A stretch of DNA of 64,000 bases from Bacteroidetes bacterium 47-18 (GTDB lineage Bacteria > Bacteroidota > Bacteroidia > Chitinophagales > Chitinophagaceae). The notes below the pieces were generated by a model. It did not search any database. It saw only the letters and a list, made by a program, of their open reading frames with translations, and was not told the origin of the DNA. Within the stretch, counting starts at the first letter, position 1; each line of letters starts with the position of its first letter. A program made the translations under genes and the position numbers. The DNA lies in the NCBI GenBank assembly GCA_001897155.1, contig MKSF01000013.1, positions 186,001 to 250,000 of the forward strand. Reading direction: 5' to 3'. Positions 1 through 64,000 of the stretch are shown here, in pieces.

Positions 1-569
1 CGGTCCGCCAGCTCTCCGCGCAGACCGGGCGCGTGCCCGTCCACCGGCTTGTTGCAGGCCCTGGCGGCGGCGATCTTACGCATCACCTCCGGGTCCTCGT
101 TCAGCACGCCGGGAAAATTCATCATTTCCGCGAGATAATAGATATGGTCATCCCGCAGCAGGTCCTCCACGGCGGCGGCGTCAATTACGGCACCGGCCGT
201 TTCGAAAGGTGTGGCCGGCACACAGGAGGGCGCGCCGAAACAGAATTTCAGCGGCACCTGCGCGGCATTTCGGATCATATACCGTACTCCCTCCACACCG
301 CAGACATTAGCGATCTCGTGCGGGTCGCTTACCGTTGCAACGGTACCATGCTGCACCGCTATCTGTGCAAATTCGGACGGTACCAGCATAGAGCTTTCAA
401 TATGTATATGCGCATCGATAAATCCCGGCAATATATACTGGTGCGGCACTTCCCTGTCGGTCAGCCTGTCGATGGACCGGATGCGCCTGCCCTCTATATT
501 GACACGACCCGGGTAGATCTCCCGGTTCAATATATCTACTATAAATCCTTTGATTGCACTGCTTATCAT
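1..569 (-). CDS. adeC: Adenine deaminase, N-terminal part (cut by window edge)
   Basis: Predicted to deaminate adenine to hypoxanthine in purine salvage. Only the first 189 codons lie in the window, reading leftwards from the ATG at 569; the rest is beyond position 1. The visible part carries the amidohydrolase metal-binding HxH (H54 and H56, in [15 protein letters not shown]) followed by [18 protein letters not shown], which is typical of the Ade family rather than of general amidohydrolases. Its start overlaps the stop of the upstream membrane-protein gene by 4 bp (ATGA), so the two are probably translationally coupled. Family assignment is strong; whether the enzyme is intact cannot be judged from this fragment. 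Confidence 0.9.
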
Positions 570-1546
570 TGTGAAATACTTTTACTTTTTTGCCGGATGC
601 CCACCATTAATACGCTGCCGATTACGGCCGGCAATACCAGGTTCAGCAGCCAGGTCACATAGCTGGCCGCGAGCAAAGATACCCCGTTAAGCGCCAGACC
701 CGTTTCCAGGAACACCACCCCCGCCACAAATCCCCGCACGCTGATGTCTGCCAGCATAAAGGAAGGAATAGCCATCAGCAGCCAGTACATCATCATAGTG
801 GCAAAGATACCCGCCACCCAGGGCACCTGCGCTCCCAACAGATTGGCCAGCAGCAGGAACTGCATATTATAGGTAAGATATTTGACCAGTGAAAACCCGT
901 ATATGAAAACAATATCCCTGGTATCATATCTTTTCAGCACCCTGAAATACCGGGCCATCTTCCTGAAAGGCCTGAACTGCAGCAGCCAGCCTGTCCAGCG
1001 GCGCCGTGTTCCCCACAGGATACCTAATAAAATTACGACAAGACCGCAGATTTTCAAAAAGTCCGACAGCCAGCGGCCGGAATGATGATGCCAGAGAAAA
1101 TAAATTACACCTGCCATACCGGCGGTGGAAGACGCCGCTACCTGGATAAGATTGGTCATCAGGGTGCCGATGGCGGCAGCTACCCGCTTCCGCTGCGGCA
1201 CATATAATATCCTGCCTGCAAAATCACCGAGCTTGCCGGGCGTCACCATGCCGAAAGCGATACCGGTCACGACCGCTTTAAAGGACACCCATAAGGTCAC
1301 GGGATGCAGGTACCTGACCACCCGCTGCCATTTTACGGCTTCCCAGAACCAGTTGACAGGCGCCAGCAGGATTACCAACGTAAACCAGGAAGGACCTGCG
1401 CTGTGCCAGTAAGACCGCAAAGCCTGCCACTGCTGCCCCAGGTCGCCTTTCGCCGTAAGCTGGCGATATATTAACCATAAGAAAAATACCATCAAAATGG
1501 GCGCCAGTACGTACCGGAGTAATATTTTTTTGGTAGCTTTGGTCAA
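566..1546 (-). CDS. Flippase-like integral membrane protein (lysylphosphatidylglycerol synthase TM / YbhN-like family)
   Basis: A 326-residue polytopic inner-membrane protein with about eight hydrophobic segments and basic termini. The pattern of long helices, with [14 protein letters not shown] around residues 95-110, is that of the UPF0104 / lysylphosphatidylglycerol synthase transmembrane family. Members are thought to move lipids or lipid-linked sugars across the membrane; the substrate here is unknown. The start used is TTG at 1546. An in-frame stop lies just upstream, so the only longer option is an ATT codon. The 4-bp overlap with adeC suggests one transcript, although no functional link is obvious. 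Confidence 0.82.
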
Positions 1547-1610
1547 AATATCAGGTATTTATTATCTATTAATACAGTCACAACTTAGCAATTAACGAAT
1601 CCTATTTCAT

Positions 1611-2183
1611 ATGGCCGTCATACTTGGCATAGATCCTGGCACATTACTGATGGGATATGGTATCATTTCCGTTGACAAAAATAAGGTTTCCCTTGTTGAA
1701 ATGGGCGTCCTTCACCTGTCAAAGCATAAAGATCATTCGAAAAGGCTGCATTATATCTTTGAGAAAGTAAGCGCGCTGGTCCAAATTCACCGGCCGGATG
1801 CGGTGGTGATAGAAGCGCCCTTCTTCGGGAAGAACGTGCAGAGCATGCTGAAGCTCGGCCGTGCGCAGGGGGTAGCCATTGCCGCCGCTATGGCTCATGG
1901 CAGCGCCACGGTGGAATACGCGCCCAGGAAAATAAAGCAGGCCGTGACGGGCAACGGGAACGCCTCCAAGGAACAGGTGTGGAAAATGCTCCAGACCATC
2001 CTGAAGTTCAATGAAAAGCCGGAATATGCCGATGCCACGGATGCCGTAGCGGCAGCCCTCTGTCATTTCTATGAGACCAGGGGACAGGTGGAAGCCGCCC
2101 TGCAGATAGGCCAGAAGGCCGTAAAAGGCTGGGAGGCATTCATCGCCGCCAATCCCGGCAGAGTTAAAACAAAGAAATTATAA
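1611..2183 (+). CDS. ruvC: Holliday junction endonuclease RuvC
   Basis: Resolves Holliday junctions during recombination, working with the RuvAB branch-migration motor. The 190-residue protein has the RNase H-like fold signature: D8 in GIDPGT, E68 in VIEAPFFG, and D141 and D144 in DATDAVAAALCH. These match the four catalytic acidic residues of E. coli RuvC. GxAQG and the basic YAPRKIKQAVTG loop are also present. The C-terminus is about 20 residues longer than usual and basic. The next gene starts 2 bp after its stop, so ruvC probably leads a small operon with the M16 homologue and SET protein. Confidence 0.97.
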   Translation: MAVILGIDPGTLLMGYGIISVDKNKVSLVEMGVLHLSKHKDHSKRLHYIFEKVSALVQIHRPDAVVIEAPFFGKNVQSMLKLGRAQGVAIAAAMAHGSATVEYAPRKIKQAVTGNGNASKEQVWKMLQTILKFNEKPEYADATDAVAAALCHFYETRGQVEAALQIGQKAVKGWEAFIAANPGRVKTKKL

Positions 2184-2185
2184 GC

Positions 2186-3472
2186 ATGATGTTAGACAGA
2201 ACTACCCCGCCTCTTATAAAAGACCCCATTGATTTCGGCTATACCTTACCTCCCTGCGAAACCCATATCCTGGATAACGGCATTCCCCTGTACGCCCTTA
2301 ACCTGGGTGCTCAGGAAGTGGTACAGGTAGAGTGGATATTCGAAGCAGGCATCTGGCAGGAATCCAAGACAGGCGTGGCACAGACCACCGCCGCGCTGCT
2401 GAAAAACGGTACGGCGTCCAGGACCGCTGCTCGGATCAATGAGGCTATTGAAAAATACGGCGCCACCCTGAAGATCAGCGCGAACAATGACTTTGCCGTC
2501 ATTACCCTGAGCACGCTGAGCAAGCACCTGCATCACCTGCTGCCGGTGGTCGTCGAGGTGATCCGGGAACCTTCCTTCTCCCGGGAGGAGCTGGATATCT
2601 ATAAGCAGAATGCCGTTCAGCGCCTGAAGGTAAACCTGCTGAGAGGGGATTTCGTATCTAACCGCTATATCGACGCCTTTGTATTCGGCAGGCAGCATCC
2701 TTACGGGAAATATACGGAGCTGGAAGATATAGAAGCGCTTACCCGTGAGGACCTCGTCCGGTTCCACAGGGATTGGTACACCCCGGATAACTGCAGGATA
2801 TTCCTTTCCGGTAATTTTACCGGGGCGCATCTCAATAATATACAGCAGCTGTTCGGCCGGGACCGGGTACAGGCCACAGCGGTAAAGGAACCCCGTACCT
2901 ACCAGACGGCGCCTGCCGGAGACCGTCTCCATCGCATTGTCAATGATCCCGCCGGCGTACAGGGCGCCATCAGGATGGCGCGCCCGTTCATAGAGCGCAC
3001 CCACCCCGATTTTGCTCCTGCCCTGGTCATGAATACGATCTTCGGCGGCTATTTCGGCTCCCGGCTGATGTCTAACATCCGGGAAGAAAAAGGCTATACC
3101 TACGGTATCTACTCCCAGTTCTATGCCTACAGGAATGCCTCTATGCTCCTCGTCGCTACCGAAGCAGGCAAGGAAGTCAGCGAGGCCACCGTGGAGGAGA
3201 TCATCAGGGAAGCGGGCCACCTGCGGGATCAGCCGGTACCTGAAGGGGAGCTGATACTGGTAAAAAATTATATCCTGGGTAATCTCCTGGGTGACCTGGA
3301 CGGTGCCTTCAGCATTATGGCACGATGGAAAACACTGATACTCAACGGGCTTACTGCCGATCACTTTGACAGCAATATCCGTACCTATAAGGAAGTGACC
3401 TCAGAAACCATACAGGATATGGCCCGTAAATACCTGGATACCGAAGATTTTTACAACCTAATCGTATATTAA
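2186..3472 (+). CDS. M16-family peptidase homologue without the zinc motif
   Basis: A 428-residue protein with the two-domain M16B (pitrilysin/processing peptidase-like) architecture. Active M16 proteases carry HxxEH near residue 60; here the equivalent stretch is GVAQTTAALLKNGT, so the zinc ligands are gone. The C-terminal half keeps SRLMSNIREEKGYTYGI, the R/Y substrate-binding pair. It therefore resembles the non-catalytic subunit of heterodimeric M16B peptidases, yet no catalytic partner is adjacent. No signal peptide is visible. It follows ruvC by 2 bp and shares one base (TAATG) with the next gene. It may pair with a catalytic subunit encoded elsewhere or have another binding role. Confidence 0.88.
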   Translation: MMLDRTTPPLIKDPIDFGYTLPPCETHILDNGIPLYALNLGAQEVVQVEWIFEAGIWQESKTGVAQTTAALLKNGTASRTAARINEAIEKYGATLKISANNDFAVITLSTLSKHLHHLLPVVVEVIREPSFSREELDIYKQNAVQRLKVNLLRGDFVSNRYIDAFVFGRQHPYGKYTELEDIEALTREDLVRFHRDWYTPDNCRIFLSGNFTGAHLNNIQQLFGRDRVQATAVKEPRTYQTAPAGDRLHRIVNDPAGVQGAIRMARPFIERTHPDFAPALVMNTIFGGYFGSRLMSNIREEKGYTYGIYSQFYAYRNASMLLVATEAGKEVSEATVEEIIREAGHLRDQPVPEGELILVKNYILGNLLGDLDGAFSIMARWKTLILNGLTADHFDSNIRTYKEVTSETIQDMARKYLDTEDFYNLIVY

Positions 3473-3867
3473 TGGCTGATATGCGGATACATCCTGCGCT
3501 CTATATCGGTGAAACGGCAGGAAAAGGGCGGGGTGTTTTTACAAATTCCGGCCTTGACCCAATGACTACGATAGAAATATCGTCTGTACTGGTATTGAGC
3601 GCCTCAGAAAGAACGGAAGTGGAGAAAACCGCGCTCTACAACTATATCTTTGAGTGGGGTCCGGGAAATGAACAATGTTGCGTGGCCTGGGGTTATATAT
3701 CAATGTATAATCACAGCTACCAGTCTAACTGTGAATATTATATGGACTTTGATAACATGACCATGACCGTGAAAACAATAAGAGCCGTTCAGGAAGGAGA
3801 GGAGCTGACCATTAACTATAACGGTGACTGGAACGACGCTAAAGAAGTATGGTTTGAAGCGCAATGA
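3472..3867 (+). CDS. SET-domain protein (probable protein-lysine methyltransferase)
   Basis: A 131-residue single-domain protein. It has the SET landmarks in order: GKGRGVF near residue 18, YNHSYQSNCEY in the middle (the NHS motif that binds S-adenosylmethionine and forms the pseudoknot), and GEELTINYNG near the C-terminus with the catalytic Tyr region. SET proteins methylate lysines on proteins; bacterial substrates are poorly known. The ATG overlaps the stop of the M16 homologue by one base, so the two should be co-translated. It lacks the pre- and post-SET zinc domains of eukaryotic enzymes. Confidence 0.87.
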   Translation: MADMRIHPALYIGETAGKGRGVFTNSGLDPMTTIEISSVLVLSASERTEVEKTALYNYIFEWGPGNEQCCVAWGYISMYNHSYQSNCEYYMDFDNMTMTVKTIRAVQEGEELTINYNGDWNDAKEVWFEAQ

Positions 3868-3919
3868 CCGGCTATATATTTTATTACAGGAAACAATTTT
3901 TATTATTATATATTTTTAT

Positions 3920-4501
3920 ATGAAAAAAATGATCTTAAGCGGCCTGGGATTACTATTGAGTGCTTCCCTGTTTGCCCAGTCGAAAACAAAGCCATCCGGT
4001 TACGGCAATAACCTCATCACCTTTACGCCCGCATCTATTATAGACAGGGGGATAGGTATCGGCTTCAATTATGAAGTGCTGCTGGATGACGAGCAGAAAA
4101 TCGCGTTCGTGCTGCCCTTGGATATTATTTATGCCGACCCCAATAATGATAACGAAATAAACATTTACAGTTATATCAGCCCGGGTATGATCTTTTATCC
4201 CGCCGGTATGCGGAAATTCAATTACGGTATCGGCCCCAACCTGGTATTAGGCTACGGGTCAGGCAGCGAATGGCAATGGCAGCCCCAGAACCAGCGCTAT
4301 GTGGATTATACCAATTTCAGGATGGGGCTCATGGTCAATAATTACTTCCTTATAAACGTGACCCGGAATTTCTCCATGCAGCTCAATGCGGGTATGGGCT
4401 TACGTTACATCAACAGCTATTCCTATAATAACGGCACTTCCTACAGACAAGGGATCAACGTAATGGGACAATTTAAATTCATTTTAGGATACCGCTTTTA
4501 A
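3920..4501 (+). CDS. Secreted outer-membrane beta-barrel-like protein
   Basis: A 193-residue protein starting at the ATG that opens a clear signal peptide (MKKMILSGLGLLLSASLFAQ, cleavage after the AQ). A longer reading from 3824 would place an unlikely extension in front of that signal. The mature part is rich in alternating aromatic and polar residues and ends in aromatic GQFKFILGYRF, as barrel proteins of the outer membrane do. No specific family was recognised. It is followed by a strong terminator and may be its own transcription unit. Confidence 0.83.
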   Translation: MKKMILSGLGLLLSASLFAQSKTKPSGYGNNLITFTPASIIDRGIGIGFNYEVLLDDEQKIAFVLPLDIIYADPNNDNEINIYSYISPGMIFYPAGMRKFNYGIGPNLVLGYGSGSEWQWQPQNQRYVDYTNFRMGLMVNNYFLINVTRNFSMQLNAGMGLRYINSYSYNNGTSYRQGINVMGQFKFILGYRF

Positions 4502-4513
4502 ATACCACTTGTG

Positions 4514-4550
4514 AGAGTATGAGGCATTAAGGGCTTCATACTCTTTTTTC
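4514..4550 (+). terminator. Rho-independent terminator after the barrel gene
   Basis: The arms at 4515-4522 (GAGTATGA) and 4536-4543 (TCATACTC) form a hairpin followed by a run of six T residues. It lies directly downstream of the stop at 4501. Confidence 0.85.
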
Positions 4551-4574
4551 TTATGCCCTTACCCCCGGTGAAAC

Positions 4575-5315
4575 TTGTACCGGGAAAAAGCAGCTATACC
4601 GTATAGCACCGGATCTATTGACCCTCAAATCACCGGATCATTGCTCAACAGTATCTTACATATCCTATTCCCGCACTGGTGCGCTATCTGCCACAGGACG
4701 CTGACAGCCCGTGAGCAGCATATGTGCAACCACTGTTTCCACGCTTTATCCTATACCGGCATGCGCCTGGAGCAGAATGCAGTCAAAGATAAGTTGGCAG
4801 GCAGGCTTCCCCTGACTTACGGCCACGCGCTGCTGTATTTTGAGAACAGCAGGATCGTTCAGGCCCTGCTGCACCAGATAAAATACAGGAATAAAAAACG
4901 GCTGGCAGTGCATATGGGCCGCCTGTGGGGAGAAGAGCTGCTGCGGCTGCAGCCCGAAGTGCCTTTTGACCTCATCATACCGGTCCCGCTCGCAGCGGCC
5001 AAGCAATACAAAAGAGGGTATAACCAGTCCGCCCTGCTGGCGCAGGGACTCAGCAAAGTATTACAGGTACCCGTAAGGGAAGATATTATCAAACGGATAA
5101 GGCATACCGAAAGCCAGACCTCCAAGAACAGGCAGGAAAGGATCGAGAATATCCTGGGAGCGTTCAGCGTAGCTGCGGCACCGCCTCCCGGAGCACATAT
5201 CCTGCTGGTAGATGATGTGATCACTACCGGCGCCACCCTGGATATCTGTGCCAATACGCTGGCCGGATCCGGTGAATATCTCATCAGCGTGGGCAGCCTG
5301 GCCGTAAAGATATGA
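4575..5315 (+). CDS. comF: ComF-family phosphoribosyltransferase-like protein
   Basis: ComF-type protein of about 220-246 residues. Near the N-terminus is a zinc-finger-like set of cysteines (CAICHRTL ... MCNHC), followed by the family motif RGYNQSALLAQ and the PRPP-binding loop VDDVITTGATL near the C-terminus. ComF is tied to DNA uptake in naturally competent bacteria, but the protein is found widely in non-competent ones. The start is uncertain: the longest frame begins with TTG at 4575, and another TTG at 4641 would begin just before the usual LLHILFPHWCAIC. It converges on pdxJ with only 6 bp between the stops and no visible terminator. Confidence 0.9.
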   Translation: MYREKAAIPYSTGSIDPQITGSLLNSILHILFPHWCAICHRTLTAREQHMCNHCFHALSYTGMRLEQNAVKDKLAGRLPLTYGHALLYFENSRIVQALLHQIKYRNKKRLAVHMGRLWGEELLRLQPEVPFDLIIPVPLAAAKQYKRGYNQSALLAQGLSKVLQVPVREDIIKRIRHTESQTSKNRQERIENILGAFSVAAAPPPGAHILLVDDVITTGATLDICANTLAGSGEYLISVGSLAVKI

Positions 5316-5321
5316 GCCTTC

Positions 5322-6038
5322 TTATACCAACTGCCGCTTATATAGCTGGATGGTGTTATGCAACCCGAAATATAAGGCATCGCTGATCAGGGCATGTCCT
5401 ATGGATACTTCCAGGAGCTGCGGAATGCAGGCTTTAAAATACCTGAGGTTATCCATATCCAGGTCGTGGCCGGCATTCAGGCCCAGGCCGGCTGCCGACG
5501 CCGCCTGCGCCGCTTTCACATACGCGGCTACGGCCTGCTCGCGGTCCCTGCCGTAGCCCCTGGCATATGCTTCCGTGTAGAGCTCCACCCTGTCCGTACC
5601 GCAATCTGCCGCGGCGGCCACCATATTTTCATCCGGGTCCACGAATATGGACACCCTTATACCCCTGGCTTTAAAGACAGCGATCATCTCTTTCAGGTAA
5701 GCCTGTTCCCTTACAGTATCCCAGCCATGGTTGGAAGTAAGCTGCCCTATGACATCCGGCACCAGGGTCACCTGGGCCGGGCAGACATCCAGCACAAGGT
5801 CTATAAACTTCTGTTCCTGCGGGTTGCCTTCAATATTAAATTCCGTGGACAGTATCCCGGCCAGGTCATACACATCCCGGTACCGGATATGCCGCTCATC
5901 CGGGCGCGGGTGCACCGTTATGCCATCCGCTCCGAATCTTTCACAATCCCGGGCCACCTGCAGCAGATCCGGCCTGTTCCCTCCCCTGCTGTTCCGCAGG
6001 GTAGCGATTTTATTGATATTAACAGACAGCTTTGTCAT
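5322..6038 (-). CDS. pdxJ: Pyridoxine 5'-phosphate synthase PdxJ
   Basis: Condenses 1-deoxy-D-xylulose 5-phosphate with 3-amino-2-oxopropyl phosphate to form pyridoxine 5'-phosphate, the last ring-forming step of vitamin B6 synthesis. The 238-residue TIM-barrel protein has the full N-terminal signature: [15 protein letters not shown], then [12 protein letters not shown] with H43, R45 and H50, which match catalytic residues of the E. coli enzyme. The C-terminal phosphate-binding GHALISDAL is present. It is divergent from mscL with about 105 bp between the starts. Confidence 0.97.
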
Positions 6039-6085
6039 TATTTGGTCTTTTAAGCATAAAAGTACAAGTATTATTCAAAAAATAT

Positions 6086-6115
6086 TTTGGGGATTAAAAG
6101 AAACGGTTATTTTTG
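6086..6115 (+). promoter_or_regulatory. Promoter of mscL
   Basis: A -33 box TTTG at 6086-6089 and a -7 box TATTTTTG at 6108-6115 are 18 bp apart, close to the Bacteroidota primary sigma factor consensus (TTTG, 19-21 bp, TAnnTTTG). The mscL ATG is 28 bp downstream. Confidence 0.65.
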
Positions 6116-6142
6116 TTTCTGGTTAACCAAAATATTTTTAAT

Positions 6143-6532
6143 ATGGGCTTTTTAAAAGAATTCAAAGAATTTGCCATAAAAGGCAACGTTATCGACCTGG
6201 CTATAGGTGTTGTGATCGGTAGCGCTTTTGGTAAAATTGTTTCGTCCCTGGTTGATGATATCATTACCCCCGCCATCCTGAGCCCTGCACTGAAGGCTAT
6301 TAATGCAGAGAACCTTTCCCAACTGACCGTGCCCGGTACGGCTATCAAGTACGGGAATTTCCTGTCCACCACCCTGTCCTTTATCATCATAGCCTTTGTG
6401 CTGTTCCTGGTTATCAAGGCTATCAACAAAATGAAGAAGAATGAGCCGGAAGCCCCGGCAGCTCCTGCGGGCCCCACTCCTACCGAGCAACTGCTGGAGG
6501 AAATTAGGGATGAATTAAGAAAGAAAGCATAA
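6143..6532 (+). CDS. mscL: Large-conductance mechanosensitive channel MscL
   Basis: Forms the homopentameric inner-membrane pore that opens under high membrane tension and protects against osmotic downshock. The 129-residue length is typical. The N-terminal amphipathic helix [13 protein letters not shown] and the pore-lining TM1 ([20 protein letters not shown]) are textbook. TM2 spans about residues 72-95 ([17 protein letters not shown]), followed by a charged, Pro/Ala-rich linker and C-terminal helix. The ATG at 6143 was chosen over an upstream ATG at 6113 because the family begins exactly at MGFLKEF. Confidence 0.97.
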
Positions 6533-6558
6533 TATAATTCCGTATCTTTACACCATAT

Positions 6559-6596
6559 TTATCCTTACTGCATATCTTTGCAGTAAGGATAATTTG
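6559..6596 (+). terminator. Terminator after mscL
   Basis: Perfect 14-bp arms at 6559-6572 and 6579-6592 enclose a 6-nt loop and are followed by a TTTG stretch. The loop and arm junction also contain a TATCTTTG promoter-like box (6573-6580), so terminator and downstream promoter overlap. Confidence 0.7.
6573..6580 (+). promoter_or_regulatory. Possible -7 box for the GGGP synthase gene
   Basis: TATCTTTG matches TAnnTTTG exactly and lies 26 bp before the ATG at 6607. No convincing -33 box is seen at the expected distance, so this rests on the -7 element only. Confidence 0.4.
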
Positions 6597-6606
6597 TTAT
6601 CTGGCT

Positions 6607-7377
6607 ATGCAAATCAACACCATATATCATATACTGAATCATTACAAACGTCAAAACACCTGTGGTTTTGCGGTGCTGATAGATCCCGATAATGTTACTG
6701 CCAGCGGTATCCGGAAGATCGCGGCCACCTGCAACGAGGCCGGTGTGGCCTTAGTATTCCTGGGAGGCAGCCTTGTAGTGTCTGACCATATCGGTACGTT
6801 GATACAGGCATTTAAATCCGTCAGCAATATTCCTGTTGTATTATTTCCCGGGCACCCGTCACAGGTAGAACCCAGCGCTGACGGCCTGCTTTTCCTGAGC
6901 CTTATATCGGGCAGGAACCCCGAACTGCTCATAGGACAGCACGTAATAGCGGCGCCCAGAATAAAGCAATCCAGCCTGGAAGTGATCCCGACCGGCTATA
7001 TGGTCATAGACGGGGGCAGACCCACCACCGTTTCTTACATCAGCAACGCGCAGCCTATACCGAATGACAAGCCGGACATAGCCTTATGCACCGCCTGGGC
7101 CGGGGAGCTGCTGGGCCTGAAGACCATTTATATGGACGCGGGCAGCGGCGCCGAACAAATGATCAGCCCGGATATGATCTCGAAAGTATCCCGGAATATC
7201 GACATCCCGCTCATTGTTGGCGGCGGTATGCGTACGGCAGCGGATGTACAGCGTGCGGCGGAAGCGGGCGCACAGGTAGTGGTGGTAGGCAACGCGATCG
7301 AAAAGCAGCCCGGCCTTATCCCCGAGATTGCCGCCGTGCTTGAGCATTACAACCTGCGTACTTCACTGAAATATTAG
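6607..7377 (+). CDS. Geranylgeranylglyceryl phosphate synthase family protein (GGGPS/PcrB-like)
   Basis: Predicted to join sn-glycerol 1-phosphate to a polyprenyl diphosphate through an ether bond. This is the committed step of archaeal lipid synthesis; related bacterial enzymes occur in Bacteroidota and, as PcrB, in Firmicutes. The 256-residue TIM barrel shows the N-terminal Mg2+-binding LIDPDNV (D26, D28), VPTGY-like IPTGYMVIDGG, YMDAGSGA and the phosphate-binding VGGGMRTAADV and VVVGNAIE. The length fits the larger bacterial group-II enzymes. No second ether-lipid gene is adjacent. Substrate chain length cannot be told from the sequence. Confidence 0.93.
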   Translation: MQINTIYHILNHYKRQNTCGFAVLIDPDNVTASGIRKIAATCNEAGVALVFLGGSLVVSDHIGTLIQAFKSVSNIPVVLFPGHPSQVEPSADGLLFLSLISGRNPELLIGQHVIAAPRIKQSSLEVIPTGYMVIDGGRPTTVSYISNAQPIPNDKPDIALCTAWAGELLGLKTIYMDAGSGAEQMISPDMISKVSRNIDIPLIVGGGMRTAADVQRAAEAGAQVVVVGNAIEKQPGLIPEIAAVLEHYNLRTSLKY

Positions 7378-7410
7378 AATACTCCCTGTATTTTTATACT
7401 AAAAGCAGCC

Positions 7411-7418
7411 TATCTTTG
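7411..7418 (+). promoter_or_regulatory. Possible -7 box for the ExbD-type gene
   Basis: TATCTTTG fits TAnnTTTG and lies 34 bp before the ATG at 7453. The matching -33 element is not evident. Confidence 0.4.
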
Positions 7419-7452
7419 TAGCAAGAGCATTCACATTAATAAAGCCATTCTT

Positions 7453-7854
7453 ATGAATATCAGACCCCAGGCGAAAGGACATACAAGGGTACATTCGGAC
7501 GCCCTCAACGATATATTATTCATCCTGCTGTTCTTCTTTCTGATAGTGGCCACATTGGCTAACCCCGACGTGATCAAGCTTAAGAACCCCAAAGCCCAAA
7601 GCGACACAAAGGTCAAGCAATCCATTACCGTTTCCATAGACGGCAACCAGCAACTGTATATCGGCCAGCAGACCATTACCGACGCAGAGCTTTATGAAGC
7701 GCTGAAAGAAAAGCTGGCGGCCCAGCCCGCGGACGCGGAGCCCAGCATCGTTATCAATGCCGATACTGCCGCCAATGCAAAGCAGATCGTTGCCGTTATG
7801 AGCGCCGCCCAGAAGCTGAAGGTAAGAACGGTCCTGGCTGTAGAAAAAGAATGA
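7453..7854 (+). CDS. exbD: ExbD/TolR-family biopolymer transport protein
   Basis: A 133-residue energy-transducing protein of the ExbD/TolR family. These proteins couple the proton motive force to outer-membrane processes together with an ExbB/TolQ partner. A short cytoplasmic N-terminus leads to D20, the conserved Asp at the start of the single TM helix (ILFILLFFFLIVATLA). The periplasmic domain follows with SITVSIDGNQQLYIGQQ and the family-typical IVINADTAAN...IVAVMSAAQKL. No exbB or tonB gene is adjacent, so this is an orphan copy. A degraded duplicate of its periplasmic domain lies 150 bp downstream. Confidence 0.92.
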   Translation: MNIRPQAKGHTRVHSDALNDILFILLFFFLIVATLANPDVIKLKNPKAQSDTKVKQSITVSIDGNQQLYIGQQTITDAELYEALKEKLAAQPADAEPSIVINADTAANAKQIVAVMSAAQKLKVRTVLAVEKE

Positions 7855-8007
7855 TCCCTTCCTGTAATTAAAACCATCCGGGTAATGCCAGGCATATCCG
7901 GCCCGGTATTGTCTTTCCGGGAACCTCCCCCTGTCCCGGTCTTTTGCCGGATTTATCCTGATATATACAAGGGTATCTGCCAGGCGTTTACCTAAGCATC
8001 CGGTCAT

Positions 8008-8394
8008 ATGAACATTGAATTTTTAAAGAGCTGCCTGATCGTATTGGCGCTGGCCTTACCGGGACCGGCCAATGCCCAGATGCCGGATTACCCAAACATC
8101 GGCAGCCAGACCAACCCGGGCACGATACAGCTCACAAACCCGGACACGAAAGGCGGACATTCCATCACAGTTTATATAGACGGCAACCAGTAATTCTATA
8201 TCGGCCGGCAGGTCATTGCCGATACAGCGCTCTATGGGGTGCTGAAGAAAAAGCTGGCGGCCCGGCCTCCGGGCGCAGAACCCCGGATCGTTATCCAGGC
8301 CGATACGGCCGCCAATGTAAAGCAGATCATTGCTGTTATGAACGCTGCCCGGAAGCTGAAGGCAAGAACGGTCCTGGCTGTAGAAAAAGACTGA
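8008..8394 (+). pseudogene. Chimeric pseudogene: signal peptide of the downstream gene joined to the ExbD periplasmic domain
   Basis: Reading from ATG 8008, the first 28 codons (MNIEFLKSCLIVLALALPGP then ANAQMPDY) match the signal peptide of the gene at 8596; a hand count gives about 64 of 84 identical bases. From about codon 32 the sequence instead matches the ExbD-type gene at 7453. The last 234 bp up to TGA 8392-8394 align without any gap (about 195 of 234 identical). Just upstream of that block, a 12-bp deletion is visible relative to the parent. A CAA codon of the parent is TAA here (8191-8193), cutting the frame after 61 codons, while the remaining 66 codons stay open to the ancestral stop. 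Without its TM helix the product would not act as ExbD. Confidence 0.85.
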
Positions 8395-8595
8395 TCCTTA
8401 TTATAACCCACATAATGCAGGTCAGGCAGGATGCCCCTGACAGGCGGTGTCATTCCTAATATTTTTACCAGAATCAAAAAAATATTCAGTGCTAAATTTT
8501 AGCTATTAACATTAAAATACCATATATTGCATAATTAATTTAATCCCTGATCATAAATTCTCTTATACAGAACTTTATACAAACATTCGAATGGT

Positions 8596-10695
8596 ATGTA
8601 CTCTAAATTTTTTAAGAACTGTTTAACTGCATTAGCATTGGCCTTGCCGGGACTGGCCAACGCCCAGATGCCGGATTGTTTAAACAATGGCGGCTTTGTG
8701 TATATTCACAGCGGGAGCTCCATCTATAACTGGGATCCACAGCAGCCATTCGGTGCTAACAATCCTGCCCTGAATACGATCAATAACCCCGGCGGCGGGC
8801 TTGCCGTAAGTGAATACTTACCGTCAGGCGGTTACAAAACATTTTATACCTGTGTGGGTAACAACTACTGGTATTATGACGGTACTGCCTGGCAGAATAC
8901 GGGTCATAACGTAGGTAATACTGCCGCTGTAAACCCCGGTGGCGGTGGCGGCTACCTGTACAACCTTGTAGGTGGCACCGGCCAGGTATATGTTTATGAC
9001 GGTACCGGGAACGGCACCCTGCTGACTACTGTAGCCGGCTTTGGCGGCGGCGGTCCTTATGACCTTGTAGGCGATAAGGATGGCAACTGGTACATCTTAA
9101 AATTAAACGGACCACAATACCTCCGTAAATATGACCCCGCAGGCAATATGCTGAAAGAGTGGGCCATCTCCGGAGCGCCTACCAGCACCGCCGGCGGTGG
9201 CTTTGCCATTGTCTGCAACGACCTGTATTACCATAACAATACGGCCCTTTTTTATGGTGCCATAGGAAATGACACGGTTTTTGTATCGCAGGTAACAGGC
9301 GGTACCATACCTTCCCCGAGCGATTTCGGCTCCTGCGAGCTGGGATCGGCGGCTCCAAGCGGCGGTAATGATACCTCTTTCTATCTGTACAGGGGCTGTT
9401 ACAGCGGGAACGTCAAATTCCAGATCACCCCTACCGATGAAAATACGGTATTCACACTCCGCTTCAGTGGCAATGCCCAGAACGGGCTGGACTTCCAGTA
9501 CCTGGATACCAACTTTGTGATTCCTGCCAACGATTCCATCAAATACCTGGAGATCGTACCTTTATTAAGAAGCCCGTCTGTGGGCGACAGGGACCTCGTC
9601 ATAGAAGTGATCGGCGACAACCCATGCCTGGGCGGCGGCCGTGCCATATTACGTACCATCAATGTCAATATCAAAGACTCCCTGGAAGTAGCCATCACAT
9701 CTCCGCCGGTAACCGTTTGCCCCGGAGAGACCATAACGATAACCGCCACCAAGGACCCGATACTGGACCATTTCTGGGAACCTGAACATTTACTGACCGG
9801 CACCTCCGGCCTTACCGTGACCGCACAGCCTACACTGACCACCCGCTACAGCATAAGGGTGGAATATGCAGGCGCGCCATCCACCTGTCCTCCGGTAACT
9901 AAATATTATACCGCGACTGTAGAACCTTACCCGGTTATCAAAGTACCGGATGACTTCATCGTTTGCCTTACTGACAGTATCACATTCGCTACCTCCATTA
10001 CACCGGACAACCCGGGTTATAAAACGACCTGGATACCTGCCAACGGGTTTGGTAATCCTTCCGATGTGAATTCCAAATTCTTTGACCAGCCGGGCACCTA
10101 TACCAAAATCTTAAGGGTATCTACACCGGTAGCCAACTGTACGAAGGAAGAAGAATTTACCATTACCATCATGCCGCCGTTCAGGATCACGGAACTGTCC
10201 AATGACACGGCTATGCAATATGGCGATTCCATCAAGCTGACCGCCAAAGGAGAAAATGCCAAGATATGGGTATGGAATCCTACAAGGAGCATCCAGGATT
10301 ACAGCAATGAGACGATCACCGTATGGCCTAAAGAAACAACGGTTTATACTGCTATCGTATTCGATGAATTTGGCTGTAAGGATAGCGGAATGGTAAAAGT
10401 AACGGTCATCTATGAGCCTAAATTAATGATCCCGAATGCATTCAGCCCTAACGGTGACGGATTGAACGACATCTTCAAAATAGAAGGGGTTGTATATGAA
10501 AAGCTGAACAGCTTCCAGGTATTCGACCGCTACGGTATGAAAGTATTTGAGACCACCAACATCGACAAAGGCTGGGACGGTACTTACCTCAACGGAAAAC
10601 CTGCAGCTCCGGGCGTTTATTACTACCTGATCGAAATGTCCAATGTAGACAGGCAGACCTTCCAGTTCAAGGGAGATGTAACACTGACCAGATAA
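8596..10695 (+). CDS. Secreted protein with type IX secretion type B sorting domain (gliding motility-associated C-terminal domain)
   Basis: A 699-residue cell-surface or secreted protein. Residues 1-24 are a signal peptide ending ANAQ. The N-terminal half is Gly/Asn/Tyr-rich with repeated LVG-type beta strands, like propeller or adhesin-type domains. Two Ig-like or PKD-like domains follow (for example VCPGETITITATKDP around residues 375-450). The last ~90 residues, from PNAFSPNGDGLNDIFKIEG to FKGDVTLTR, are the type B C-terminal domain recognised by the type IX machinery. porU and porV lie a few kb away. The exact function of the passenger is not recognised. Its signal peptide was copied into the pseudogene just upstream. 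Confidence 0.9.
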   Translation: MYSKFFKNCLTALALALPGLANAQMPDCLNNGGFVYIHSGSSIYNWDPQQPFGANNPALNTINNPGGGLAVSEYLPSGGYKTFYTCVGNNYWYYDGTAWQNTGHNVGNTAAVNPGGGGGYLYNLVGGTGQVYVYDGTGNGTLLTTVAGFGGGGPYDLVGDKDGNWYILKLNGPQYLRKYDPAGNMLKEWAISGAPTSTAGGGFAIVCNDLYYHNNTALFYGAIGNDTVFVSQVTGGTIPSPSDFGSCELGSAAPSGGNDTSFYLYRGCYSGNVKFQITPTDENTVFTLRFSGNAQNGLDFQYLDTNFVIPANDSIKYLEIVPLLRSPSVGDRDLVIEVIGDNPCLGGGRAILRTINVNIKDSLEVAITSPPVTVCPGETITITATKDPILDHFWEPEHLLTGTSGLTVTAQPTLTTRYSIRVEYAGAPSTCPPVTKYYTATVEPYPVIKVPDDFIVCLTDSITFATSITPDNPGYKTTWIPANGFGNPSDVNSKFFDQPGTYTKILRVSTPVANCTKEEEFTITIMPPFRITELSNDTAMQYGDSIKLTAKGENAKIWVWNPTRSIQDYSNETITVWPKETTVYTAIVFDEFGCKDSGMVKVTVIYEPKLMIPNAFSPNGDGLNDIFKIEGVVYEKLNSFQVFDRYGMKVFETTNIDKGWDGTYLNGKPAAPGVYYYLIEMSNVDRQTFQFKGDVTLTR

Positions 10696-10734
10696 TATAT
10701 TTATCATCCTGGTAAACAGGATAAGCTGAAAATC

Positions 10735-10771
10735 AACGGCTGCTCATCTTTGGGCAGCCGTTGCGCTTTTC
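10735..10771 (+). terminator. Terminator after the type B secreted protein
   Basis: Arms AACGGCTGC (10735-10743) and GCAGCCGTT (10754-10762) are followed by GCGCTTTT. A second, weaker hairpin (ATCCTG/CAGGAT) lies just before, near 10703-10723. Confidence 0.8.
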
Positions 10772-10852
10772 CAGGTCTTTTTCCCACCCCTGCTGTGCTT
10801 CACCAGCCACTAAAAAGCAGTCCTGAAAATAAGAAGTACGCAAGGTGAAAGA

Positions 10853-10965
10853 TCTCCGTCAAGTTGAAACAATCAATATCAAAAGGCCATCCAAAAGCCA
10901 AAGTGCACCCAAATTTAAGGTCTCCGTAAAGTTGAATGCTGCCAAAGGACTCCAAAAGCATCATC
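10853..10965. repeat. Imperfect direct repeat in a gene-poor gap
   Basis: Two related blocks about 68 bp apart both begin TCTCCGTnAAGTTGAA (10853 and 10921) and continue into AAAGG ... TCCAAAAGC. They lie in the 10772-11083 gap. A 64-codon frame runs through both, but its composition (Lys/Ser-rich, no signal, no domain) does not look like a real gene. I see nothing else in this gap apart from the terminator at its right end. Confidence 0.45.
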
Positions 10966-11083
10966 TTTCCTCCTTTTGCAGGCTGACGCCAACCATAAAA
11001 GGCAAGGCTCTAGGTTCTCCCTTACCTCCCAAAGCCTGACAAGCGTAATAAACATAAAAAGTGATTATCTGCTTATCAGCACA

Positions 11084-11123
11084 TAAAAATCAGGCAGCAA
11101 GGTAAATACCTTGCTGCCTGATT
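11084..11123 (-). terminator. Terminator after the DUF4476 gene
   Basis: Perfect 17-bp arms at 11088-11104 and 11107-11123. On the minus strand the hairpin is followed by TTTTTAT, directly after the gene that ends at 11155. Confidence 0.88.
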
Positions 11124-11154
11124 AACTTAGAGGAAATCCTATAAGAGTTGTATA

Positions 11155-11919
11155 TTATTTTTTCAACGAATCCAGGAACCGGGTCTTATTGCTCTCAAAG
11201 GAAAAAGCGTCCGCCAGCATATCCAGGTTCTCCTTATCCGTGACCTTATCTTTCAGCACCTGCGCCAGCTCTACCTTGGAGTCTTCAAACAGCAGCCAAC
11301 TGAGCACAGCCCTGGCCTCATAGGCGCTTACTGCATTCTTATCAGTAAAATTACGCGCCGCCTTTATCTTATCCTTATCCAGTGTCTGCTTATCCATCTC
11401 CGCTTTCAGCGTTTTCATCTTCGGCCCGAGATTATCCTCAAAGCTCAAAGGGATCGTGATCTCATCATCTATAGTCTGCACCGGTACCGGCGCAAGGCCC
11501 GAGCTGGACCTGGAAGGCTGCACAGCCGGCTGCGTCCCGGCATTGGTATGCTCGCCTCCGCGCAGGGCGGCAAATTCCCTGACCGGCCTTACCCTCAGGT
11601 TGCGGCTTTTCATATCCAGTATGGCTTCATATCGTTTGCCGGGCTCCAGCTTGATATTACCGCTGTATAATTTGATCCCGCGCTTATTACCTGTCCTGCT
11701 GTCCTGCACCACCTCATAGATCTGCACATTGTGCCTTTTCCGGGGAATATCCTTAAAGGTGATGCTTCTCCCTACCCTGTTAAAATCCCTGTCATTCAAA
11801 ATAACGGTAATAGGCTGCAATTCGGAGGTAGTAAACCTTACAGTGCTTACCGGCTTCTGGGCGAATACCGGGACCGCTGCCAACAGCAATCCCAGGAGCA
11901 AAATAATCCTGTGTTTCAT
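11155..11919 (-). CDS. Secreted protein with DUF4476 domain
   Basis: A 254-residue protein with a signal peptide (MKHRIILLLGLLLAAVPVFAQ). An N-terminal beta-rich part (residues ~25-115, TVRFTTSELQPITVILNDRD) is followed by a low-complexity linker. The helical C-terminal DUF4476 domain (residues ~165-254) has the typical TDKNAVSAYEARAVLSWLLFED and ...DMLADAFSFESNKTRFLDSL pattern. The domain is common in secreted Bacteroidota proteins and has no established function. A second DUF4476 protein is encoded at 54445-55542. The gene is followed by its own strong terminator. Confidence 0.88.
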   Translation of the reverse strand: MKHRIILLLGLLLAAVPVFAQKPVSTVRFTTSELQPITVILNDRDFNRVGRSITFKDIPRKRHNVQIYEVVQDSRTGNKRGIKLYSGNIKLEPGKRYEAILDMKSRNLRVRPVREFAALRGGEHTNAGTQPAVQPSRSSSGLAPVPVQTIDDEITIPLSFEDNLGPKMKTLKAEMDKQTLDKDKIKAARNFTDKNAVSAYEARAVLSWLLFEDSKVELAQVLKDKVTDKENLDMLADAFSFESNKTRFLDSLKK

Positions 11920-11967
11920 AAGGCCATATTTTTCTGTAAAGGTATGACTGTTATCAGCGTCAATGGT

Positions 11968-12456
11968 TTAATGCCGCTCATCCTGTACCAACAGCGCTAC
12001 GGCATGCGCTACCACGCCTTCCTGCCTGCCGACAAACCCCATTTTTTCCGCCGTGGTCGCTTTAACGGAGATAGCATCAGTATCTATATTAAGAATACTT
12101 GCTATCGTTTCCTGCATAGCCGTGATATGGGGCTTTATTTTAGGCTGCTCCAGTATCAGCGTACTGTCTATATTATTCACATGATACCCTTTATCCCTTA
12201 TCAGCTCATAGGTTCGCTGCAGCAATATCTTGCTGTCTATCCCCTTATAGGCCGCATCGGTATCGGGGAAATGCACACCGATGTCTCCCAGGGCGAGCGC
12301 GCCCAGCATAGCGTCACAGATGGCGTGCAGCAGCACATCCGCATCCGAATGCCCTTTGGCGCCTTTATGGTGCGGGACCCGGATGCCGCCTATCCAGAAA
12401 GGAATATTGTCTTCCAGCTGATGATAATCAATACCGTATCCTATTCTTAGTTTCAT
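11968..12456 (-). CDS. ispF: 2-C-methyl-D-erythritol 2,4-cyclodiphosphate synthase
   Basis: Fifth step of the MEP isoprenoid pathway: converts CDP-methylerythritol 2-phosphate to the cyclic diphosphate, releasing CMP. The 162-residue length is normal. The zinc ligands D10 and H12 (GIDYH) and H44 (LLHAICDAMLGA) are in place, as are GHSDADVL and the C-terminal KATTAEKMGFVGRQEG. The enzyme works as a cytosolic homotrimer. The gene lies 48 bp upstream of the DUF4476 gene on the same strand and is separated from porV by a hairpin, so it probably has its own promoter. Confidence 0.97.
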   Translation of the reverse strand: MKLRIGYGIDYHQLEDNIPFWIGGIRVPHHKGAKGHSDADVLLHAICDAMLGALALGDIGVHFPDTDAAYKGIDSKILLQRTYELIRDKGYHVNNIDSTLILEQPKIKPHITAMQETIASILNIDTDAISVKATTAEKMGFVGRQEGVVAHAVALLVQDERH

Positions 12457-12482
12457 AAAATATGTAACAGGTTGTATAAACT

Positions 12483-12524
12483 TTCAGACCTCTTTTACCA
12501 AATATCTTGTAAAAGAGGTCTGAA
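12483..12524 (-). terminator. Hairpin after porV
   Basis: Perfect arms of at least 14 bp (12485-12498 and 12509-12522, extending to 12483-12524) lie between the porV stop and the ispF start. No long T run follows, so it may be a weak terminator or an mRNA-stabilising hairpin. Confidence 0.6.
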
Positions 12525-12554
12525 CTATGAAATAAATCTATTTAAATAAGGTAA

Positions 12555-13727
12555 TTACCCTTTCTGCGCACTTGCCTGGTTAAAATTAAAGGTCAGTGTG
12601 AACCTCAGGGTATTGGCCAGCGGGTTGGTCACCAGGCTGGGGTTTTTACCTGAATTGATCACTGCCGGAACCAGGTAAGAGAAATCCAGTCCGAAAGCGT
12701 TATAGCGTACACCTAAACCACATGTGAAATACTGGCGTGCACCATTACCCGGAGCTTCGTAAAAATAGCCGGCCCTTACTGCAAACTGGTTCATATACCA
12801 GTATTCCGCGCCCAGGGACACCACGGTACCGTAAAATTCAGGGGCTTGGGTAAAAGACCGCATCATACCGTTCACTACGGACAGCTCAGGACGGTTCCAC
12901 TGACCGTTCTTATATACCGCGGAAGGAATGAGCAACTTATTCAGGTCTACCGTACCGGTCACTTTATTGTACGCATCCATCTGGTAGGTATAAGCGGCAC
13001 CTATACCCAGGTTGGTAGGAATATAATCCTGCCGGAGACCGGAATAGGAGATCTTGGACCCGATATTGGACAGTACCGCACCGGCGCTGAAGGTGCTTTT
13101 CACATCTTCAGACTGTTCGGTAGTTTTGGAATAATACAGACCCAGGTCTCCCGCAAAGGCATTCCCCGGAGTATATATGGTATTCTGCATATTGGCACCC
13201 TGTGCGATATTGGAATAGATGTACCTCAGGCTGACACCCAGGGACAGGTATTCCGACAGGCTCCTGGAATAGCCCACATCAAAGGACATTTCCCGAGGGC
13301 TTCCCACGTTTTGCGGGGTACCGTGAATATCCGTGTACTGGATATCACCGAGATTGAAATATCTCATAGAAGCGCTGAGCGCCTGATTTTTTTCCTTGCC
13401 GAATTTATAGTAGCCTGCCAGGTAGCCTACGAACATATCATCTATCTGCAACTGACGCAGCCACGGAATAAAAGAGAGAGAGAGACCAAAATCATTTTCG
13501 TTCTTCACGATCTTACCCACATTCCAGTATTGTGCGTTGGCATCAGGACTTGTAGCAATTCCCGCATCCCCCATGGCACCGGCCCTGGAATCCGGGGAAA
13601 TCCTTAAAAAAGGTACAGCAGGACTTGCTGCGCCCACCCTGCCATCAAGATTTTGACCTAATGTAACTTCAGATAAAGCCAGACAACTTAATAAGGAAAT
13701 ACCAGCAATAGCAATTTTTTTAGCCAT
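12555..13727 (-). CDS. porV: Type IX secretion outer-membrane protein PorV
   Basis: PorV (LptO) is a FadL-like outer-membrane barrel that binds type IX cargo as it leaves the translocon and delivers it to the sortase PorU. The 390-residue protein has a signal peptide, then the family hallmark SPAVPFLRISPDSRAGAMGD followed by GIATSPDANAQYWN. Barrel strands run to a C-terminal aromatic strand. It lies downstream of porU on the same strand, as in many Bacteroidota. A hairpin terminator and a TATCTTTG box between the two genes suggest it also has its own transcript. Confidence 0.95.
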   Translation of the reverse strand: MAKKIAIAGISLLSCLALSEVTLGQNLDGRVGAASPAVPFLRISPDSRAGAMGDAGIATSPDANAQYWNVGKIVKNENDFGLSLSFIPWLRQLQIDDMFVGYLAGYYKFGKEKNQALSASMRYFNLGDIQYTDIHGTPQNVGSPREMSFDVGYSRSLSEYLSLGVSLRYIYSNIAQGANMQNTIYTPGNAFAGDLGLYYSKTTEQSEDVKSTFSAGAVLSNIGSKISYSGLRQDYIPTNLGIGAAYTYQMDAYNKVTGTVDLNKLLIPSAVYKNGQWNRPELSVVNGMMRSFTQAPEFYGTVVSLGAEYWYMNQFAVRAGYFYEAPGNGARQYFTCGLGVRYNAFGLDFSYLVPAVINSGKNPSLVTNPLANTLRFTLTFNFNQASAQKG

Positions 13728-13828
13728 TATTATTAATTTGATTAAATAAAAGTTTTTTAATTTAAAAAAAGTATTAAATGTTCTATAGGCTTTCTGTATA
13801 AGTTATGTACATACGTTTGTACAACGGG

Positions 13829-13836
13829 CAAAGATA
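13829..13836 (-). promoter_or_regulatory. Possible -7 box for porV
   Basis: On the minus strand the sequence reads TATCTTTG, an exact TAnnTTTG match, about 100 bp upstream of the porV ATG and just past the porU terminator. The -33 element is weak. Confidence 0.42.
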
Positions 13837-13859
13837 TTAATTATTATGGTTATTTCCAT

Positions 13860-13897
13860 ATAAAAATGTATTTACCCCGGATTACTGGGGTAAATAC
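13860..13897 (-). terminator. Terminator of porU with the stop codon in its loop
   Basis: Arms GTATTTACCCC (13868-13878) and GGGGTAAATAC (13887-13897) form an 11-bp stem; on the minus strand it is followed by ATTTTTA. The porU stop codon (13882-13884) lies in the 8-nt loop, so the last codons of porU form one side of the stem. Confidence 0.75.
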
Positions 13898-16800
13898 ACT
13901 AATTTCTGATTTGCATGGGCGCTCTTACCGTCTTCGGTATGGATATCCACCCGGTAAAAATAGATACCGGCCTCCAGCGGTCTGCCGTCAACAGTGGTGG
14001 CATCCCAGGAAATTTCAGTCCTGTTGCCCTCCGCCAGGGTATTTCTTTCCGCATATCCTACCAGCCTGCCGGAAGGACTGTAGATCCTGATCTGTATATC
14101 CAGCTCCTTACCCTCCTGGTTGTGCTGGATCACGAAATGGGTGGTCTGGCTGAAAGGATTGGGATAGTTGAAGATCTCGCCGATAAAACCCTTGTCGGGA
14201 TTGATCACCTCAAAGGTAACCGTACCTTCCCCCGAATTATTGAAAATATCCCAGGCTCTCACCTTGACCGTATGCTTTCCTTCCGGTAAATGATAGAACT
14301 GGAAATTCACATAGCCGTTCTGGTAATCGTTGGGATAAGTATTGTAATAGGAATTCATCACATACGGGTTGCTCTCATCCTCGTCCAGTATAGCCACCAG
14401 GTCATGACCCAGCGAGCTGCCGGAGACGTTGATGCCGTTATCATCATATAATTCCACATACAGCATGGGATTGGCGCCCACTACGCCGCCGTTCCTGAAC
14501 TTATTGTTGTCAATGAACGGCTTCACTACCGGTCCCGTGCCATCATTATCTTGTGCATTCGGGTCCAGGCCTCCTATAACGAAAGAGGTATCAAAGCCTT
14601 TCGCTTCCTCGCGGTCGGAATGGGCGTAATAACCTATTTTGCCGCTGCCGAAATCATAGATGATATCTTTGGGCAGCAGGAACTGGGTTTTGAATTTCCC
14701 GTTGGTAACGGTAGCGATCACCCTGGCCAGCACGTTGTTCTGAACCGTGAAATAAGGGGTCGGCATTTTCTCATTGGGCAGGGTCTGCAGGTTGACCGCC
14801 TTGTCATAAATGGAGATGTATACGGTCCCGTTAAAGCTGCTGAGATCGTTATCCTCCCAATCTGCTATATGTCCCTCTATGATATATTTGCCGAGCGCGC
14901 TCATCGTATCCGTTTCCACTTCCGTCCCGGTGCTGACATTATAGATCCTGTCTGTGATCACTTTATTTACAGGTATCTGTAAATGCATGGTCGGATCGCC
15001 CAGCAGGGCATACCTGAAGCTGTTGCTGATGCTGTTAGGATTCTCATTCTTAGCCAGCCTGAAAGCGTCTCCAATGGTGCTGTACCTGCCGTCCTGGCCC
15101 CTGGTGAACAGGTGGTCCACCAGGCTTTTGGAGATCAGCTTATTACCTGTAGAATATACGATCTGGGTAGTGGAGATCAGCGCAATGGCGCCTCCGTTGG
15201 CCTTTTTCAGGAGCTGCACCCCCGCAGAGCGTATGCCCGGCTGGTCAAAGCGGCTGAAATCGCAGGTACCGGTAAACAGCAGGGGCAGCTTGCTGATATT
15301 ATTCCACCTGTCATAATCGGCGGCAGTGAGGATAGCCTCGTGCGCCCAGCGCTGGGGACTGCCGTGCCCGCTGTAGCTCATATAAAGGGTACCGGCGAAT
15401 ATCTGGTCATTGATGGCCTTATTGACATCCGGGAAACGCGACCCGCTGGAGGTCTGCTTTTTGCTGTAGGCATCCGCGTATATCTTATGCAGGCTGTAAT
15501 TCAGGTTATTGTTCAGGAAATAGCTGTTGGCATACTCGCAGTCATCCAGGTGGTTCATACCTCCCGTAGGGTTTGCAAACCCAAGGTCCTTATCATCCGC
15601 GACGAAAGTGATATTGTTCTTCCAGGGGCCAAACGACTCGGGATTGTGATACTTCCTGTATTTATCCAGGAGTATACGCCCTTCCTCCTCGTTATTGACC
15701 GGCAGCCTTCCTACGCTTACATCCAGTATGGGCAGGCTCAGCGAGTTCCTGCTGTTGATATCCTCACCATCATCTAGCAGGGCATAAAAGTCATCCGAGG
15801 TAAAGGCATAATCATTGCTGCTGGATTCCACAGACTGGAAAGCCGGCACAAAATTGGTGTTGTTGCCGATCCTGTCCTTAAAGTCATAGGAGCCGTTACC
15901 GTACAGCAGGAAGCCTTTGGGTATCTCCGCTTCTGAAGTAGCCCTGTCATAGAACATTTTGATAAAGTTCCTGATACCTACTATATCCTGCCCGCCGGAA
16001 GAAAATTCATTATAGATCTGGTTGACGGTCACTACTTCCACGCTCTGGCCGAAGGCGCTTTTTTTGTAATCGGCAAATTCCCTGGCGCTGCCCAGCAGCG
16101 AGGGATGGGTGATAATGAGCAGGTCCCTATAGCCTATTCCATGCAGGTTCTGGTTGTCCACCCTTCCGGAAGCCACGGGCGTATGGTAAGAGGAGCCGTT
16201 GAAGGCGATAAACTCCCGGAGCATATTGCCTTCCGCCAGGAAAGTATATTGCCCGCCCGAAGCCGTGCCGTTCACCTGTACAATGTTGAAAGGATCGGTG
16301 ATATCCCATACCGTCACATTACCGGACACATTATCCAGCGTGTACCGGACAAAATTGTTCAGTCCCAGGTTTGCTACGGAAAGGTTCCGGAAATTCAGTT
16401 GCGTGCCGTTGAAGCGAAGCCGGCTTTTATAGTTGAGCTGCAGGTAATCCACAAATGCTTTGCCGGTGGTGCCGCTGCTGTAGGTATATTGAAAATTAAG
16501 GTTAGCGGAAGCCGGCGTAACGGTGCCCGTCAGCGTTCCGTCCGTATAATACTGGTATTCGCTGGTCAGGGCGTTCAGGCTCCTGTCATTGATATTGGCG
16601 TTGTTAAGCCGGAGGGTAAACATACCCGGTCCCGTATTTTCATGACCCACCAGGGTCTTATAGGACACATCACCGGCAGGCTCATAGAGCGTGGCGGCTA
16701 TGGATTGTGTGAGGGAGGAAGGAACATTGGTAAAAAAAAGCTTGTCCCACCATACCCTTCCCAGGGCGGAAGCAGAAAAGCTGTCCCTGTCCTGCAGCCA

Positions 16801-17658
16801 GTAGTTGTCAAAATCCGTAACCGTCGCTACCGGAGTGGCGGAAGGGCTGAGCGTGCCGATCCGTTTTCCGGGTCCCATATCCACATTGACGAAATAATAG
16901 CTGTAATCCTCGTAGATATTTGATGTATGGACAAAGGTATTGGAAGTGCTTTCATAGGACCATTTTGTCGGGCCGTCAGCATAGAACAGCACATAATCGC
17001 CCGATGTGAAAGCGGAGCCTGTCGTGCTGACCCAGATAGCGTTTTCGTTCAGGTCATCATAATTATCGCTGCTGCCGGCCTTCTCGCTCATCATCTTCCC
17101 GCCGTTCCCGTATATGCGGATGTTGGCAGGATTCACCTGGGACATATTAATGCCCAGCGTACTGAAAAAGTTATAGTCCAGCTTCTGAACGCCCCTGTTC
17201 TTCACCGCTATCTTGTACCAGGTACCTGTAGCCAGTACGGAATTATCCGCGAACGTGGGACGCTGGCGGACATCCCTGCTGCCGGCGGGCTCCTCCGTGT
17301 ACTTTATATCCGCCGATTCCAGGGTCACGATCTCGTTATTGATCCTGGCCTGCCTGGGAAACTTCAGGATAGCATAAGGTACCTTGCGCTCTATGGCAAC
17401 GGCAACGTCCGGCTCGAAGGAATTGGGAAGGGCATTGCCGCTGCCCGCCGGGAGGACGGCTTTGGCTGTCCGGATATTCTCAAGCGTGATATGCGGAATG
17501 CTGCTACGCTGAAGCTTTATTTTTTTATAGATAAAGCCGTCCTCTGTGGCTGACGCATCAAAATCCATGGTGATCACCGCGGATTGCTGCGCCCATACAG
17601 ATATGCTGCCCAGCGCCAGGCCGGAGACAAGAATAATACGGCTAAAAAATTTATTCAT
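13882..17658 (-). CDS. porU: Type IX secretion sortase PorU
   Basis: Gingipain-like (C25) cysteine peptidase that removes the C-terminal sorting signal of type IX cargo at the cell surface and attaches the cargo to lipopolysaccharide. The 1258-residue protein has a signal peptide, a ~450-residue beta-rich N-terminal region, then the C25 domain. Catalytic H765 is in YSGHGSP and C799 in TGTCDFSRFD, a 34-residue spacing close to that known for P. gingivalis PorU. The C-terminus carries a sorting-domain-like beta sandwich (FNYPNPFSQTTHF ... GIYFYRVDI). porV follows 155 bp downstream. Confidence 0.96.
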   Translation of the reverse strand: MNKFFSRIILVSGLALGSISVWAQQSAVITMDFDASATEDGFIYKKIKLQRSSIPHITLENIRTAKAVLPAGSGNALPNSFEPDVAVAIERKVPYAILKFPRQARINNEIVTLESADIKYTEEPAGSRDVRQRPTFADNSVLATGTWYKIAVKNRGVQKLDYNFFSTLGINMSQVNPANIRIYGNGGKMMSEKAGSSDNYDDLNENAIWVSTTGSAFTSGDYVLFYADGPTKWSYESTSNTFVHTSNIYEDYSYYFVNVDMGPGKRIGTLSPSATPVATVTDFDNYWLQDRDSFSASALGRVWWDKLFFTNVPSSLTQSIAATLYEPAGDVSYKTLVGHENTGPGMFTLRLNNANINDRSLNALTSEYQYYTDGTLTGTVTPASANLNFQYTYSSGTTGKAFVDYLQLNYKSRLRFNGTQLNFRNLSVANLGLNNFVRYTLDNVSGNVTVWDITDPFNIVQVNGTASGGQYTFLAEGNMLREFIAFNGSSYHTPVASGRVDNQNLHGIGYRDLLIITHPSLLGSAREFADYKKSAFGQSVEVVTVNQIYNEFSSGGQDIVGIRNFIKMFYDRATSEAEIPKGFLLYGNGSYDFKDRIGNNTNFVPAFQSVESSSNDYAFTSDDFYALLDDGEDINSRNSLSLPILDVSVGRLPVNNEEEGRILLDKYRKYHNPESFGPWKNNITFVADDKDLGFANPTGGMNHLDDCEYANSYFLNNNLNYSLHKIYADAYSKKQTSSGSRFPDVNKAINDQIFAGTLYMSYSGHGSPQRWAHEAILTAADYDRWNNISKLPLLFTGTCDFSRFDQPGIRSAGVQLLKKANGGAIALISTTQIVYSTGNKLISKSLVDHLFTRGQDGRYSTIGDAFRLAKNENPNSISNSFRYALLGDPTMHLQIPVNKVITDRIYNVSTGTEVETDTMSALGKYIIEGHIADWEDNDLSSFNGTVYISIYDKAVNLQTLPNEKMPTPYFTVQNNVLARVIATVTNGKFKTQFLLPKDIIYDFGSGKIGYYAHSDREEAKGFDTSFVIGGLDPNAQDNDGTGPVVKPFIDNNKFRNGGVVGANPMLYVELYDDNGINVSGSSLGHDLVAILDEDESNPYVMNSYYNTYPNDYQNGYVNFQFYHLPEGKHTVKVRAWDIFNNSGEGTVTFEVINPDKGFIGEIFNYPNPFSQTTHFVIQHNQEGKELDIQIRIYSPSGRLVGYAERNTLAEGNRTEISWDATTVDGRPLEAGIYFYRVDIHTEDGKSAHANQKLVYLPQ

Positions 17659-17765
17659 AGATATTACTTTTCAGATTTAGCATGTACCGTCTACACGCTA
17701 TCATCAAAATTAACGTAATTTTTAACGGGATAGTATGTAACAATTGTTAATTGTAGTACCCCTAA

Positions 17766-17799
17766 CGCAAAAACTGCCTCTATCTTACGACAGAGGCAG
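17766..17799 (-). terminator. Terminator after rpsG
   Basis: Arms CTGCCTCT (17774-17781) and AGAGGCAG (17792-17799). On the minus strand the stem is followed by TTTTTG. It closes the rpsL-rpsG transcript before porU. Confidence 0.85.
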
Positions 17800-17827
17800 A
17801 AAATTAAATATATCTGAATGAGGTCTG

Positions 17828-18295
17828 TTAAATCTTGAAGTGGGAGAATGCTTTATTCGCTTCGGCCATACGGTGTGTATCCTCTTTCTTTTTGAAAGCG
17901 CCACCTTCACCTTTGGAAGCTGCGATGATTTCATTGGACAGCTTGTCTGCCATAGTCTTACCATTACGGTCACGGCTATAACGGATCAGCCACTTCATGC
18001 TTAAGGAGATCTTCCTGTCAGCACGAACCTCTGAAGGGATCTGGAAAGTGGCACCACCGATACGACGGCTTCTTACCTCTACGGCAGGAGTTACGTTCTG
18101 TAATGCTTTTTTCCATACTTCATAGCCATCTTCACCGGTAGCGTTAGCTACTTTATCTATTGCTGTATAGAATATATTGAATGCAACTGTTTTTTTACCG
18201 TCCCACATCATTGTGTTAACAAAACGGGTCACCAGTCTATCATTGAACTTTGGATCTGGGGCCAAAGGTAATTTCTTTGCTTGCGCCTTTCTCAT
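17828..18295 (-). CDS. rpsG: 30S ribosomal protein S7
   Basis: Primary 16S rRNA-binding protein that nucleates the head of the small subunit. The 155-residue length and the sequence are standard ([50 protein letters not shown]). It lies 38 bp downstream of rpsL. In most bacteria fusA follows in the str operon; here a terminator follows instead and the next gene is porU. Confidence 0.98.
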
Positions 18296-18333
18296 GACGA
18301 GTATGCTTTTTAATTATATGGAAATATTATTAA

Positions 18334-18714
18334 TTATTTTTTCGGTTTTTCTTTCTTGGTACCGTATTTGGAACGTGATTGCTTACGATCTTTAACACCG
18401 GCAGTATCCAATGCGCCACGAACGATATGGTAACGTACACCTGGTAAGTCTTTCACACGACCTCCGCGGATCAGCACGATAGAGTGCTCCTGCAGGTTGT
18501 GTCCTTCACCGGGAATATAAGCGATCACTTCTGTCTTGTTAGTCAATCTAACTTTTGCTACTTTACGTAAAGCGGAGTTAGGTTTTTTAGGTGTGGTAGT
18601 ATACACACGGGTGCAAACACCTCTGCGCTGAGGACACTCGTCCAATGCCGGAGATTTGGATTTAGCTTTGATTTGCGTACGTCCTTTACGAACTAATTGT
18701 TGAATAGTAGGCAT
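18334..18714 (-). CDS. rpsL: 30S ribosomal protein S12
   Basis: S12 sits at the decoding centre and affects accuracy; it is the classic site of streptomycin-resistance mutations. The 126-residue protein is intact, with [32 protein letters not shown] and the [18 protein letters not shown] loop. The lysine of PKKPNSA equivalent to E. coli K42 is present. A well-formed promoter lies upstream. Confidence 0.98.
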
Positions 18715-18742
18715 TCTCTTTCCTTTAATTTTTTTTGGACTG

Positions 18743-18773
18743 CAAAGTTACAACTCTTTTTATAATGACCAAC
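18743..18773 (-). promoter_or_regulatory. Promoter of rpsL-rpsG
   Basis: On the minus strand GTTG (18770-18773) and TAACTTTG (18743-18750) are separated by exactly 19 bp, a close match to the Bacteroidota TTTG-N19-TAnnTTTG consensus. The box lies 28 bp from the rpsL ATG. Confidence 0.75.
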
Positions 18774-18976
18774 TATTTGTCGAGGTTTTTTACTGTACTT
18801 GTAATAATGCAATCACTAAACCTTAAAAATTATGAAGGGCAAAATTACATTAATTTTTCAAAATAAAAATTTTTATTTGTAAAATATTTTAAAATCCCCT
18901 CCGGGACAACACACATAAGGCCGCCGGAATTTTTAGTAGCGATATATATTGTATTTTTACCCTGAATTTGTAACCT

Positions 18977-20662
18977 ATGAAACGGAAACTGTATTTACTG
19001 CCGCTGCTGCTGGCCTCCTGCTGTACCCCGCTCCTGGGACAGGATGCCTATATGCCGCTCAACAGCGAAGAATATCACCTGTACCACCGGCTGGAAGCCA
19101 TCTCCGGCAGGCTGAACCCGGCAGAAGGCGGCTCCTACCTTCCTCTCGGCAGGAAGACCGGGGCAGATTTCTTCAACCATATTAAAAGGTCCACCATACA
19201 GTTCGGAAGATATACCCTTTCCGGCAGGGACCAGTACCAGATAGACAGGGCCATCGGCATCAACGGGGAATGGACGGAAGACGCCACCGGCATGGACGGG
19301 GCGAGGCCTTCCAAAAGGCCGGTGCTCCGGTATTTCTATACCACGAAGGAAAACCTGCTGCATTACCATGGCGATGATTTTTTCGTGGCCGTGAACCCGG
19401 TGCTTTACCTGAATGCAGGCCTGGATATCACCCCGGGAAGCAATACCCGGCAGCATACGTTCACCAATTTCCGCGGCGGGGAGATCAGGGGCAGGATCGC
19501 CAACCGTATAGGGTTCTATACCCTGCTGGGCGATAACCAGGAACGGCCTTTTGTGAATGTCGGCAACTGGGAGACCCGGTATAAGTCCTTCCCCGGCAAC
19601 GATTTCTACAGGAGGCTGGATAACGGCACCTTTGACGCCTTCGTAGGAAGGGGCTATTTTACGGTGGATATCGTCCCCCGGCATTTCAAGCTGGCGTTCG
19701 GGTACGACAAGCAATTCATCGGCAACGGCATCAGGAGCTTGGTACAGTCCAACGAGACCGCGGCCGGTACCTTCCTGAGGCTGCAGACCAATATCGGCGG
19801 CTTCCAGGTGGACAATCTCTACCAGGAGCTGGTGAGCGACTTCGCCGGGCTGGGCAATGACGACAGGCTGCCTCGCAAATATGCCAGCTTTCACCAGGTA
19901 AGCAGGAACATCGGCAGCAGGCTGAGCATAGCCCTTTTTGAAAGCACTATGTACGGCGCGTCCAATGACTTCAAACTTACCAACCTGATCCCCGTCATAT
20001 ATGTCAACACCCTGATGAGAGCCCTGGAAGCACAGCAGAAAACCAGCCTGGGCCTGCAGTTCAAATACCTGCCGGCACGCAGCGTACAACTGTACGGCCA
20101 GGCGATGGCAGACCGGATCGACTTCCGGAAAGCTGCTGTCCCGACGGCTAAAAGCACGTTTGCGGCACAGCTAGGCGTCAGGTATTTTAATGCCTTTACC
20201 CTCAGCAACCTGGACCTGCAGGCAGAGGTGAATCATGTGTCTCCCTTTATGTACCAGTCCAACGAAAGGACGCAGAACCATACCCATTACAACCAGCCGC
20301 TGGCACACCCTATGGGGGCCGGCTTTACCGAAGTGATCGGCAAAGCGCGCTACCAGCCACATGCCAGGATATATATAGACGCCATCGGCAGCTTCTTTAA
20401 GGGGATCACCCCTGCCGTTCCTTTCAACAACGGCAGCAATATCCATATGACCTACCAGGAGTGGATAAGCGACCATCATATTGACTACCAGAAATACTAT
20501 ACCGGTGCCTATCTCAACGGCAATATCGCCTATGAGCTGTTCACCAATTTCTTCCTGGAAGCGGGAGGCACCTATACCAAAGGCCTGAACAGCAGCGGCG
20601 CCATCGCTTACGGCGGTCTCCGCTGGAACATCAGCCGGAAGCACTATATGCTTTATAACTGA
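18977..20662 (+). CDS. Outer-membrane beta-barrel protein, possibly RemB/Wzi-like
   Basis: A 561-residue protein with an N-terminal signal (MKRKLYLLPLLLASCCTPLL, then GQDAY). The body has many short amphipathic strands and conserved-looking pieces such as LRYFYTTKENLLHYHGDDFFV, GYFTVDIVPRHFKLAFGYDKQFIGNG and GGLRWNISRKHYMLYN. The general plan recalls gliding-related RemB and the capsule-assembly Wzi barrels of Bacteroidota, but that identification is tentative. It would sit in the outer membrane. The thioesterase gene begins 32 bp downstream and may be co-transcribed. Confidence 0.85.
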   Translation: MKRKLYLLPLLLASCCTPLLGQDAYMPLNSEEYHLYHRLEAISGRLNPAEGGSYLPLGRKTGADFFNHIKRSTIQFGRYTLSGRDQYQIDRAIGINGEWTEDATGMDGARPSKRPVLRYFYTTKENLLHYHGDDFFVAVNPVLYLNAGLDITPGSNTRQHTFTNFRGGEIRGRIANRIGFYTLLGDNQERPFVNVGNWETRYKSFPGNDFYRRLDNGTFDAFVGRGYFTVDIVPRHFKLAFGYDKQFIGNGIRSLVQSNETAAGTFLRLQTNIGGFQVDNLYQELVSDFAGLGNDDRLPRKYASFHQVSRNIGSRLSIALFESTMYGASNDFKLTNLIPVIYVNTLMRALEAQQKTSLGLQFKYLPARSVQLYGQAMADRIDFRKAAVPTAKSTFAAQLGVRYFNAFTLSNLDLQAEVNHVSPFMYQSNERTQNHTHYNQPLAHPMGAGFTEVIGKARYQPHARIYIDAIGSFFKGITPAVPFNNGSNIHMTYQEWISDHHIDYQKYYTGAYLNGNIAYELFTNFFLEAGGTYTKGLNSSGAIAYGGLRWNISRKHYMLYN

Positions 20663-20694
20663 CAATCTCTAACTATATATACAACTTGAAACCA

Positions 20695-21225
20695 ATGCAC
20701 GCAGACGGCAAAAAAGCAGCAGAATCCTACACGATTATGAGTGAGCTGATTCTCCCCAATGATACGAATACCCTCGGGAACCTGATGGGCGGTAAATTAA
20801 TGTACTGGATGGATATAGCAGGCGGCCTGTCCGCCATGAAGCACAGCAATGCCCAGGTAGTGACCGCTTCCGTAGATAATATTTCCTTTGCCAACCCGAT
20901 CAAGCTGGGACATCTCCTCACCATAGAGGCGCAGGTGACACGCTCCTTCAATTCTTCTATGGAGATCTACCTGAAGGTGTACGGCGAGGACCTGCAGACA
21001 AGGGACAGGTACCTGAGCAATGAAGCCTATATGACCTTTGTGGCCCTAGGCGCCAACGGCAGACCCAAGACCGTTTTACCGATCCTGCCTGAAACGGACA
21101 GCGAAATAGAAAAGTATAACGGTGCCCTAAGAAGGCGGCAGTTACGCCTGATCCTTGCCGGCAAGATGAAGGCCGATGACGCCAATGAGCTGAAAGCCTT
21201 ATTTGTGAATGACAGGTCACATTAG
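20695..21225 (+). CDS. Acyl-CoA thioesterase (hotdog fold, YciA/BACH-like)
   Basis: Hydrolyses acyl-CoA thioesters in the cytosol. The ~176-residue single hotdog domain opens with SELILPNDTNTLGNLMGGKLMYWMDIAGG, in which the N/D-containing loop and GG precede the central hotdog helix carrying the catalytic Asp region. FANPIKLGHLLTIEAQV follows. The C-terminal tail (ALRRRQLRLILAGKM) is typical. The start is taken as the ATG at 20695; an in-frame TTG at 20686 would add three residues. Preferred chain length cannot be deduced. Confidence 0.93.
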   Translation: MHADGKKAAESYTIMSELILPNDTNTLGNLMGGKLMYWMDIAGGLSAMKHSNAQVVTASVDNISFANPIKLGHLLTIEAQVTRSFNSSMEIYLKVYGEDLQTRDRYLSNEAYMTFVALGANGRPKTVLPILPETDSEIEKYNGALRRRQLRLILAGKMKADDANELKALFVNDRSH

Positions 21226-21252
21226 GCAGGCGGTACAACATAAATCCAAAAC

Positions 21253-21284
21253 ACAAGGGGCAGCTATTGATAGCTGCCCCTTGT
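21253..21284 (+). terminator. Hairpin after the thioesterase gene
   Basis: A perfect 14-bp stem (21253-21266 and 21271-21284) with a TTGA loop, GC-rich, 28 bp after the stop. It lacks a T run, so it may act as a weak or bidirectional terminator. Confidence 0.6.
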
Positions 21285-21288
21285 CGTG

Positions 21289-21387
21289 TCAAATGGAGCC
21301 TGTCGTGTCACATTGATCTTGTCGAAATGTGCTAAAACAAACAGCCCTGTCCATATTTCGACTTCGCTCCATATGACAGGGTTGTTT
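21289..21387. repeat. Dispersed intergenic two-hairpin repeat, copy A
   Basis: Related to the copy at 30659-30747. It contains TGTCAAATGGAGCCTGTCG, a 19-bp extra block, then AAATGTG and a long hairpin (21341-21356 with 21371-21385) around the shared core GCTCCATATGACAGGG. On the minus strand it reads GTCATATGGAGCGAAGTCGAAAT, the style of short interspersed repeat seen between genes in many Bacteroidota genomes. It lies between two convergent genes, so it may serve as a terminator. Confidence 0.75.
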
Positions 21388-21464
21388 ACTTGTCAGACAG
21401 TCTCCTGTCTTAATCAATATCTATACAAACCGGGGGAAATCCTGCAGGCTCGCTTACCGGCATA

Positions 21465-22691
21465 TTATTGCTGCAGGGTCTTAACGCTCCTGAACAGGCG
21501 GCTCCAGCGCAGGCCGTCAAAAATCCCGCCTTTATTAGTGCTGAACCAGACAAACGATGCTTTGCCCACCAGGTGATCTTCGGGAACGAAGCCCCAGAAA
21601 CGGGAATCCAGCGAATTGTGACGGTTGTCGCCCATGGCCCAGTAGTAATCCATCTTAAAGGTATATTCCGTGGCCGGCTGCCCGTTGATATAGGCAGTGC
21701 CGTTCTTTATTTCAAAAGTGTTGCTCTCATAGGTTTCTATACACCGGCGGTACATCAGTACATTTTCTGCCGTCAGGTTTATTTTCATACCTTTCTTAGG
21801 AATGGTCACGGGACCATAGTTATCCTGGTTCCAGGGGAAATACCGGGGATCATGAGGATACAGCGCATTACCCTGGGTCAGCTCCATAGGCATATCCGCC
21901 CCGTTGAACATAGAGTCCACGGCAGGCAGCTTCCTAAAGTGCTCCAGCACTTCCCCGTCCATTTCGTATTTCCGGAAAGGCCCCCTCATCTCGCGCTCAT
22001 AGATATTATGCTCCTCCAGGTAATCCCTGGCTATCTGGGCGCCGGGCTTCAGCCTGACCCAGTAAGGGCGGATGATATGTACGAACTGCTCTTCCTGCTG
22101 GTCATTGATATATACCGTACCTTCTTTGATCTGTATCTTATCGCCCGGCAATCCCATACACCTCTTAATATAGTTCTCCCGCTTATCCACCGGGTGGGTG
22201 ATGATCTTATACTGGCTCCGGATGACTTCCCGGCCATTGGGACCGGCGGATCTCACGGCCGCATAATAATCATGGGCACGCAGATCGGGATGATCGATCA
22301 CGGTATCATTATTGGGAAAATTGAATACGATGACATCGTACAGCTTCACTTCCCCGAAGCCAGGCAGGCGCCTGTATTTCCACTGTACGGCATCCGTATA
22401 GGACTTGCGGCCCAGGAAGCTGTTATGCACCAGCGGGATGGCCAGCGGCGTCTGCGGCAGACGCGGCCCGTAGGCCAGCTTGCTCACAAACAGGTAATCG
22501 TTCACCAGCAGCGTATTTTCCATAGACCCCGTGGGTATGGTATAGGCTTCTATTAAAAAAGTCCTGATAAGGGTAGCAGCCACAATGGCAAAGATCCCGG
22601 CGTCCAGCCACTCCCTGGTCTTGGATTTTTTCTTTTTTTCCTTATTGCCTTCAGCATTGTCTTGCTTCCTCCTCCAGAATTTCCAGTTCAT
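21465..22691 (-). CDS. lepB: Signal peptidase I
   Basis: Inner-membrane serine protease that removes signal peptides of Sec-exported proteins. From the ATG at 22691 the protein is 408 residues: a Lys-rich N-terminus, one TM helix (~residues 31-48), then the nucleophile S56 in IPTGSMENTLL. KRCMGLPGDKI with the general-base lysine region follows, and MGDNRHNSLDSRFWG near the C-terminus. It is longer than the E. coli enzyme because of an insertion of about 120 residues between the two catalytic boxes, which is common in Bacteroidota. The upstream in-frame ATG at 22766 would add 25 residues unlike the family. Confidence 0.95.
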   Translation of the reverse strand: MNWKFWRRKQDNAEGNKEKKKKSKTREWLDAGIFAIVAATLIRTFLIEAYTIPTGSMENTLLVNDYLFVSKLAYGPRLPQTPLAIPLVHNSFLGRKSYTDAVQWKYRRLPGFGEVKLYDVIVFNFPNNDTVIDHPDLRAHDYYAAVRSAGPNGREVIRSQYKIITHPVDKRENYIKRCMGLPGDKIQIKEGTVYINDQQEEQFVHIIRPYWVRLKPGAQIARDYLEEHNIYEREMRGPFRKYEMDGEVLEHFRKLPAVDSMFNGADMPMELTQGNALYPHDPRYFPWNQDNYGPVTIPKKGMKINLTAENVLMYRRCIETYESNTFEIKNGTAYINGQPATEYTFKMDYYWAMGDNRHNSLDSRFWGFVPEDHLVGKASFVWFSTNKGGIFDGLRWSRLFRSVKTLQQ

Positions 22692-22871
22692 ATAGTTTAA
22701 ATATCGGTAATAATTAATTGTGTGCGGTTCAGTAACCAGAGCGTAAAAATAATAACTTATTACCATTTAGCTGCACATATACGGTGAAATACCATATTTT
22801 TTCGTTGAATCCCTTGAATACTCCGCCGGAGTTTGTACATTTATTTTTCAAAAAACACAGTATTACAGATT

Positions 22872-23399
22872 ATGGCAGTATTACGCCCCTTTAACCTCAG
22901 GCAATGGATCGATGACAACCGTCATTTACTGAAGCCCCCCGTAGGCAACCAGCAGGTATATAAAGCCGCGGATGATTTTATCGTAATGGTGGTAGGCGGC
23001 CCCAACAGTCGCAAGGATTTTCATTATAACGAAACCGAGGAGCTGTTCTACCAGCTGGAAGGCGATGTGGTGGTAAGGATCATTGAAGACGGTAAGATTG
23101 TCCCTATTGAAATTAAAGAAGGCGATATGTTCCTCCTACCGGCCAGAGTGCCGCATTCCCCCCAGCGCGGTCCCAATACCGTAGGCCTGGTGATAGAAAG
23201 GGTAAGACCTGCGGATATGCTGGACAGCTTTGCCTGGTATTGCGAGCAATGCAGCAATAAGCTGTATGAAAAATTCCTGCCCGTAGCCGATATCGTCAAG
23301 GAGTTGCCTCCGGTGATGAACGCCTTCTATGAAAATGACGACCTCTGCACCTGTAAGCAATGCGGGCATAAGATGGAAAAGCCGCAGCTCCGGTCCTGA
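22872..23399 (+). CDS. nbaC: 3-hydroxyanthranilate 3,4-dioxygenase
   Basis: Opens the ring of 3-hydroxyanthranilate to 2-amino-3-carboxymuconate semialdehyde in the kynurenine pathway of tryptophan breakdown and NAD synthesis. The 175-residue cupin has the metal ligands H51, E57 and H95, the same spacing and numbers as the well-studied bacterial enzyme. It also has the second, rubredoxin-like metal site (C124/C127 and C161/C164). The ATG at 22872 gives the family-typical start MAVLRPFNLRQWID. No other kynurenine-pathway gene is adjacent. Confidence 0.96.
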   Translation: MAVLRPFNLRQWIDDNRHLLKPPVGNQQVYKAADDFIVMVVGGPNSRKDFHYNETEELFYQLEGDVVVRIIEDGKIVPIEIKEGDMFLLPARVPHSPQRGPNTVGLVIERVRPADMLDSFAWYCEQCSNKLYEKFLPVADIVKELPPVMNAFYENDDLCTCKQCGHKMEKPQLRS

Positions 23400-23484
23400 G
23401 TACCGCGGCGCGCTGCCCGAGTGGTATTTCCCGGAAGTCCGTCCGTTCCCGGCGCGGGTAATTTTTCCATATTTAAAAAATAAT

Positions 23485-23515
23485 TTTGTTTTTTATCACG
23501 GGGGAATTAATTTTG
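23485..23515 (+). promoter_or_regulatory. Promoter of the lysC leader
   Basis: TTTG at 23485-23488 and TAATTTTG at 23508-23515 are separated by 19 bp, an exact match to the Bacteroidota consensus. A second TAATTTTG overlaps at 23481-23488. The leader ATG is at 23539 and lysC starts at 23682, so the transcript would have a leader of about 160 nt. Confidence 0.75.
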
Positions 23516-23538
23516 CGTCCGAAATTAACAGTTTATTC

Positions 23539-23589
23539 ATGCAAATAAAGAAACACAATAAGATGATGAAGTGTATTACCCGGCGGTAA
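23539..23589 (+). CDS. Putative lysC leader peptide (16 residues)
   Basis: The short frame MQIKKHNKMMKCITRR has 15 residues after the start, and ten of them (4 Lys, 2 Met, 2 Ile, 1 Thr, 1 Asn) are amino acids made from aspartate, the pathway opened by the downstream gene. Its last codons and stop overlap the strand that can pair with the terminator arm. The peptide is too short for a function of its own; its translation is inferred to be the sensor of an attenuator. Coding status rests on codon content, position and the overlapping RNA structures. Confidence 0.6.
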   Translation: MQIKKHNKMMKCITRR

Positions 23590-23657
23590 TTCCTGTCTTT
23601 TATTGTGTTCTGGAAACTATAAATAAAGAAAGGCTTACCGTACCGGTAGGCCTTTTT
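23552..23657 (+). promoter_or_regulatory. Candidate transcription attenuator of lysC
   Basis: Three structures can form. (a) A terminator with arms AGGCTTACCG (23631-23640) and CGGTAGGCCT (23644-23653), followed by TTTTTT and extended by AA/TT pairs. (b) An antiterminator in which CCGG+CGGTAA (23580-23589, the end of the leader ORF) pairs with TTACCG+CCGG (23635-23640 and 23643-23646), 10 bp with a 2-nt bulge; it uses the left arm of the terminator. (c) A 10-bp stem AACACAATAA (23552-23561) with TTATTGTGTT (23600-23609) across the leader codons. Structures a and b exclude each other. A ribosome at the leader stop would mask 23580-23589 and favour termination; stalling at Lys or Met codons would free it. 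Confidence 0.65.
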
Positions 23658-23681
23658 TGATTATTGAATTATATACCTGAT

Positions 23682-24947
23682 ATGAAAATATACAAATTCG
23701 GAGGCGCTTCCATAGCCACACCTGCAGCAATGAAAAACCTGCTCAGCATTATCAAGAACGCTGACATTCCCCTGGTCATCGTGGTATCGGCCTTTGGCAA
23801 GACCACCAATGCACTGGAACAGATAGCAGCTGCTGCCAATGACGGCGATAAGGACAAGGCCCGGGAATTGCTGCTGCACATAGAGTTATCTCACAATAAC
23901 TATGCCCTGGAGCTGCTGGGGGAAGAAGGCTTCCAGCAACTGCTGCCCCGCCTGCAGGAATGCTATACCGAGATCCAGTGGGCCATAGATGACGGCGGCA
24001 TACAGAGCAAAGATTATGTATATGACCAGATCGTATGCGTGGGAGAATTATTATCCACCACCCTGTTTTCCGAATACCTGCGTTCCGAAGGCCTGCACAA
24101 CAAATGGCTGGACGCCCGGGATATGATCCGGACGGACAGCATCTACCGCGACCCGAACGTGGACCTGGAACTGTCCGGCACCCTCACCCGCAATATTATC
24201 CTGCCTGCCCTCCAGGAAGTGAAATATATCGTCACACAGGGCTTTATAGGCTGTACCGACGAAAATAACTCCACTACGCTGGGCAGGGAAGGCTCCGATT
24301 ATTCCGCGGCGCTTTTCGCCTATATGCTGGACGCCGTGTCCGTAACCATCTGGAAGGATGTAAAAGGCCTGTACAATGCCGACCCGAGGCTGTTCCCCAA
24401 TGCCGTACAGATAGATGAGATCACCTATATAGAAGTGATCGAGATGGCCTACTTCGGGGCGCAGGTCATCCACCCCAAGACCATCAAGCCGCTGGAGAAC
24501 AAAAATATCCCGCTGTATGTAAAGTGCTTCCTGGATGAGTCCATTAAAGGCACCTGCATCAAAAAAGAGATCGATGCCTACCAGTACCCTCCCATTATCG
24601 TGGTAAAAAAGAACCAGGTGCTGCTGAACATCCGGTCCCGCGACCTGTCCTTTATCACCGATGACAGCATCAGCAAGATCTACAACACCTTTGCGGCCCA
24701 CCAGATCAAGATCAACCTGATGCAGAATTCCGCCATCAATCTCCGCCTGGGCGTGACCTACGAGGCAGAGCGGCTCAAAAAGCTGGTGGACGTGCTAAGC
24801 AGAGACCATATCGTCACCCTGGACAAGGATGTGGAGATCCTTACCATACGTCACTATACCAATAATATACTGGAAGATGTGATGAGAGGCAAGCTAAGGC
24901 TGCTGGAACAGAAAACCCCCAATACCATAAGGGTGGTGGTACAATAG
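23682..24947 (+). CDS. lysC: Aspartate kinase
   Basis: Phosphorylates L-aspartate, the first step towards lysine, methionine, threonine, isoleucine and diaminopimelate. The 421-residue monofunctional enzyme starts with MKIYKFGGAS (ATP site), then VVSAFGKTTNALE, and TLGREGSDYSAALFAYMLDA with WKDVKGLYNADPR in the kinase domain. Two ACT domains occupy about residues 300-421, where feedback inhibitors bind. The ATG at 23682 was preferred to one at 23664 because the conserved KFGGAS begins there. The leader region upstream suggests attenuation by aspartate-family amino acids. Confidence 0.96.
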   Translation: MKIYKFGGASIATPAAMKNLLSIIKNADIPLVIVVSAFGKTTNALEQIAAAANDGDKDKARELLLHIELSHNNYALELLGEEGFQQLLPRLQECYTEIQWAIDDGGIQSKDYVYDQIVCVGELLSTTLFSEYLRSEGLHNKWLDARDMIRTDSIYRDPNVDLELSGTLTRNIILPALQEVKYIVTQGFIGCTDENNSTTLGREGSDYSAALFAYMLDAVSVTIWKDVKGLYNADPRLFPNAVQIDEITYIEVIEMAYFGAQVIHPKTIKPLENKNIPLYVKCFLDESIKGTCIKKEIDAYQYPPIIVVKKNQVLLNIRSRDLSFITDDSISKIYNTFAAHQIKINLMQNSAINLRLGVTYEAERLKKLVDVLSRDHIVTLDKDVEILTIRHYTNNILEDVMRGKLRLLEQKTPNTIRVVVQ

Positions 24948-24971
24948 CCGCAACGCTTTGACGGTCGTTTT

Positions 24972-25007
24972 CCAAAGTCGTCCCGGGCAGCCCCGGGACG
25001 ACTTTGG
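24972..25007. terminator. Strong GC-rich hairpin after lysC
   Basis: Perfect 16-bp arms (24972-24987 and 24992-25007) with a CAGC loop, 24 bp after the lysC stop. No T run follows on the plus strand; TTTT precedes it on that strand. Likely a terminator or 3' end stabiliser. Confidence 0.6.
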
Positions 25008-25198
25008 CCTGTACGGGCTCCCATTCCACAGCACAAACGGGCGGGGAAGCTACCGGAGATACCTTAAACTCTTTTTATTTAGGCCGGAAAGTGAGCAGAA
25101 TTCCTTAAAACTACCTACTTTTATCCGCCCGGACAGGTCAGGAAAACGGCAAAGGGTCATCCTGGCGTGAGATGCGGGCTATAAAATAAGGAACAAAC

Positions 25199-26197
25199 AT
25201 GAAAGTAGGACTTATCGGGAACGGAAGCTGGGCTACCGCGCTGGCCAAAATGCTGACAGGTAACGGTCATGAACTGCACTGGTGGATGCGGAATACGGAT
25301 GCCGTTCAGCATCTTACAGAAAAAAAGCATAATAAAGATTATCTCTCTTCGGTGTATTTCCCGGGACATATCCGGCCCACCACCTCGCTTACGGAAGTGA
25401 TCGCGGGCAATGACATCATACTATTCTGTACCCCTTCCGCCTTTATCCCGGATGTCCTGAAGCAGCTCTCACCGGATGCCCTGAAGCACAAAAAATGTAT
25501 TTCTGCCATCAAAGGGATCATACTGGATGAAAATTGCCTGCTGAACGATTACCTGCAGCAGCACTTTAATGTCGGCAGCGATGATTACGTTGCCATCACA
25601 GGTCCCTGCCATGCGGAAGAGGTAGCGCAGGAAAGGCTATCCTACCTTACATTTTCCGGCACCCATCCCGATACCGTGGCACAAATAGCGTCCCTGTTCC
25701 GGTGTGAATATATCAATACCACGCTCAACGCCGACCTCTGGGGCACACAGTACGCGGCGGTCTTAAAAAATATCTACGCCATCGGCGCCGGCATCGCCAG
25801 CGGGCTGGGCTACGGCGATAATTTCCTGAGCGTCTATACCACCAACTGCTTTAACGAGATGCATTATTTCCTGGAGCAGCACCATGCCCTGAAGCCCTGC
25901 TGCCACCACCAGGATCTTATCACCAGCGCTTACCTGGGCGACCTGCTGGTGACCTGCTACTCCACGCACAGCCGCAACCGGACCTTCGGAACGCTGGTGG
26001 GAAAGGGATATTTTGCCAGGAAAGCGGATTCTGAAATGAGCATGGTGGCCGAAGGGTATTACGCGGTCGAGGGCATGTACAATATCCTCAAACACCTGCA
26101 GATAGAGCTGCCCATTGTCCGGCACCTGTATGCTATCCTCCGGGAAGGCGCTTCCGCACAGGAAACCTTCTATACCCTGGAGCAGCAATTCAAATAA
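25199..26197 (+). CDS. gpsA: Glycerol-3-phosphate dehydrogenase [NAD(P)+]
   Basis: Reduces dihydroxyacetone phosphate to sn-glycerol 3-phosphate, the backbone for phospholipids. The 332-residue protein starts with the Rossmann motif GLIGNGSWATALA (GxGxxA-type with an Asn). It has FCTPSAFIPDVL, the signature ITGPCHAEEVAQERLS (canonical GPsfA-E varied as in Bacteroidota), and the catalytic lysine in AVLKNIYAIGAGIASGLGYGDN. The start follows the family N-terminus. It appears monocistronic between the lysC hairpin and a convergent gene. Confidence 0.95.
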   Translation: MKVGLIGNGSWATALAKMLTGNGHELHWWMRNTDAVQHLTEKKHNKDYLSSVYFPGHIRPTTSLTEVIAGNDIILFCTPSAFIPDVLKQLSPDALKHKKCISAIKGIILDENCLLNDYLQQHFNVGSDDYVAITGPCHAEEVAQERLSYLTFSGTHPDTVAQIASLFRCEYINTTLNADLWGTQYAAVLKNIYAIGAGIASGLGYGDNFLSVYTTNCFNEMHYFLEQHHALKPCCHHQDLITSAYLGDLLVTCYSTHSRNRTFGTLVGKGYFARKADSEMSMVAEGYYAVEGMYNILKHLQIELPIVRHLYAILREGASAQETFYTLEQQFK

Positions 26198-26287
26198 GCA
26201 AAACGTTTTCCAGTCCTGCTTTCCGATCCGGCTGACCGGGAACGTATATGCCGTTGCATGAAGCAGGCGGCCGGATAGCGGCAACGC

Positions 26288-26650
26288 TTAGCTCAGCAGC
26301 ATACTTGTGAGGAACACCCCTAATATGATACAGCAGATCACTATATACAGGGTATTTTTTTTCAACAGGAAATCGGCCAGGTAGAATATTACCTTTACTA
26401 TGGGGATGCTGATCAGCAGCAACAGCCCGAGGGTCATTACGCCATAGCCTCTCAGGTGCGAAAGGTCATCAAGGAAAGCGGGAAAGCTGAACGCAAAAGC
26501 AGGGGAAAAGGCTGCATAATCAGCGGGGTGCTGCTCTGTAGTGTACAGGATCATACCCGCCAGCGTCACAATGATGGCGGCATACTTCAGCCATCTGCTC
26601 ACCGTTACGCCTAAAATCTCTACTTTTGAAGCCCGGATATTATTTCCCAT
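26288..26650 (-). CDS. DUF1634-type inner-membrane protein
   Basis: A 120-residue protein with three predicted TM helices (about residues 22-40, 72-92 and 100-118). The pattern, an RW-starting first helix, then GYGVMTLGLLLLISIPIVKVIFYLADFL, matches DUF1634 membrane proteins, which often occur next to TSUP-type transporters; none is seen here. Function unknown. It is divergent from maf, with 34 bp between the start codons. Confidence 0.8.
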   Translation of the reverse strand: MGNNIRASKVEILGVTVSRWLKYAAIIVTLAGMILYTTEQHPADYAAFSPAFAFSFPAFLDDLSHLRGYGVMTLGLLLLISIPIVKVIFYLADFLLKKNTLYIVICCIILGVFLTSMLLS

Positions 26651-26684
26651 ACCTGCGCAAAGGTAATAAACATTTTGTCATACC

Positions 26685-27275
26685 ATGAAACAAATCATAT
26701 TGGGTTCCCAGTCACCCAGGAGAAAAGAGCTGCTGCAGCTGGCCGGCATTCCCTGCAGCGTAATCGCAGCCGACATTGACGAAAGCATCCCTGCTTCCCT
26801 GGCACCGCAGGAAGCACCTGTGTACCTGGCCGGCAAGAAAGCCGAGGCCATCCTGCAGCTGGTGAGCGGCACACCGCAGGCGGACGGCATCATCATCACA
26901 TCGGATACCATCGTGGTCTGCGATGATACCATACTCGGCAAGCCCAGGGACGCCGCGCATGCCAGGAGCATGCTGCTGTCGCTTTCGGGAAAGACGCACG
27001 AGGTGATCACCGGCGTCGGCATCCGTCAGTCGGCATCGCACTTTTCCCATACTTCGGTCGTACGTGTTACGTTCAAGCCCCTGACCGGGCCGGAGATCGA
27101 TTATTACATACAGCATTATAAGCCTTACGATAAAGCCGGCTCCTACGCGATACAGGAATGGATAGGCGCCATCGGCATTACGGCCATTGAAGGCGATTAT
27201 TACAGTGTAATGGGACTGCCCGTACAATGGGTGTACAGTATATTGAAAGAAAAGTTTAACTTTACATTATCATAA
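26685..27275 (+). CDS. maf: Maf-family nucleotide pyrophosphatase
   Basis: House-cleaning enzyme predicted to hydrolyse dTTP/UTP and modified nucleotides to monophosphates. The 196-residue protein shows ILGSQSPRRKELL at the N-terminus, TSDTIVVCDDTILGKPRD (catalytic Asp), SGKTHEVITGV, and DKAGSYAIQEWIG with GDYYSVMGLPV. These place it in the YhdE (dTTP/UTP) branch rather than the m7GTP-preferring YceF branch; that assignment is by motif only. Confidence 0.94.
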   Translation: MKQIILGSQSPRRKELLQLAGIPCSVIAADIDESIPASLAPQEAPVYLAGKKAEAILQLVSGTPQADGIIITSDTIVVCDDTILGKPRDAAHARSMLLSLSGKTHEVITGVGIRQSASHFSHTSVVRVTFKPLTGPEIDYYIQHYKPYDKAGSYAIQEWIGAIGITAIEGDYYSVMGLPVQWVYSILKEKFNFTLS

Positions 27276-27308
27276 AATGCTTTCTTTTATTTACTTAAAT
27301 ACAATTAT

Positions 27309-27545
27309 ATGAAAAAACACATCATGACTGCTGCTGCATTACTGTTCACAGTATTGCTGGCGTCCTCCTGCAGCAAAGAGTACACCTGCGAATGCAGCTA
27401 TAATGTACTGAATATGCAGGGTGCTGCCCAGGAGCAGTACACCGTAAGAGGCTCTAAACGAAAAGCGGAAAAAAACTGCAAGGCAAAGGAATCTTCCGTT
27501 TCAGCTATGGGTGTAACTCTTAAAAAAGACTGTGCTCTGTTATAA
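27309..27545 (+). CDS. Small cysteine-containing lipoprotein
   Basis: A 78-residue protein with a signal peptide and lipobox (LLASSC, lipid-modified Cys at residue 21). The mature part is short, basic and has four further cysteines (CECS, NCK, DCA), possibly two disulfides. No family recognised. It begins 33 bp after maf and could share its transcript. A bidirectional terminator follows. Confidence 0.75.
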   Translation: MKKHIMTAAALLFTVLLASSCSKEYTCECSYNVLNMQGAAQEQYTVRGSKRKAEKNCKAKESSVSAMGVTLKKDCALL

Positions 27546-27561
27546 TACTTCTGCACCCCAT

Positions 27562-27597
27562 AAAAAAAAGCTGCCCGGATGCGGGCAGCTTTTTTTA
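27562..27597. terminator. Bidirectional terminator
   Basis: AAAAAAAAGCTGCCCG / CGGGCAGCTTTTTTT with a GATG loop serves both the lipoprotein gene (plus) and the thioredoxin-fold gene (minus), which converge here. Confidence 0.92.
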
Positions 27598-27615
27598 GGG
27601 GGGCGGATCATATAA

Positions 27616-29046
27616 TCAGTGCGTTTGCTGCACTTTCTTTTTCTCCTTGTTGATATGCCATTCCAGCAGGCCCGGCAGGTTTTCGTGACTGATCTTTTTA
27701 CCTATGATCTTTTTGTCCTTATCCAGCAGGTACATGGTCGGGGTACCCATTACATTGTATTTTTCCTTATACTCTTTCGTATTCTTAAAGTCCGCCACAT
27801 TGATCCATTCAGTAGCATGATGCTCTTCCAGGAAGGTCTGGAGTTTGTCCAGCTGACCGTTGGTAGCCACCGCAAATATCTTCACGCCTTTGCCCTTCAG
27901 CTCTTTCTGGTACATCGTATCCAGCGCGGCTATCTCCCTGCGGCAGTTACCGCAATCAATATCCCAGAACAGCACTACCAGGTAATCGGCAGGCACCTGC
28001 AACAGATTCACATCATTATGTGTGAACACGTTCTGCAGCACCAGTCCGGGCGCTGTCTGTCCCAATGAGGTCGGGGATATCTTACCCATGATATCTACAT
28101 ATTCCTTCACGCCGGCCTCGTCCAGCCACGGCGTTTTGCCCTTCATGTGGTAATTCTCCACAAGATGCACGAATACCTCATCCATACCCATTACCTTGCT
28201 GTTGAGCATTTTGTTGGTCAGCCACCGCATCGTAAAGCGGTACAGGTCTTCCGTACCTTCCGTTCTTTTCAGCAGCTCGTCCGCCCTTGCCATTACGGTA
28301 TCTGGGATGGGATACACCAGGTAATCAAAATAAGTTTCCAGCGCGCGCTCATATATCGGGGCGATCAGCAGCCGGTCATCCTTCAGGTCAAAATTATCCC
28401 AGTAATGCCTGCTCAGGTACTCTATCTCGTAAAAGCTGTCCACCGTTTTACCGTCTTCCAGGTAATGCGGACCTTTCGGCGTCTCCGGCTTCAGGAAGGT
28501 TTTATAATATTTGGTGATCAGGAGATTGGGGTGCTTCTTTACCACGTTCTTCCTGTAAGCCTCTATTTCGTCACCTATTTTATCCTGGAGCTGCCGGAGC
28601 TTCGCGGTATCTCCGCCTACTTTGGAGAAGGCCTCATCATAACGTTCCCCTATCCTGCCCAGCTCGAAGTTGATCTCATTATCCTGGCTGCCCTTTACCG
28701 TGCTGTTCACTCTTTTGCCGGTCGTATCCAGGTCGATGGTCATCTTATACCCGTTGTCCAGGAGAAAATCCATGACCTTGGTACGGTTGTTGAAGATGAT
28801 CACGTAAAAGCCGCCGAGTATCTTTTCCCTGGATTCAAATACCACCTTTTTCCTGTTCTTATTATCCAGCATTACCGAGTCCATCTTAAAGACCGTCGGG
28901 AAAGGCTTCCCGTAATAACGTGCCAGGTACACCACATCGCCGGAAACCGGCTCTTTAAAATTAAATTCCACCCGGTACCCTTTCTTTTGCGCAAAGACGT
29001 TAAAGCACGCCGCAAGAAGGGTAAAAATCAATAATATTCTTTTCAT
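27616..29046 (-). CDS. Secreted thioredoxin-fold protein (TlpA/ResA-like with N-terminal DUF4369-type domain)
   Basis: A 476-residue exported protein: signal peptide (MKRILLIFTLLAACFNVFAQ), an N-terminal beta-rich domain (residues ~21-130, of the DUF4369 kind), and a helical middle. A C-terminal thioredoxin-like domain holds the CxxC motif DCGNCRREI (near residue 360) and the cis-Pro stretch MGTPTMYLLDKD. Such proteins reduce or exchange disulfides in the periplasm. The gene stands alone; its substrate is unknown. Confidence 0.9.
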   Translation of the reverse strand: MKRILLIFTLLAACFNVFAQKKGYRVEFNFKEPVSGDVVYLARYYGKPFPTVFKMDSVMLDNKNRKKVVFESREKILGGFYVIIFNNRTKVMDFLLDNGYKMTIDLDTTGKRVNSTVKGSQDNEINFELGRIGERYDEAFSKVGGDTAKLRQLQDKIGDEIEAYRKNVVKKHPNLLITKYYKTFLKPETPKGPHYLEDGKTVDSFYEIEYLSRHYWDNFDLKDDRLLIAPIYERALETYFDYLVYPIPDTVMARADELLKRTEGTEDLYRFTMRWLTNKMLNSKVMGMDEVFVHLVENYHMKGKTPWLDEAGVKEYVDIMGKISPTSLGQTAPGLVLQNVFTHNDVNLLQVPADYLVVLFWDIDCGNCRREIAALDTMYQKELKGKGVKIFAVATNGQLDKLQTFLEEHHATEWINVADFKNTKEYKEKYNVMGTPTMYLLDKDKKIIGKKISHENLPGLLEWHINKEKKKVQQTH

Positions 29047-29173
29047 AATCCTGCTGTTCTGTTTGATCCTTTTATTATTGTATAGTTAAAAAGCGACGAA
29101 TGAAGTTAAGCAAATCAATTTTAAAATTCATATTACCTTTGTGGGTTTAAAATTAAATTAAAAACTTCAAACA

Positions 29174-30586
29174 TTGTCCCGAAAGAATAAAAAGACTGTC
29201 ATTGAATCCATAAGGTTGGGTAATTACGCCGCGGAAGGAAAAACCATTGCTCACACCGAGGATGGCAAGGCACTGTTCGTGGAAGGCGGCGTCCCCGGCG
29301 ACATGGTCAGGGTATTGGTACATAAAAGCAAGAAAAGCTACGCGGAAGGAAAAGTGCTGGAGCTGCTGGAGCCTTCGCCCAACCGTACGGAACCTTTCTG
29401 CGCACATTTCGGCATCTGCGGCGGCTGTAAATGGCAGATGCTCCCTTACGAGCTGCAACTGCAGTACAAGCAGCAGCAGGTAGCCGACCAGTTGTTCCGC
29501 ATAGGTCACCTGGAGCTGCCGGAGATCAGCCCGATAAAAGGCAGCGAGCGCACCCGTTATTACAGGAACAAGCTGGAATTTACCTTCAGCCAGCAGCAGT
29601 ACCTGACCCGCGAGGAGATAGCGGCCTCTGAAGGCGCGGAGATCGCCAGGCAACCGGCACTGGGCTTCCACGCGCCGGGCATGTTCGATAAGGTGGTGGA
29701 TATAGAGACCTGCCACCTGCAGGAAGAGCCTACCAACAGGATCAAAAATTATTTAAGGGCAGAAGCGTTCCGCATGGACCTGCCTTTTTACGATTACAGG
29801 AAGCACGAAGGCTGGCTGCGCAACCTTATAATACGCGTAGCCTCTACCGGCCAGGTAATGGTCAACCTGGTCGTGCAGCATTACCGCGAGGAGCTGCCGC
29901 TGCTGCTGGACGGCATCCTGGAGATCGCCCCGGAGGTCACTTCCCTGCATTACACCCTTAATGACAAGCTGAACGACTCCATTTACGACAGGGATATCGT
30001 ATGCTATTACGGCACACCTTATATAGAAGAGCACCTGGAACATTTCAGGTTCAAGATCTCTCCCAAATCCTTCTTCCAGACCAATACCGAACAGGCTGCG
30101 GAGCTGTACCGGGTAACCCGGGATTTTGCAGGGCTTACAGGCAGCGAAGTGGTGTACGACCTGTATTGCGGTACCGGCAGCATCGGCATTTTCTGCTCTG
30201 AAAAAGCCGGGAGCATCATCGGCATAGAGCTGGTAGAGGATGCCATACTGGACGCAAGGATCAACGCCGAATGGAATAACCTGGACAAATGCCACTATTT
30301 TACCGGCGATGTGGGTAAGATCGTCACCAATGATTTTTATAAAAAGTACGGCAAGCCCGATGTGGTCATTACCGATCCGCCGCGGGCAGGGATGAGCGAA
30401 AAGCTGATAGAGCAGCTGCTGCAGATGCGGGCGCCCCGTATCGTGTATGTGAGCTGCAACCCGGCCACACAGGCCCGTGACCTCGCCCTCCTTACGGATA
30501 TGTACCAGGTCAAAAAGATACAGCCCGTAGATATGTTCCCGCATACGCACCATATAGAAAATGTTGTTTTGCTGGAGCTGAAGTAA
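29174..30586 (+). CDS. rlmD: 23S rRNA (uracil-5-)-methyltransferase RlmD/TrmA family
   Basis: SAM-dependent RNA m5U methyltransferase of 470 residues. A TRAM domain occupies about residues 8-66 (NYAAEGKTIAHTEDGKALFV), followed by the iron-sulfur cysteines C76, C82 and C85 (with a fourth in IETCHLQ). The SAM site (VYDLYCGTGSIGIF) and DPPRAGM follow, then the nucleophilic Cys in IVYVSCNPATQARDL. The start codon is TTG at 29174; TACCTTTG 33 bp upstream could be its -7 box. Whether it modifies U1939, U747 or a tRNA site cannot be fixed from sequence alone. Confidence 0.93.
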   Translation: MSRKNKKTVIESIRLGNYAAEGKTIAHTEDGKALFVEGGVPGDMVRVLVHKSKKSYAEGKVLELLEPSPNRTEPFCAHFGICGGCKWQMLPYELQLQYKQQQVADQLFRIGHLELPEISPIKGSERTRYYRNKLEFTFSQQQYLTREEIAASEGAEIARQPALGFHAPGMFDKVVDIETCHLQEEPTNRIKNYLRAEAFRMDLPFYDYRKHEGWLRNLIIRVASTGQVMVNLVVQHYREELPLLLDGILEIAPEVTSLHYTLNDKLNDSIYDRDIVCYYGTPYIEEHLEHFRFKISPKSFFQTNTEQAAELYRVTRDFAGLTGSEVVYDLYCGTGSIGIFCSEKAGSIIGIELVEDAILDARINAEWNNLDKCHYFTGDVGKIVTNDFYKKYGKPDVVITDPPRAGMSEKLIEQLLQMRAPRIVYVSCNPATQARDLALLTDMYQVKKIQPVDMFPHTHHIENVVLLELK

Positions 30587-30658
30587 GCACCAGTGCAAGC
30601 GGCCGGAAAGGTCAGGCCGACCTTATATATATAATAATACACTTATCAATAGATACTG

Positions 30659-30747
30659 CTTGTCACCTGGAGCCTGCCGAAATGTGACAGGTATGGATCA
30701 ACCACCCTGTCAATATCCCGGCTTAGCTCCATATGACAGGGTGGTTT
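30659..30747. repeat. Dispersed intergenic two-hairpin repeat, copy B
   Basis: Partner of the repeat at 21289-21387. The first hairpin has CTTGTCAC (30659-30666) pairing with GTGACAGG (30684-30691). The second has ACCACCCTGTCAATAT (30701-30716) pairing with ATATGACAGGGTGGT (30731-30745). Both copies share GGAGCCTGnCG, AAATGTG and GCTCCATATGACAGGG. It lies in the gap between rlmD and smc. Confidence 0.75.
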
Positions 30748-30889
30748 GCTTTTCAGAAAGCCACTTTATAAGGAATAATGTACACCGGGAATGCGCCGCG
30801 CCTTCATATAATTATCCCCTTCCATATGAATACCTGAAAGCTGTACCATTTTTTTGTATTTTTGAGCATCGTTTTTATAAAAATAGATC

Positions 30890-33800
30890 GTGAAGCTAAA
30901 ATCACTGGAAATAAAAGGGTTCAAATCCTTTGCAGATAAAACACAGGTCATCCTGGACAATCCCATTACCGGCATTGTAGGACCTAACGGGTGCGGCAAG
31001 TCCAATATCATAGACGCTATCCGCTGGGTGATCGGTGAGCATAAGATAAAATCGCTGCGAAGCGACAACCTGCTGGACCTCATCTTCAACGGCTCCAAAA
31101 GCCGCTCCTCTTCCGGTATGGCGGAGGTGTCGCTGACATTTGAGAACACCCGCAATCTCCTGCCTACGGAATTCACCACCGTTACCATCACGCGTAAATT
31201 CTACCGTACAGGCGAGAGCGAATACCGGCTGAATGATGTGACGTGCCGCCTGAAGGACATTCACAACCTCTTCCTGGATACGGGCGTCAGCAACGACTCC
31301 TACGCGATCATAGAGCTGGGTATGGTGGATGATATCATCAAGGATAAGGACGGCAGTAGGCGCAGGATGCTGGAGCAGGCAGCAGGCATCTCCATATACA
31401 AGACCAGGAAGAAGGAAGCCAAGCAAAAGCTGGACGCCACGATGCAGGACATTGCCCGCATCGATGACCTGCTCTTCGAGATCGGCAATAACCTGAGAAC
31501 CCTAGAAAGCCAGGCCAGGAAAGCTGAAAAGTATATACAGATCAAGAAAGAGTACAAGGAGATCAGCATGGAGCTGGCCAAATCGTCCCTGAGCGCTTTC
31601 AATGAGCGGTACAAGACGCTGAACGAACAGCTGGAAACGGAGCAGGATAAAAAGCTGAGGATAGAAACGGAAATATCCGGCGACGAGGCGGAAATTGAAG
31701 CCAATAAGCTGCAGCTGGTGGAAAAGGAACAGGACCTGGCGCTGTCACAGCGGAAGTTCAATGAACTGCTGAACAGCATACGCCACCTGGAAAGCGAGAA
31801 GAAGCTGGCTTCCCAGCGCCTGGATTACCTGCAGGAACGCGAAAAGAACCTCCACCTCTCCATACAGCATGCCAGCCAGCAAATAGAGCATATCACGGCC
31901 AATATGGAGCAGGGCATAGATTATATCTCCGCTGAGGAGGATATGCTGGAAGAGCTGAAGGACAAGCAGGAAACCCTCAGGGACCTGCTGGCAGAGAAGC
32001 GGGAAGGCTACGAGGAGAAACGGCGCAGCCTGGATGAAAGCAAATCCGGGATCAACGCGGTGCAGAAGGAGCAGTTCGAGCTGGAGAAAAAGGTAGCGGT
32101 ATCCGATACCTCTATCTTCAACCTGCAACGCACCATCCAGCAACTGAACGATGAAAAGTCCAGGAACGCTTCCCAGATAGACGCCTTTAAAATACAACTG
32201 GAAAATACCGAATCGCTGCTGGCAGAAAAGCAGGATGCCCTGCAGGAGCTGATGGAACGCCAGGAGGACCTGAAGGAAAAGATACTGGAAACCCAGGAAG
32301 CCCTGGAAGCACAGCGCAGCCTGCTGGTGGAAGCCAACAGGAAGCTGGATGCGAAAAGGAATGAATATAAGCTGCTGAAATCGCTGGTGGACAGCCTGGA
32401 AGGCTACCCCGAAAGCATCAAATTCCTGAAGAAGAACAGCGAGTGGCAGAACGATGCCCCTTTATTGTCGGACGTATTCGTGGTGCAGCCTGAATACCGG
32501 ACCGCGCTGGAAAATGTGCTGGACAGCTACCTCAACTATTATATCGTAGATACTTACCAGGACGCCCTGGATGCCATCCGCCTGCTGGATAAGCACCAGA
32601 AAGGAAAGGCCAATTTCTTTATACTGGACCAGTTCAGCACCGCGCCGGCGCCGGCCGGCAATGCCTACGCGCAGACCACGCCGGCACTGGATGTGGTCAA
32701 AGTGGAAGATAAATATAAAAACCTGGCCGCCTACTTACTGTCGCACGTATATGTGGCGGAGGATGAGACCGTATTGCAGGAGACCGCCGTACAGCATAAG
32801 GATATCATCATTGCCCGGCAGGGTAACGTGATCAAGGGAACCTACAGCATCGGCGGCGGCAGCGTGGGCGTCTTTGAAGGCAATAAAATAGGCCGTTCCA
32901 AGAACCTGGAGCTGCTGACGGAAGAGATAGCTGCCGTGGAGCGATCCGCCGCTGCCATACAGGCCGGCATACAGCAGATACAAATGGACCTGGCAGGCTA
33001 CAGCCAGTCGCTGCTGGATAAGGAGATAGAGAAATGCAGGAACGAGATCAATGCCCTGCAGAACGAATCCTTCCAGGTAAAGAACCGGATGGAGCACTTC
33101 GGGCAGATGGACCAGAACAATGTGCTGAAGATAGCCGACCTGGAGCAGCAGCTGCAGGATATTACAGAACAGACGGCCGATGCCAGGCTGTCGCTGGAAG
33201 AGGTGAATGCACAGATAGATGAGCTGCTGGCCACCATTAAGACCCGGGAACAGGATTTTGCCGCCACAGAGCAGGATTACAATATGGTATCCAGGGATTT
33301 CAACGACCTGAACATTTCCGTTACCCGGCAGCATAGCAAGGTGGAGAACCTTAAGCAGGAGGTCAATTTCCGCAAGCAGCAGATCTTCGACCTGGAACAG
33401 CAGGCCGTGAGCTTCAACCAGCAGTTGCAGGAAGTGGCCGGGCAGATCAGCGAGGCCAACGGCAAGCTGCACTTCGGTGATAATGAGCTGTACGAATTGC
33501 TGCAGAAGAAAGAGAAGGATGAGAAATTACTGAATGAAAAAGATAAGGCCTATTACGAGTTCCGTAATGCCATCACCGAGCACGAGAATAAGATAAGCAG
33601 GCAGCGCCGGGAACGTGACCAGGCCGAAGCGCTGCTCAGCGGCATCCGCGAAAAGCTGGGCGAGATGAAGCTGGCCGTGGCCGGGATGAAAGAACGCCTG
33701 TTCGTGGAATTCCGGATAGAGCTGGACGATATACTGGAAGAGGAACGTACTACCGAGCTGACGGAAGAAGAGCTGAACGCGGAGGTGGAACGTTTGAAAA

Positions 33801-34423
33801 AGCGCCTGGATAATATGGGCGAGGTCAACCCTACGGCGATAGAAGCGTATAACGAGATGAAGGTGCGCTATGACTTCATCGTGGACCAGAAGAATGACCT
33901 GCTGGAAGCCCGCGATACCCTGATGGCCACCATAGAGGAAGTGGAGCAGACAGCCAATGCCAAGTTCAAGGAAACCTTTGACCTGGTAAGGGAGAATTTC
34001 GTGCAGGTGTTCAAGGCCCTGTTCACGGAGGATGACAATGCCGACCTGCGCTTGACCGACCCGGACAACGTAGCGGACAGCGGGATAGAGATCTATGCCC
34101 AGCCTAAAGGAAAACGCCCCAGCACGCTGACCCAGCTCTCCGGGGGAGAGAAGACGCTTACCTCTACGGCGTTCCTGTTCGCGATCTACCTGATCAAGCC
34201 GGCGCCGTTCTGTATCCTGGATGAGGTGGACGCGCCGCTGGACGATGCGAACGTGGGCAAGTTCACCCAGATGATCCGCAAGTTCAGTGACAACTCCCAG
34301 TTCATCATCGTAACGCATAACAAGCAGACAATGGCCTCCGTGGATGTGATCTATGGTGTGACCATGCAGGAAGCCGGTGTGAGCAAGATCGTACCGGTCG
34401 ATTTCAGGAGCCTGGAAGGGTAA
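30890..34423 (+). CDS. smc: Chromosome segregation ATPase SMC
   Basis: Condensin-type ATPase that organises and separates chromosomes with ScpA and ScpB. The 1177-residue protein has the complete plan: Walker A GPNGCGKSN (residues 31-39), a long coiled coil, the hinge (~500-670), a second coiled coil, then the signature LSGGEKTLT and Walker B FCILDEVDAPLDD near the C-terminus. The start is GTG at 30890, immediately before KLKSLEIKGFKSFAD, where the family begins. TATTTTTG 25 bp upstream may be its -7 box. scpA and scpB are not in the window. Confidence 0.98.
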   Translation: MKLKSLEIKGFKSFADKTQVILDNPITGIVGPNGCGKSNIIDAIRWVIGEHKIKSLRSDNLLDLIFNGSKSRSSSGMAEVSLTFENTRNLLPTEFTTVTITRKFYRTGESEYRLNDVTCRLKDIHNLFLDTGVSNDSYAIIELGMVDDIIKDKDGSRRRMLEQAAGISIYKTRKKEAKQKLDATMQDIARIDDLLFEIGNNLRTLESQARKAEKYIQIKKEYKEISMELAKSSLSAFNERYKTLNEQLETEQDKKLRIETEISGDEAEIEANKLQLVEKEQDLALSQRKFNELLNSIRHLESEKKLASQRLDYLQEREKNLHLSIQHASQQIEHITANMEQGIDYISAEEDMLEELKDKQETLRDLLAEKREGYEEKRRSLDESKSGINAVQKEQFELEKKVAVSDTSIFNLQRTIQQLNDEKSRNASQIDAFKIQLENTESLLAEKQDALQELMERQEDLKEKILETQEALEAQRSLLVEANRKLDAKRNEYKLLKSLVDSLEGYPESIKFLKKNSEWQNDAPLLSDVFVVQPEYRTALENVLDSYLNYYIVDTYQDALDAIRLLDKHQKGKANFFILDQFSTAPAPAGNAYAQTTPALDVVKVEDKYKNLAAYLLSHVYVAEDETVLQETAVQHKDIIIARQGNVIKGTYSIGGGSVGVFEGNKIGRSKNLELLTEEIAAVERSAAAIQAGIQQIQMDLAGYSQSLLDKEIEKCRNEINALQNESFQVKNRMEHFGQMDQNNVLKIADLEQQLQDITEQTADARLSLEEVNAQIDELLATIKTREQDFAATEQDYNMVSRDFNDLNISVTRQHSKVENLKQEVNFRKQQIFDLEQQAVSFNQQLQEVAGQISEANGKLHFGDNELYELLQKKEKDEKLLNEKDKAYYEFRNAITEHENKISRQRRERDQAEALLSGIREKLGEMKLAVAGMKERLFVEFRIELDDILEEERTTELTEEELNAEVERLKKRLDNMGEVNPTAIEAYNEMKVRYDFIVDQKNDLLEARDTLMATIEEVEQTANAKFKETFDLVRENFVQVFKALFTEDDNADLRLTDPDNVADSGIEIYAQPKGKRPSTLTQLSGGEKTLTSTAFLFAIYLIKPAPFCILDEVDAPLDDANVGKFTQMIRKFSDNSQFIIVTHNKQTMASVDVIYGVTMQEAGVSKIVPVDFRSLEG

Positions 34424-34445
34424 CAATATATATCTGCATTGATAT

Positions 34446-34480
34446 AAAAATCCCCTGTAACGGTGTTACAGGGGATTTTT
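34446..34480. terminator. Bidirectional terminator between smc and the DUF4412 gene
   Basis: Perfect 16-bp arms AAAAATCCCCTGTAAC / GTTACAGGGGATTTTT with a GGT loop, T runs in both directions. Confidence 0.93.
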
Positions 34481-34502
34481 CTTGTATTCAGGAGCCGGTA
34501 CT

Positions 34503-35162
34503 CTACCTGCCGCCCATTTCGTTCAGGTCATCCGCGCTCATTTCTTCATAGCCCGACGGGATCGCCATACTGAAAAGCTCTTTCTTATTGGATTTGCCCA
34601 GGCCTTTCTGTACCTCTGAAGCGGTACCGACCAGGCTCATACCCATCACCGAAGCCTCGAATTCCAGCGGGAAGCCCGGGATCTCCTCGTTGACATATTG
34701 CATTCCATCCTTGGCAGCAATCAGATCATTGGTGGTCCAGATATTGACCACCGTCTCATCGGTAGTAACAATATACTTGACGCATTTATAGCCGGCAATG
34801 GTTTTGGTCTCACCGGTCTTTTTGATAGCAGGCTTCTTAACATCTATATTTTTCAGGTCGTCCGCATTCATTTTAATAGCTTTCTGACCCATCATTCCGC
34901 CCATCAGCACCAGGCTTTCCTTTGATTTGACATCCGCTATGGTAGTGACTTCCATCATCCCGCCCATAGACAGCTCCACACGATTGAATTCCGGGGAGAA
35001 ATACATGATCATCTTAGACCCCTGCAATATACCTATCTGTGACTGCACCTGCGGATCATCACTGTTGAATTGCATATTGAATGTTACCTTGCCTTCCTTG
35101 ACCTGTCCCAATGCAACCATCACACATAACAGGGAGGCGAGTAAAGAAAATACTTTTTTCAT
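34503..35162 (-). CDS. Secreted DUF4412-type protein
   Basis: A 219-residue exported protein with signal peptide (MKKVFSLLASLLCVMVALGQ). The mature beta-rich, Met-rich domain (KEGKVTFNMQFNSDDPQ, KTIAGYKCVKYIVTTDE, IPGFPLEFEASVMGM) matches DUF4412, a family of periplasmic or surface proteins of unknown function resembling LolA/LppX-like folds. That fold remark is general family knowledge rather than something seen here. It converges on smc with a shared terminator. Confidence 0.85.
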   Translation of the reverse strand: MKKVFSLLASLLCVMVALGQVKEGKVTFNMQFNSDDPQVQSQIGILQGSKMIMYFSPEFNRVELSMGGMMEVTTIADVKSKESLVLMGGMMGQKAIKMNADDLKNIDVKKPAIKKTGETKTIAGYKCVKYIVTTDETVVNIWTTNDLIAAKDGMQYVNEEIPGFPLEFEASVMGMSLVGTASEVQKGLGKSNKKELFSMAIPSGYEEMSADDLNEMGGR

Positions 35163-35294
35163 ATATAAGCGTTTAGTGAGGTGCTAAAATACGTTATTTA
35201 TCAAAACGCGCCTAAAGTTGGCAGGCATTTTAATTGATCGGGAAGCCCGGTGCAATGTTAACAGTTCACACGATTTACAGGACCGGCGATCTTA

Positions 35295-35735
35295 TTACCA
35301 TTCCCTCCAGGGTTCCGTTATATCCTCATCAGGCGTATTATATCCTTTCCTGGCGGAGGCGTTGATAATGATCGTTGCTATCTGTTCCCTTTCCTCCGTT
35401 TCGATAAGCTGTCCATCACATTTTTCATTCAGGGCATTTAATTCCAGGATAGCAGCCTTAACTACTTCCATCCCCTGCGCGACAGCAGCGGAACGGTCCA
35501 TCTGTTCCAGGTACCGGGTAATTATAGCAGCACACCTGCGGACATCTTTCTGGCCGTAAGAAGGATTAGCCCGCCGCATATACGAGAGCATAGATTGTTC
35601 CAGTTCCCTGACCTGCCGGAGCAGGACGGAATCTGCCGTATACCCGGCCTGCGGACTATTGCCGGTTCCTGGCGTGCAGGATGCTACAGCCATTAAAACC
35701 GCTATCGAAATAAAAGTGGTCCGGAAGTATCGCAT
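35295..35735 (-). CDS. Putative lipoprotein
   Basis: A 146-residue protein from the ATG at 35735, with a signal sequence and lipobox MAVASC (lipid-modified Cys at residue 20). The mature part is mostly helical and hydrophilic (LLRQVRELEQSMLSYMRRANPSY and similar), with two further cysteines. An ATG at 35765 would add ten polar residues ahead of the signal. No family recognised and no functional context. Confidence 0.72.
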   Translation of the reverse strand: MRYFRTTFISIAVLMAVASCTPGTGNSPQAGYTADSVLLRQVRELEQSMLSYMRRANPSYGQKDVRRCAAIITRYLEQMDRSAAVAQGMEVVKAAILELNALNEKCDGQLIETEEREQIATIIINASARKGYNTPDEDITEPWREW

Positions 35736-35893
35736 ATGAATTGGGATGTGCTGTTTTTTTTCCAAAATTATTCAAAAAAAGTCATAGCCTTCTCTAAGAA
35801 GTCCCTGAAAATGTCCGTTCATGATTATAGCGTACGTTGAAATCTTATTATTGATTACCGGTAAAATTTAATTTTCACAACCAAAGAAATATT

Positions 35894-36550
35894 ATGAAAG
35901 TTCCATATTCTACAACCATAATGATGGTCTTCAGCCTCGCCCTGCAACTGCTGGCAGCCGGGAACGTACAGGCACAACGTATAGAGGTCGCGGACCTGGA
36001 TACTTCTTCCTTCCCGGCCAGGCTGCATATCGTGGTCAGCAAGCCCGACATACAATTCAGCGGACTCCGGTATGATACATTCCCGGGCGCCGGCAATAAG
36101 CAGGTCATAAAGTTCTCCTTCCAGGGCTGCGGGATCGCTAATGTGATCACCTACCTTGATACGGTCATTGATATCCCGGCCGCGATGCCCTATACGCTCC
36201 AGGTATATACGATCTGGGAGCCGGTCAAGCCCTGCGCGTATCCCACGGAGTCCCTGTGGACAGATTCCCTGACCATCGTGACCCATACGCCGACAGGTAT
36301 CCCCGGCATCCCTGATGCGGACAGCCGGTTCAGCATCTATCCCGTACCTTCCAATGGCCTTATCAGCCTGGGGTACGAAAAAAGCATAAAAGTGACCAGT
36401 ATACGCCTTACGGATGTGCTGGGCAGGGAGGCTGCAGCTTTTCAGCCGGAAGCTACCACACTGGATACCAGCCGGCTTGCAAAAGGCGTGTACCTGCTGC
36501 ACATAAGCTCCACGGCAGGCGTACTCACCAGGAAAATCGTGCTGGAATAA
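35894..36550 (+). CDS. Small secreted protein with type IX type A sorting domain
   Basis: A 218-residue protein. It has a signal peptide ending VQAQ (about residue 28), a ~110-residue beta-rich domain, and a C-terminal type A sorting domain (residues ~140-218). The domain starts FSIYPVPSNGLISLGYEK, continues SIRLTDVLGREAA, and ends LAKGVYLLHISS...KIVLE. It should be exported by the type IX system and cut by a PorU sortase such as the one at 13882. The function of the N-terminal domain is unknown. Confidence 0.87.
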   Translation: MKVPYSTTIMMVFSLALQLLAAGNVQAQRIEVADLDTSSFPARLHIVVSKPDIQFSGLRYDTFPGAGNKQVIKFSFQGCGIANVITYLDTVIDIPAAMPYTLQVYTIWEPVKPCAYPTESLWTDSLTIVTHTPTGIPGIPDADSRFSIYPVPSNGLISLGYEKSIKVTSIRLTDVLGREAAAFQPEATTLDTSRLAKGVYLLHISSTAGVLTRKIVLE

Positions 36551-36626
36551 CAAATAGCAGCATCAGCACGGCAGCATATCGTAATTTTAGGTGCAGCAAC
36601 TATTGACCTTCTAAAACAAACAGCAT

Positions 36627-37058
36627 ATGAGAACAGGTTGGCCGGGTAAGATGGCCTTGATGCTTATGATCTTCGGGAGCCTGGTAGCCTGTAAGAAGCA
36701 AACCGGGTGTGGTCTGCGGACGGGTCCTGCAGTCGCGACCGGGGTCCATACACCCCAGGACATCACCAGGGGTGAAGCTATCGTGATCACTTTAAGCATA
36801 AAAGTGCCAGACACCGCCTGCGTACAGGGCGCAACCGCACGGATAGCGCACGTAAACCGGGACACTTTCCATATCAGGCCCGAGATCGTGTACAGCGATC
36901 CCGCACAGTCCGAAGACTGTACCTGCAGCAGAGAAAGCACTTTGAAAGGATCCGTAGTGTTCCGAACCGATAAAGCAGGCGCTTTCTATTTTACATACGA
37001 CCGGGAACGTGATATGAGTAACAACAGCGGCGGCACTTTTGTCATCACCGCGCATTGA
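36627..37058 (+). CDS. Putative lipoprotein upstream of the sigma factor
   Basis: A 143-residue protein with a hydrophobic N-terminus and lipobox GSLVAC (Cys at about residue 22). The mature part is a likely beta sandwich with several cysteines (TGCGL, DTACVQG, EDCTCS). No family recognised. It ends 25 bp before the ECF sigma gene on the same strand and could be part of its operon or a target of it. Confidence 0.7.
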   Translation: MRTGWPGKMALMLMIFGSLVACKKQTGCGLRTGPAVATGVHTPQDITRGEAIVITLSIKVPDTACVQGATARIAHVNRDTFHIRPEIVYSDPAQSEDCTCSRESTLKGSVVFRTDKAGAFYFTYDRERDMSNNSGGTFVITAH

Positions 37059-37083
37059 TCATACCAGGAATAAGCATTAACGA

Positions 37084-37671
37084 GTGTCAGCAGCAACGGA
37101 TTTGACAAATATGATAAACGGCTGCATCCGGGGAGATACCCGGATGCAGCAAGCGTTTTACTACCACTTTTACCCTATGCTCATGCGTATCTGTATCCGC
37201 TATGCGCCCAACAGGGAAGACGCGGAACAATGGGTGCAGGACAGCTTCCTGAAGCTGTTCCGGAACCTGGATAAGTATGAAGCCTGGGGATCATTTGAAG
37301 GCTGGATAAAAAGCATTGTGACCCGTGTATGCCTGGATCATATCCGCAGGTCGAATACCACGGCTTTTGAAGTGGAGCAACATACCGTCACCACCGATAA
37401 GATAGAATTGCTGGCCGATGATGTTCCCGTGCGTAACGAGGCCCTGCAGAAGTACAGCGGAGAAGCGGTGCTGCAGCTACTGAAAAAGCTGCCGGAAAAG
37501 CAGCGCGTGGTGCTGAACCTGTACGTGTATGAAGCCTACAGCCATAAAGAGATCGCGGAGATGCTCCGGATCAGTGAGAATTATTCCCACTGGCTGCTGC
37601 ACCAGGCGAAGAAAACGCTGGCAGCGATCATTAATACAAGCCACCCCAAAAGCGTGAGTCATGAACAGTAA
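37084..37671 (+). CDS. ECF-type RNA polymerase sigma factor
   Basis: A 195-residue sigma-70 family factor of the extracytoplasmic-function type. Region 2 lies at about residues 20-85 (FYYHFYPMLMRICIRYAPNREDAEQWVQDSFLKLFRNLDKYE in overlapping parts, with the DxxQ-like DAEQWVQD). Region 4 lies at about residues 125-185 (LPEKQRVVLNLYVYEAYSHKEIAEML). The start is GTG at 37084. It overlaps the next gene by 11 bp, which encodes a membrane protein in the place of an anti-sigma factor. The signal sensed is unknown. Confidence 0.92.
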   Translation: MSAATDLTNMINGCIRGDTRMQQAFYYHFYPMLMRICIRYAPNREDAEQWVQDSFLKLFRNLDKYEAWGSFEGWIKSIVTRVCLDHIRRSNTTAFEVEQHTVTTDKIELLADDVPVRNEALQKYSGEAVLQLLKKLPEKQRVVLNLYVYEAYSHKEIAEMLRISENYSHWLLHQAKKTLAAIINTSHPKSVSHEQ

Positions 37672-38791
37672 AGAATTTGAAAGCTGGCTGCAGCAACAAG
37701 CAGAGGAAGGATCCTATGAGGCCAATGAGAAAGGATGGCAGCAACTGCAGGCAGCCATGCAGCAGGAAAAGCATACATCAAAAAAAGCTGCTTTCCTCCT
37801 GCCCTACAAAATAGCGGCAGCCCTTGTACTGGCAACCGGCATAGCATCCTATATCTATTTTTCCAACCAGGATACGACCGGAGTGCAACCTGCAGCGACA
37901 CAGACGGCACAATCCCGGCAACAACCTGGAGCACCGGCCATACCGGTATCAGACAGCAGCGCTGCTGTCATATCTCCTGCACCTGCATATCCCCAACAAC
38001 CTGCGGGACCGGCCAATATACCTGTCCCTGAAAGGCCCGCTGCCGAGAAGCCGGCTATTGCTGATATTCCGTCCTCCGGTGACAAAAGCAGCCAACCCGA
38101 AACATTCACGGAACAGCAGCAGCCCGTACCCACAGTTGTCCGCAACAGCATATCGTATCTCCCTGTACTCCTTCATACCCGGGTGCGGCCGTATCGGGAA
38201 CTAGCCGTATCCCTGCAGACAGGCATGCAGCAATTGGGAGGCATACAATACCAGCTCGGCATCACACGGCGGGTACAGCTTGCACGGCGCCTCTTTGTGG
38301 ACGGAACAGTGACCGTAGCATCTTCTGCTGTCTCCTATTCCGAACAGCACCAGTTCAGCGGCGTATCAGTATTACCCGGGAATGCCGCATCCGGTCTCGA
38401 TAATGTGAGCACCACCACCACCCGGGTGGAAACAGTTTATCAACAACCGGTCTATTCATTAGGCATCGCGCCTGTATTAGGATTTAACATCAGTAAAAAA
38501 TGGAGCATTTCCGGCGGCAGCTACCTGAACAGGAATATCAATACCACTATTGCCCTGCAAGACCAGGCGGATGATATCTCCAATACGCTGATCAGCGAAA
38601 GTAATGTCCCTGCCAGCTATAAGGCTGCTCCCTGGGATTGGGGCATCCTGGCAGGAACGGAATACCGCGTGCACCGGCGGCTGAAGATACAGGCAGGCTA
38701 CAGGATAGGAATGACAGATTTTCTCATGGTAAATAGGTCTGTACGGAACACAGGTATGAACCTGGGCATTAAATACACTCTGGGGAAATAA
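37661..38791 (+). CDS. Membrane-anchored protein coupled to the ECF sigma factor (probable anti-sigma/effector)
   Basis: A 376-residue protein with a cytosolic N-terminus of about 49 residues, one TM helix (~50-67), and a long Pro/Ala/Gln-rich periplasmic linker (~70-155). A C-terminal domain follows with barrel-like strands ending in TGMNLGIKYTLGK. The topology and the 11-bp overlap with the sigma gene suggest an anti-sigma-like partner, but no zinc-binding anti-sigma motif is present. The barrel-like C-terminus is unusual for a pure regulator, so it may instead link the inner and outer membranes. Confidence 0.8.
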   Translation: MNSKEFESWLQQQAEEGSYEANEKGWQQLQAAMQQEKHTSKKAAFLLPYKIAAALVLATGIASYIYFSNQDTTGVQPAATQTAQSRQQPGAPAIPVSDSSAAVISPAPAYPQQPAGPANIPVPERPAAEKPAIADIPSSGDKSSQPETFTEQQQPVPTVVRNSISYLPVLLHTRVRPYRELAVSLQTGMQQLGGIQYQLGITRRVQLARRLFVDGTVTVASSAVSYSEQHQFSGVSVLPGNAASGLDNVSTTTTRVETVYQQPVYSLGIAPVLGFNISKKWSISGGSYLNRNINTTIALQDQADDISNTLISESNVPASYKAAPWDWGILAGTEYRVHRRLKIQAGYRIGMTDFLMVNRSVRNTGMNLGIKYTLGK

Positions 38792-38846
38792 TAAACCCGA
38801 AGAACTCCTGTAAGTCTATATATTAAGGCCAGGATAAAGGCGTCTG

Positions 38847-39425
38847 TCAGGGAGCATCTTTTGAACGGAGATCATCTTTCAGCACCGCTTTCCCTTTCTC
38901 AAAGCCCAGCAGCAGCCTGTCCGTATGTACGCCGTGCCTTCGCAGCATTTTCCTTGCAGCCAGGTATGCAGGCGCATCCAGGCGGATATAGATAAAATCC
39001 ATGTCTTCCTCCTGCAGTACGCTGAATACCGTTAACTTCCCAGCAATACGGCTGCTGCCGGCCGCATCCCCGGGAAGTGGCGGCGTATAGACGGGCCTGT
39101 CAGACTCCATGTATTTAAGATCCCGGACCTTCCTGTCCGAACTAAGCACAACCCGCAGGTAATAGTAAAGATGCGCGCCGCCGGTTCCTATAAAATATAT
39201 TTCATCGGGTATCCCGTCCCTGTCAAGGTCCCAGTTCCCGGAATAGTTATGCATGACCCGGTCATTGTCATAGCTGTAATGCAACGTAATACCCGCGGCG
39301 GCATAATGCGCTTCAAAAGAATTGGAAGGCGTATCATCCTGCTGCGCCTGTGCGGTCGTTATCGAAAGACAGGCCGGGAATACCGCCGCAAATGTCCTCA
39401 TTACAAATTGTGATCTTAATACCAT
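38847..39425 (-). CDS. Putative secreted protein
   Basis: A 192-residue protein with a signal peptide; either the ATG at 39425 or the one at 39401 (MRTFAAVFPACLSITTAQAQ) could start it. The mature part contains WDLDRDGIPDEIYFIGTGG, a calcium-binding-like Asp-rich loop of the kind seen in secreted FG-GAP or thrombospondin-type repeats. It starts 4 bp after the stop of the serine hydrolase gene and is probably co-transcribed with it. No family name can be given. Confidence 0.75.
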   Translation of the reverse strand: MVLRSQFVMRTFAAVFPACLSITTAQAQQDDTPSNSFEAHYAAAGITLHYSYDNDRVMHNYSGNWDLDRDGIPDEIYFIGTGGAHLYYYLRVVLSSDRKVRDLKYMESDRPVYTPPLPGDAAGSSRIAGKLTVFSVLQEEDMDFIYIRLDAPAYLAARKMLRRHGVHTDRLLLGFEKGKAVLKDDLRSKDAP

Positions 39426-39428
39426 ACC

Positions 39429-40907
39429 CTACTGCATTTCTATATCCACGATCTTTCTTCCATAAGCGCCAAGATAATGGACCAGTATCTTTTCGTATAC
39501 TTTGTACCCGTCATCCACGTTTGTAAAGATGACAATGCCCTGCCCGGTGCGGGGAAGTATAAAGCATATCGCCTGGCAGCCTTCATCTGCGCCACCATGA
39601 GATAAAGCGTATTCCCCGTTCCCCAGATCATATATCTCCATACCCAGGCCAAAGTATTTGCCTTTGCTGCTGGCTACCTGTGGCCGTATCATTTCCGAGA
39701 ATACCTTGTCTGATATACCCTGCCGGTGCAGGATGCTCACCAGGAAGCTGCCGTAGTCCGGTATGGTAGTAAAAAGATCATCCGCAGCATTGGCAGTTGT
39801 GTTCCTGACAGTTTTATAGGGTATGCCTTCGGGGCTATACCCCTGCGCTAAACGTTGCGTATCTGCTGTTCCGCTCCAGCAATAGCGTGTATCGGTCATC
39901 TTCAAAGGCCCAAAGAGGTATTCGGCAGCCAACAGATCCAGCGTTTTACGGAATTTCTTTTCCAGGGCCTTACGGAGGTATTCAAAGCCTTCCCCGGAGT
40001 AACCATAGCCGGTACCCGGTGTAAAGCCGAATTGCAGCTTTCCATCGCTGTTTTCCCGGCGCCAGTTCCTGAAACCCGTCTGATGCGACAGTACATGCCT
40101 TGTTGTGAGCAACCTGTGCCGGGAATCCTGCGCCACCTCCGGATCAGTCCAGTATTTGTACAGGGGCTCATCCGGATCCCATTTGCCCGCGCTCACCAGC
40201 CTGAGCGTGACAAGAGCGGTTACCGGCTTGGTCAGCGATGCCACATTGAAGATCGTATTATAAGGCGCCGGCACACCGGGCCTTAATTCCCCAAATACCT
40301 TTACCTGCTGTAAGGCACCGTTGTGAATAACACCGATGCCGAGGACGGGCACCCGGATCTCTTTTAGCCAGGATGCCACAGCGCTGTCATTGTCAAAAAA
40401 GGCGGAACGGTAGTTAGCGACATCCGTTTCCCGGTGGTCAAAGCTCAGGCTCCGGGAAAGCTTCCACGTACCGTTCTCCAGCAGCCAGAGATGGGTAAAG
40501 CGGGCTGAGCCGGCATACGTTTCCTTACCGTTCTGCAATGTTTCATAGAAGCGATGGCTGCCGCTCTGAACAGCTCCGTATATCACCTGGTCCTTATACA
40601 AAGGATAGATCTGCGTACTCTCCCTCACCAGCTCCCGCCTTGAACGATACGTAGCGGGTGATCCGCAGAGACCAGCTCTCAGGGCTTTGATAAAGCCTGC
40701 CTTAGCGGAGATACCGTCCTTATCATGATAAAATTCAAAGCTGTCTGACAGCATATGCTCAAAGCGGGCTATATCACAGGTATTAAAGCCTGCACCGAAC
40801 AGCAGGCTATCCTGCAGCAGGATAGTTGTATAGAGGTCTGCAGGAGCTTGTGAAAAAGCGCGAAAGCACTGCAGGAGCAAAGCAGCAAGAAAGAGATATT
40901 GTTTCAT
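39429..40907 (-). CDS. Exported serine hydrolase (beta-lactamase-like) with N-terminal DUF4440-type domain
   Basis: A 492-residue protein: signal peptide (~1-19), an NTF2-like DUF4440 domain (~25-160, FEHMLSDSFEFYHDKDG), and a class C beta-lactamase/penicillin-binding fold (~185-480). The catalytic Ser224 and Lys227 form SLTK (in NVASLTKPVTAL), the Tyr motif is YGYSG, and the third motif is LSHGGADEG. Proteins of this kind are esterases, peptidases or D-amino-acid hydrolases rather than true beta-lactamases; the substrate is unknown. A paired gene follows 4 bp downstream. Confidence 0.9.
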   Translation of the reverse strand: MKQYLFLAALLLQCFRAFSQAPADLYTTILLQDSLLFGAGFNTCDIARFEHMLSDSFEFYHDKDGISAKAGFIKALRAGLCGSPATYRSRRELVRESTQIYPLYKDQVIYGAVQSGSHRFYETLQNGKETYAGSARFTHLWLLENGTWKLSRSLSFDHRETDVANYRSAFFDNDSAVASWLKEIRVPVLGIGVIHNGALQQVKVFGELRPGVPAPYNTIFNVASLTKPVTALVTLRLVSAGKWDPDEPLYKYWTDPEVAQDSRHRLLTTRHVLSHQTGFRNWRRENSDGKLQFGFTPGTGYGYSGEGFEYLRKALEKKFRKTLDLLAAEYLFGPLKMTDTRYCWSGTADTQRLAQGYSPEGIPYKTVRNTTANAADDLFTTIPDYGSFLVSILHRQGISDKVFSEMIRPQVASSKGKYFGLGMEIYDLGNGEYALSHGGADEGCQAICFILPRTGQGIVIFTNVDDGYKVYEKILVHYLGAYGRKIVDIEMQ

Positions 40908-41017
40908 CAGGGATCGGCAAGATTTTGTGGATGTGAACGGTCTGCTGCTCTTACCCGGGCAAGTATCATCACCCGGTAAGCGGCATCAAGGTCTATATTT
41001 CAGCTAAATTAATTAAA

Positions 41018-41040
41018 AAAAGCGGCTCCCGGCCGCTTTT
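41018..41040 (-). terminator. Terminator after the 41114 gene
   Basis: Arms AAAAGCGGC (41018-41026) and GCCGCTTTT (41032-41040). On the minus strand the stem runs into TTTTTTTAATT. Confidence 0.85.
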
Positions 41041-41113
41041 AAATATACTGCTCCGTTTCCTTGATATACGGATATACTTAGTTTTATCAAAAGCCTGCCT
41101 GGTCAGGTAATGC

Positions 41114-42037
41114 CTATTTACGCCTGAACGTCAGGGCTATTTTCCTGAAGATATCCACGTAAGCACCAATATCTTCCTTTGTCATACCTACCAGCATATA
41201 ATAACCTCCCGCGTCATCAAACAGCATGGTCAGGCTGATCATTTCTTTTGTACCGCCTTCCGTTTCGCTTTCAGCTATAACCTCATACCCGTCCAGGCCA
41301 TCAATGCTTAAAGCCCGCGTTTCTTTGACAGCAGCCGCCGCTGCGCCCGGTAGTTTCCTAAGGCGCTCTGTCGTATATTGCTTCCTGTCTCCTACCGGCA
41401 CTGCTGCCAGGGAATTGCCTACCAATAACGCAGGCTTATCCGTTGGTACCCGGCCATCCGTGGAGTACATCAGCATACCGCCAGCATATTTTGCCAGTTT
41501 GAAACCGGTGCCGGTTACATCCACAATAAAGGGAACCGCATCCAGCGGATTGTCATCCTGGTCTGCGTGAAATGCCACAGACAGCATAGCAGTTCTTACA
41601 GGCTCGCTGAGGTTAGCGGCCTTTTCCGGGAACATACCGGTCACCAGGCAGGTACCATCTTCATATCCGAACATCAGGATATATTTTTTATACTTTGTAC
41701 CATTGGCAGCCTGTGTTACAGTCAATAAAACACCTTCCGACTGTCCTATTTCGACCTGCTCCTTACTGACCAGCGCCATGCCCTGTGACCTTAATCCTTC
41801 TTCTGTAAAAGCATCAGCAGTAGCCGCATACGGCGCAGGAAGACCATTCACCATAATAACGGCACCCGTCCGCTCTTCCTGGAAACCGGTGAAGGCGGTA
41901 GCCTGGGCAAACCCCGAAGGAGGTATCATTGTAAATTTAGTACCCGGCAGTTGCACCGGGGTTCCGGGCTGCGCCCAGAGCTGCTGAAGAAAGCATACGA
42001 GCAGGAAAGCAAATACCCATCTTTTAATCATAGCCAT
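41114..42037 (-). CDS. Secreted protein of unknown function
   Basis: A 307-residue protein with a signal peptide (MIKRWVFAFLLVCFLQQLWA after an optional MA). The mature protein looks like two related halves. Each begins with a KFTMIPPSGF-type or GFKLAKYAGG-type strand and ends LSVAFHAD or IALTFRRK, a plan resembling the DcrB/PsbP-like fold. That likeness is only a visual impression. No catalytic motif is visible. It is monocistronic, with its own terminator downstream. Confidence 0.78.
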   Translation of the reverse strand: MAMIKRWVFAFLLVCFLQQLWAQPGTPVQLPGTKFTMIPPSGFAQATAFTGFQEERTGAVIMVNGLPAPYAATADAFTEEGLRSQGMALVSKEQVEIGQSEGVLLTVTQAANGTKYKKYILMFGYEDGTCLVTGMFPEKAANLSEPVRTAMLSVAFHADQDDNPLDAVPFIVDVTGTGFKLAKYAGGMLMYSTDGRVPTDKPALLVGNSLAAVPVGDRKQYTTERLRKLPGAAAAAVKETRALSIDGLDGYEVIAESETEGGTKEMISLTMLFDDAGGYYMLVGMTKEDIGAYVDIFRKIALTFRRK

Positions 42038-42144
42038 TTTTATTATATAGTTAAACCAATAATGCTGCCGGTGTCATACTCAATCCGGCGGCGGCGAAGA
42101 TACAAAAGAGAATGATTATACAGAACCTGCAATGAGCTGCATTC

Positions 42145-42522
42145 TTAATTTCCGGGAACTTTCCTGTCTGCCGGTCTGAAATACCATGAAACAACGGTCA
42201 GCATCAATAATAATACGGGACCGAAATATTCCGCCATACCGTCGCCCGCCACCGCGTGGGAGACCAGCGCGCCGGACATCGTGAAGAAGAAGCCGGCATA
42301 GGCCCATTCTTTCAGCAAAGGGAATTTCGGTACCAGGACCGCTATGACGCCCAGCATCTTCCAGGTACCGATAAGCGGCAGTACATATCCCGGGTAGCCC
42401 AGCCGGGCCATAGCATCCTGCTCTTCCTGCATTCCCGTAAGCTGGATAATACCCGTGGAAAGCATCCCTAAGGCCAGCCAGGCTGTAGCGATCCAGTAAA
42501 TGATCTTATAACTTTTTTTCAT
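42145..42522 (-). CDS. DoxX-family membrane protein
   Basis: A 125-residue protein with four TM helices (about residues 8-28, 47-63, 72-90 and 98-115) and the DoxX-like features LSTGIIQLTG, YPGYVLPLIGTWKMLGV and FFTMSGALVSHAVAGD. The role of such proteins is mostly unclear; some act in redox or detoxification complexes. It lies downstream of the ArsR and SRPBCC genes on the same strand, a frequent trio, though 173 bp separates it from the SRPBCC gene. Confidence 0.86.
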   Translation of the reverse strand: MKKSYKIIYWIATAWLALGMLSTGIIQLTGMQEEQDAMARLGYPGYVLPLIGTWKMLGVIAVLVPKFPLLKEWAYAGFFFTMSGALVSHAVAGDGMAEYFGPVLLLMLTVVSWYFRPADRKVPGN

Positions 42523-42695
42523 GTCATATTATTTAGTGACTCTGCTTGCAGGCAACAACCTTTAATTACGGATACGCTTCGCTGAGCAGTGTCCTCTCTG
42601 CCGGCCAAAGACCTCTTTTACGATAGGGGAACTGAGGGTGGTGGTCATTTGTAACTTATAATGGCTTTTGTTGCCTATATATAGATAGTCAGTTA

Positions 42696-43160
42696 TTATT
42701 TTAAGGAATCCGCGATCTGCTGTAAACGGTCATGCGCCATATTGATGCCATGAGCAAACGGCATCTTCAACAGCTGGTCCCTGAAGGCTACCGATCGCAT
42801 AATGATGTGCATGGTCAGCTTGCTGGTGCTGTCCGTGAGCTTTTCAAATTCCAGGAATTCCAGTTGTACGGGAAAGTCCGTATTTTCCATCTTAAAGGTC
42901 CTGGTGATCTTTTCACCCGGCACAAATTCCAGGATGACGCCATTAGCGCTGAATACCACATTGCCCTCGTAAGAGGTCTCAAACCGCCAGCTACCATGTT
43001 CCCTGTTTTCCAGTTGCAGCACTTTGGTGCCCATCCACTGTTCCACGATCTCCGGGTCTTCATAGGCTTTAAAAAGGAGCGCTACCGGCAGATCGAACGT
43101 CCTGGTGATGATAAGCTCCTGCTTACCCGGATCGGCATGTACCGTTGTTTTCTTTTCCAT
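42696..43160 (-). CDS. SRPBCC (AHSA1-like) domain protein
   Basis: A 154-residue single START/Bet v1-like domain of the AHSA1 type: ITRTFDLPVALLFKAYEDPEIVEQWMG at the start, GSWRFETSYEGNVVFSANGVI, and a long C-terminal helix. These small proteins probably bind hydrophobic ligands. The ATG overlaps the stop of the ArsR gene by one base (TAATG), so the two are translated together, which is the usual arrangement of this regulator and protein pair. Confidence 0.92.
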   Translation of the reverse strand: MEKKTTVHADPGKQELIITRTFDLPVALLFKAYEDPEIVEQWMGTKVLQLENREHGSWRFETSYEGNVVFSANGVILEFVPGEKITRTFKMENTDFPVQLEFLEFEKLTDSTSKLTMHIIMRSVAFRDQLLKMPFAHGINMAHDRLQQIADSLK

Positions 43161-43483
43161 TATCGGTTGTTTTTATATTTTTTCATGACCGCCTCCAGCT
43201 TATTGAACCGGTCTTCCCATGACTGGCGGAAGGGCTCAATAAAGTCGGCTATATCCTTCATTTTAGCAGGGTTGAGATGATAGTAGATCTCCCGCCCGCT
43301 CTGCTCCTGTGTCAGCAGCTCACATTCCGTCAATATCTGCAGGTGCCTGGATACCGTAGGGCGTGCCGTGTTGAAGTTGGAAGCGATAGTACCTGCCGTC
43401 ATAGCCTGTGTGGCGATGAGCAGGAGGATGGCGCGCCGCGTAGGGTCCGCAATCGCCTGGAATACATCCCGTCTCAGATTCAT
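43160..43483 (-). CDS. ArsR-family transcriptional regulator
   Basis: A 107-residue winged-helix repressor: [18 protein letters not shown] at the N-terminus, recognition helix [14 protein letters not shown], and wing [14 protein letters not shown]. No metal-binding cysteine pair (CVC) is present, so it belongs to the non-metal branch that accompanies SRPBCC proteins. Two similar palindromes sit immediately upstream of its ATG and probably bind it. Confidence 0.93.
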
Positions 43484-43485
43484 TA

Positions 43486-43528
43486 TGTAGCTATTTGGCT
43501 ACAAATATATACGTAGTCATTTAACTAC
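43486..43528. promoter_or_regulatory. Double palindromic operator upstream of the ArsR gene
   Basis: Two related inverted repeats lie next to the start codon: TGTAGCTATTTGGCTACA (43486-43503) and GTAGTCATTTAACTAC (43513-43528), centres 26 bp apart. Both have the form GTAGy-N6-rCTAC. Their position over the expected promoter and start suggests autorepression by the ArsR protein. Confidence 0.65.
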
Positions 43529-43530
43529 AC

Positions 43531-44028
43531 AAATTTTTCAGCGTATTTTTTTAATATCGTTATCACAAAGCTGTGTTGATCCTCAGACCGGCTAAACATT
43601 GGCGTTGCATATTGGCTCCATGCATCCCTACATTGCAGTATACAACAATGACAGTATCTTAACCGGCAATCCTGTCGCCACCCTTATTCTGACCATAATC
43701 CGGCGTAAGCTATATTAATTAATACCGTCACGCTCCTGTTCATAAGCAGGTGTCGTACGTTATCCCACACTAATTACAAAATAATATAACGGCTTTTACA
43801 GGATCATCCTGCAGCGACACCGGAGCGGCGGCAGCAGGCCACTATTTATATTTGTTAAAAATACCTGAACGGCGTAACCATTCATCCGCGCTACCGGCCT
43901 ACTATTATCCTGCTGCAGCGGAGACGGCACCTCGTATATTTTAAATAAATAGTAACAATTCAGGCGCCGTTCACGCTTTTACTGTAACGCTAAGGTCAGT
44001 AATTTTAAGGCAACCAAAATCTCATACT
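43531..44028. other. Gene-free region between divergent genes
   Basis: About 500 bp with no credible frame. In the right half, ACTATTTAT (43841-43849) and ATAAATAGT (43945-43953) are complementary, as are GAACGGCG (43867-43874) and CGCCGTTC (43965-43972). Because the arms interleave, they could form a pseudoknot-like or alternative fold but not one nested hairpin. No promoter of the TTTG/TAnnTTTG type was found for the PfpI gene. Confidence 0.4.
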
Positions 44029-44568
44029 ATGGAAAAGAAAACAATAGCCATATTAGCCACTCATGGCTTTGAGGAAAGCGAACTGAAGTCCCCTAAAGAG
44101 CACCTGGAACAGCAGGGCTGGGAAGCGCATATTGTCAGCCCGGAATCCGGCAGCATACGGTCCTGGACAAAATCCGACTGGGGAGCATCTTATACGGTGG
44201 ATAAAACGCTCGGGGAAGCCAAAGCCTCGGATTATGACGCGCTGGTGCTGCCGGGCGGTGTGCTGAACCCGGATAAGCTACGGACCAATGACGACGCGAT
44301 CAGGTTCGTACAGGATTTTTTTGACCACCGCAAGCCGGTCGCCGCCATCTGCCACGGTCCGCAGGTGCTGATCAACGCCGGCCAGGTCAAAGGCCGGAAG
44401 ATGACCTCCGTGTCCAATGTCAGCAAAGACCTGATCAATGCCGGTGCGGAATGGGTGGATGAGGAGGTAGTAGTGGACAACGGCCTTGTCACCAGCAGGA
44501 CCCCGGATGACCTCCCTGCCTTTAATGCCAAGCTGGTGGAAGAGGTAAAGGAAGGACAGCATGTATAA
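44029..44568 (+). CDS. DJ-1/PfpI-family protein (YhbO-like)
   Basis: A 179-residue class I glutamine amidotransferase-like protein. The nucleophile C108 and H109 are in AAICHGPQVLINA, with E16 or E18 in GFEESEL as the acidic partner. The family includes stress-response chaperones and deglycase-like enzymes that act on glyoxal adducts; the exact activity is debated. The sequence GRKMTSVSNVSKDLINAGAEWVDEEVVVD is typical of the YhbO/PfpI group. It ends at a perfect palindromic terminator. Confidence 0.93.
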   Translation: MEKKTIAILATHGFEESELKSPKEHLEQQGWEAHIVSPESGSIRSWTKSDWGASYTVDKTLGEAKASDYDALVLPGGVLNPDKLRTNDDAIRFVQDFFDHRKPVAAICHGPQVLINAGQVKGRKMTSVSNVSKDLINAGAEWVDEEVVVDNGLVTSRTPDDLPAFNAKLVEEVKEGQHV

Positions 44569-44586
44569 CAATTAAGACATCCAATA

Positions 44587-44626
44587 AATAATACAGGCTG
44601 CCCGGATCCGGGCAGCCTGTATTATT
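44587..44626. terminator. Perfect 40-bp palindrome, bidirectional terminator
   Basis: Two uninterrupted 20-bp arms (44587-44606 and 44607-44626), with a CGGATCCG centre and AATAAT / ATTATT ends. It separates the convergent PfpI and S46 peptidase genes. Confidence 0.78.
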
Positions 44627-44651
44627 ATCAATAGCGCATAAAAGGATGATC

Positions 44652-46811
44652 CTATTTTACAACCGTCATTTCATCGATCAGGTTGGTAGCGCCGCCGTAT
44701 TTGTCTATCAGCCATAATACAAAACGGATATCTACCGCTATGGTACGCTTGTATTGCTTATCAAACGCGATATCGCCGCTCATGGCTTCCCAGTTACCGT
44801 CAAAGGCCAGGCCTGTCAGGTGACCTTCAGCATTGATCATCGGGGAACCGGAGTTACCGCCGGTAATATCATTGTTGGTGACAAAGCAGGTAACCAGCTC
44901 GCCTTTGCTGTTGGCATATCTGCCGTAATCCTTGGTCTTAACAAGCTCCAGGAAGTCCTGTGGCAGATCGAATTCATAATCACCGGGCTTGTACTTGGCC
45001 AGCAGGCCGTCCATATGGGTGTAGTATCTGTACTCCACGGCATCCTGTGGACTGTAGCCGCCCACTTTACCATAGGTGATGCGCATTGTGCTGTTGGCAT
45101 CCGGGTACATAAGCTGACCTTTGTTTTTCTCCATCAATGCTTTTACATAGGTTTTGGACAGCTCCGCGTTCTTATCATTAAATTCACTGATCTTGCCGGC
45201 GTAGTTCTTATTATAGTTGTCTACAAAGCTTTTAGCGTATATAAATGCAGGATCTGCTTCCAGCGCCTCTGCCTTGGGATTGCGGATAAAATCGTTGAAT
45301 TTCACATCATCAAAGAACAGGGAGGTCGCAAATACGTAACGGGCGTAATCATTGAAGGTTTTGGCCCAGTCCTCGTTACCGAACATTTTGAATATATGTG
45401 TCTGGTAAACATCCGGCTGCTGGCTTTTGCTGATATCCTTATAGAAGGCTTCCGTCATACGGGCGAATATCTCTTTCTCCATTTCACCCACAAATGACTT
45501 CATCATATTTTCCCTGTAAGCCTTGATACGGTCGGCAGTGGCTTTGATCTCTTCCGGCTTGGCCTTTTTGTCGGTCAGCTGCTCGTGTAAGGATACGCCC
45601 GCAGCGCCCAGCACACCTACCGGTGATGCGTAAAAGCCCTCGTTCATATATACACGGTGCTTCGCGTAAGGCTTATAATCCGCAAAGGCATTCGCAAAGT
45701 CATTTATCAGGTTGCCATAGCCTTTCTTATTGGCGTTATTCCACTGGTTGAATTCCCTTTCCTGGCGTTTCTTTTCATTCACCACGTTCAGGCGCTTCAA
45801 CTGCTCTGTCTGGCCTATAAAGTATTTCCAGTAGTTGGATATGGAAGCATATTTGGAGGTCAGCATAAGATTGACAGCAGGATCCTGGCGCATATATTTA
45901 CGCATAATAGACAGGCGTGTGTCTCTCAGCTTCACTACAGCAGGATTGGTCTCGCTGATGCGCAGGTCCACATCATACGATGTGATGAAGCGCTCCGTAC
46001 GGCCGGGATAACCCATTACCATAGAGAAGTCGCCCTCTTCCACACCTTTGATATTTACAGGCAGGAAATGCTTGGGCTTGTAAGGCACATTATCCTTGGA
46101 GTAGGCGGCGGGCTTGTTGTCACGGCCTGCATATACGCGGAATACGGAGAAGTCGGCCGTATGACGGGGCCACATCCAGTTGTCCGTATCACCGCCGTAT
46201 TTGCCCAAGGATTTGGGAGGGGTGGCTACCAGGCGAACATCCGTAAATACTTCATATTTCAGCAGGATATACTGGTTGCCGCTGAAATAGGAAGCTACAC
46301 GGGATTCATATTTACCGCCTTCCGTACCTTCCTTCTGGATCGTATTCAGGATATCTTCCAGGTTCTTTTTACGCTTTTCGGCATTGCCCCTGGAAGAGGC
46401 TGCTACTACCCTGTCCGTCACATCTTCCATGCTTACCAGGAATTTCACCGATAAGCCCTTGGCAGGCAGCTCCTGTCCGAAAGACCTGGCCCAGAAGCCG
46501 TTCTCCAGGTAGTTATTTTCGACCGTGCTCAGCGCCGCGATATTACCATAGCCACAATGGTGGTTCGTGATCAGCAATCCCTGGCCGGAGATCATCTCTC
46601 CCGTACAACCGCCGCCAAAGTGAACGATCGCATCTTTTAAGCTGGAATTATTGGCATTGTACAGGTCCTGAGGTGTGAGCCGGATGCCCAGCTTTTTCAT
46701 TTCCTCGTAATTTTTCCCGATCAGCATCGGTATCCACATACCTTCATCCGCCCTTAGCCTGGCAGAAAAAAGGGTGGTAAAAGCAAATAAACTGAGTAAT
46801 ATTTTTTTCAT
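44652..46811 (-). CDS. S46-family dipeptidyl peptidase, DPP7-type
   Basis: Exported serine exopeptidase that releases N-terminal dipeptides, used by asaccharolytic and predatory Bacteroidota to feed on peptides. The 720-residue protein starts at the ATG of the signal peptide (46811); an upstream in-frame ATG at 46919 adds 36 unlikely residues. Catalytic H85 is in TNHHCGYG, the Asp is in WPRHTADF, and S654 is in TGGNSGSP. Eighteen residues after S654 is Gly (LAFDGNWEAMSGD), the position that is Arg in DPP11. So DPP7-like cleavage after hydrophobic residues is predicted rather than acidic specificity. Confidence 0.93.
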   Translation of the reverse strand: MKKILLSLFAFTTLFSARLRADEGMWIPMLIGKNYEEMKKLGIRLTPQDLYNANNSSLKDAIVHFGGGCTGEMISGQGLLITNHHCGYGNIAALSTVENNYLENGFWARSFGQELPAKGLSVKFLVSMEDVTDRVVAASSRGNAEKRKKNLEDILNTIQKEGTEGGKYESRVASYFSGNQYILLKYEVFTDVRLVATPPKSLGKYGGDTDNWMWPRHTADFSVFRVYAGRDNKPAAYSKDNVPYKPKHFLPVNIKGVEEGDFSMVMGYPGRTERFITSYDVDLRISETNPAVVKLRDTRLSIMRKYMRQDPAVNLMLTSKYASISNYWKYFIGQTEQLKRLNVVNEKKRQEREFNQWNNANKKGYGNLINDFANAFADYKPYAKHRVYMNEGFYASPVGVLGAAGVSLHEQLTDKKAKPEEIKATADRIKAYRENMMKSFVGEMEKEIFARMTEAFYKDISKSQQPDVYQTHIFKMFGNEDWAKTFNDYARYVFATSLFFDDVKFNDFIRNPKAEALEADPAFIYAKSFVDNYNKNYAGKISEFNDKNAELSKTYVKALMEKNKGQLMYPDANSTMRITYGKVGGYSPQDAVEYRYYTHMDGLLAKYKPGDYEFDLPQDFLELVKTKDYGRYANSKGELVTCFVTNNDITGGNSGSPMINAEGHLTGLAFDGNWEAMSGDIAFDKQYKRTIAVDIRFVLWLIDKYGGATNLIDEMTVVK

Positions 46812-46922
46812 AAGAGCAAATATAATAATTATAACGTGATGTAATAAGCCGGCAAACGGAAAATTTACGCACCGGGAGATACCTTTACAGGCATTTCCCG
46901 GTGTGCTTTCTGCGGGCATATG

Positions 46923-48536
46923 CTATTCCGGCTGCAGCCACATCAGCACCACACCCTTCTTCCTGTTCTTTACGATCCTGTTCAGCACAATGTATTCATT
47001 ATTGGCCGCATCATAGTGACCTATGCTGAAGAGCATCAGGTTCTTTTCCTTTTTTTCACCTTCTATCACTTTTTTTCCTTCAGGGATACCCTTGCCGGAG
47101 GTTTTGTAATAATAGCCATTGCAGGCGCCCAGGGTCTGTATGGTAGTCACCCGCTTACCGGATTTCATTTTTTTCTGGTTAGCCTCAATGTCATTGAACA
47201 GCACTTAGCTGTTTTGGGGAGCGCCTATATACTGGAAAGATTTATATTGCGTACCCCAGCTAAGCGTATAAGCCATTTCATTACGGAATGAATAAAACAG
47301 CGGAGAAGGTATGCTCATTACTTTCTGCGATTTCGGGATATAGTTGGCTGCGATCACATTGCCCTCCTTGTCATATTTCATCACACCGACATCGTTCAGG
47401 TAGTAATCGATCCGTGTTCTCACACCTGTTTTGCTGGTATAGGTGGTAACGATCACCAGGATCTCCTCCAGCACTATGGTATAGCTCCCATCCGGGTTAA
47501 TGTACAGTGACTGGGGCACCGCGCTCATTTCTTCCCTTTTCTTGAACTGGGATTTCGCAATTCTATCCAGCTCGGTCAGCCGCAGTTGCTGGTTACTGAA
47601 ATTAGCCAGGCTTTTGTCAAAGGTGGCCATAAAAACAACATACCGCTTGTTGAACTTCTTTTTCTTGGCGTCAACCGATTTGTTGGATAGCATTAGGAAT
47701 TGCTGTGTAACCGGGTTGAATCTCAATATAACGCTTTCAATATCCTTGGCGCTGTTATACGTCACTTTGGTCATATCAAAAGATGCAGCGCCTGCATTTA
47801 ATTTACCTACGAATAAGCCCCCGTTCTGGTCCCCGCCGGATCGTTTGGTATTCATACCCTTTGCCACTACATAGACGGCCTTGTCACCATCCACATACAG
47901 GTCCAGGAATTCCATATATTTATAGCCGTCATTGGGAGAGTCATAAAAGGACCGGGAAATCACCTGATGCTGATCGTTGAAATGCAGCAGCTCGATCCTT
48001 TCATTCCTGTTTTCGGCAAAGGTGTTGAACAGGGCTATGGCATAGCTGTTGGAATTTTCATCTTTACGGATAAAGAAATCAGGCGGAGGGACATTACCAA
48101 ACGCCATAGCATACCCGCTTCCCATATTGAGCTTATCAAAACGGGCAATGGTCTCCTGGCTGACAATGCTGCCGTTGGAGCCGTTGATGATAACCCTCAG
48201 TAAAGTTGGCGTTTTGTTATCCAGCCTGTAGATAAAGCAAACGATCTGCCCGTTGATCTCGTAAACGGCGCTGACATTTCCCACCTTTTTACCACCGGCT
48301 TCGTATTCTACCGTTTTATTATAGGCCAGCTTCTTATCCGTATTGTAGCTCCTGATACTGATCTTGCCATGCTTCTCAAAGTGTAACAAATAGGTAGTAC
48401 CGTTCTGCGCTTTGATGATCTTGGCCGCACCCGCCTCCGGCTCGTCAAAAATACCGGAAGTGGACAGTACCTTAAATTGGGCAAAAGAGGAGACATATAA
48501 GCCTATTGCCACCATAAGAAAAAGGAGTCGTTTCAT
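46923..48536 (-). pseudogene. Secreted-protein gene interrupted by an in-frame UAA
   Basis: From the ATG at 48536 (signal peptide MKRLLFLMVAIGLYVSSFAQ) one frame runs to 46923 with a single stop, TAA at 47205-47207, after 443 codons. The 93 codons beyond the stop continue in the same frame with ordinary protein-like sequence and end in a normal stop: VLFNDIEANQKKMKSG, then GYYYKTSGKGIP, then MLFSIGHYDAANNEYIVLNR. The codon after TAA is GTG, so restart is possible. Without the TAA the product would be a 537-residue beta-rich exported protein of unknown family. Readthrough, a recent nonsense mutation or a sequencing error cannot be told apart here. Confidence 0.7.
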
Positions 48537-48668
48537 ATTGATTTCTTTAAGAACATTTAAAAAGGTGCAAAAATAAACCAAATATTAAGAAAAAGTTAAC
48601 GAATCCACAGAAATATTTATACAGCGGCGGATATTGAAGAAGCCGGGGGAATTCCAAAAATTTCAGGT

Positions 48669-48676
48669 TACTTTTG
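48669..48676 (+). promoter_or_regulatory. Possible -7 box for the cyclophilin gene
   Basis: TACTTTTG fits TAnnTTTG, 27 bp before the ATG at 48704. No -33 box at the right distance. Confidence 0.35.
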
Positions 48677-48703
48677 TTCTTAAATTCAAATTATTTAATA
48701 AAT

Positions 48704-49156
48704 ATGAAAGCGATTATAAGTACGGCAAAAGGAGACATGACCGTAACGTTCTATGAAAATGACGCGCCCAATACAGTAGCTAATTTCGTGAAGCTGGCCA
48801 GAGCAGGCTTTTATGACGGCCTGACCTTCCACAGGGTGATCCCTGATTTCGTGATCCAGGGCGGATGCCCCAATTCCAGGGAAGGTGCTACAGGCATGAT
48901 AGGTGCCGGCAACCCGGGCTATAAGATAGATTGCGAAACCGGCGGCGGCAACCAGCATCATGACCGCGGCGTATTGTCCATGGCGCATGCAGGCCGCAAC
49001 ACGGGAGGCTCCCAGTTCTTCATATGCCACAGCAGGAATAACACCGCCCACCTGGACGGCGTACATACCTGCTTCGGCAAGGTCACCGGGCATGTGGAAG
49101 TGGTAGATGCCATACAGGCCGGCGACCGCATCCTTAAAATTACCATTGAAGATTAA
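48704..49156 (+). CDS. Cyclophilin-type peptidyl-prolyl isomerase
   Basis: A 150-residue cytosolic cyclophilin that speeds proline isomerisation during protein folding. Conserved pieces are [15 protein letters not shown] (catalytic Arg), [15 protein letters not shown] and [20 protein letters not shown]. No signal peptide. The ATG at 48704 ([14 protein letters not shown]) is the family start; a frame from 48674 is longer by ten unlikely residues. Flanked by its own terminator. Confidence 0.95.
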
Positions 49157-49166
49157 TAAAATATTG

Positions 49167-49199
49167 CAGGAGGCTGCCCGTTCTCCGGGCAGCCTCCTG
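49167..49199 (+). terminator. Terminator after the cyclophilin gene
   Basis: 14-bp arms CAGGAGGCTGCCCG (49167-49180) and CGGGCAGCCTCCTG (49186-49199), followed by a weakly T-rich stretch. Confidence 0.75.
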
Positions 49200-49412
49200 T
49201 ATTTCCTTGTTAGTGTGCCGTATCAGGATGGAATGTCAATGAGCTTGCCCGGCCGGTACATACCCCTCTCCTGTTTCCATAATATTCCCCCCGCCTTTAT
49301 TGCCGTAACCCTGTTCCTGGCGCTGCCCGGAGGTACATTTGCGCCCTTACTTTTTGTTGCGGTTATATAATAAGTATTTTTTAACTTGCGTATTTTAAAA
49401 ACAGATTCAAAT

Positions 49413-49973
49413 ATGAAATATTTGATAGTCGGGCTGGGGAATATAGGAGCAGAATATGACTTTACAAGGCATAATATTGGTTTTGATATAGCTGACGCAT
49501 TCGTCATTAAGCATGGCGGCAAATTCAACATCGACAGGCTGGCTATGGTGAGCGAGGTGAAATGGAAAGGTAAGACGTTCGTGGTCATTAAGCCTACCAC
49601 TTATATGAACCTGAGCGGCAGGGCCGTTAAGTACTGGATGCAGAAAGAGAAGATAGCCGTAGAAAATATCATTGTGCTGGTGGACGACCTGGCCATCCCC
49701 ATAGATAAGCTGAGGATCAGGGCCGGCGGCAGCCACGCAGGGCATAACGGCCTTAAGGATATAGACGCGGAGCTGGGCACCAACCAGTACAAAAGGATCC
49801 GGTTCGGCATCGGCAACGATTATCCCAGGGGCAGGCAGGCGGATTTTGTACTGTCCAAATGGAAAGCCGATGAGCTGGAAACCGTTAAAATAAAAATACT
49901 CCAGGCTGTAGAGGCTATCGAAACCATTGCCGCCGCAGGACTGGAAAAGACAATGAATACTTATAACAAATAG
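49413..49973 (+). CDS. pth: Peptidyl-tRNA hydrolase
   Basis: Recycles tRNA by cleaving peptidyl-tRNA released during aborted translation. The 186-residue protein has N10 (GLGNIG), the catalytic H20 in TRHNIGFD, the tRNA-contact motif PTTYMNLSG, VDDLAIP and GSHAGHNGLK. The ATG at 49413 gives the family start MKYLIVGLGN. The aminotransferase gene begins 3 bp after its stop, so the two are probably one transcript. Confidence 0.97.
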   Translation: MKYLIVGLGNIGAEYDFTRHNIGFDIADAFVIKHGGKFNIDRLAMVSEVKWKGKTFVVIKPTTYMNLSGRAVKYWMQKEKIAVENIIVLVDDLAIPIDKLRIRAGGSHAGHNGLKDIDAELGTNQYKRIRFGIGNDYPRGRQADFVLSKWKADELETVKIKILQAVEAIETIAAAGLEKTMNTYNK

Positions 49974-49976
49974 AAC

Positions 49977-51158
49977 ATGAAGCTATCAAATTATATCGAT
50001 GCTATCCGGGAACCTCAGACCATCCTGATGGCCAAGCTGAGCAGGGAGCTGAAAGCGCAGGGAAAAGACGTAGTGGATCTCAGCCTGGGAGAGCCTGATT
50101 TTATTACCCCGGCCCATATCATAGAAGCCGCCAGGAAAGCTATGGACGAAGGCTATACCAAATATCCGCCCGTAGCCGGCTACCCGGAGCTGCGGGAAGC
50201 CATCTGTGAAAAGCTGCAAAGGGATAACCAGCTGACCTACCGTTCTGAAAATATAGTGGTAAGCACAGGCGCCAAGCAGGCGCTGGCCAATGTGATCCAT
50301 TGCCTGATAGAGACGGGCGATGAAGTGATCATTCCCACCCCTTACTGGGTATCTTATGCTACGCTCGTAAAAATGGCAGGAGGCACACCTGTATTTATCA
50401 GCTGTGGTATCGAAGCGCACTTCAAATTGTCTGCAGCGCAACTGCGTGCAGCCATCACACCGAAAACACGGATGCTGATCTATTCCTCTCCTTCCAACCC
50501 GGCAGGAGCGGTCTATACCCGGGAGGAGCTGCAGGAGCTGTATGAAGTATTAAAAGATTACCCGGAGATCACCGTGGTAAGTGACGAAATATACGAATAC
50601 ATCAATTACGGCACAGGCCATTACAGCATTGCCCAATTCGGCGAGATGAAGGACCGTACCGTCATTGTGAACGGCTTTGCCAAAGGCTACGCGATGACCG
50701 GCTGGAGACTGGGGTATATTGCCGCCCCCGAGCCGCTGGCCAAAGCCTGCGAAAAGCTGCAGAGCCAGATCACCTCAGGCGCTAACTCCATTGCGCAGCG
50801 CGCGGCTATTACCGCCCTGCTCGGCGACCAGCAGCCTACCCGCGATATGTGCAGCGCCTACAAGCAGAGAAGGGATTATTTTATACCGGCGCTGGCTGCC
50901 ATACCCGGATTCAAGGTAGCGAACCCTGACGGCGCATTTTATGCATTTGTGGATGTAACATCCTGCTTTGGTAAAACGATTGCCGGGCAGACCATAAAGG
51001 ATGCTGACGACCTGGCAATGGCATTGCTGCATCATGCGCATGTGACCGGGGTAAGCGGTACGAGCTTCGGAGAGCCCAACTGCATACGCTTTTCCTTTGC
51101 CACATCTATGGACCGGCTGGAAGAAGCGATTGCAAGGCTGCATAAAATATTCTCATAA
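49977..51158 (+). CDS. PLP-dependent aspartate aminotransferase (class I, subgroup Ib)
   Basis: Moves the amino group between aspartate and 2-oxoglutarate; related enzymes also accept prephenate or aromatic substrates. The 393-residue fold-type I enzyme has LSLGEPDFITP near the N-terminus, SSPSNPAGAVYTREEL, and VSDEIYEYINY. The PLP lysine K236 is in NGFAKGYAMTGWRLGY, and the C-terminal arginine region is NCIRFSFATS. The GYAMTGWRLGY signature is typical of the Ib subgroup. It follows pth by 3 bp. Confidence 0.95.
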   Translation: MKLSNYIDAIREPQTILMAKLSRELKAQGKDVVDLSLGEPDFITPAHIIEAARKAMDEGYTKYPPVAGYPELREAICEKLQRDNQLTYRSENIVVSTGAKQALANVIHCLIETGDEVIIPTPYWVSYATLVKMAGGTPVFISCGIEAHFKLSAAQLRAAITPKTRMLIYSSPSNPAGAVYTREELQELYEVLKDYPEITVVSDEIYEYINYGTGHYSIAQFGEMKDRTVIVNGFAKGYAMTGWRLGYIAAPEPLAKACEKLQSQITSGANSIAQRAAITALLGDQQPTRDMCSAYKQRRDYFIPALAAIPGFKVANPDGAFYAFVDVTSCFGKTIAGQTIKDADDLAMALLHHAHVTGVSGTSFGEPNCIRFSFATSMDRLEEAIARLHKIFS

Positions 51159-51180
51159 GATACCGGGATACCTCCCAAAC

Positions 51181-51211
51181 AAAAGCTGCTGTAAAATATA
51201 CAGCAGCTTTT
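51181..51211. terminator. Bidirectional terminator between the aminotransferase and ppx
   Basis: 13-bp arms AAAAGCTGCTGTA (51181-51193) and TACAGCAGCTTTT (51199-51211), with T-rich sequence on the plus side. Confidence 0.85.
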
Positions 51212-51214
51212 GTT

Positions 51215-52093
51215 TTATTTCAGCTTTTCATAGAGCAGCTTAATGATGCCATCCGCGACCCCGATCCGTGGAACCAGTATCTCCTCTATTCCCGCCCATT
51301 TCATTATATTGGTATATACCTTAAGCGCGGGTACGATCACATCCGCCCTGTCTTCCTTGAGCTGGTATTTATTCATACGCTCCGCAACGGTCATGGCAGA
51401 CATGGACTTGTACATCGTTTGCAGCGTACCCAGCAGCAAAGGCTTGTTCTCCTTACTTTTGGTAAGCGAAAAGACCTTATTGATATTGCCTCCCGATCCG
51501 ATGGCCTGGAGCGCCGGTATGCCTTTGGTGATCTCCTTAAGGGTATCTTTCATGGTTGCCCACTGCTTATCGCTGATCTGGCGGTTCAGCAGCCGGATGG
51601 TCCCGATATTAAAAGACTCCTTGAAAATGATCTCATCCTTTTTCATCAGCGTGATTTCCGTACTGCCGCCACCCACATCTATATAAAGATAGCGGCCGCG
51701 GTGGTTGATATTCGCATTCAGGTGATTCTCGTAAATGATCTGCGCTTCCTCGCTGCCGGATATGATCTCGATATCAATACCGGTATGCGCTTTTATCATG
51801 TCTATAAGCTGCGCTCCGTTGGCGGCGTCCCGCATGGCAGAAGTGGCGCAGGCCCGGTAATGCGCTACCTGGTGTATTTCCATGGCTATCTTATACACCT
51901 GCATGGTTTTCAAAAGCTCATCTGCTTTCTCCTTACCTATGCTGCCCTCCCGGAACACATCAAACCCCAGGCGCAAAGGTATCCTTATAAGGTTGAGCTT
52001 GGAAAAGACAGGCGACCCGCTTTCCGGATGCGTGACTTCCTGTATCAGTAACCGGGCTGCATTCGACCCTATGTCAATAGCCGCTAATCTCAA
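51215..52093 (-). CDS. ppx: Ppx/GppA exopolyphosphatase-family protein
   Basis: Predicted to remove phosphate from polyphosphate or to hydrolyse pppGpp. The 292-residue protein is the short two-domain form. It has the actin-like ATPase motifs AAIDIGSNAARLL (residues 3-15), SGSEEAQIIYENHL, LYIDVGGGSTEITL and AIGSGGNINKV. The C-terminal HD-like domain of long GppA enzymes is absent, as in many Bacteroidota. It is divergent from the S8 protease gene; a 10-bp inverted repeat lies between them. Confidence 0.94.
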   Translation of the reverse strand: MRLAAIDIGSNAARLLIQEVTHPESGSPVFSKLNLIRIPLRLGFDVFREGSIGKEKADELLKTMQVYKIAMEIHQVAHYRACATSAMRDAANGAQLIDMIKAHTGIDIEIISGSEEAQIIYENHLNANINHRGRYLYIDVGGGSTEITLMKKDEIIFKESFNIGTIRLLNRQISDKQWATMKDTLKEITKGIPALQAIGSGGNINKVFSLTKSKENKPLLLGTLQTMYKSMSAMTVAERMNKYQLKEDRADVIVPALKVYTNIMKWAGIEEILVPRIGVADGIIKLLYEKLK

Positions 52094-52108
52094 TTTTAAT
52101 ATTTTTTG

Positions 52109-52148
52109 TAAACGATAAAAGTAATATTTTTATCACAATTATCGTTTA
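52109..52148. promoter_or_regulatory. Inverted repeat between divergent ppx and S8 protease genes
   Basis: TAAACGATAA (52109-52118) and TTATCGTTTA (52139-52148) are perfect inverted copies separated by 20 bp, filling most of the 65-bp gap. The spacing would suit a dimeric regulator binding both promoters, or a long-loop hairpin. Confidence 0.45.
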
Positions 52149-52158
52149 TTAAATAATT

Positions 52159-53814
52159 ATGAATCCACTCCGGCATGCTGCTGTTCTTATGATATCCGGG
52201 CTGCTGTGCGGCTCCGGCAGCATGCTGTCGGCCCAGACCGTTGATGTGCTGTGGGTCAGCTTTACCGATAAGGCCGGTACGCCTTATACCCTTTCCAATC
52301 CCCGCGATTTCCTCACCCAGGCAGCTATTGACAGAAGGCTCCGGTTCGGCATAACCACAGACAGCACGGACCTTCCTGTGAACGAAAGCTACATCAGCAA
52401 TACGGCAACTGTCAGCAACGGTACACCGTGGCTCGCTTCCCGGTGGCTGAACGGCGTATTGCTGCAGACAGCGGACAGCAGCGTCACTGCACAGATAAGG
52501 GCATTACCCTATGTAGCAGACTGCCAGTGGGTCACCCGTTTCAGCAACGGATGGCCCTATATAAAGGCGCAGGCACCCCAGGTGCCGGGAGATGCAACGC
52601 CAGCCCAGCCTGTCAGCATGGATGCCACCTATTACGGGGGCGGCTGGAACCAGATACATACCTGCGAAGGCGAATTCCTGCACGAAAGAGGCTACGAGGG
52701 ACAGGGTATGCTGATCGCGGTCATTGATGCGGGCTTCAGCGGCCTGTATAACAACAGCTATTTCGAGCACCTGGTATCGGAAGGCCGCATTGCAGACCGG
52801 TATTCCTTCCTGCGGAATGATACTTTCATCACCCAGGACGGCGACCACGGGCTGCGGGTGCTGAGCGTGATGGCCGGCTACCGGCCGGACGCCTTTGTCG
52901 GCACCGCGCCCAAAGCCCGCTATGCCCTGTACCAGACCGATCACCAAAACACAGAATCTTTTGTTGAGGTCTATGCCTGGATCGCCGCCCTTGAAAGGGC
53001 TGACAGCATAGGAGCGGATATTGTCAATAATTCGCTTGGCTACAGCATATTTGATGAATCCGTTCACAATTTTACAACCGCGACGCTGGACGGGCACTCC
53101 AACCTGCTCAGCCGTATGGCCAATACAGGAGCCTCCAAAGGGATGCTGATAGTGAGCTCCGCCGGCAACGAAGGCAACAGGCCCTGGAAGCATATCCTCT
53201 TCCCTTCCGACGGGGATAGTGTGCTGGCAGTCGGCAATACCGATGCCGGTAAGCACATCCATTATACCAGCGGGAAAGGGCCTGCCGGCCTCAGCAAGCC
53301 GGACGTGGTGGCGATGGGCACTAATGCGAGGGTCATTAACCGGATCAGCTCCATTGCTCCGGGCAACGGCGCTTCCTTCGCGACCCCGGTCGTCAGCGGG
53401 CTCGCCGCCTGCTTCTGGCAACTGGACAGGAACCGGCACCCTGCCGAGATAAGATCACTGATCAGGCAGTACGGCCACCTGGGCGTAAATGATAGTATGC
53501 AGCTTTACGGGTATGGCGTCCCGGACTTTAAACGGATGGCACAGCCTTATGTAAGCATTAAGGAAACAGCACCTGCCGCTGCAATAACGGTCTATCCCAA
53601 TCCTTCACCCGGCACCATAACCGTTTCCGCATCCGGTGAGCGCATCATACGCTACCAGGTCATCAATATGACAGGGAAAGTGCTGCTGCAGGAAACCCTA
53701 GTGCCGGGCAGGACTACGGCCGAGCCGGATGTCAGCAACCTGGCTCCCGGCATTTACACGCTCCTGGTATATACGGATAAGGCCGTCAGCAGCAGCCTGT
53801 TTACACGGCTATAG
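52159..53814 (+). CDS. S8 (subtilisin-like) serine peptidase with type IX type A sorting domain
   Basis: A 551-residue exported protease. A signal peptide (~1-25) and an N-terminal propeptide-like region (~26-160) precede the subtilase domain. Its catalytic triad is D190 ([10 protein letters not shown]), H230 ([11 protein letters not shown]) and S406 ([13 protein letters not shown]), with the oxyanion Asn in SSAGNEGN. The C-terminal ~80 residues ([19 protein letters not shown] ... [14 protein letters not shown]) form the type A sorting domain. It should be exported by the type IX system and processed by a PorU sortase. The last 6 bp overlap the convergent NUDIX gene. Confidence 0.95.
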
Positions 53815-54399
53815 CCTGTAATGCTCCTTTAAAAGGGTCCGGATATTAGGATAGGTCTGTTCCAGCACTTCCGGTATTTCTCCGGGCATTACCCACCTGA
53901 CCGCTGTGATATCTTCTTCCTCCTGCGCTGCCAGTACCGGATCGTGCATGACTTTCATCCCGAACCAAAAGGTGCGTTTGAGCACATATTGTTCATACAT
54001 ATGGTACGTATGATAAGTGTCCGCTATATGGCCTGCCAGTTGCAGCTTATCCGCACCGGTTTCCTCTTCCACCTCTCTCACTGCTCCTTCGGCAGGGGTT
54101 TCCCCCGGCTCCAGCTTCCCTTTCGGCAGATCCCAGCAGCCACGCCTGCGGATCATCAGCAGCGCCCCTTCTGCATTGAAGACCAGCCCCCCGGCCGCTT
54201 CGATGCTTATATGGGTCTCCAGTATCACATCCACCACAGCATCCAGCGGAGCCGGCACTATCATATCTTCGTGCAGGGTATGGGGCGGCGGAGCCAGGCG
54301 CTCACGCAACTGCTGCAATGCATGGTCATCTCCCGGCTGTTCACCGGTAACCTGAAGGCAGTATTGTCCAAAATGTATGGTCGTCATGGTTCTTATCAT
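53809..54399 (-). CDS. NUDIX hydrolase
   Basis: Hydrolyses a nucleoside diphosphate linked to another moiety. The 196-residue protein has an N-terminal ~65-residue extension before the fold and a perfect Nudix box, G94 to A116 ([12 protein letters not shown] then [11 protein letters not shown]), with Glu residues for the metal. The substrate cannot be named. A start at ATG 54387 is also possible. It sits downstream of the DUF4476 gene's terminator, so it should have its own promoter. Confidence 0.92.
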
Positions 54400-54405
54400 T
54401 TAAAA

Positions 54406-54438
54406 AAAGCTTATAAGATAGCGACCTTATAAGCTTTT
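54406..54438 (-). terminator. Terminator after the second DUF4476 gene
   Basis: 13-bp arms AAAAGCTTATAAG (54406-54418) and CTTATAAGCTTTT (54426-54438). On the minus strand the stem is followed by TTTTTTTAAA. It lies only 7 bp upstream of the NUDIX start codon. Confidence 0.85.
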
Positions 54439-54444
54439 CCTTTT

Positions 54445-55542
54445 TTATTTCGGGGCGTTGATGGTTTCCCTGAATTTCTGCTTGAGATAATCTGTCTTGA
54501 ACAGGTGCTCCAGCATATGGTAATTCTGCTGGTCGGTAGTCTGCGCGTATAGCTGCTTCAGCACCTGTAATTTCCCGGATGTGGACCCGATGGAACGACC
54601 GATATAGCTGACCTGCTCCGTTGTAAAGCACAATTTTTTATTCTTTTGTACGAATTTTATACGGCTTTCATCTTCCTTGGATTTCAGCTTTTTCATGAAA
54701 GCGTCAAATTCCGCATCGGACATCGCGCCGCTGCAATCCGTATTAGGCGGCAGGTCTGAAGGCCAGACATCGTCCTCGGCCGGCGCTGTCCCTTCTTCCC
54801 CGTTGATCACCACATTGGACAGGTATTTGCTTTTCTGCTCCCCGCGTGGCGCAGGCGCCTCCGGCTCCTTAGTCCTTTCCTTAGCTGTTGCAGGCACTTT
54901 CTTCTCTTTGCTATCCTTAACGGGCTTCACCGTTTTTACGGTCTCTGTTTTCTTATCCGGCTTAGGCTGGCGGGGTGTATCAGCCGGCTTATCGCCACCG
55001 GGATTAAAGGCCGGGAGCGGGTCATCTTTTTTAGCAGGGGTAGCGGCCGTTTTTGTATTGGCGGCCACTGCTTCAGGCTGCTTACTTTCCACCGCCGGCG
55101 CAGGGTTATGCTGCTGCTGGTACTGGCGGGCTATGAGCTTTTCCAGGCCGCTGATATCATCTTCCGAGGCTTTGTTGCCGGCAAAGATATAATGACCGGT
55201 CTGCAGGTCATAAAGGGCGAAGTTATCATCCACCTTTCTCAGCATCAGGCCGCGGGAAGCGCCCTTCGGTATTTTCACCGCGAATTTCACCGGGGCGTAT
55301 TTATTCTGCTGGAACAAGATCTCAATATTGGTAACACCGGCATCCAGGTTGGACAGGATACAGTAATTCTGGCTCAGCCTCGGCACCATCTTACCTTCCA
55401 TCTTCACGTAAAAAGGCGTTTCCTTATCGCCTTCTATATATAAATAGGAATAGTGAGACTGTGCCCGGAGCTCAAAGCCGGACATCACCTGCAGCCACAA
55501 GAAAGCCAGCCATACTATATATTTCAAAAAAGCATTTTTCAT
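54445..55542 (-). CDS. Secreted DUF4476 protein with long Pro/Lys-rich linker
   Basis: A 365-residue exported protein from the ATG at 55542 (signal peptide MKNAFLKYIVWLAFLWLQVM...LRAQ). An N-terminal beta domain (~30-125) is followed by a very Lys/Pro/Ala/Thr-rich linker (~150-260). The C-terminal DUF4476 domain (~275-365) has MSDAEFDAFMKKLKSKEDESR, CFTTEQVSYIGRSIGS and QNYHMLEHLFKTD. The overall plan is the same as that of the smaller protein at 11155, so the two are probably distant paralogues. It ends at its own terminator and starts 38 bp after the biotin carrier gene. Confidence 0.87.
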   Translation of the reverse strand: MKNAFLKYIVWLAFLWLQVMSGFELRAQSHYSYLYIEGDKETPFYVKMEGKMVPRLSQNYCILSNLDAGVTNIEILFQQNKYAPVKFAVKIPKGASRGLMLRKVDDNFALYDLQTGHYIFAGNKASEDDISGLEKLIARQYQQQHNPAPAVESKQPEAVAANTKTAATPAKKDDPLPAFNPGGDKPADTPRQPKPDKKTETVKTVKPVKDSKEKKVPATAKERTKEPEAPAPRGEQKSKYLSNVVINGEEGTAPAEDDVWPSDLPPNTDCSGAMSDAEFDAFMKKLKSKEDESRIKFVQKNKKLCFTTEQVSYIGRSIGSTSGKLQVLKQLYAQTTDQQNYHMLEHLFKTDYLKQKFRETINAPK

Positions 55543-55579
55543 AAACATCCTTACATCTTCTGTCAAAAAACGTTATATA

Positions 55580-56077
55580 TTATTCCAGCGTAATCAGCAC
55601 CTGTCCTTTTTCCACCGCCTGACCGCTGGTCACATGGATCTCCTTTACCGTGGCGTCGGCAGCCGATTTGAACACGTTTTCCATCTTCATAGCTTCCAGC
55701 ACCAGCACCGGGTCTCCTTTTTTCAGTACCTGGCCGGGCGCTACCATGATCTTCAGCACCAGGCCCGGCATAGGCGCTTTTACGGGGTCTTTCTTCTGGC
55801 TTTTGGAGAAGTCTATACCCATATTTTTCAGCACCTGGTCTATCGGTTCCTGGATCCTGCTTTCTATCAGGCTGCCGTTCACGTTCAGCAGAACGGTCTT
55901 ACGGCTCCTGTCCATATGCTCAATGAAGATATTATATACCTTTCCGTCTGCTATGAGGCTGTATTCATGAGGGGAGATCTGCCTGCAGTCCCAGCCGGGA
56001 TGCTCATCATTTATATGTACGCCGTTGCCGTCAATCACAATGGTATGCTCGTCTGAGCTGGAAAGTACTTTATACAT
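55580..56077 (-). CDS. Biotin carboxyl carrier protein (acyl-CoA carboxylase type)
   Basis: A 165-residue carrier with the biotin-accepting K131 in VLEAMKMENVF, preceded by KAPMPGLVLKIMVAPGQVLKKGDPVLV. The N-terminal half (~1-85) is the beta-rich domain of propionyl-CoA and related carboxylase carriers rather than of AccB. The PMPG motif points to a carboxylase acting on short acyl-CoA. No carboxyltransferase or biotin carboxylase gene is adjacent; if an operon exists, its other subunits are elsewhere. Confidence 0.9.
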   Translation of the reverse strand: MYKVLSSSDEHTIVIDGNGVHINDEHPGWDCRQISPHEYSLIADGKVYNIFIEHMDRSRKTVLLNVNGSLIESRIQEPIDQVLKNMGIDFSKSQKKDPVKAPMPGLVLKIMVAPGQVLKKGDPVLVLEAMKMENVFKSAADATVKEIHVTSGQAVEKGQVLITLE

Positions 56078-56528
56078 AAGTTAAAAGTATAAAAAGTGTC
56101 GTCTTTAATGATACAAACCTTCAAAATTAACGCAATTTTTTTTATCTTTACCATAAAGATTCAGGCACCTCGCGCGCGGGCTCCGGGCCCCTTGTACCGC
56201 TGCTTCCGGACGGGTACCAACCGGCATAAAAACAGGATTTTAAAGGTTGTTCACAAGATACAAATTAAAAAGAGTATTACAATTAAATAACTGACAACCA
56301 ATAAAATAAATAACCAAAGAGTTAACTTCCCCTGCCCGGAAACATCACCCGGGTTATCTTCCGGAAAACCAAGCGTTACTTTTCAACACTTTGTGCATAT
56401 CTTAATTTTCGTTTTCAAAAACTAAGTCTCAAATTTGTACTGATCGAAAAGAATCTGACCTCGTGAAGATATCTTTCCGCATCCGGCTATTGAAACAACA
56501 TCACTTTAACGTTTAATCGTATTTTATA
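56078..56528. other. Gene-free region upstream of nrdB
   Basis: A 450-bp gap with AT-rich ends and no credible gene; a 64-codon frame at 56096-56290 has no domain, signal or codon pattern supporting it. It presumably holds the promoters of the divergent biotin carrier and nrdB genes. I could not find a clear TTTG/TAnnTTTG pair or an NrdR-type box, though CAAATTTG near 56430 is suggestive of a -7 element. Confidence 0.4.
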
Positions 56529-57503
56529 ATGGGTATTTTTGATAAAAGAATAAATTACAAACCATTTGAGTATCCGGAGGTGCTGACGTATACCGATGCA
56601 TTAAACAAGTCTTTCTGGGTACATTCCGAGGTGGATTTCACTGCCGATACGCAGGATTTCCATTCCCACCTCAACAGTCCTGAACGGACAGCCATCAAGA
56701 ACAGCTTACTGGCCATCGCGCAGATAGAAGTGGCCGTTAAGTCATTCTGGGGCAACCTGTACAACCATATGCCCAAACCGGAGCTGAACGGACTGGGCAG
56801 CACCTTCGCGGAATCTGAATTCCGTCACTCGGAGGCCTATTCGCGTCTCGTGGAAGTGCTGGGCTATAACAATGAGTTTGAGAAATTAGTGGAGATCCCG
56901 GTGATCAGGGAGCGTATCGAATACCTGACCAGCGCCCTATCCAACGTAAAATCGACAGATAAGAAAGAATACACAATGTCCCTGATACTGTTCTCCATAC
57001 TGATCGAGAACGTATCCCTGTTCAGCCAGTTTGCCATCATCCTATCCTTTACACGTTTCAAAGGCCTGATGAAAAACGTCAGCAATATCATTGCCTGGAC
57101 ATCGGTGGACGAGCAGATCCACGCCAACGCCGGCATTTTCCTGGTGAATAAGATCAGGGAGGAATATCCCGAGATGTTCACCGAGGACGCGATCAATGAT
57201 ATCCTGGAAATGGTCAAGCGCTCGCTGGACATCGAAAGCAAGATCGTGGACTGGATCTTTACGGAAGGCGACCTGGAGATCATCAAAAAGCAGGACCTGA
57301 TCAATTTCATGAAATACAGGGTGGACGACAGTCTCCGGAAAATAGGACTTACTCCCATTTACAATATCTCGGAAGAGGAATACAAGCCGATGATATGGTT
57401 TGAGGAAGAGGTATTCTCCAATACCCTGGACGATTTCTTTGCCAAACGCCCGGTAGACTATACCAAGCATGACAAAAGCATTTCCGCGTTCGACCTGTTC
57501 TAA
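56529..57503 (+). CDS. nrdB: Ribonucleotide reductase, beta (radical) subunit
   Basis: Supplies the stable radical used by the alpha subunit to make deoxynucleotides. The 324-residue ferritin-like protein keeps ESEFRHSEAY (E97, H100 and the putative radical Y104, matching E. coli E115/H118/Y122). Downstream ligands are in ENVSLFSQFAI and SVDEQIHANAG. The first carboxylate ligand, Asp84 in E. coli, seems to be E67 (AQIEVAVKSFW). The C-terminal SAFDLF tail is the expected docking peptide. There is no N-terminal ATP-cone. nrdA follows after 92 bp. Confidence 0.95.
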   Translation: MGIFDKRINYKPFEYPEVLTYTDALNKSFWVHSEVDFTADTQDFHSHLNSPERTAIKNSLLAIAQIEVAVKSFWGNLYNHMPKPELNGLGSTFAESEFRHSEAYSRLVEVLGYNNEFEKLVEIPVIRERIEYLTSALSNVKSTDKKEYTMSLILFSILIENVSLFSQFAIILSFTRFKGLMKNVSNIIAWTSVDEQIHANAGIFLVNKIREEYPEMFTEDAINDILEMVKRSLDIESKIVDWIFTEGDLEIIKKQDLINFMKYRVDDSLRKIGLTPIYNISEEEYKPMIWFEEEVFSNTLDDFFAKRPVDYTKHDKSISAFDLF

Positions 57504-57595
57504 CACAGCGCCCGGTCCCGCAACAGCCATTATAAAAATTCTTATAACATTTTCGGAATACCGATCTGAAAATTCAACATATAAACTATAGTCAC

Positions 57596-59299
57596 ATGGA
57601 ACTAAATGTATTTGAAGCCGAACAATTATTAGCATCCAACAGCATATCCACAATGGAGAAGCTGTGGTGGAAGAATGAAGAAAGCGAGCAGATCCTGAAC
57701 AGAGGCTATTTATTGAAAGGAGAGACCGTGGAAGGTGCTATAGAGCGGGTATCTACCGCTGCTGCGCAACGGCTGTACAAACCGGAGCTGAAAGAGGCTT
57801 TCCAGGAAATGATAGAACGGGGCTGGATGAGCCTTAGCTCTCCCATCTGGGCCAATATGGGCACAGAAAGGGGCCTGCCGATATCCTGTTTCAATGTACA
57901 CGTTCCGGATAATATAGAAGGCATTACCCACAAGCTGGGCGAGGTGATCATGCAGACCAAGATAGGAGGCGGGACTTCCGCTTACTTCGGCTCGCTCAGG
58001 GCACGCGGCAGCGCGGTGACGGATAACGGTAAGAGCAGCGGCGCCGTGAGCTTCATGCGATTATTTGATACGGCCATGGATACCATCTCCCAGGGAGGTG
58101 TACGCCGGGGCGCGTTTGCGGCCTATATGGATATAGACCACCCGGATATTATGGAATTCCTGACCATTAAGGATATAGGAAGCCCTATCCAGAATCTCTT
58201 TAATGCCGTATGTGTGCCTGATTACTGGATGCAGGATATGGTGGACGGAGATATGCACAAAAGGGAAGTGTGGGCCAAAGTGCTGGAATCCCGCCAGCAG
58301 AAAGGGCTGCCTTATATTTTCTTCACGGATAATGTGAACAGGAACAAGCCACAGGTATACAAAGACCATAAGCTGATGGTGAACGCGAGCAACCTCTGTT
58401 CAGAGATCATGCTGCCGTCCACCGCCGATGAATCGTTCATCTGCTGCCTGCTGTCCATGAACCTGGAGCTTTATGACGAGTGGAAGGACACCGATGCCGT
58501 GAAGCTGGCCATCTTCTTCCTGGACGCCGTACTGCAGGAGTTCATTGTAAAAACGGAAGGCAACTATTACCTGGCCAGCGCCAATAAGTTCGCCAAGCGC
58601 CACAGGGCGCTCGGGCTGGGTGTGCTGGGATGGCATTCCTACCTGCAGCGCAATATGATAGCGTTTGAAAGCATGGAAGCCAAAACCCTGACCTCCAAGA
58701 TCTTCAAGGATATCCAGGAGAGAGCCGAAAAGGCCTCTATGGAGCTGGCACGTATCTATGGTGAGCCGGAGCTGCTGAAAGGCTATGGCCGGAGAAATAC
58801 CACTACAATGGCTATCGCGCCTACCACCTCTTCATCAGCCATCCTCGGTCAGACATCCCCGGGTATAGAGCCGTACAGCTCCAATTATTATAAGGCCGGG
58901 CTGTCCAAAGGTAATTTCATGCGTAAGAATAAATACCTGAAGGAACTGCTGAAGACCAAAGGTATTGATAATGAAGAGACCTGGAGGACCATTATGCTGA
59001 ACCACGGCAGCGTGCAGCACCTGGAAGAGCTGTCGCAGCACGAAAAGAATGTATTTAAGACCTTTAAGGAGATCAGCCAGCTGGAAATCATACAGCAGGC
59101 CTCCATACGCCAGAAGTATATAGACCAGAGCCAGAGCCTGAACCTCAATATCCCTTCCAACCTGCCGGTGAAGGAGGTGAATAAGCTGATCATAGAAGCC
59201 TGGAAGCTGGGCATCAAAACCCTGTATTACCAGCGCAGCCAGAGCGTATCAAAAGAGCTGGTAATGAACCTGGTGACCTGCACGAGCTGCGAAGCCTAA
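57596..59299 (+). CDS. nrdA: Ribonucleotide reductase, alpha (catalytic) subunit, short form
   Basis: Reduces ribonucleoside diphosphates using the radical from NrdB. The 567-residue protein is much shorter than E. coli NrdA (about 760). It begins directly in the catalytic domain without the N-terminal ATP-cone. Active-site parts are present: SCFNVHV (first redox Cys), NLCSEIMLP (thiyl Cys with N and E), CCLLSMNLELY (second redox Cys), TTMAIAPTTSSS, and the Tyr-Tyr pair in LYYQRSQS. The C-terminal CTSCEA would pass electrons from thioredoxin. It is 92 bp after nrdB. Confidence 0.95.
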   Translation: MELNVFEAEQLLASNSISTMEKLWWKNEESEQILNRGYLLKGETVEGAIERVSTAAAQRLYKPELKEAFQEMIERGWMSLSSPIWANMGTERGLPISCFNVHVPDNIEGITHKLGEVIMQTKIGGGTSAYFGSLRARGSAVTDNGKSSGAVSFMRLFDTAMDTISQGGVRRGAFAAYMDIDHPDIMEFLTIKDIGSPIQNLFNAVCVPDYWMQDMVDGDMHKREVWAKVLESRQQKGLPYIFFTDNVNRNKPQVYKDHKLMVNASNLCSEIMLPSTADESFICCLLSMNLELYDEWKDTDAVKLAIFFLDAVLQEFIVKTEGNYYLASANKFAKRHRALGLGVLGWHSYLQRNMIAFESMEAKTLTSKIFKDIQERAEKASMELARIYGEPELLKGYGRRNTTTMAIAPTTSSSAILGQTSPGIEPYSSNYYKAGLSKGNFMRKNKYLKELLKTKGIDNEETWRTIMLNHGSVQHLEELSQHEKNVFKTFKEISQLEIIQQASIRQKYIDQSQSLNLNIPSNLPVKEVNKLIIEAWKLGIKTLYYQRSQSVSKELVMNLVTCTSCEA

Positions 59300-59349
59300 A
59301 TCCTGATTCAAGGTCTTTTGACCCTTAATTATACACAATTATGACCACG

Positions 59350-59378
59350 GGAGCAATACCTGCGTATTGCTCCTTTTA
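59350..59378 (+). terminator. Terminator after nrdBA
   Basis: Arms GGAGCAATAC (59350-59359) and GTATTGCTCC (59364-59373), CTGC loop, followed by TTTTATA. Confidence 0.9.
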
Positions 59379-59423
59379 TATGGCGCCCGGCTGCCGGACC
59401 GCAGGCAAGTTTTGCGCTAATTG

Positions 59424-59455
59424 GTTGTATAATGCACGTATTTAGACTAACTTTG
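59424..59455 (+). promoter_or_regulatory. Promoter of purM
   Basis: GTTG at 59424-59427 and TAACTTTG at 59448-59455 with a 20-bp spacer, matching the Bacteroidota consensus. The purM ATG is 22 bp downstream. Confidence 0.7.
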
Positions 59456-59476
59456 CAGTCTTATAATTCATACACA

Positions 59477-60646
59477 ATGAACAACCAAGATCGTTATGCA
59501 ATGCGTGGGGTATCCGCCCAGAAGGAAGAGGTGCACGCAGCCGTTTCAAAATTAGATAAAGGTTTATACCCTAAAGCGTTCTGTAAGATTTATCCTGATT
59601 ACTGGGGCGGGGATGAAGCCTATTGTAATATCATGCATGCTGACGGCGCCGGTACCAAATCCGTACTGGCTTATATGTACTGGAAAGAGACCGGTGACCT
59701 GAGCGTATGGAAAGGTATCGCTATAGACTCCATAGTCATGAATATAGATGATATGCTGTGCGTGGGTGCCGTGGGTCCCTATACCTATTCTTCCACCATA
59801 GGACGGAATAAGCACCTCATACCCGGGGAGGTCATCGCTGCCATTATCAACGGCTCACAGGAATTCTTCGATGTGATGCGGGGCTATGGCATAGACGTGC
59901 ACTTTATGGGCGGAGAAACGGCAGATGTGGGAGATGTGGTGAGGACCGTCATTGTTGACGGCACTATGGGCGCCAGGATGCCCCGTAAAAATATTGTAAC
60001 GACAGACCATATTCAGCCGGGAGACGTTATCGTGTCCTTTGCGTCCTACGGGCAGGCCGTATATGAAAGCAGCTATAATTCGGGTATAGGCAGCAACGGG
60101 CTGACCAGCGCGCGGCACGAGCTCCTGCACCACGATTACGCAACCAGGTATCCTGAAAGCATAGACCCGAATGTGCCCAGATCAGTGATCTATAACGGGC
60201 AATATCACCTGACGGACGCTACTGAAACACCCCTGGACGCGGGTAAGCTGATCTTATCCCCTACACGTACCTACGCTCCCCTGGTCTTAAAAATGCTGCA
60301 GCAGCATTTCGACCAGATACACGGCATTATCCACTGCAGCGGCGGCGGGCAGACAAAGTGCATGCATTATATGCCGCAGGGCCTGAGAGTGGTCAAGAAT
60401 AGTTTGCTGTCTGCGCCACCTGTTTTCAGGATGATACAGGAAGCCGCCGGTACGGACTGGAAAGAGATGTACCAGGTATTCAATATGGGTCAGCGCCTGG
60501 AAGTGTTCACCGACAAGGCTACCGCCGAATCCCTGATCGCCATGTCCTACCAGCTGGGTATAGACGCGCAAATCAGCGGTTACGTGGAAGCAGCCGGACA
60601 AAATGAGCTGATCATCGAATCTGAATTCGGGACGTACACCTATTAA
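59477..60646 (+). CDS. purM: Phosphoribosylformylglycinamidine cyclo-ligase
   Basis: ATP-dependent closure of the imidazole ring (FGAM to AIR), the fifth step of purine synthesis. The 389-residue protein is of the Bacteroidota PurM type: NNQDRYAMRGVSAQKEEVHAAV at the start, IMHADGAGTKSVLAYMYWKE, and GGETADVGDVVRT. GIGSNGLTSARHELL, SPTRTYAPLVLKML and HCSGGGQTKC follow. The ATG at 59477 gives the family start; one at 59432 lies before the promoter's -7 box and cannot be used. A palindromic terminator follows. Confidence 0.95.
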   Translation: MNNQDRYAMRGVSAQKEEVHAAVSKLDKGLYPKAFCKIYPDYWGGDEAYCNIMHADGAGTKSVLAYMYWKETGDLSVWKGIAIDSIVMNIDDMLCVGAVGPYTYSSTIGRNKHLIPGEVIAAIINGSQEFFDVMRGYGIDVHFMGGETADVGDVVRTVIVDGTMGARMPRKNIVTTDHIQPGDVIVSFASYGQAVYESSYNSGIGSNGLTSARHELLHHDYATRYPESIDPNVPRSVIYNGQYHLTDATETPLDAGKLILSPTRTYAPLVLKMLQQHFDQIHGIIHCSGGGQTKCMHYMPQGLRVVKNSLLSAPPVFRMIQEAAGTDWKEMYQVFNMGQRLEVFTDKATAESLIAMSYQLGIDAQISGYVEAAGQNELIIESEFGTYTY

Positions 60647-60659
60647 TACCTTCTGCCTG

Positions 60660-60695
60660 AAAGAAAGCCTGCCGGAGCTCCGGCAGGCTTTCTTT
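60660..60695. terminator. Bidirectional terminator after purM
   Basis: 16-bp arms AAAGAAAGCCTGCCGG (60660-60675) and CCGGCAGGCTTTCTTT (60680-60695) with an AGCT centre. It lies between convergent genes. Confidence 0.92.
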
Positions 60696-60742
60696 ATGCT
60701 GTGTATTGTCCGGGGATTGTATTCCTCCCCTTATAGCTATCT

Positions 60743-61156
60743 TCATACCGCAGGATGCTGGCTATTGCCACCAAGCTGCTCCGCGAACTGCTGACGCTCC
60801 CAGGCTCTTCTCCTGGCCTGCTTGCGCCCTCTCATGAACAGCAGGAGGTTCAGGAGCATCATGATACCGAGGTAGATCATAAATCCCCCTATCTTGGTGC
60901 TGAGCCGTACGATCAGCTCCTCCCGGGTATGAACGGCATGAAAGTAAATGATAGACAAGGCAAAGCCGATATTCAGGAGATAAAAGCCTATTTTGAACAA
61001 GGCATTGGTGGCAAGGGCGATATCCTTCTGGTTATGAAAGATATCGTACATAAAGATCTTACCGTTCCGGAAAAGCTGGTGAGCGACCAGCAGTGTCAGG
61101 CCTATGACCACAGGCAAATAAATGTAGTAGGCTGTTAATTGCAGTGTGTTGTTCAT
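60743..61156 (-). CDS. Small integral membrane protein (paralogue 1)
   Basis: A 137-residue protein with three predicted TM helices (~8-28, 50-72 and 86-108) and a basic, Arg/Gln-rich C-terminus. Its centre, NALFKIGFYLLNIGFALS, resembles NTLLCGYYLLNIGYIAW of the upstream gene, so the two are likely tandem paralogues. No family name can be given. It lies 11 bp after its paralogue and is probably the last gene of the GbsR/MarR operon. Confidence 0.78.
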   Translation of the reverse strand: MNNTLQLTAYYIYLPVVIGLTLLVAHQLFRNGKIFMYDIFHNQKDIALATNALFKIGFYLLNIGFALSIIYFHAVHTREELIVRLSTKIGGFMIYLGIMMLLNLLLFMRGRKQARRRAWERQQFAEQLGGNSQHPAV

Positions 61157-61167
61157 AACATATGGAT

Positions 61168-61515
61168 TTAAACGTGAAGAATATTTTTTTTGCTCAGTAT
61201 GTAAATGACCGTCATATTGATATAGTGCAGGATGCAGAGTATCAGCGTGATAACCCCCACTTTATAGCTCACCATGCTCAGGGTTTCCGCCATCCCGGAT
61301 ACCTGCTGCCAGCTGTTCAGGCTCCAGGCGATATACCCGATGTTCAGCAGGTAATACCCGCACAGCAGCGTATTATTAATAGCTTTGCACAGGCCGGTAT
61401 CCTTCACCAGGTAGCTGAGATACACAAAACCGTAAGTGTAGCACTTCCAGCCCACATAAATGGTTATAAAGCTGCTGATGGTAAGATAAGCCAGGTAGGA
61501 AAGGAGCTGATACAT
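61168..61515 (-). CDS. Small integral membrane protein (paralogue 2)
   Basis: A 115-residue protein from the ATG at 61515 (MYQLLSYLAYLTISSFITIY), with three TM helices and a short basic tail. An upstream ATG at 61557 would place its start before the operator and inside the preceding gene's 3' flank. It shares the YLLNIG core and overall hydropathy with the next gene. A copy of the regulator's palindromic operator sits 18 bp before its ATG, suggesting separate control of the membrane pair. Confidence 0.76.
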   Translation of the reverse strand: MYQLLSYLAYLTISSFITIYVGWKCYTYGFVYLSYLVKDTGLCKAINNTLLCGYYLLNIGYIAWSLNSWQQVSGMAETLSMVSYKVGVITLILCILHYINMTVIYILSKKNILHV

Positions 61516-61532
61516 AATTATAAGTTTAGAAT

Positions 61533-61554
61533 TTTCAGAAAAAATTGAAAATAT
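61533..61554. promoter_or_regulatory. Operator site 1 for the GbsR/MarR regulator
   Basis: TTTCAGAAAAAATTGAAAATAT differs at a single base from the site at 62099-62120. It is an inverted repeat (TTTCA / TGAAA) in the 53-bp gap between the regulator gene and the first membrane gene, 18 bp before the latter's ATG. Confidence 0.75.
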
Positions 61555-61568
61555 CAATTAAAAAAATA

Positions 61569-62069
61569 TCATTTGATCAGTTTCAGTAATTTGCTCATCA
61601 GCCAGTTCTCGTCACTTTTCACAGCGAGGTCCAGCAATACGCTTGCCTTGGTCGTCACATGCAGCAGGCTGTCCATAAGCGCCAGGAATTCCCCGGCCTC
61701 CCCGTTGCCGTTGTCTACTTTTTTCAATTCTTCTATGGAAGCGATAACAGGCTCCAGCTCTCTTTTCCTTCTTTCCTTTACGATCTGCTTGAATACATTC
61801 CAGATATCCTTGTCCGCCACGAAAAATTCTTTGCGTTCTCCCATCTTCAGCTCCTTGCGGACGATGCCCCAGCCCATCAGCTCCCGTATATTCATATTGG
61901 CATTACCGCGGGATATCAGCAGCGTTTCCATGATCTCATCCGTGGATAAAGGGGTCTCGCTGACCAGCAATAAGGCATGAACCATAGCCATGGTACGGTT
62001 GATACCCCAACTGGAAGCAAGGCTGCCCCAGGTCTGTATAAACTTTTCTTTGGCTTCATTCAGTTTCAT
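61569..62069 (-). CDS. GbsR/MarR-family transcriptional regulator
   Basis: A 166-residue winged-helix protein of the GbsR type: FIQTWGSLASSWGINRTMAMVHALLLVSE, recognition helix region ISRGNANMNIRELMGWGIV, and wing RKELKMGERKEFFVA. A long helical C-terminus (DIWNVFKQIVKERRKREL) probably dimerises it. It begins just downstream of operator site 2 and is followed by operator site 1 and the two membrane genes. It is therefore likely to repress its own gene and the membrane pair. The signal is unknown. Confidence 0.92.
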   Translation of the reverse strand: MKLNEAKEKFIQTWGSLASSWGINRTMAMVHALLLVSETPLSTDEIMETLLISRGNANMNIRELMGWGIVRKELKMGERKEFFVADKDIWNVFKQIVKERRKRELEPVIASIEELKKVDNGNGEAGEFLALMDSLLHVTTKASVLLDLAVKSDENWLMSKLLKLIK

Positions 62070-62098
62070 AGCTCAAATCTACACATAATTTTTTAAAC

Positions 62099-62120
62099 TT
62101 TCAAAAAAAATTGAAAATAT
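62099..62120. promoter_or_regulatory. Operator site 2 for the GbsR/MarR regulator
   Basis: TTTCAAAAAAAATTGAAAATAT, 21 of 22 bases identical to the site at 61533-61554, lies 30 bp upstream of the regulator's ATG. TTTCA and TGAAA form an inverted repeat around an A-rich centre. Confidence 0.75.
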
Positions 62121-62212
62121 TTCCCGCGATACCCGCAGTTATATTGTTCACGGTCGCAGCAGCAGTATAGCAGCACCTGCCGGTCCTTGAACTGCTATAC
62201 GGGTACCCATAA

Positions 62213-62241
62213 AAATGCCTGAGTCAATTACTCAGGCATTT
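62213..62241 (-). terminator. Terminator of the response regulator with the stop codon at the loop
   Basis: 12-bp arms AAATGCCTGAGT (62213-62224) and ACTCAGGCATTT (62230-62241) with a CAATT loop; on the minus strand TTTTT follows. The stop codon at 62228-62230 falls in the loop edge, so the final codons form the stem, as at porU. Confidence 0.85.
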
Positions 62242-62932
62242 CAAATTTATATCCCACACCCTTTACCGTTGTAATGACGTCCAGGTTCAGCTTTTGTCTT
62301 ATTTTCCGGATATGGACATCTATAGTACGGTCTCCCACTATCACATCCGTTCCCCACACCGTATTCAGTATCTCATTCCGCAGGAATACCCGGCCGGGCT
62401 TGGAAGCCAGCAGGCTCAGCAGCTCAAATTCCTTCTTGGCCAGCACCAGCTCCTCGTTCTTATAATAGACCGTAAATTTTGTCCGGTTGATCTCCAGGTC
62501 GCCGAAAGCGATCACCTCCTCGTCATTATCAGTGGCGGCAGGCTTCTCGGTATTGGCCCTCCTGAGCGCAGCCTTAACCCGGGTCAGCAGCAGCTCCGTT
62601 TTAATGGGCTTGGCTATATAGTCGTCCGCCCCGGCCTCCAGGCCTTTGATCTCAGACGCTTCATCGCTCATAGCTGTCAGGAAAATAATAACGGTAGCGT
62701 CGAAATCCGGGTTGCTTCTCAGCTCCCTGATAGCCTGCATGCCATCCTTGATGGGCATCATCATATCCAGCAATATCAGGTCGGGCTTAAAAAGCTTCGC
62801 ATTTCTCACGGCCTCCACACCATCATAGGCGGACATGGTTTCAAAACCCTCCTTATTGAGATTATATTTAATAAACTCAACGATATCCTGCTCATCGTCC
62901 ACTATCAGTATCTTACCTTTCGATGATTCCAT
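62228..62932 (-). CDS. OmpR/PhoB-family response regulator
   Basis: DNA-binding half of a two-component system, 234 residues from the ATG at 62932 (another ATG at 62950 is possible). The receiver domain (~1-120) has VDDE, the phosphoacceptor D56 in LILLDMMMP, the Thr of FLTAM, and K in IAKPIK. The winged-helix domain (~140-234) ends VITTVKGVGYKFEMPE, as PhoB-type regulators do. No histidine kinase gene is adjacent; the neighbour is an MscS-like channel. It ends with its own terminator and appears to be a separate unit. Confidence 0.95.
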   Translation of the reverse strand: MESSKGKILIVDDEQDIVEFIKYNLNKEGFETMSAYDGVEAVRNAKLFKPDLILLDMMMPIKDGMQAIRELRSNPDFDATVIIFLTAMSDEASEIKGLEAGADDYIAKPIKTELLLTRVKAALRRANTEKPAATDNDEEVIAFGDLEINRTKFTVYYKNEELVLAKKEFELLSLLASKPGRVFLRNEILNTVWGTDVIVGDRTIDVHIRKIRQKLNLDVITTVKGVGYKFEMPE

Positions 62933-62992
62933 ATTTATAAAATTTTCCACAAAACTATATAATGGTTTTGTAAACCCAGTATTATATTTTTG

Positions 62993-64000
62993 TTACCCGC
63001 CGTTCGTCACCTCGTTGATCTCCTCACCCTGGAGCTGGGTAGCCGTAGGATAAGGGAATCCCCTGGCATACCTGTACATGATGTCATAGATGATGTAATT
63101 GATATCTTCCTTTACCTTCCCGAAATCCACGCCCTCACTTACCTGCACAAAGTAAGCGACGGCAAAATTGACGGAAGAGTCCCCGAAATTATCCAGTTGG
63201 ATGGTAGCTGATCCCACGGTTTGCGGGTGGTCCTCTATCTTCTCTTTCAGCAGGTCGCTTACCTGCTTCAGCGTAGCCTCCGATAAGCCATACACTGCGC
63301 CCAGCTCAAATTTAACACGCCTCATACCGCGCTCTGAAAAGTTCTCCAGGTTATTATCGATCAGCTTTTTATTGGGAATGGAAACCACGGTCTTATCAAA
63401 ACTCCGTATCTGTATATGGCGGAAGCCCAGCTTTTCCACCACACCTTCCACCCCGTTCACCTTCACCCAGTCCCCGATAAGGAAAGGCTTGTCAATCATG
63501 ATCAGAATAGAGGCCAGCAGGTTCTCCAGGCTGTCCTTCAGAGCGAAGGCTACCGCAATACCGCCGATACCCAGGCCCGCCACCAAAGCGGTCACGTCCA
63601 CCTGGAAGACCGTTTTCAGGATGGTAAAGACGCTTATGGTCCATATCAGCACCTTCAGGATGTCCCTCACCAGCGGATAGACCTGCTGACGCACCTTATC
63701 TCCCCTATGTATGAAGGAATCTATCAGGATACGGGATATAAAATCCAGGATCCTGCTGAACAGCAGCGCCACATAAAAGATCAGGCAGAAATAGAATACG
63801 AGATCGATAACATCCAGCAGCGTGACATGCATACCTTCCTTACCCTTGGAGGCAGCCCTGCGGATAATGGTAAGGTCGTCAATAACAGGCGATACACGCT
63901 GGACGGCCAGGTAAAAGAAGTTGGTAACGATCAGTCCCTGGAACGGATGCAGCACCAGCTCCTGGAACAATTGCAGGTAACGCTTGTCGGCATATTTTCC
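62993..64000 (-). CDS. MscS-family mechanosensitive channel, C-terminal part (cut by window edge)
   Basis: Membrane channel that opens on hypo-osmotic shock. The frame stays open to position 64000 (KYADKRYLQLFQELVLHPFQ at the edge), so the N-terminus is missing; a TTG at 63970 is not its start. Visible are two TM segments, then the pore-lining TM3 region VTALVAGLGIGGIAVAFALKDSLENLLAS. The beta domain follows (PFLIGDWVKVNGVEGVVEKLGFRHIQIR, VSIPNKKLIDNNLENFS) with a mixed C-terminal domain. It is of the larger, YbdG/YnaI-like style judging by the extra N-terminal sequence, but its full size cannot be seen. Confidence 0.92.
   Translation of the reverse strand, partial: GKYADKRYLQLFQELVLHPFQGLIVTNFFYLAVQRVSPVIDDLTIIRRAASKGKEGMHVTLLDVIDLVFYFCLIFYVALLFSRILDFISRILIDSFIHRGDKVRQQVYPLVRDILKVLIWTISVFTILKTVFQVDVTALVAGLGIGGIAVAFALKDSLENLLASILIMIDKPFLIGDWVKVNGVEGVVEKLGFRHIQIRSFDKTVVSIPNKKLIDNNLENFSERGMRRVKFELGAVYGLSEATLKQVSDLLKEKIEDHPQTVGSATIQLDNFGDSSVNFAVAYFVQVSEGVDFGKVKEDINYIIYDIMYRYARGFPYPTATQLQGEEINEVTNGG

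Follow-up and report, generated by a model that had tools for sequence, protein, structure and literature searches.

A candidate lysine-sensing, ribosome-mediated attenuator upstream of lysC in a Bacteroidota genome

Judged from its sequence and its modelled folding, the element upstream of lysC in the 64,000-nucleotide stretch of DNA analysed here (the window) is very probably a ribosome-mediated transcription attenuator that responds to lysine, and most likely belongs to a small lysine regulon. Ribosome-mediated attenuation is strongly supported because the parts of the element are conserved in relatives and because the same RNA plan occurs with His codons in place of Lys codons. The trp/thr-type attenuation logic, which a sequence-only reading of this DNA had proposed, has gained from the comparison: the leader frame is kept across genera and in front of several genes of one pathway, as are its cognate codon, the stem, the antiterminator and the terminator.

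Most claims of that reading about the element's parts (Table 1) were confirmed. TTTG-N19-TAnnTTTG, which we take to be the Bacteroidota promoter consensus, is present, and a sigma-70 scan returned no plus-strand promoter at this site. TTTG-N(18-21)-TAnnTTTG occurs twice per strand in the whole 64 kb, and in 22 of 25 Lys-type leaders, the window's included, TAnnTTTG or TAnnTTCG lies 15-31 nt 5' of the ATG, a count that has no background rate. The 16-codon frame and its composition (Lys x4, Met x2, Ile x2, Thr, Asn) are as described, and folding reproduces both the T-tailed terminator and the 10-bp stem over the leader codons. The region 23519-23665 folds with -40.6 kcal/mol, compared to -24.9 (sd 3.3) in shuffles (z -4.7; 0 of 200 shuffles equally stable). 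Within it, the leader UUACC, the stop-codon GGUAA and the terminator-arm UUACC can form mutually exclusive pairings. The antiterminator had been described as 10 bp long; the exclusive pairing does exist, but that length requires a 2-nt bulge, and the contiguous core measures 6 bp (CGGUAA, 23584-23589, with UUACCG, 23635-23640). For the window alone, an automatic search preferred a different 7-nt helix, equalled in 102 of 300 shuffles. The support for the antiterminator is comparative.

Table 1. Features of the element and the gene downstream of it (window positions).
Feature	Position	Strand	Basis
Putative Bacteroidota-type promoter, TTTG-N19-TAATTTTG	23485-23515	+	pattern match
Leader frame MQIKKHNKMMKCITRR, 16 codons + TAA	23539-23589	+	
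Lys codon 11 (AAG), likely control codon, 16 nt 5' of GGUAA	23569-23571	+	ribosome-ahead folding, position counts
Further leader Lys codons	23548-23550, 23551-23553, 23560-23562	+	codon list
Codon-spanning stem A:B, predicted protecting structure	23549-23611; arms 23549-23573 / 23592-23611	+	fold, 10 contiguous pairs included
Region 1, leader-internal UUACC, potential partner of region 2	23576-23580	+	
Region 2, GGUAA that overlaps with the leader's stop codon; 5' half of the antiterminator	23585-23589	+	GGUA invariant in 19/19 aligned relatives
Intrinsic terminator with U tract	23626-23658	+	23626-23640 paired with 23644-23658
Region 3, GGCUUACCG in the terminator 5' arm	23632-23640	+	
Region 4, terminator 3' arm	within 23626-23658	+	
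lysC, monofunctional aspartate kinase, putative regulated gene	23682-24947	+	TIGR00657, 248.6 bits (cut-off 208.7)

The downstream gene had been taken to make aspartyl phosphate, in agreement with its assignment as an aspartate kinase. Its best score was obtained with the model of lysine-sensitive aspartokinase 3 (289.3, below that model's cut-off of 455), and it is the sole match at E <= 0.001 in the window's genome. The element at lysC is likewise the sole strong match to our covariance model there; the genome's own aat and asd are without the element, and hisG (PF01634) had no match in this genome, given as 98.79% complete. The gene 5' of the element (22833-23399) encodes 3-hydroxyanthranilate 3,4-dioxygenase, with no evident link to lysine.

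A lysC match at E <= 1e-130 was present in 57 of the family's 394 genomes, that of the window among them, and we examined the upstream regions of the other 56. Of these, 22 carry an element of the same plan, 20 before aat-lysC and two (G158, G394) directly before lysC. Three of these 22 elements, in G338, G162 and G079, are of a divergent form: their leaders carry Lys-bearing frames, with no GGTA near the frame end, GGCTTGC terminators and no promoter match. In the remaining 34 relatives, no element was present in up to 3.2 kb 5' of lysC (five stretches were shorter), and three of these (G031, G214, G147) carry one in front of a separate aat. In the genus with the closest lysC, the element precedes aat-lysC in all four genomes examined, compared with lysC alone in the window's genome. 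One aat was tested and found to be a class I/II aminotransferase (PF00155); it reached no NCBIfam cut-off, its best match being aspartate transaminase. The element also occurs before asd at 17 loci, with leaders of type MMTTKHTKRIKKHS, and before lysA at two, with leaders MISIPTAKQIKKIKLYPER and MMIYKHKSSKRFLPKW, the latter from another family. Lys-type leaders before aat-lysC, lysC, asd and lysA contain two to seven Lys codons each. Viral contigs contained no lysC relative, and at 80 lysC loci in genome contigs (<= 49% identity) model scores did not exceed 31.9 bits.

These loci are part of a larger set. A search pattern based on the window and a single relative matched in 52 of the 394 genomes, and its reversed control gave one match (G378) among the matches listed. 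The pattern's 53 places lie at hisG (38), aat (8) and lysC (3, the window among them), with four lacking a cognate gene, one of them at a contig end and with a His leader, the other three probably due to chance. Leader frames recovered at the hisG places are mostly His-rich. We then built a covariance model from 19 relatives, leaving the window out; the alignment was drawn from the 24 non-window aat/lysC leaders, omitting G243 (a near copy of G415), G214 (its element equals that of G031) and the divergent G338, G162 and G079. In this blind test, the model scored the window element at 73.3 bits (E 8e-15), with 31.1 bits for the next match in the window and 35.2 bits (E 5.3e-4) for the second-best in the whole genome. 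The 336 of 394 genomes matched at E <= 0.01 are unusable as an element count, as weak matches such as this runner-up pass that threshold. Because of this runner-up, we examined only model matches of at least 47 bits, covering nearly all among the matches listed, down to about 50 bits, with G268 among those left out, and assigned gene classes by sequence motifs. At least 48 such family matches lie at hisG (39), asd (5), aat (3) and lysA (1), none without a gene, and three of them (L277, L278, L283) are pattern matches too. At least 60 further matches, three from other families of the order, lie at hisG (45), asd (12) and lysA (1), with two lacking a cognate gene. NCBIfam confirmed one asd (385.8 bits against a cut-off of 223) and one hisG (200.1 against 75.75); both lysA genes, each only partly present, matched lysA best, under the cut-off.

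Across the class, the model matches 27 of 385 genomes at E <= 1e-6, and the 16 new loci that we examined there comprise 13 at hisG or hisG-like genes, nearly all recovered leaders there having several His codons, one at asnB, one at a trpE-like gene and one with no gene in view. The asnB locus (G761:C205:2846-2973; gene 841.7 bits, cut-off 499) carries the same device with three consecutive Asn codons (NNN) in its leader, MKTQTHNNNRFFALASR. At the trpE-like gene (G767:C1:285415-285542; best match TIGR00564, 411.8 against a cut-off of 517.7), the leader MINTQNIWWWNSLKR contains WWW, and the RNA scores 43.1 bits with Rfam Bacteroid-trp, below the gathering score of 49. The match without a gene in view (G851:C85:67-195) lies at a contig end and has a Met/Cys-rich frame, NTMMCCMMCI; it may be a leader for Met or Cys.

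Covariation in three stems had been proposed as a check, and the 19-sequence alignment provides it for two. Two-sided changes occur at 3 of 9 pairs in the equivalent of stem A:B and at 4 of 11 in that of the terminator, where 98.6% of cells are paired. The covariation score was reached by 0 of 500 shuffles and the number of two-sided pairs by 2 of 500, and slid controls were lower; kinship remains in these controls, and it was on the consensus that the structure itself was read. In the UUACC/GGUAA hairpin of the leader, 81.7% of cells are paired, with no two-sided change. Within the aat-lysC class, the antiterminator is 93.4% paired and nearly invariant, so that 219 of 500 shuffles do as well. 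Between classes, its two halves shift as a unit, GGUAAGCC/GGCUUACC before aat-lysC being replaced by GGAAGGUUUGC/GCAGGCCUUCC before several asd genes, where it reaches as many as 11 contiguous pairs. For 21 of 25 elements, no more than 21 of 300 shuffles equal the longest helix to the terminator arm; in the other four (the window, asd_G095, L424 and the lysA leader L367) it is no better than shuffles, and for lysA_G247 the automatic search chose a helix other than expected. As the aligned elements are related sequences, none of these shuffle counts is a probability.

To see which codon is placed for control, we counted positions in those leaders whose GGTA lies 38-64 nt past the start codon, 25 of 34 Lys leaders and 26 of 30 His leaders, the latter 30 having been chosen from 39 hisG loci for a visible His-rich frame. 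A Lys codon lies 13-19 nt 5' of GGTA in 24 of the 25 Lys-type leaders and in none of the 26 His-type leaders. Other residues at this position of the Lys-type leaders are Arg (11, just after Lys), Met (2), Ile (2), Thr (1) and His (1). His occupies it in 25 of the 26 His-type leaders, a count that is partly circular given how these leaders were chosen; the absence of Lys from them is less so. When codon order was shuffled, 0 of 10,000 sets of Lys leaders reached 24 (mean 14.4; the sequences are related, not independent), and 9 of 10,000 reached the observed His count in His leaders. Since Lys alone is near-constant at the control position, the predicted signal is lysine, and the earlier descriptions of the leader as tuned to Lys/Met, or to the aspartate family, are too broad.

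In the mechanism that we propose, transcription would start near 23520 and a ribosome would then translate the leader. With charged Lys-tRNA in ample supply, the ribosome would reach the stop codon and cover GGUAA, whereupon the terminator would form and lysC would not be transcribed. With Lys-tRNA scarce, it would stall with its A site at Lys codon 11, covering the leader UUACC and opening stem A:B; the freed GGUAA would pair with the UUACC of the terminator 5' arm, and transcription would continue into lysC. If the leader were not translated, stem A:B and the UUACC/GGUAA hairpin would hold region 2 and the terminator would again form. The parts, their conservation, the exchange of codons and the pairings, by covariation or complementarity, are observed here, whereas we infer that the frame is translated, that ribosomes stall on it, that transcripts do end at the hairpin and that the switch answers to lysine.

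Folding of only the RNA ahead of the ribosome, to the end of the terminator 5' arm and with the edge of the ribosome assumed to lie 15 nt from its P site, is consistent with this scheme. The antiterminator probability in the window was 0.00 without translation, 0.27, 0.23 and 0.38 at Lys codons 4, 5 and 8, 0.98, 0.98 and 0.99 at codons 10-12, Lys 11 included, 0.03 at codon 13 and 0.00 from codon 14 onwards, the stop included. Over 25 Lys leaders, mean antitermination was 0.96 at Lys codons 13-19 nt before GGTA (24 leaders), 0.88 at earlier Lys codons, 0.00 at the stop and 0.44 without translation (0.92 in G415); default termination in untranslated leaders is therefore not general. In three leaders (of G026, G102 and G226), the frame passes through GGTA and stops further downstream, so that simple cover by a ribosome at the stop codon is not an exact fit there. 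Frames running past GGTA are also seen in several His leaders.

The alternative closest to this reading, an attenuator answering to several aspartate-derived amino acids (Lys together with Met or with Thr/Ile), appears unlikely to us. In the window's leader, Lys 11 follows a Met-Met pair, and the folding model allows antitermination at Met codon 10 too; moreover, all 17 asd leaders contain HTK with a fixed Thr. At the control position, however, Met, Ile and Thr are as rare as counted above, and in asd and lysA leaders Lys lies 13-19 nt before the leader's own antiterminator in 15 of 18, compared to 4 for Thr (one more could not be placed).

That a lysine-coding frame is maintained at all bears on a second alternative, a metabolite riboswitch or protein-bound leader in which the short frame is incidental. 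Such an RNA would be expected to be stable and conserved, as this one is, and the lysine riboswitch governs lysine genes elsewhere, according to the accessible part of PMC1262725. In 22 non-redundant Lys leaders, however, the frame is open to GGTA in every case, as had been asked of close relatives, and the other two frames are stopped in 21 and 22. These leaders contain 82 in-frame Lys codons, compared with 34.5 (sd 3.9) in dinucleotide shuffles and with 13 (frame 1) and 20 (frame 2) in their other frames, and Lys codons in leaders vary synonymously (AAA:AAG = 69:70). The repeated leader residue, moreover, tracks the downstream gene (His, Lys, Asn, Trp). No Rfam family reached its gathering score in the window, and the lysine riboswitch was absent from the 39 matches at E up to 10. 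We thus give this alternative very little credence. Least probable of all, indeed barely credible, is a plain terminator of the upstream dioxygenase gene with a frame arising by chance: terminators are common between co-directed genes, and lesser model matches in this genome, taken for bare terminators, reach the 35.2 bits given above, but a promoter-like site separates the upstream gene from the hairpin, the full match scores 73.3 bits, and the element keeps its position before lysine-pathway genes in other genomes.

Taking lysine-responsive attenuation as the preferred reading, one can ask how the Lys, His, Asn and Trp leaders are related. They might represent one modular Bacteroidota chassis with exchanged codon blocks, together with a pathway-wide lysine regulon that replaces the lysine riboswitch, an idea for and against which we see about equal grounds. 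The chassis would consist of the leader UUACC, the frame-end GGUAA and the GGCUUACC/GGUAAGCC terminator, and the blocks would be His for hisG, Lys for aat-lysC, lysC, asd and lysA, Asn for asnB and Trp for trpE. RNA control by lysine is known through the riboswitch, as the accessible parts of PMC2659441 and PMC1262725 describe, and a ribosome reading Lys codons would be a second solution to the same task, used at several pathway genes. Leaders of common plan with either His or Lys codons amount to a natural codon-exchange experiment, which could reveal the codon that is read. Lysine control is predicted also for asd, for lysA and for the aminotransferase adjoining lysC.

Leader-peptide attenuation in general is textbook knowledge, and the thr operon attenuator is a ribosome-mediated attenuator before an aspartokinase gene that senses Thr/Ile. 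The survey of Vitreschak (2004) reportedly does not name lysine. As in the general class, codons for the pathway product are clustered here in a short leader conserved in relatives, and mutually exclusive antiterminator and terminator are placed for a stalled ribosome, the window's antiterminator being short. The window is not a member of the Thr_leader family RF00506 (19.4 bits, gathering score 55). T-box RNAs gave no match at the gathering score in the window and none among the Rfam matches at E up to 10. The lysine riboswitch (L-box, RF00168) is likewise an RNA leader that places lysC under lysine control, as given in the accessible parts of PMC2659441 and PMC1262725, but it binds the small molecule directly. 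In its accessible text, PMC1262725 treats lysine as riboswitch-controlled and His, Thr and Phe as attenuator-controlled. A proposed Thr/Lys leader in Sinorhizobium, SEP5, has six Thr and three Lys codons, is called "possibly a leader peptide" and lies in the 5' UTR of a gene called aspartate dehydrogenase in PMC10117765; from the accessible part of that paper, it differs in being mainly Thr, in its phylum and in having no described switch. Among the matches listed, a literature search with subscription papers mostly outside its reach returned no lysine-only ribosome-mediated attenuator, and as far as this limited search shows, a leader-peptide switch for lysine alone appears undescribed.

Within Bacteroidota, the earlier remark that no described leader of this kind was known does not hold in its general form. 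The accessible part of PMC2864571 lists a Trp leader motif of this phylum (RF01692), and that of PMC9723704 reports strong clues to leader-peptide attenuation before Bacteroidota amino-acid operons, hisG and pheA having conserved elements at their 5' side. RF01692 (Bacteroid-trp), the Bacteroidete tryptophan peptide leader, is a leader-peptide RNA from the same phylum and weakly similar; the window scores 25.8 bits with it (E 0.55, gathering score 49), is not a member and has no Trp codon in its leader. The closest likeness is to the histidine-operon attenuators before hisG in the same family, which share the plan of a short leader with the antiterminator at or near the frame end, cognate codons mostly 13-34 nt before GGUA and, as here, a GGCUUACC...GGUARGCC terminator, but have His codons and hisG where the present element has Lys codons and genes of the lysine pathway.
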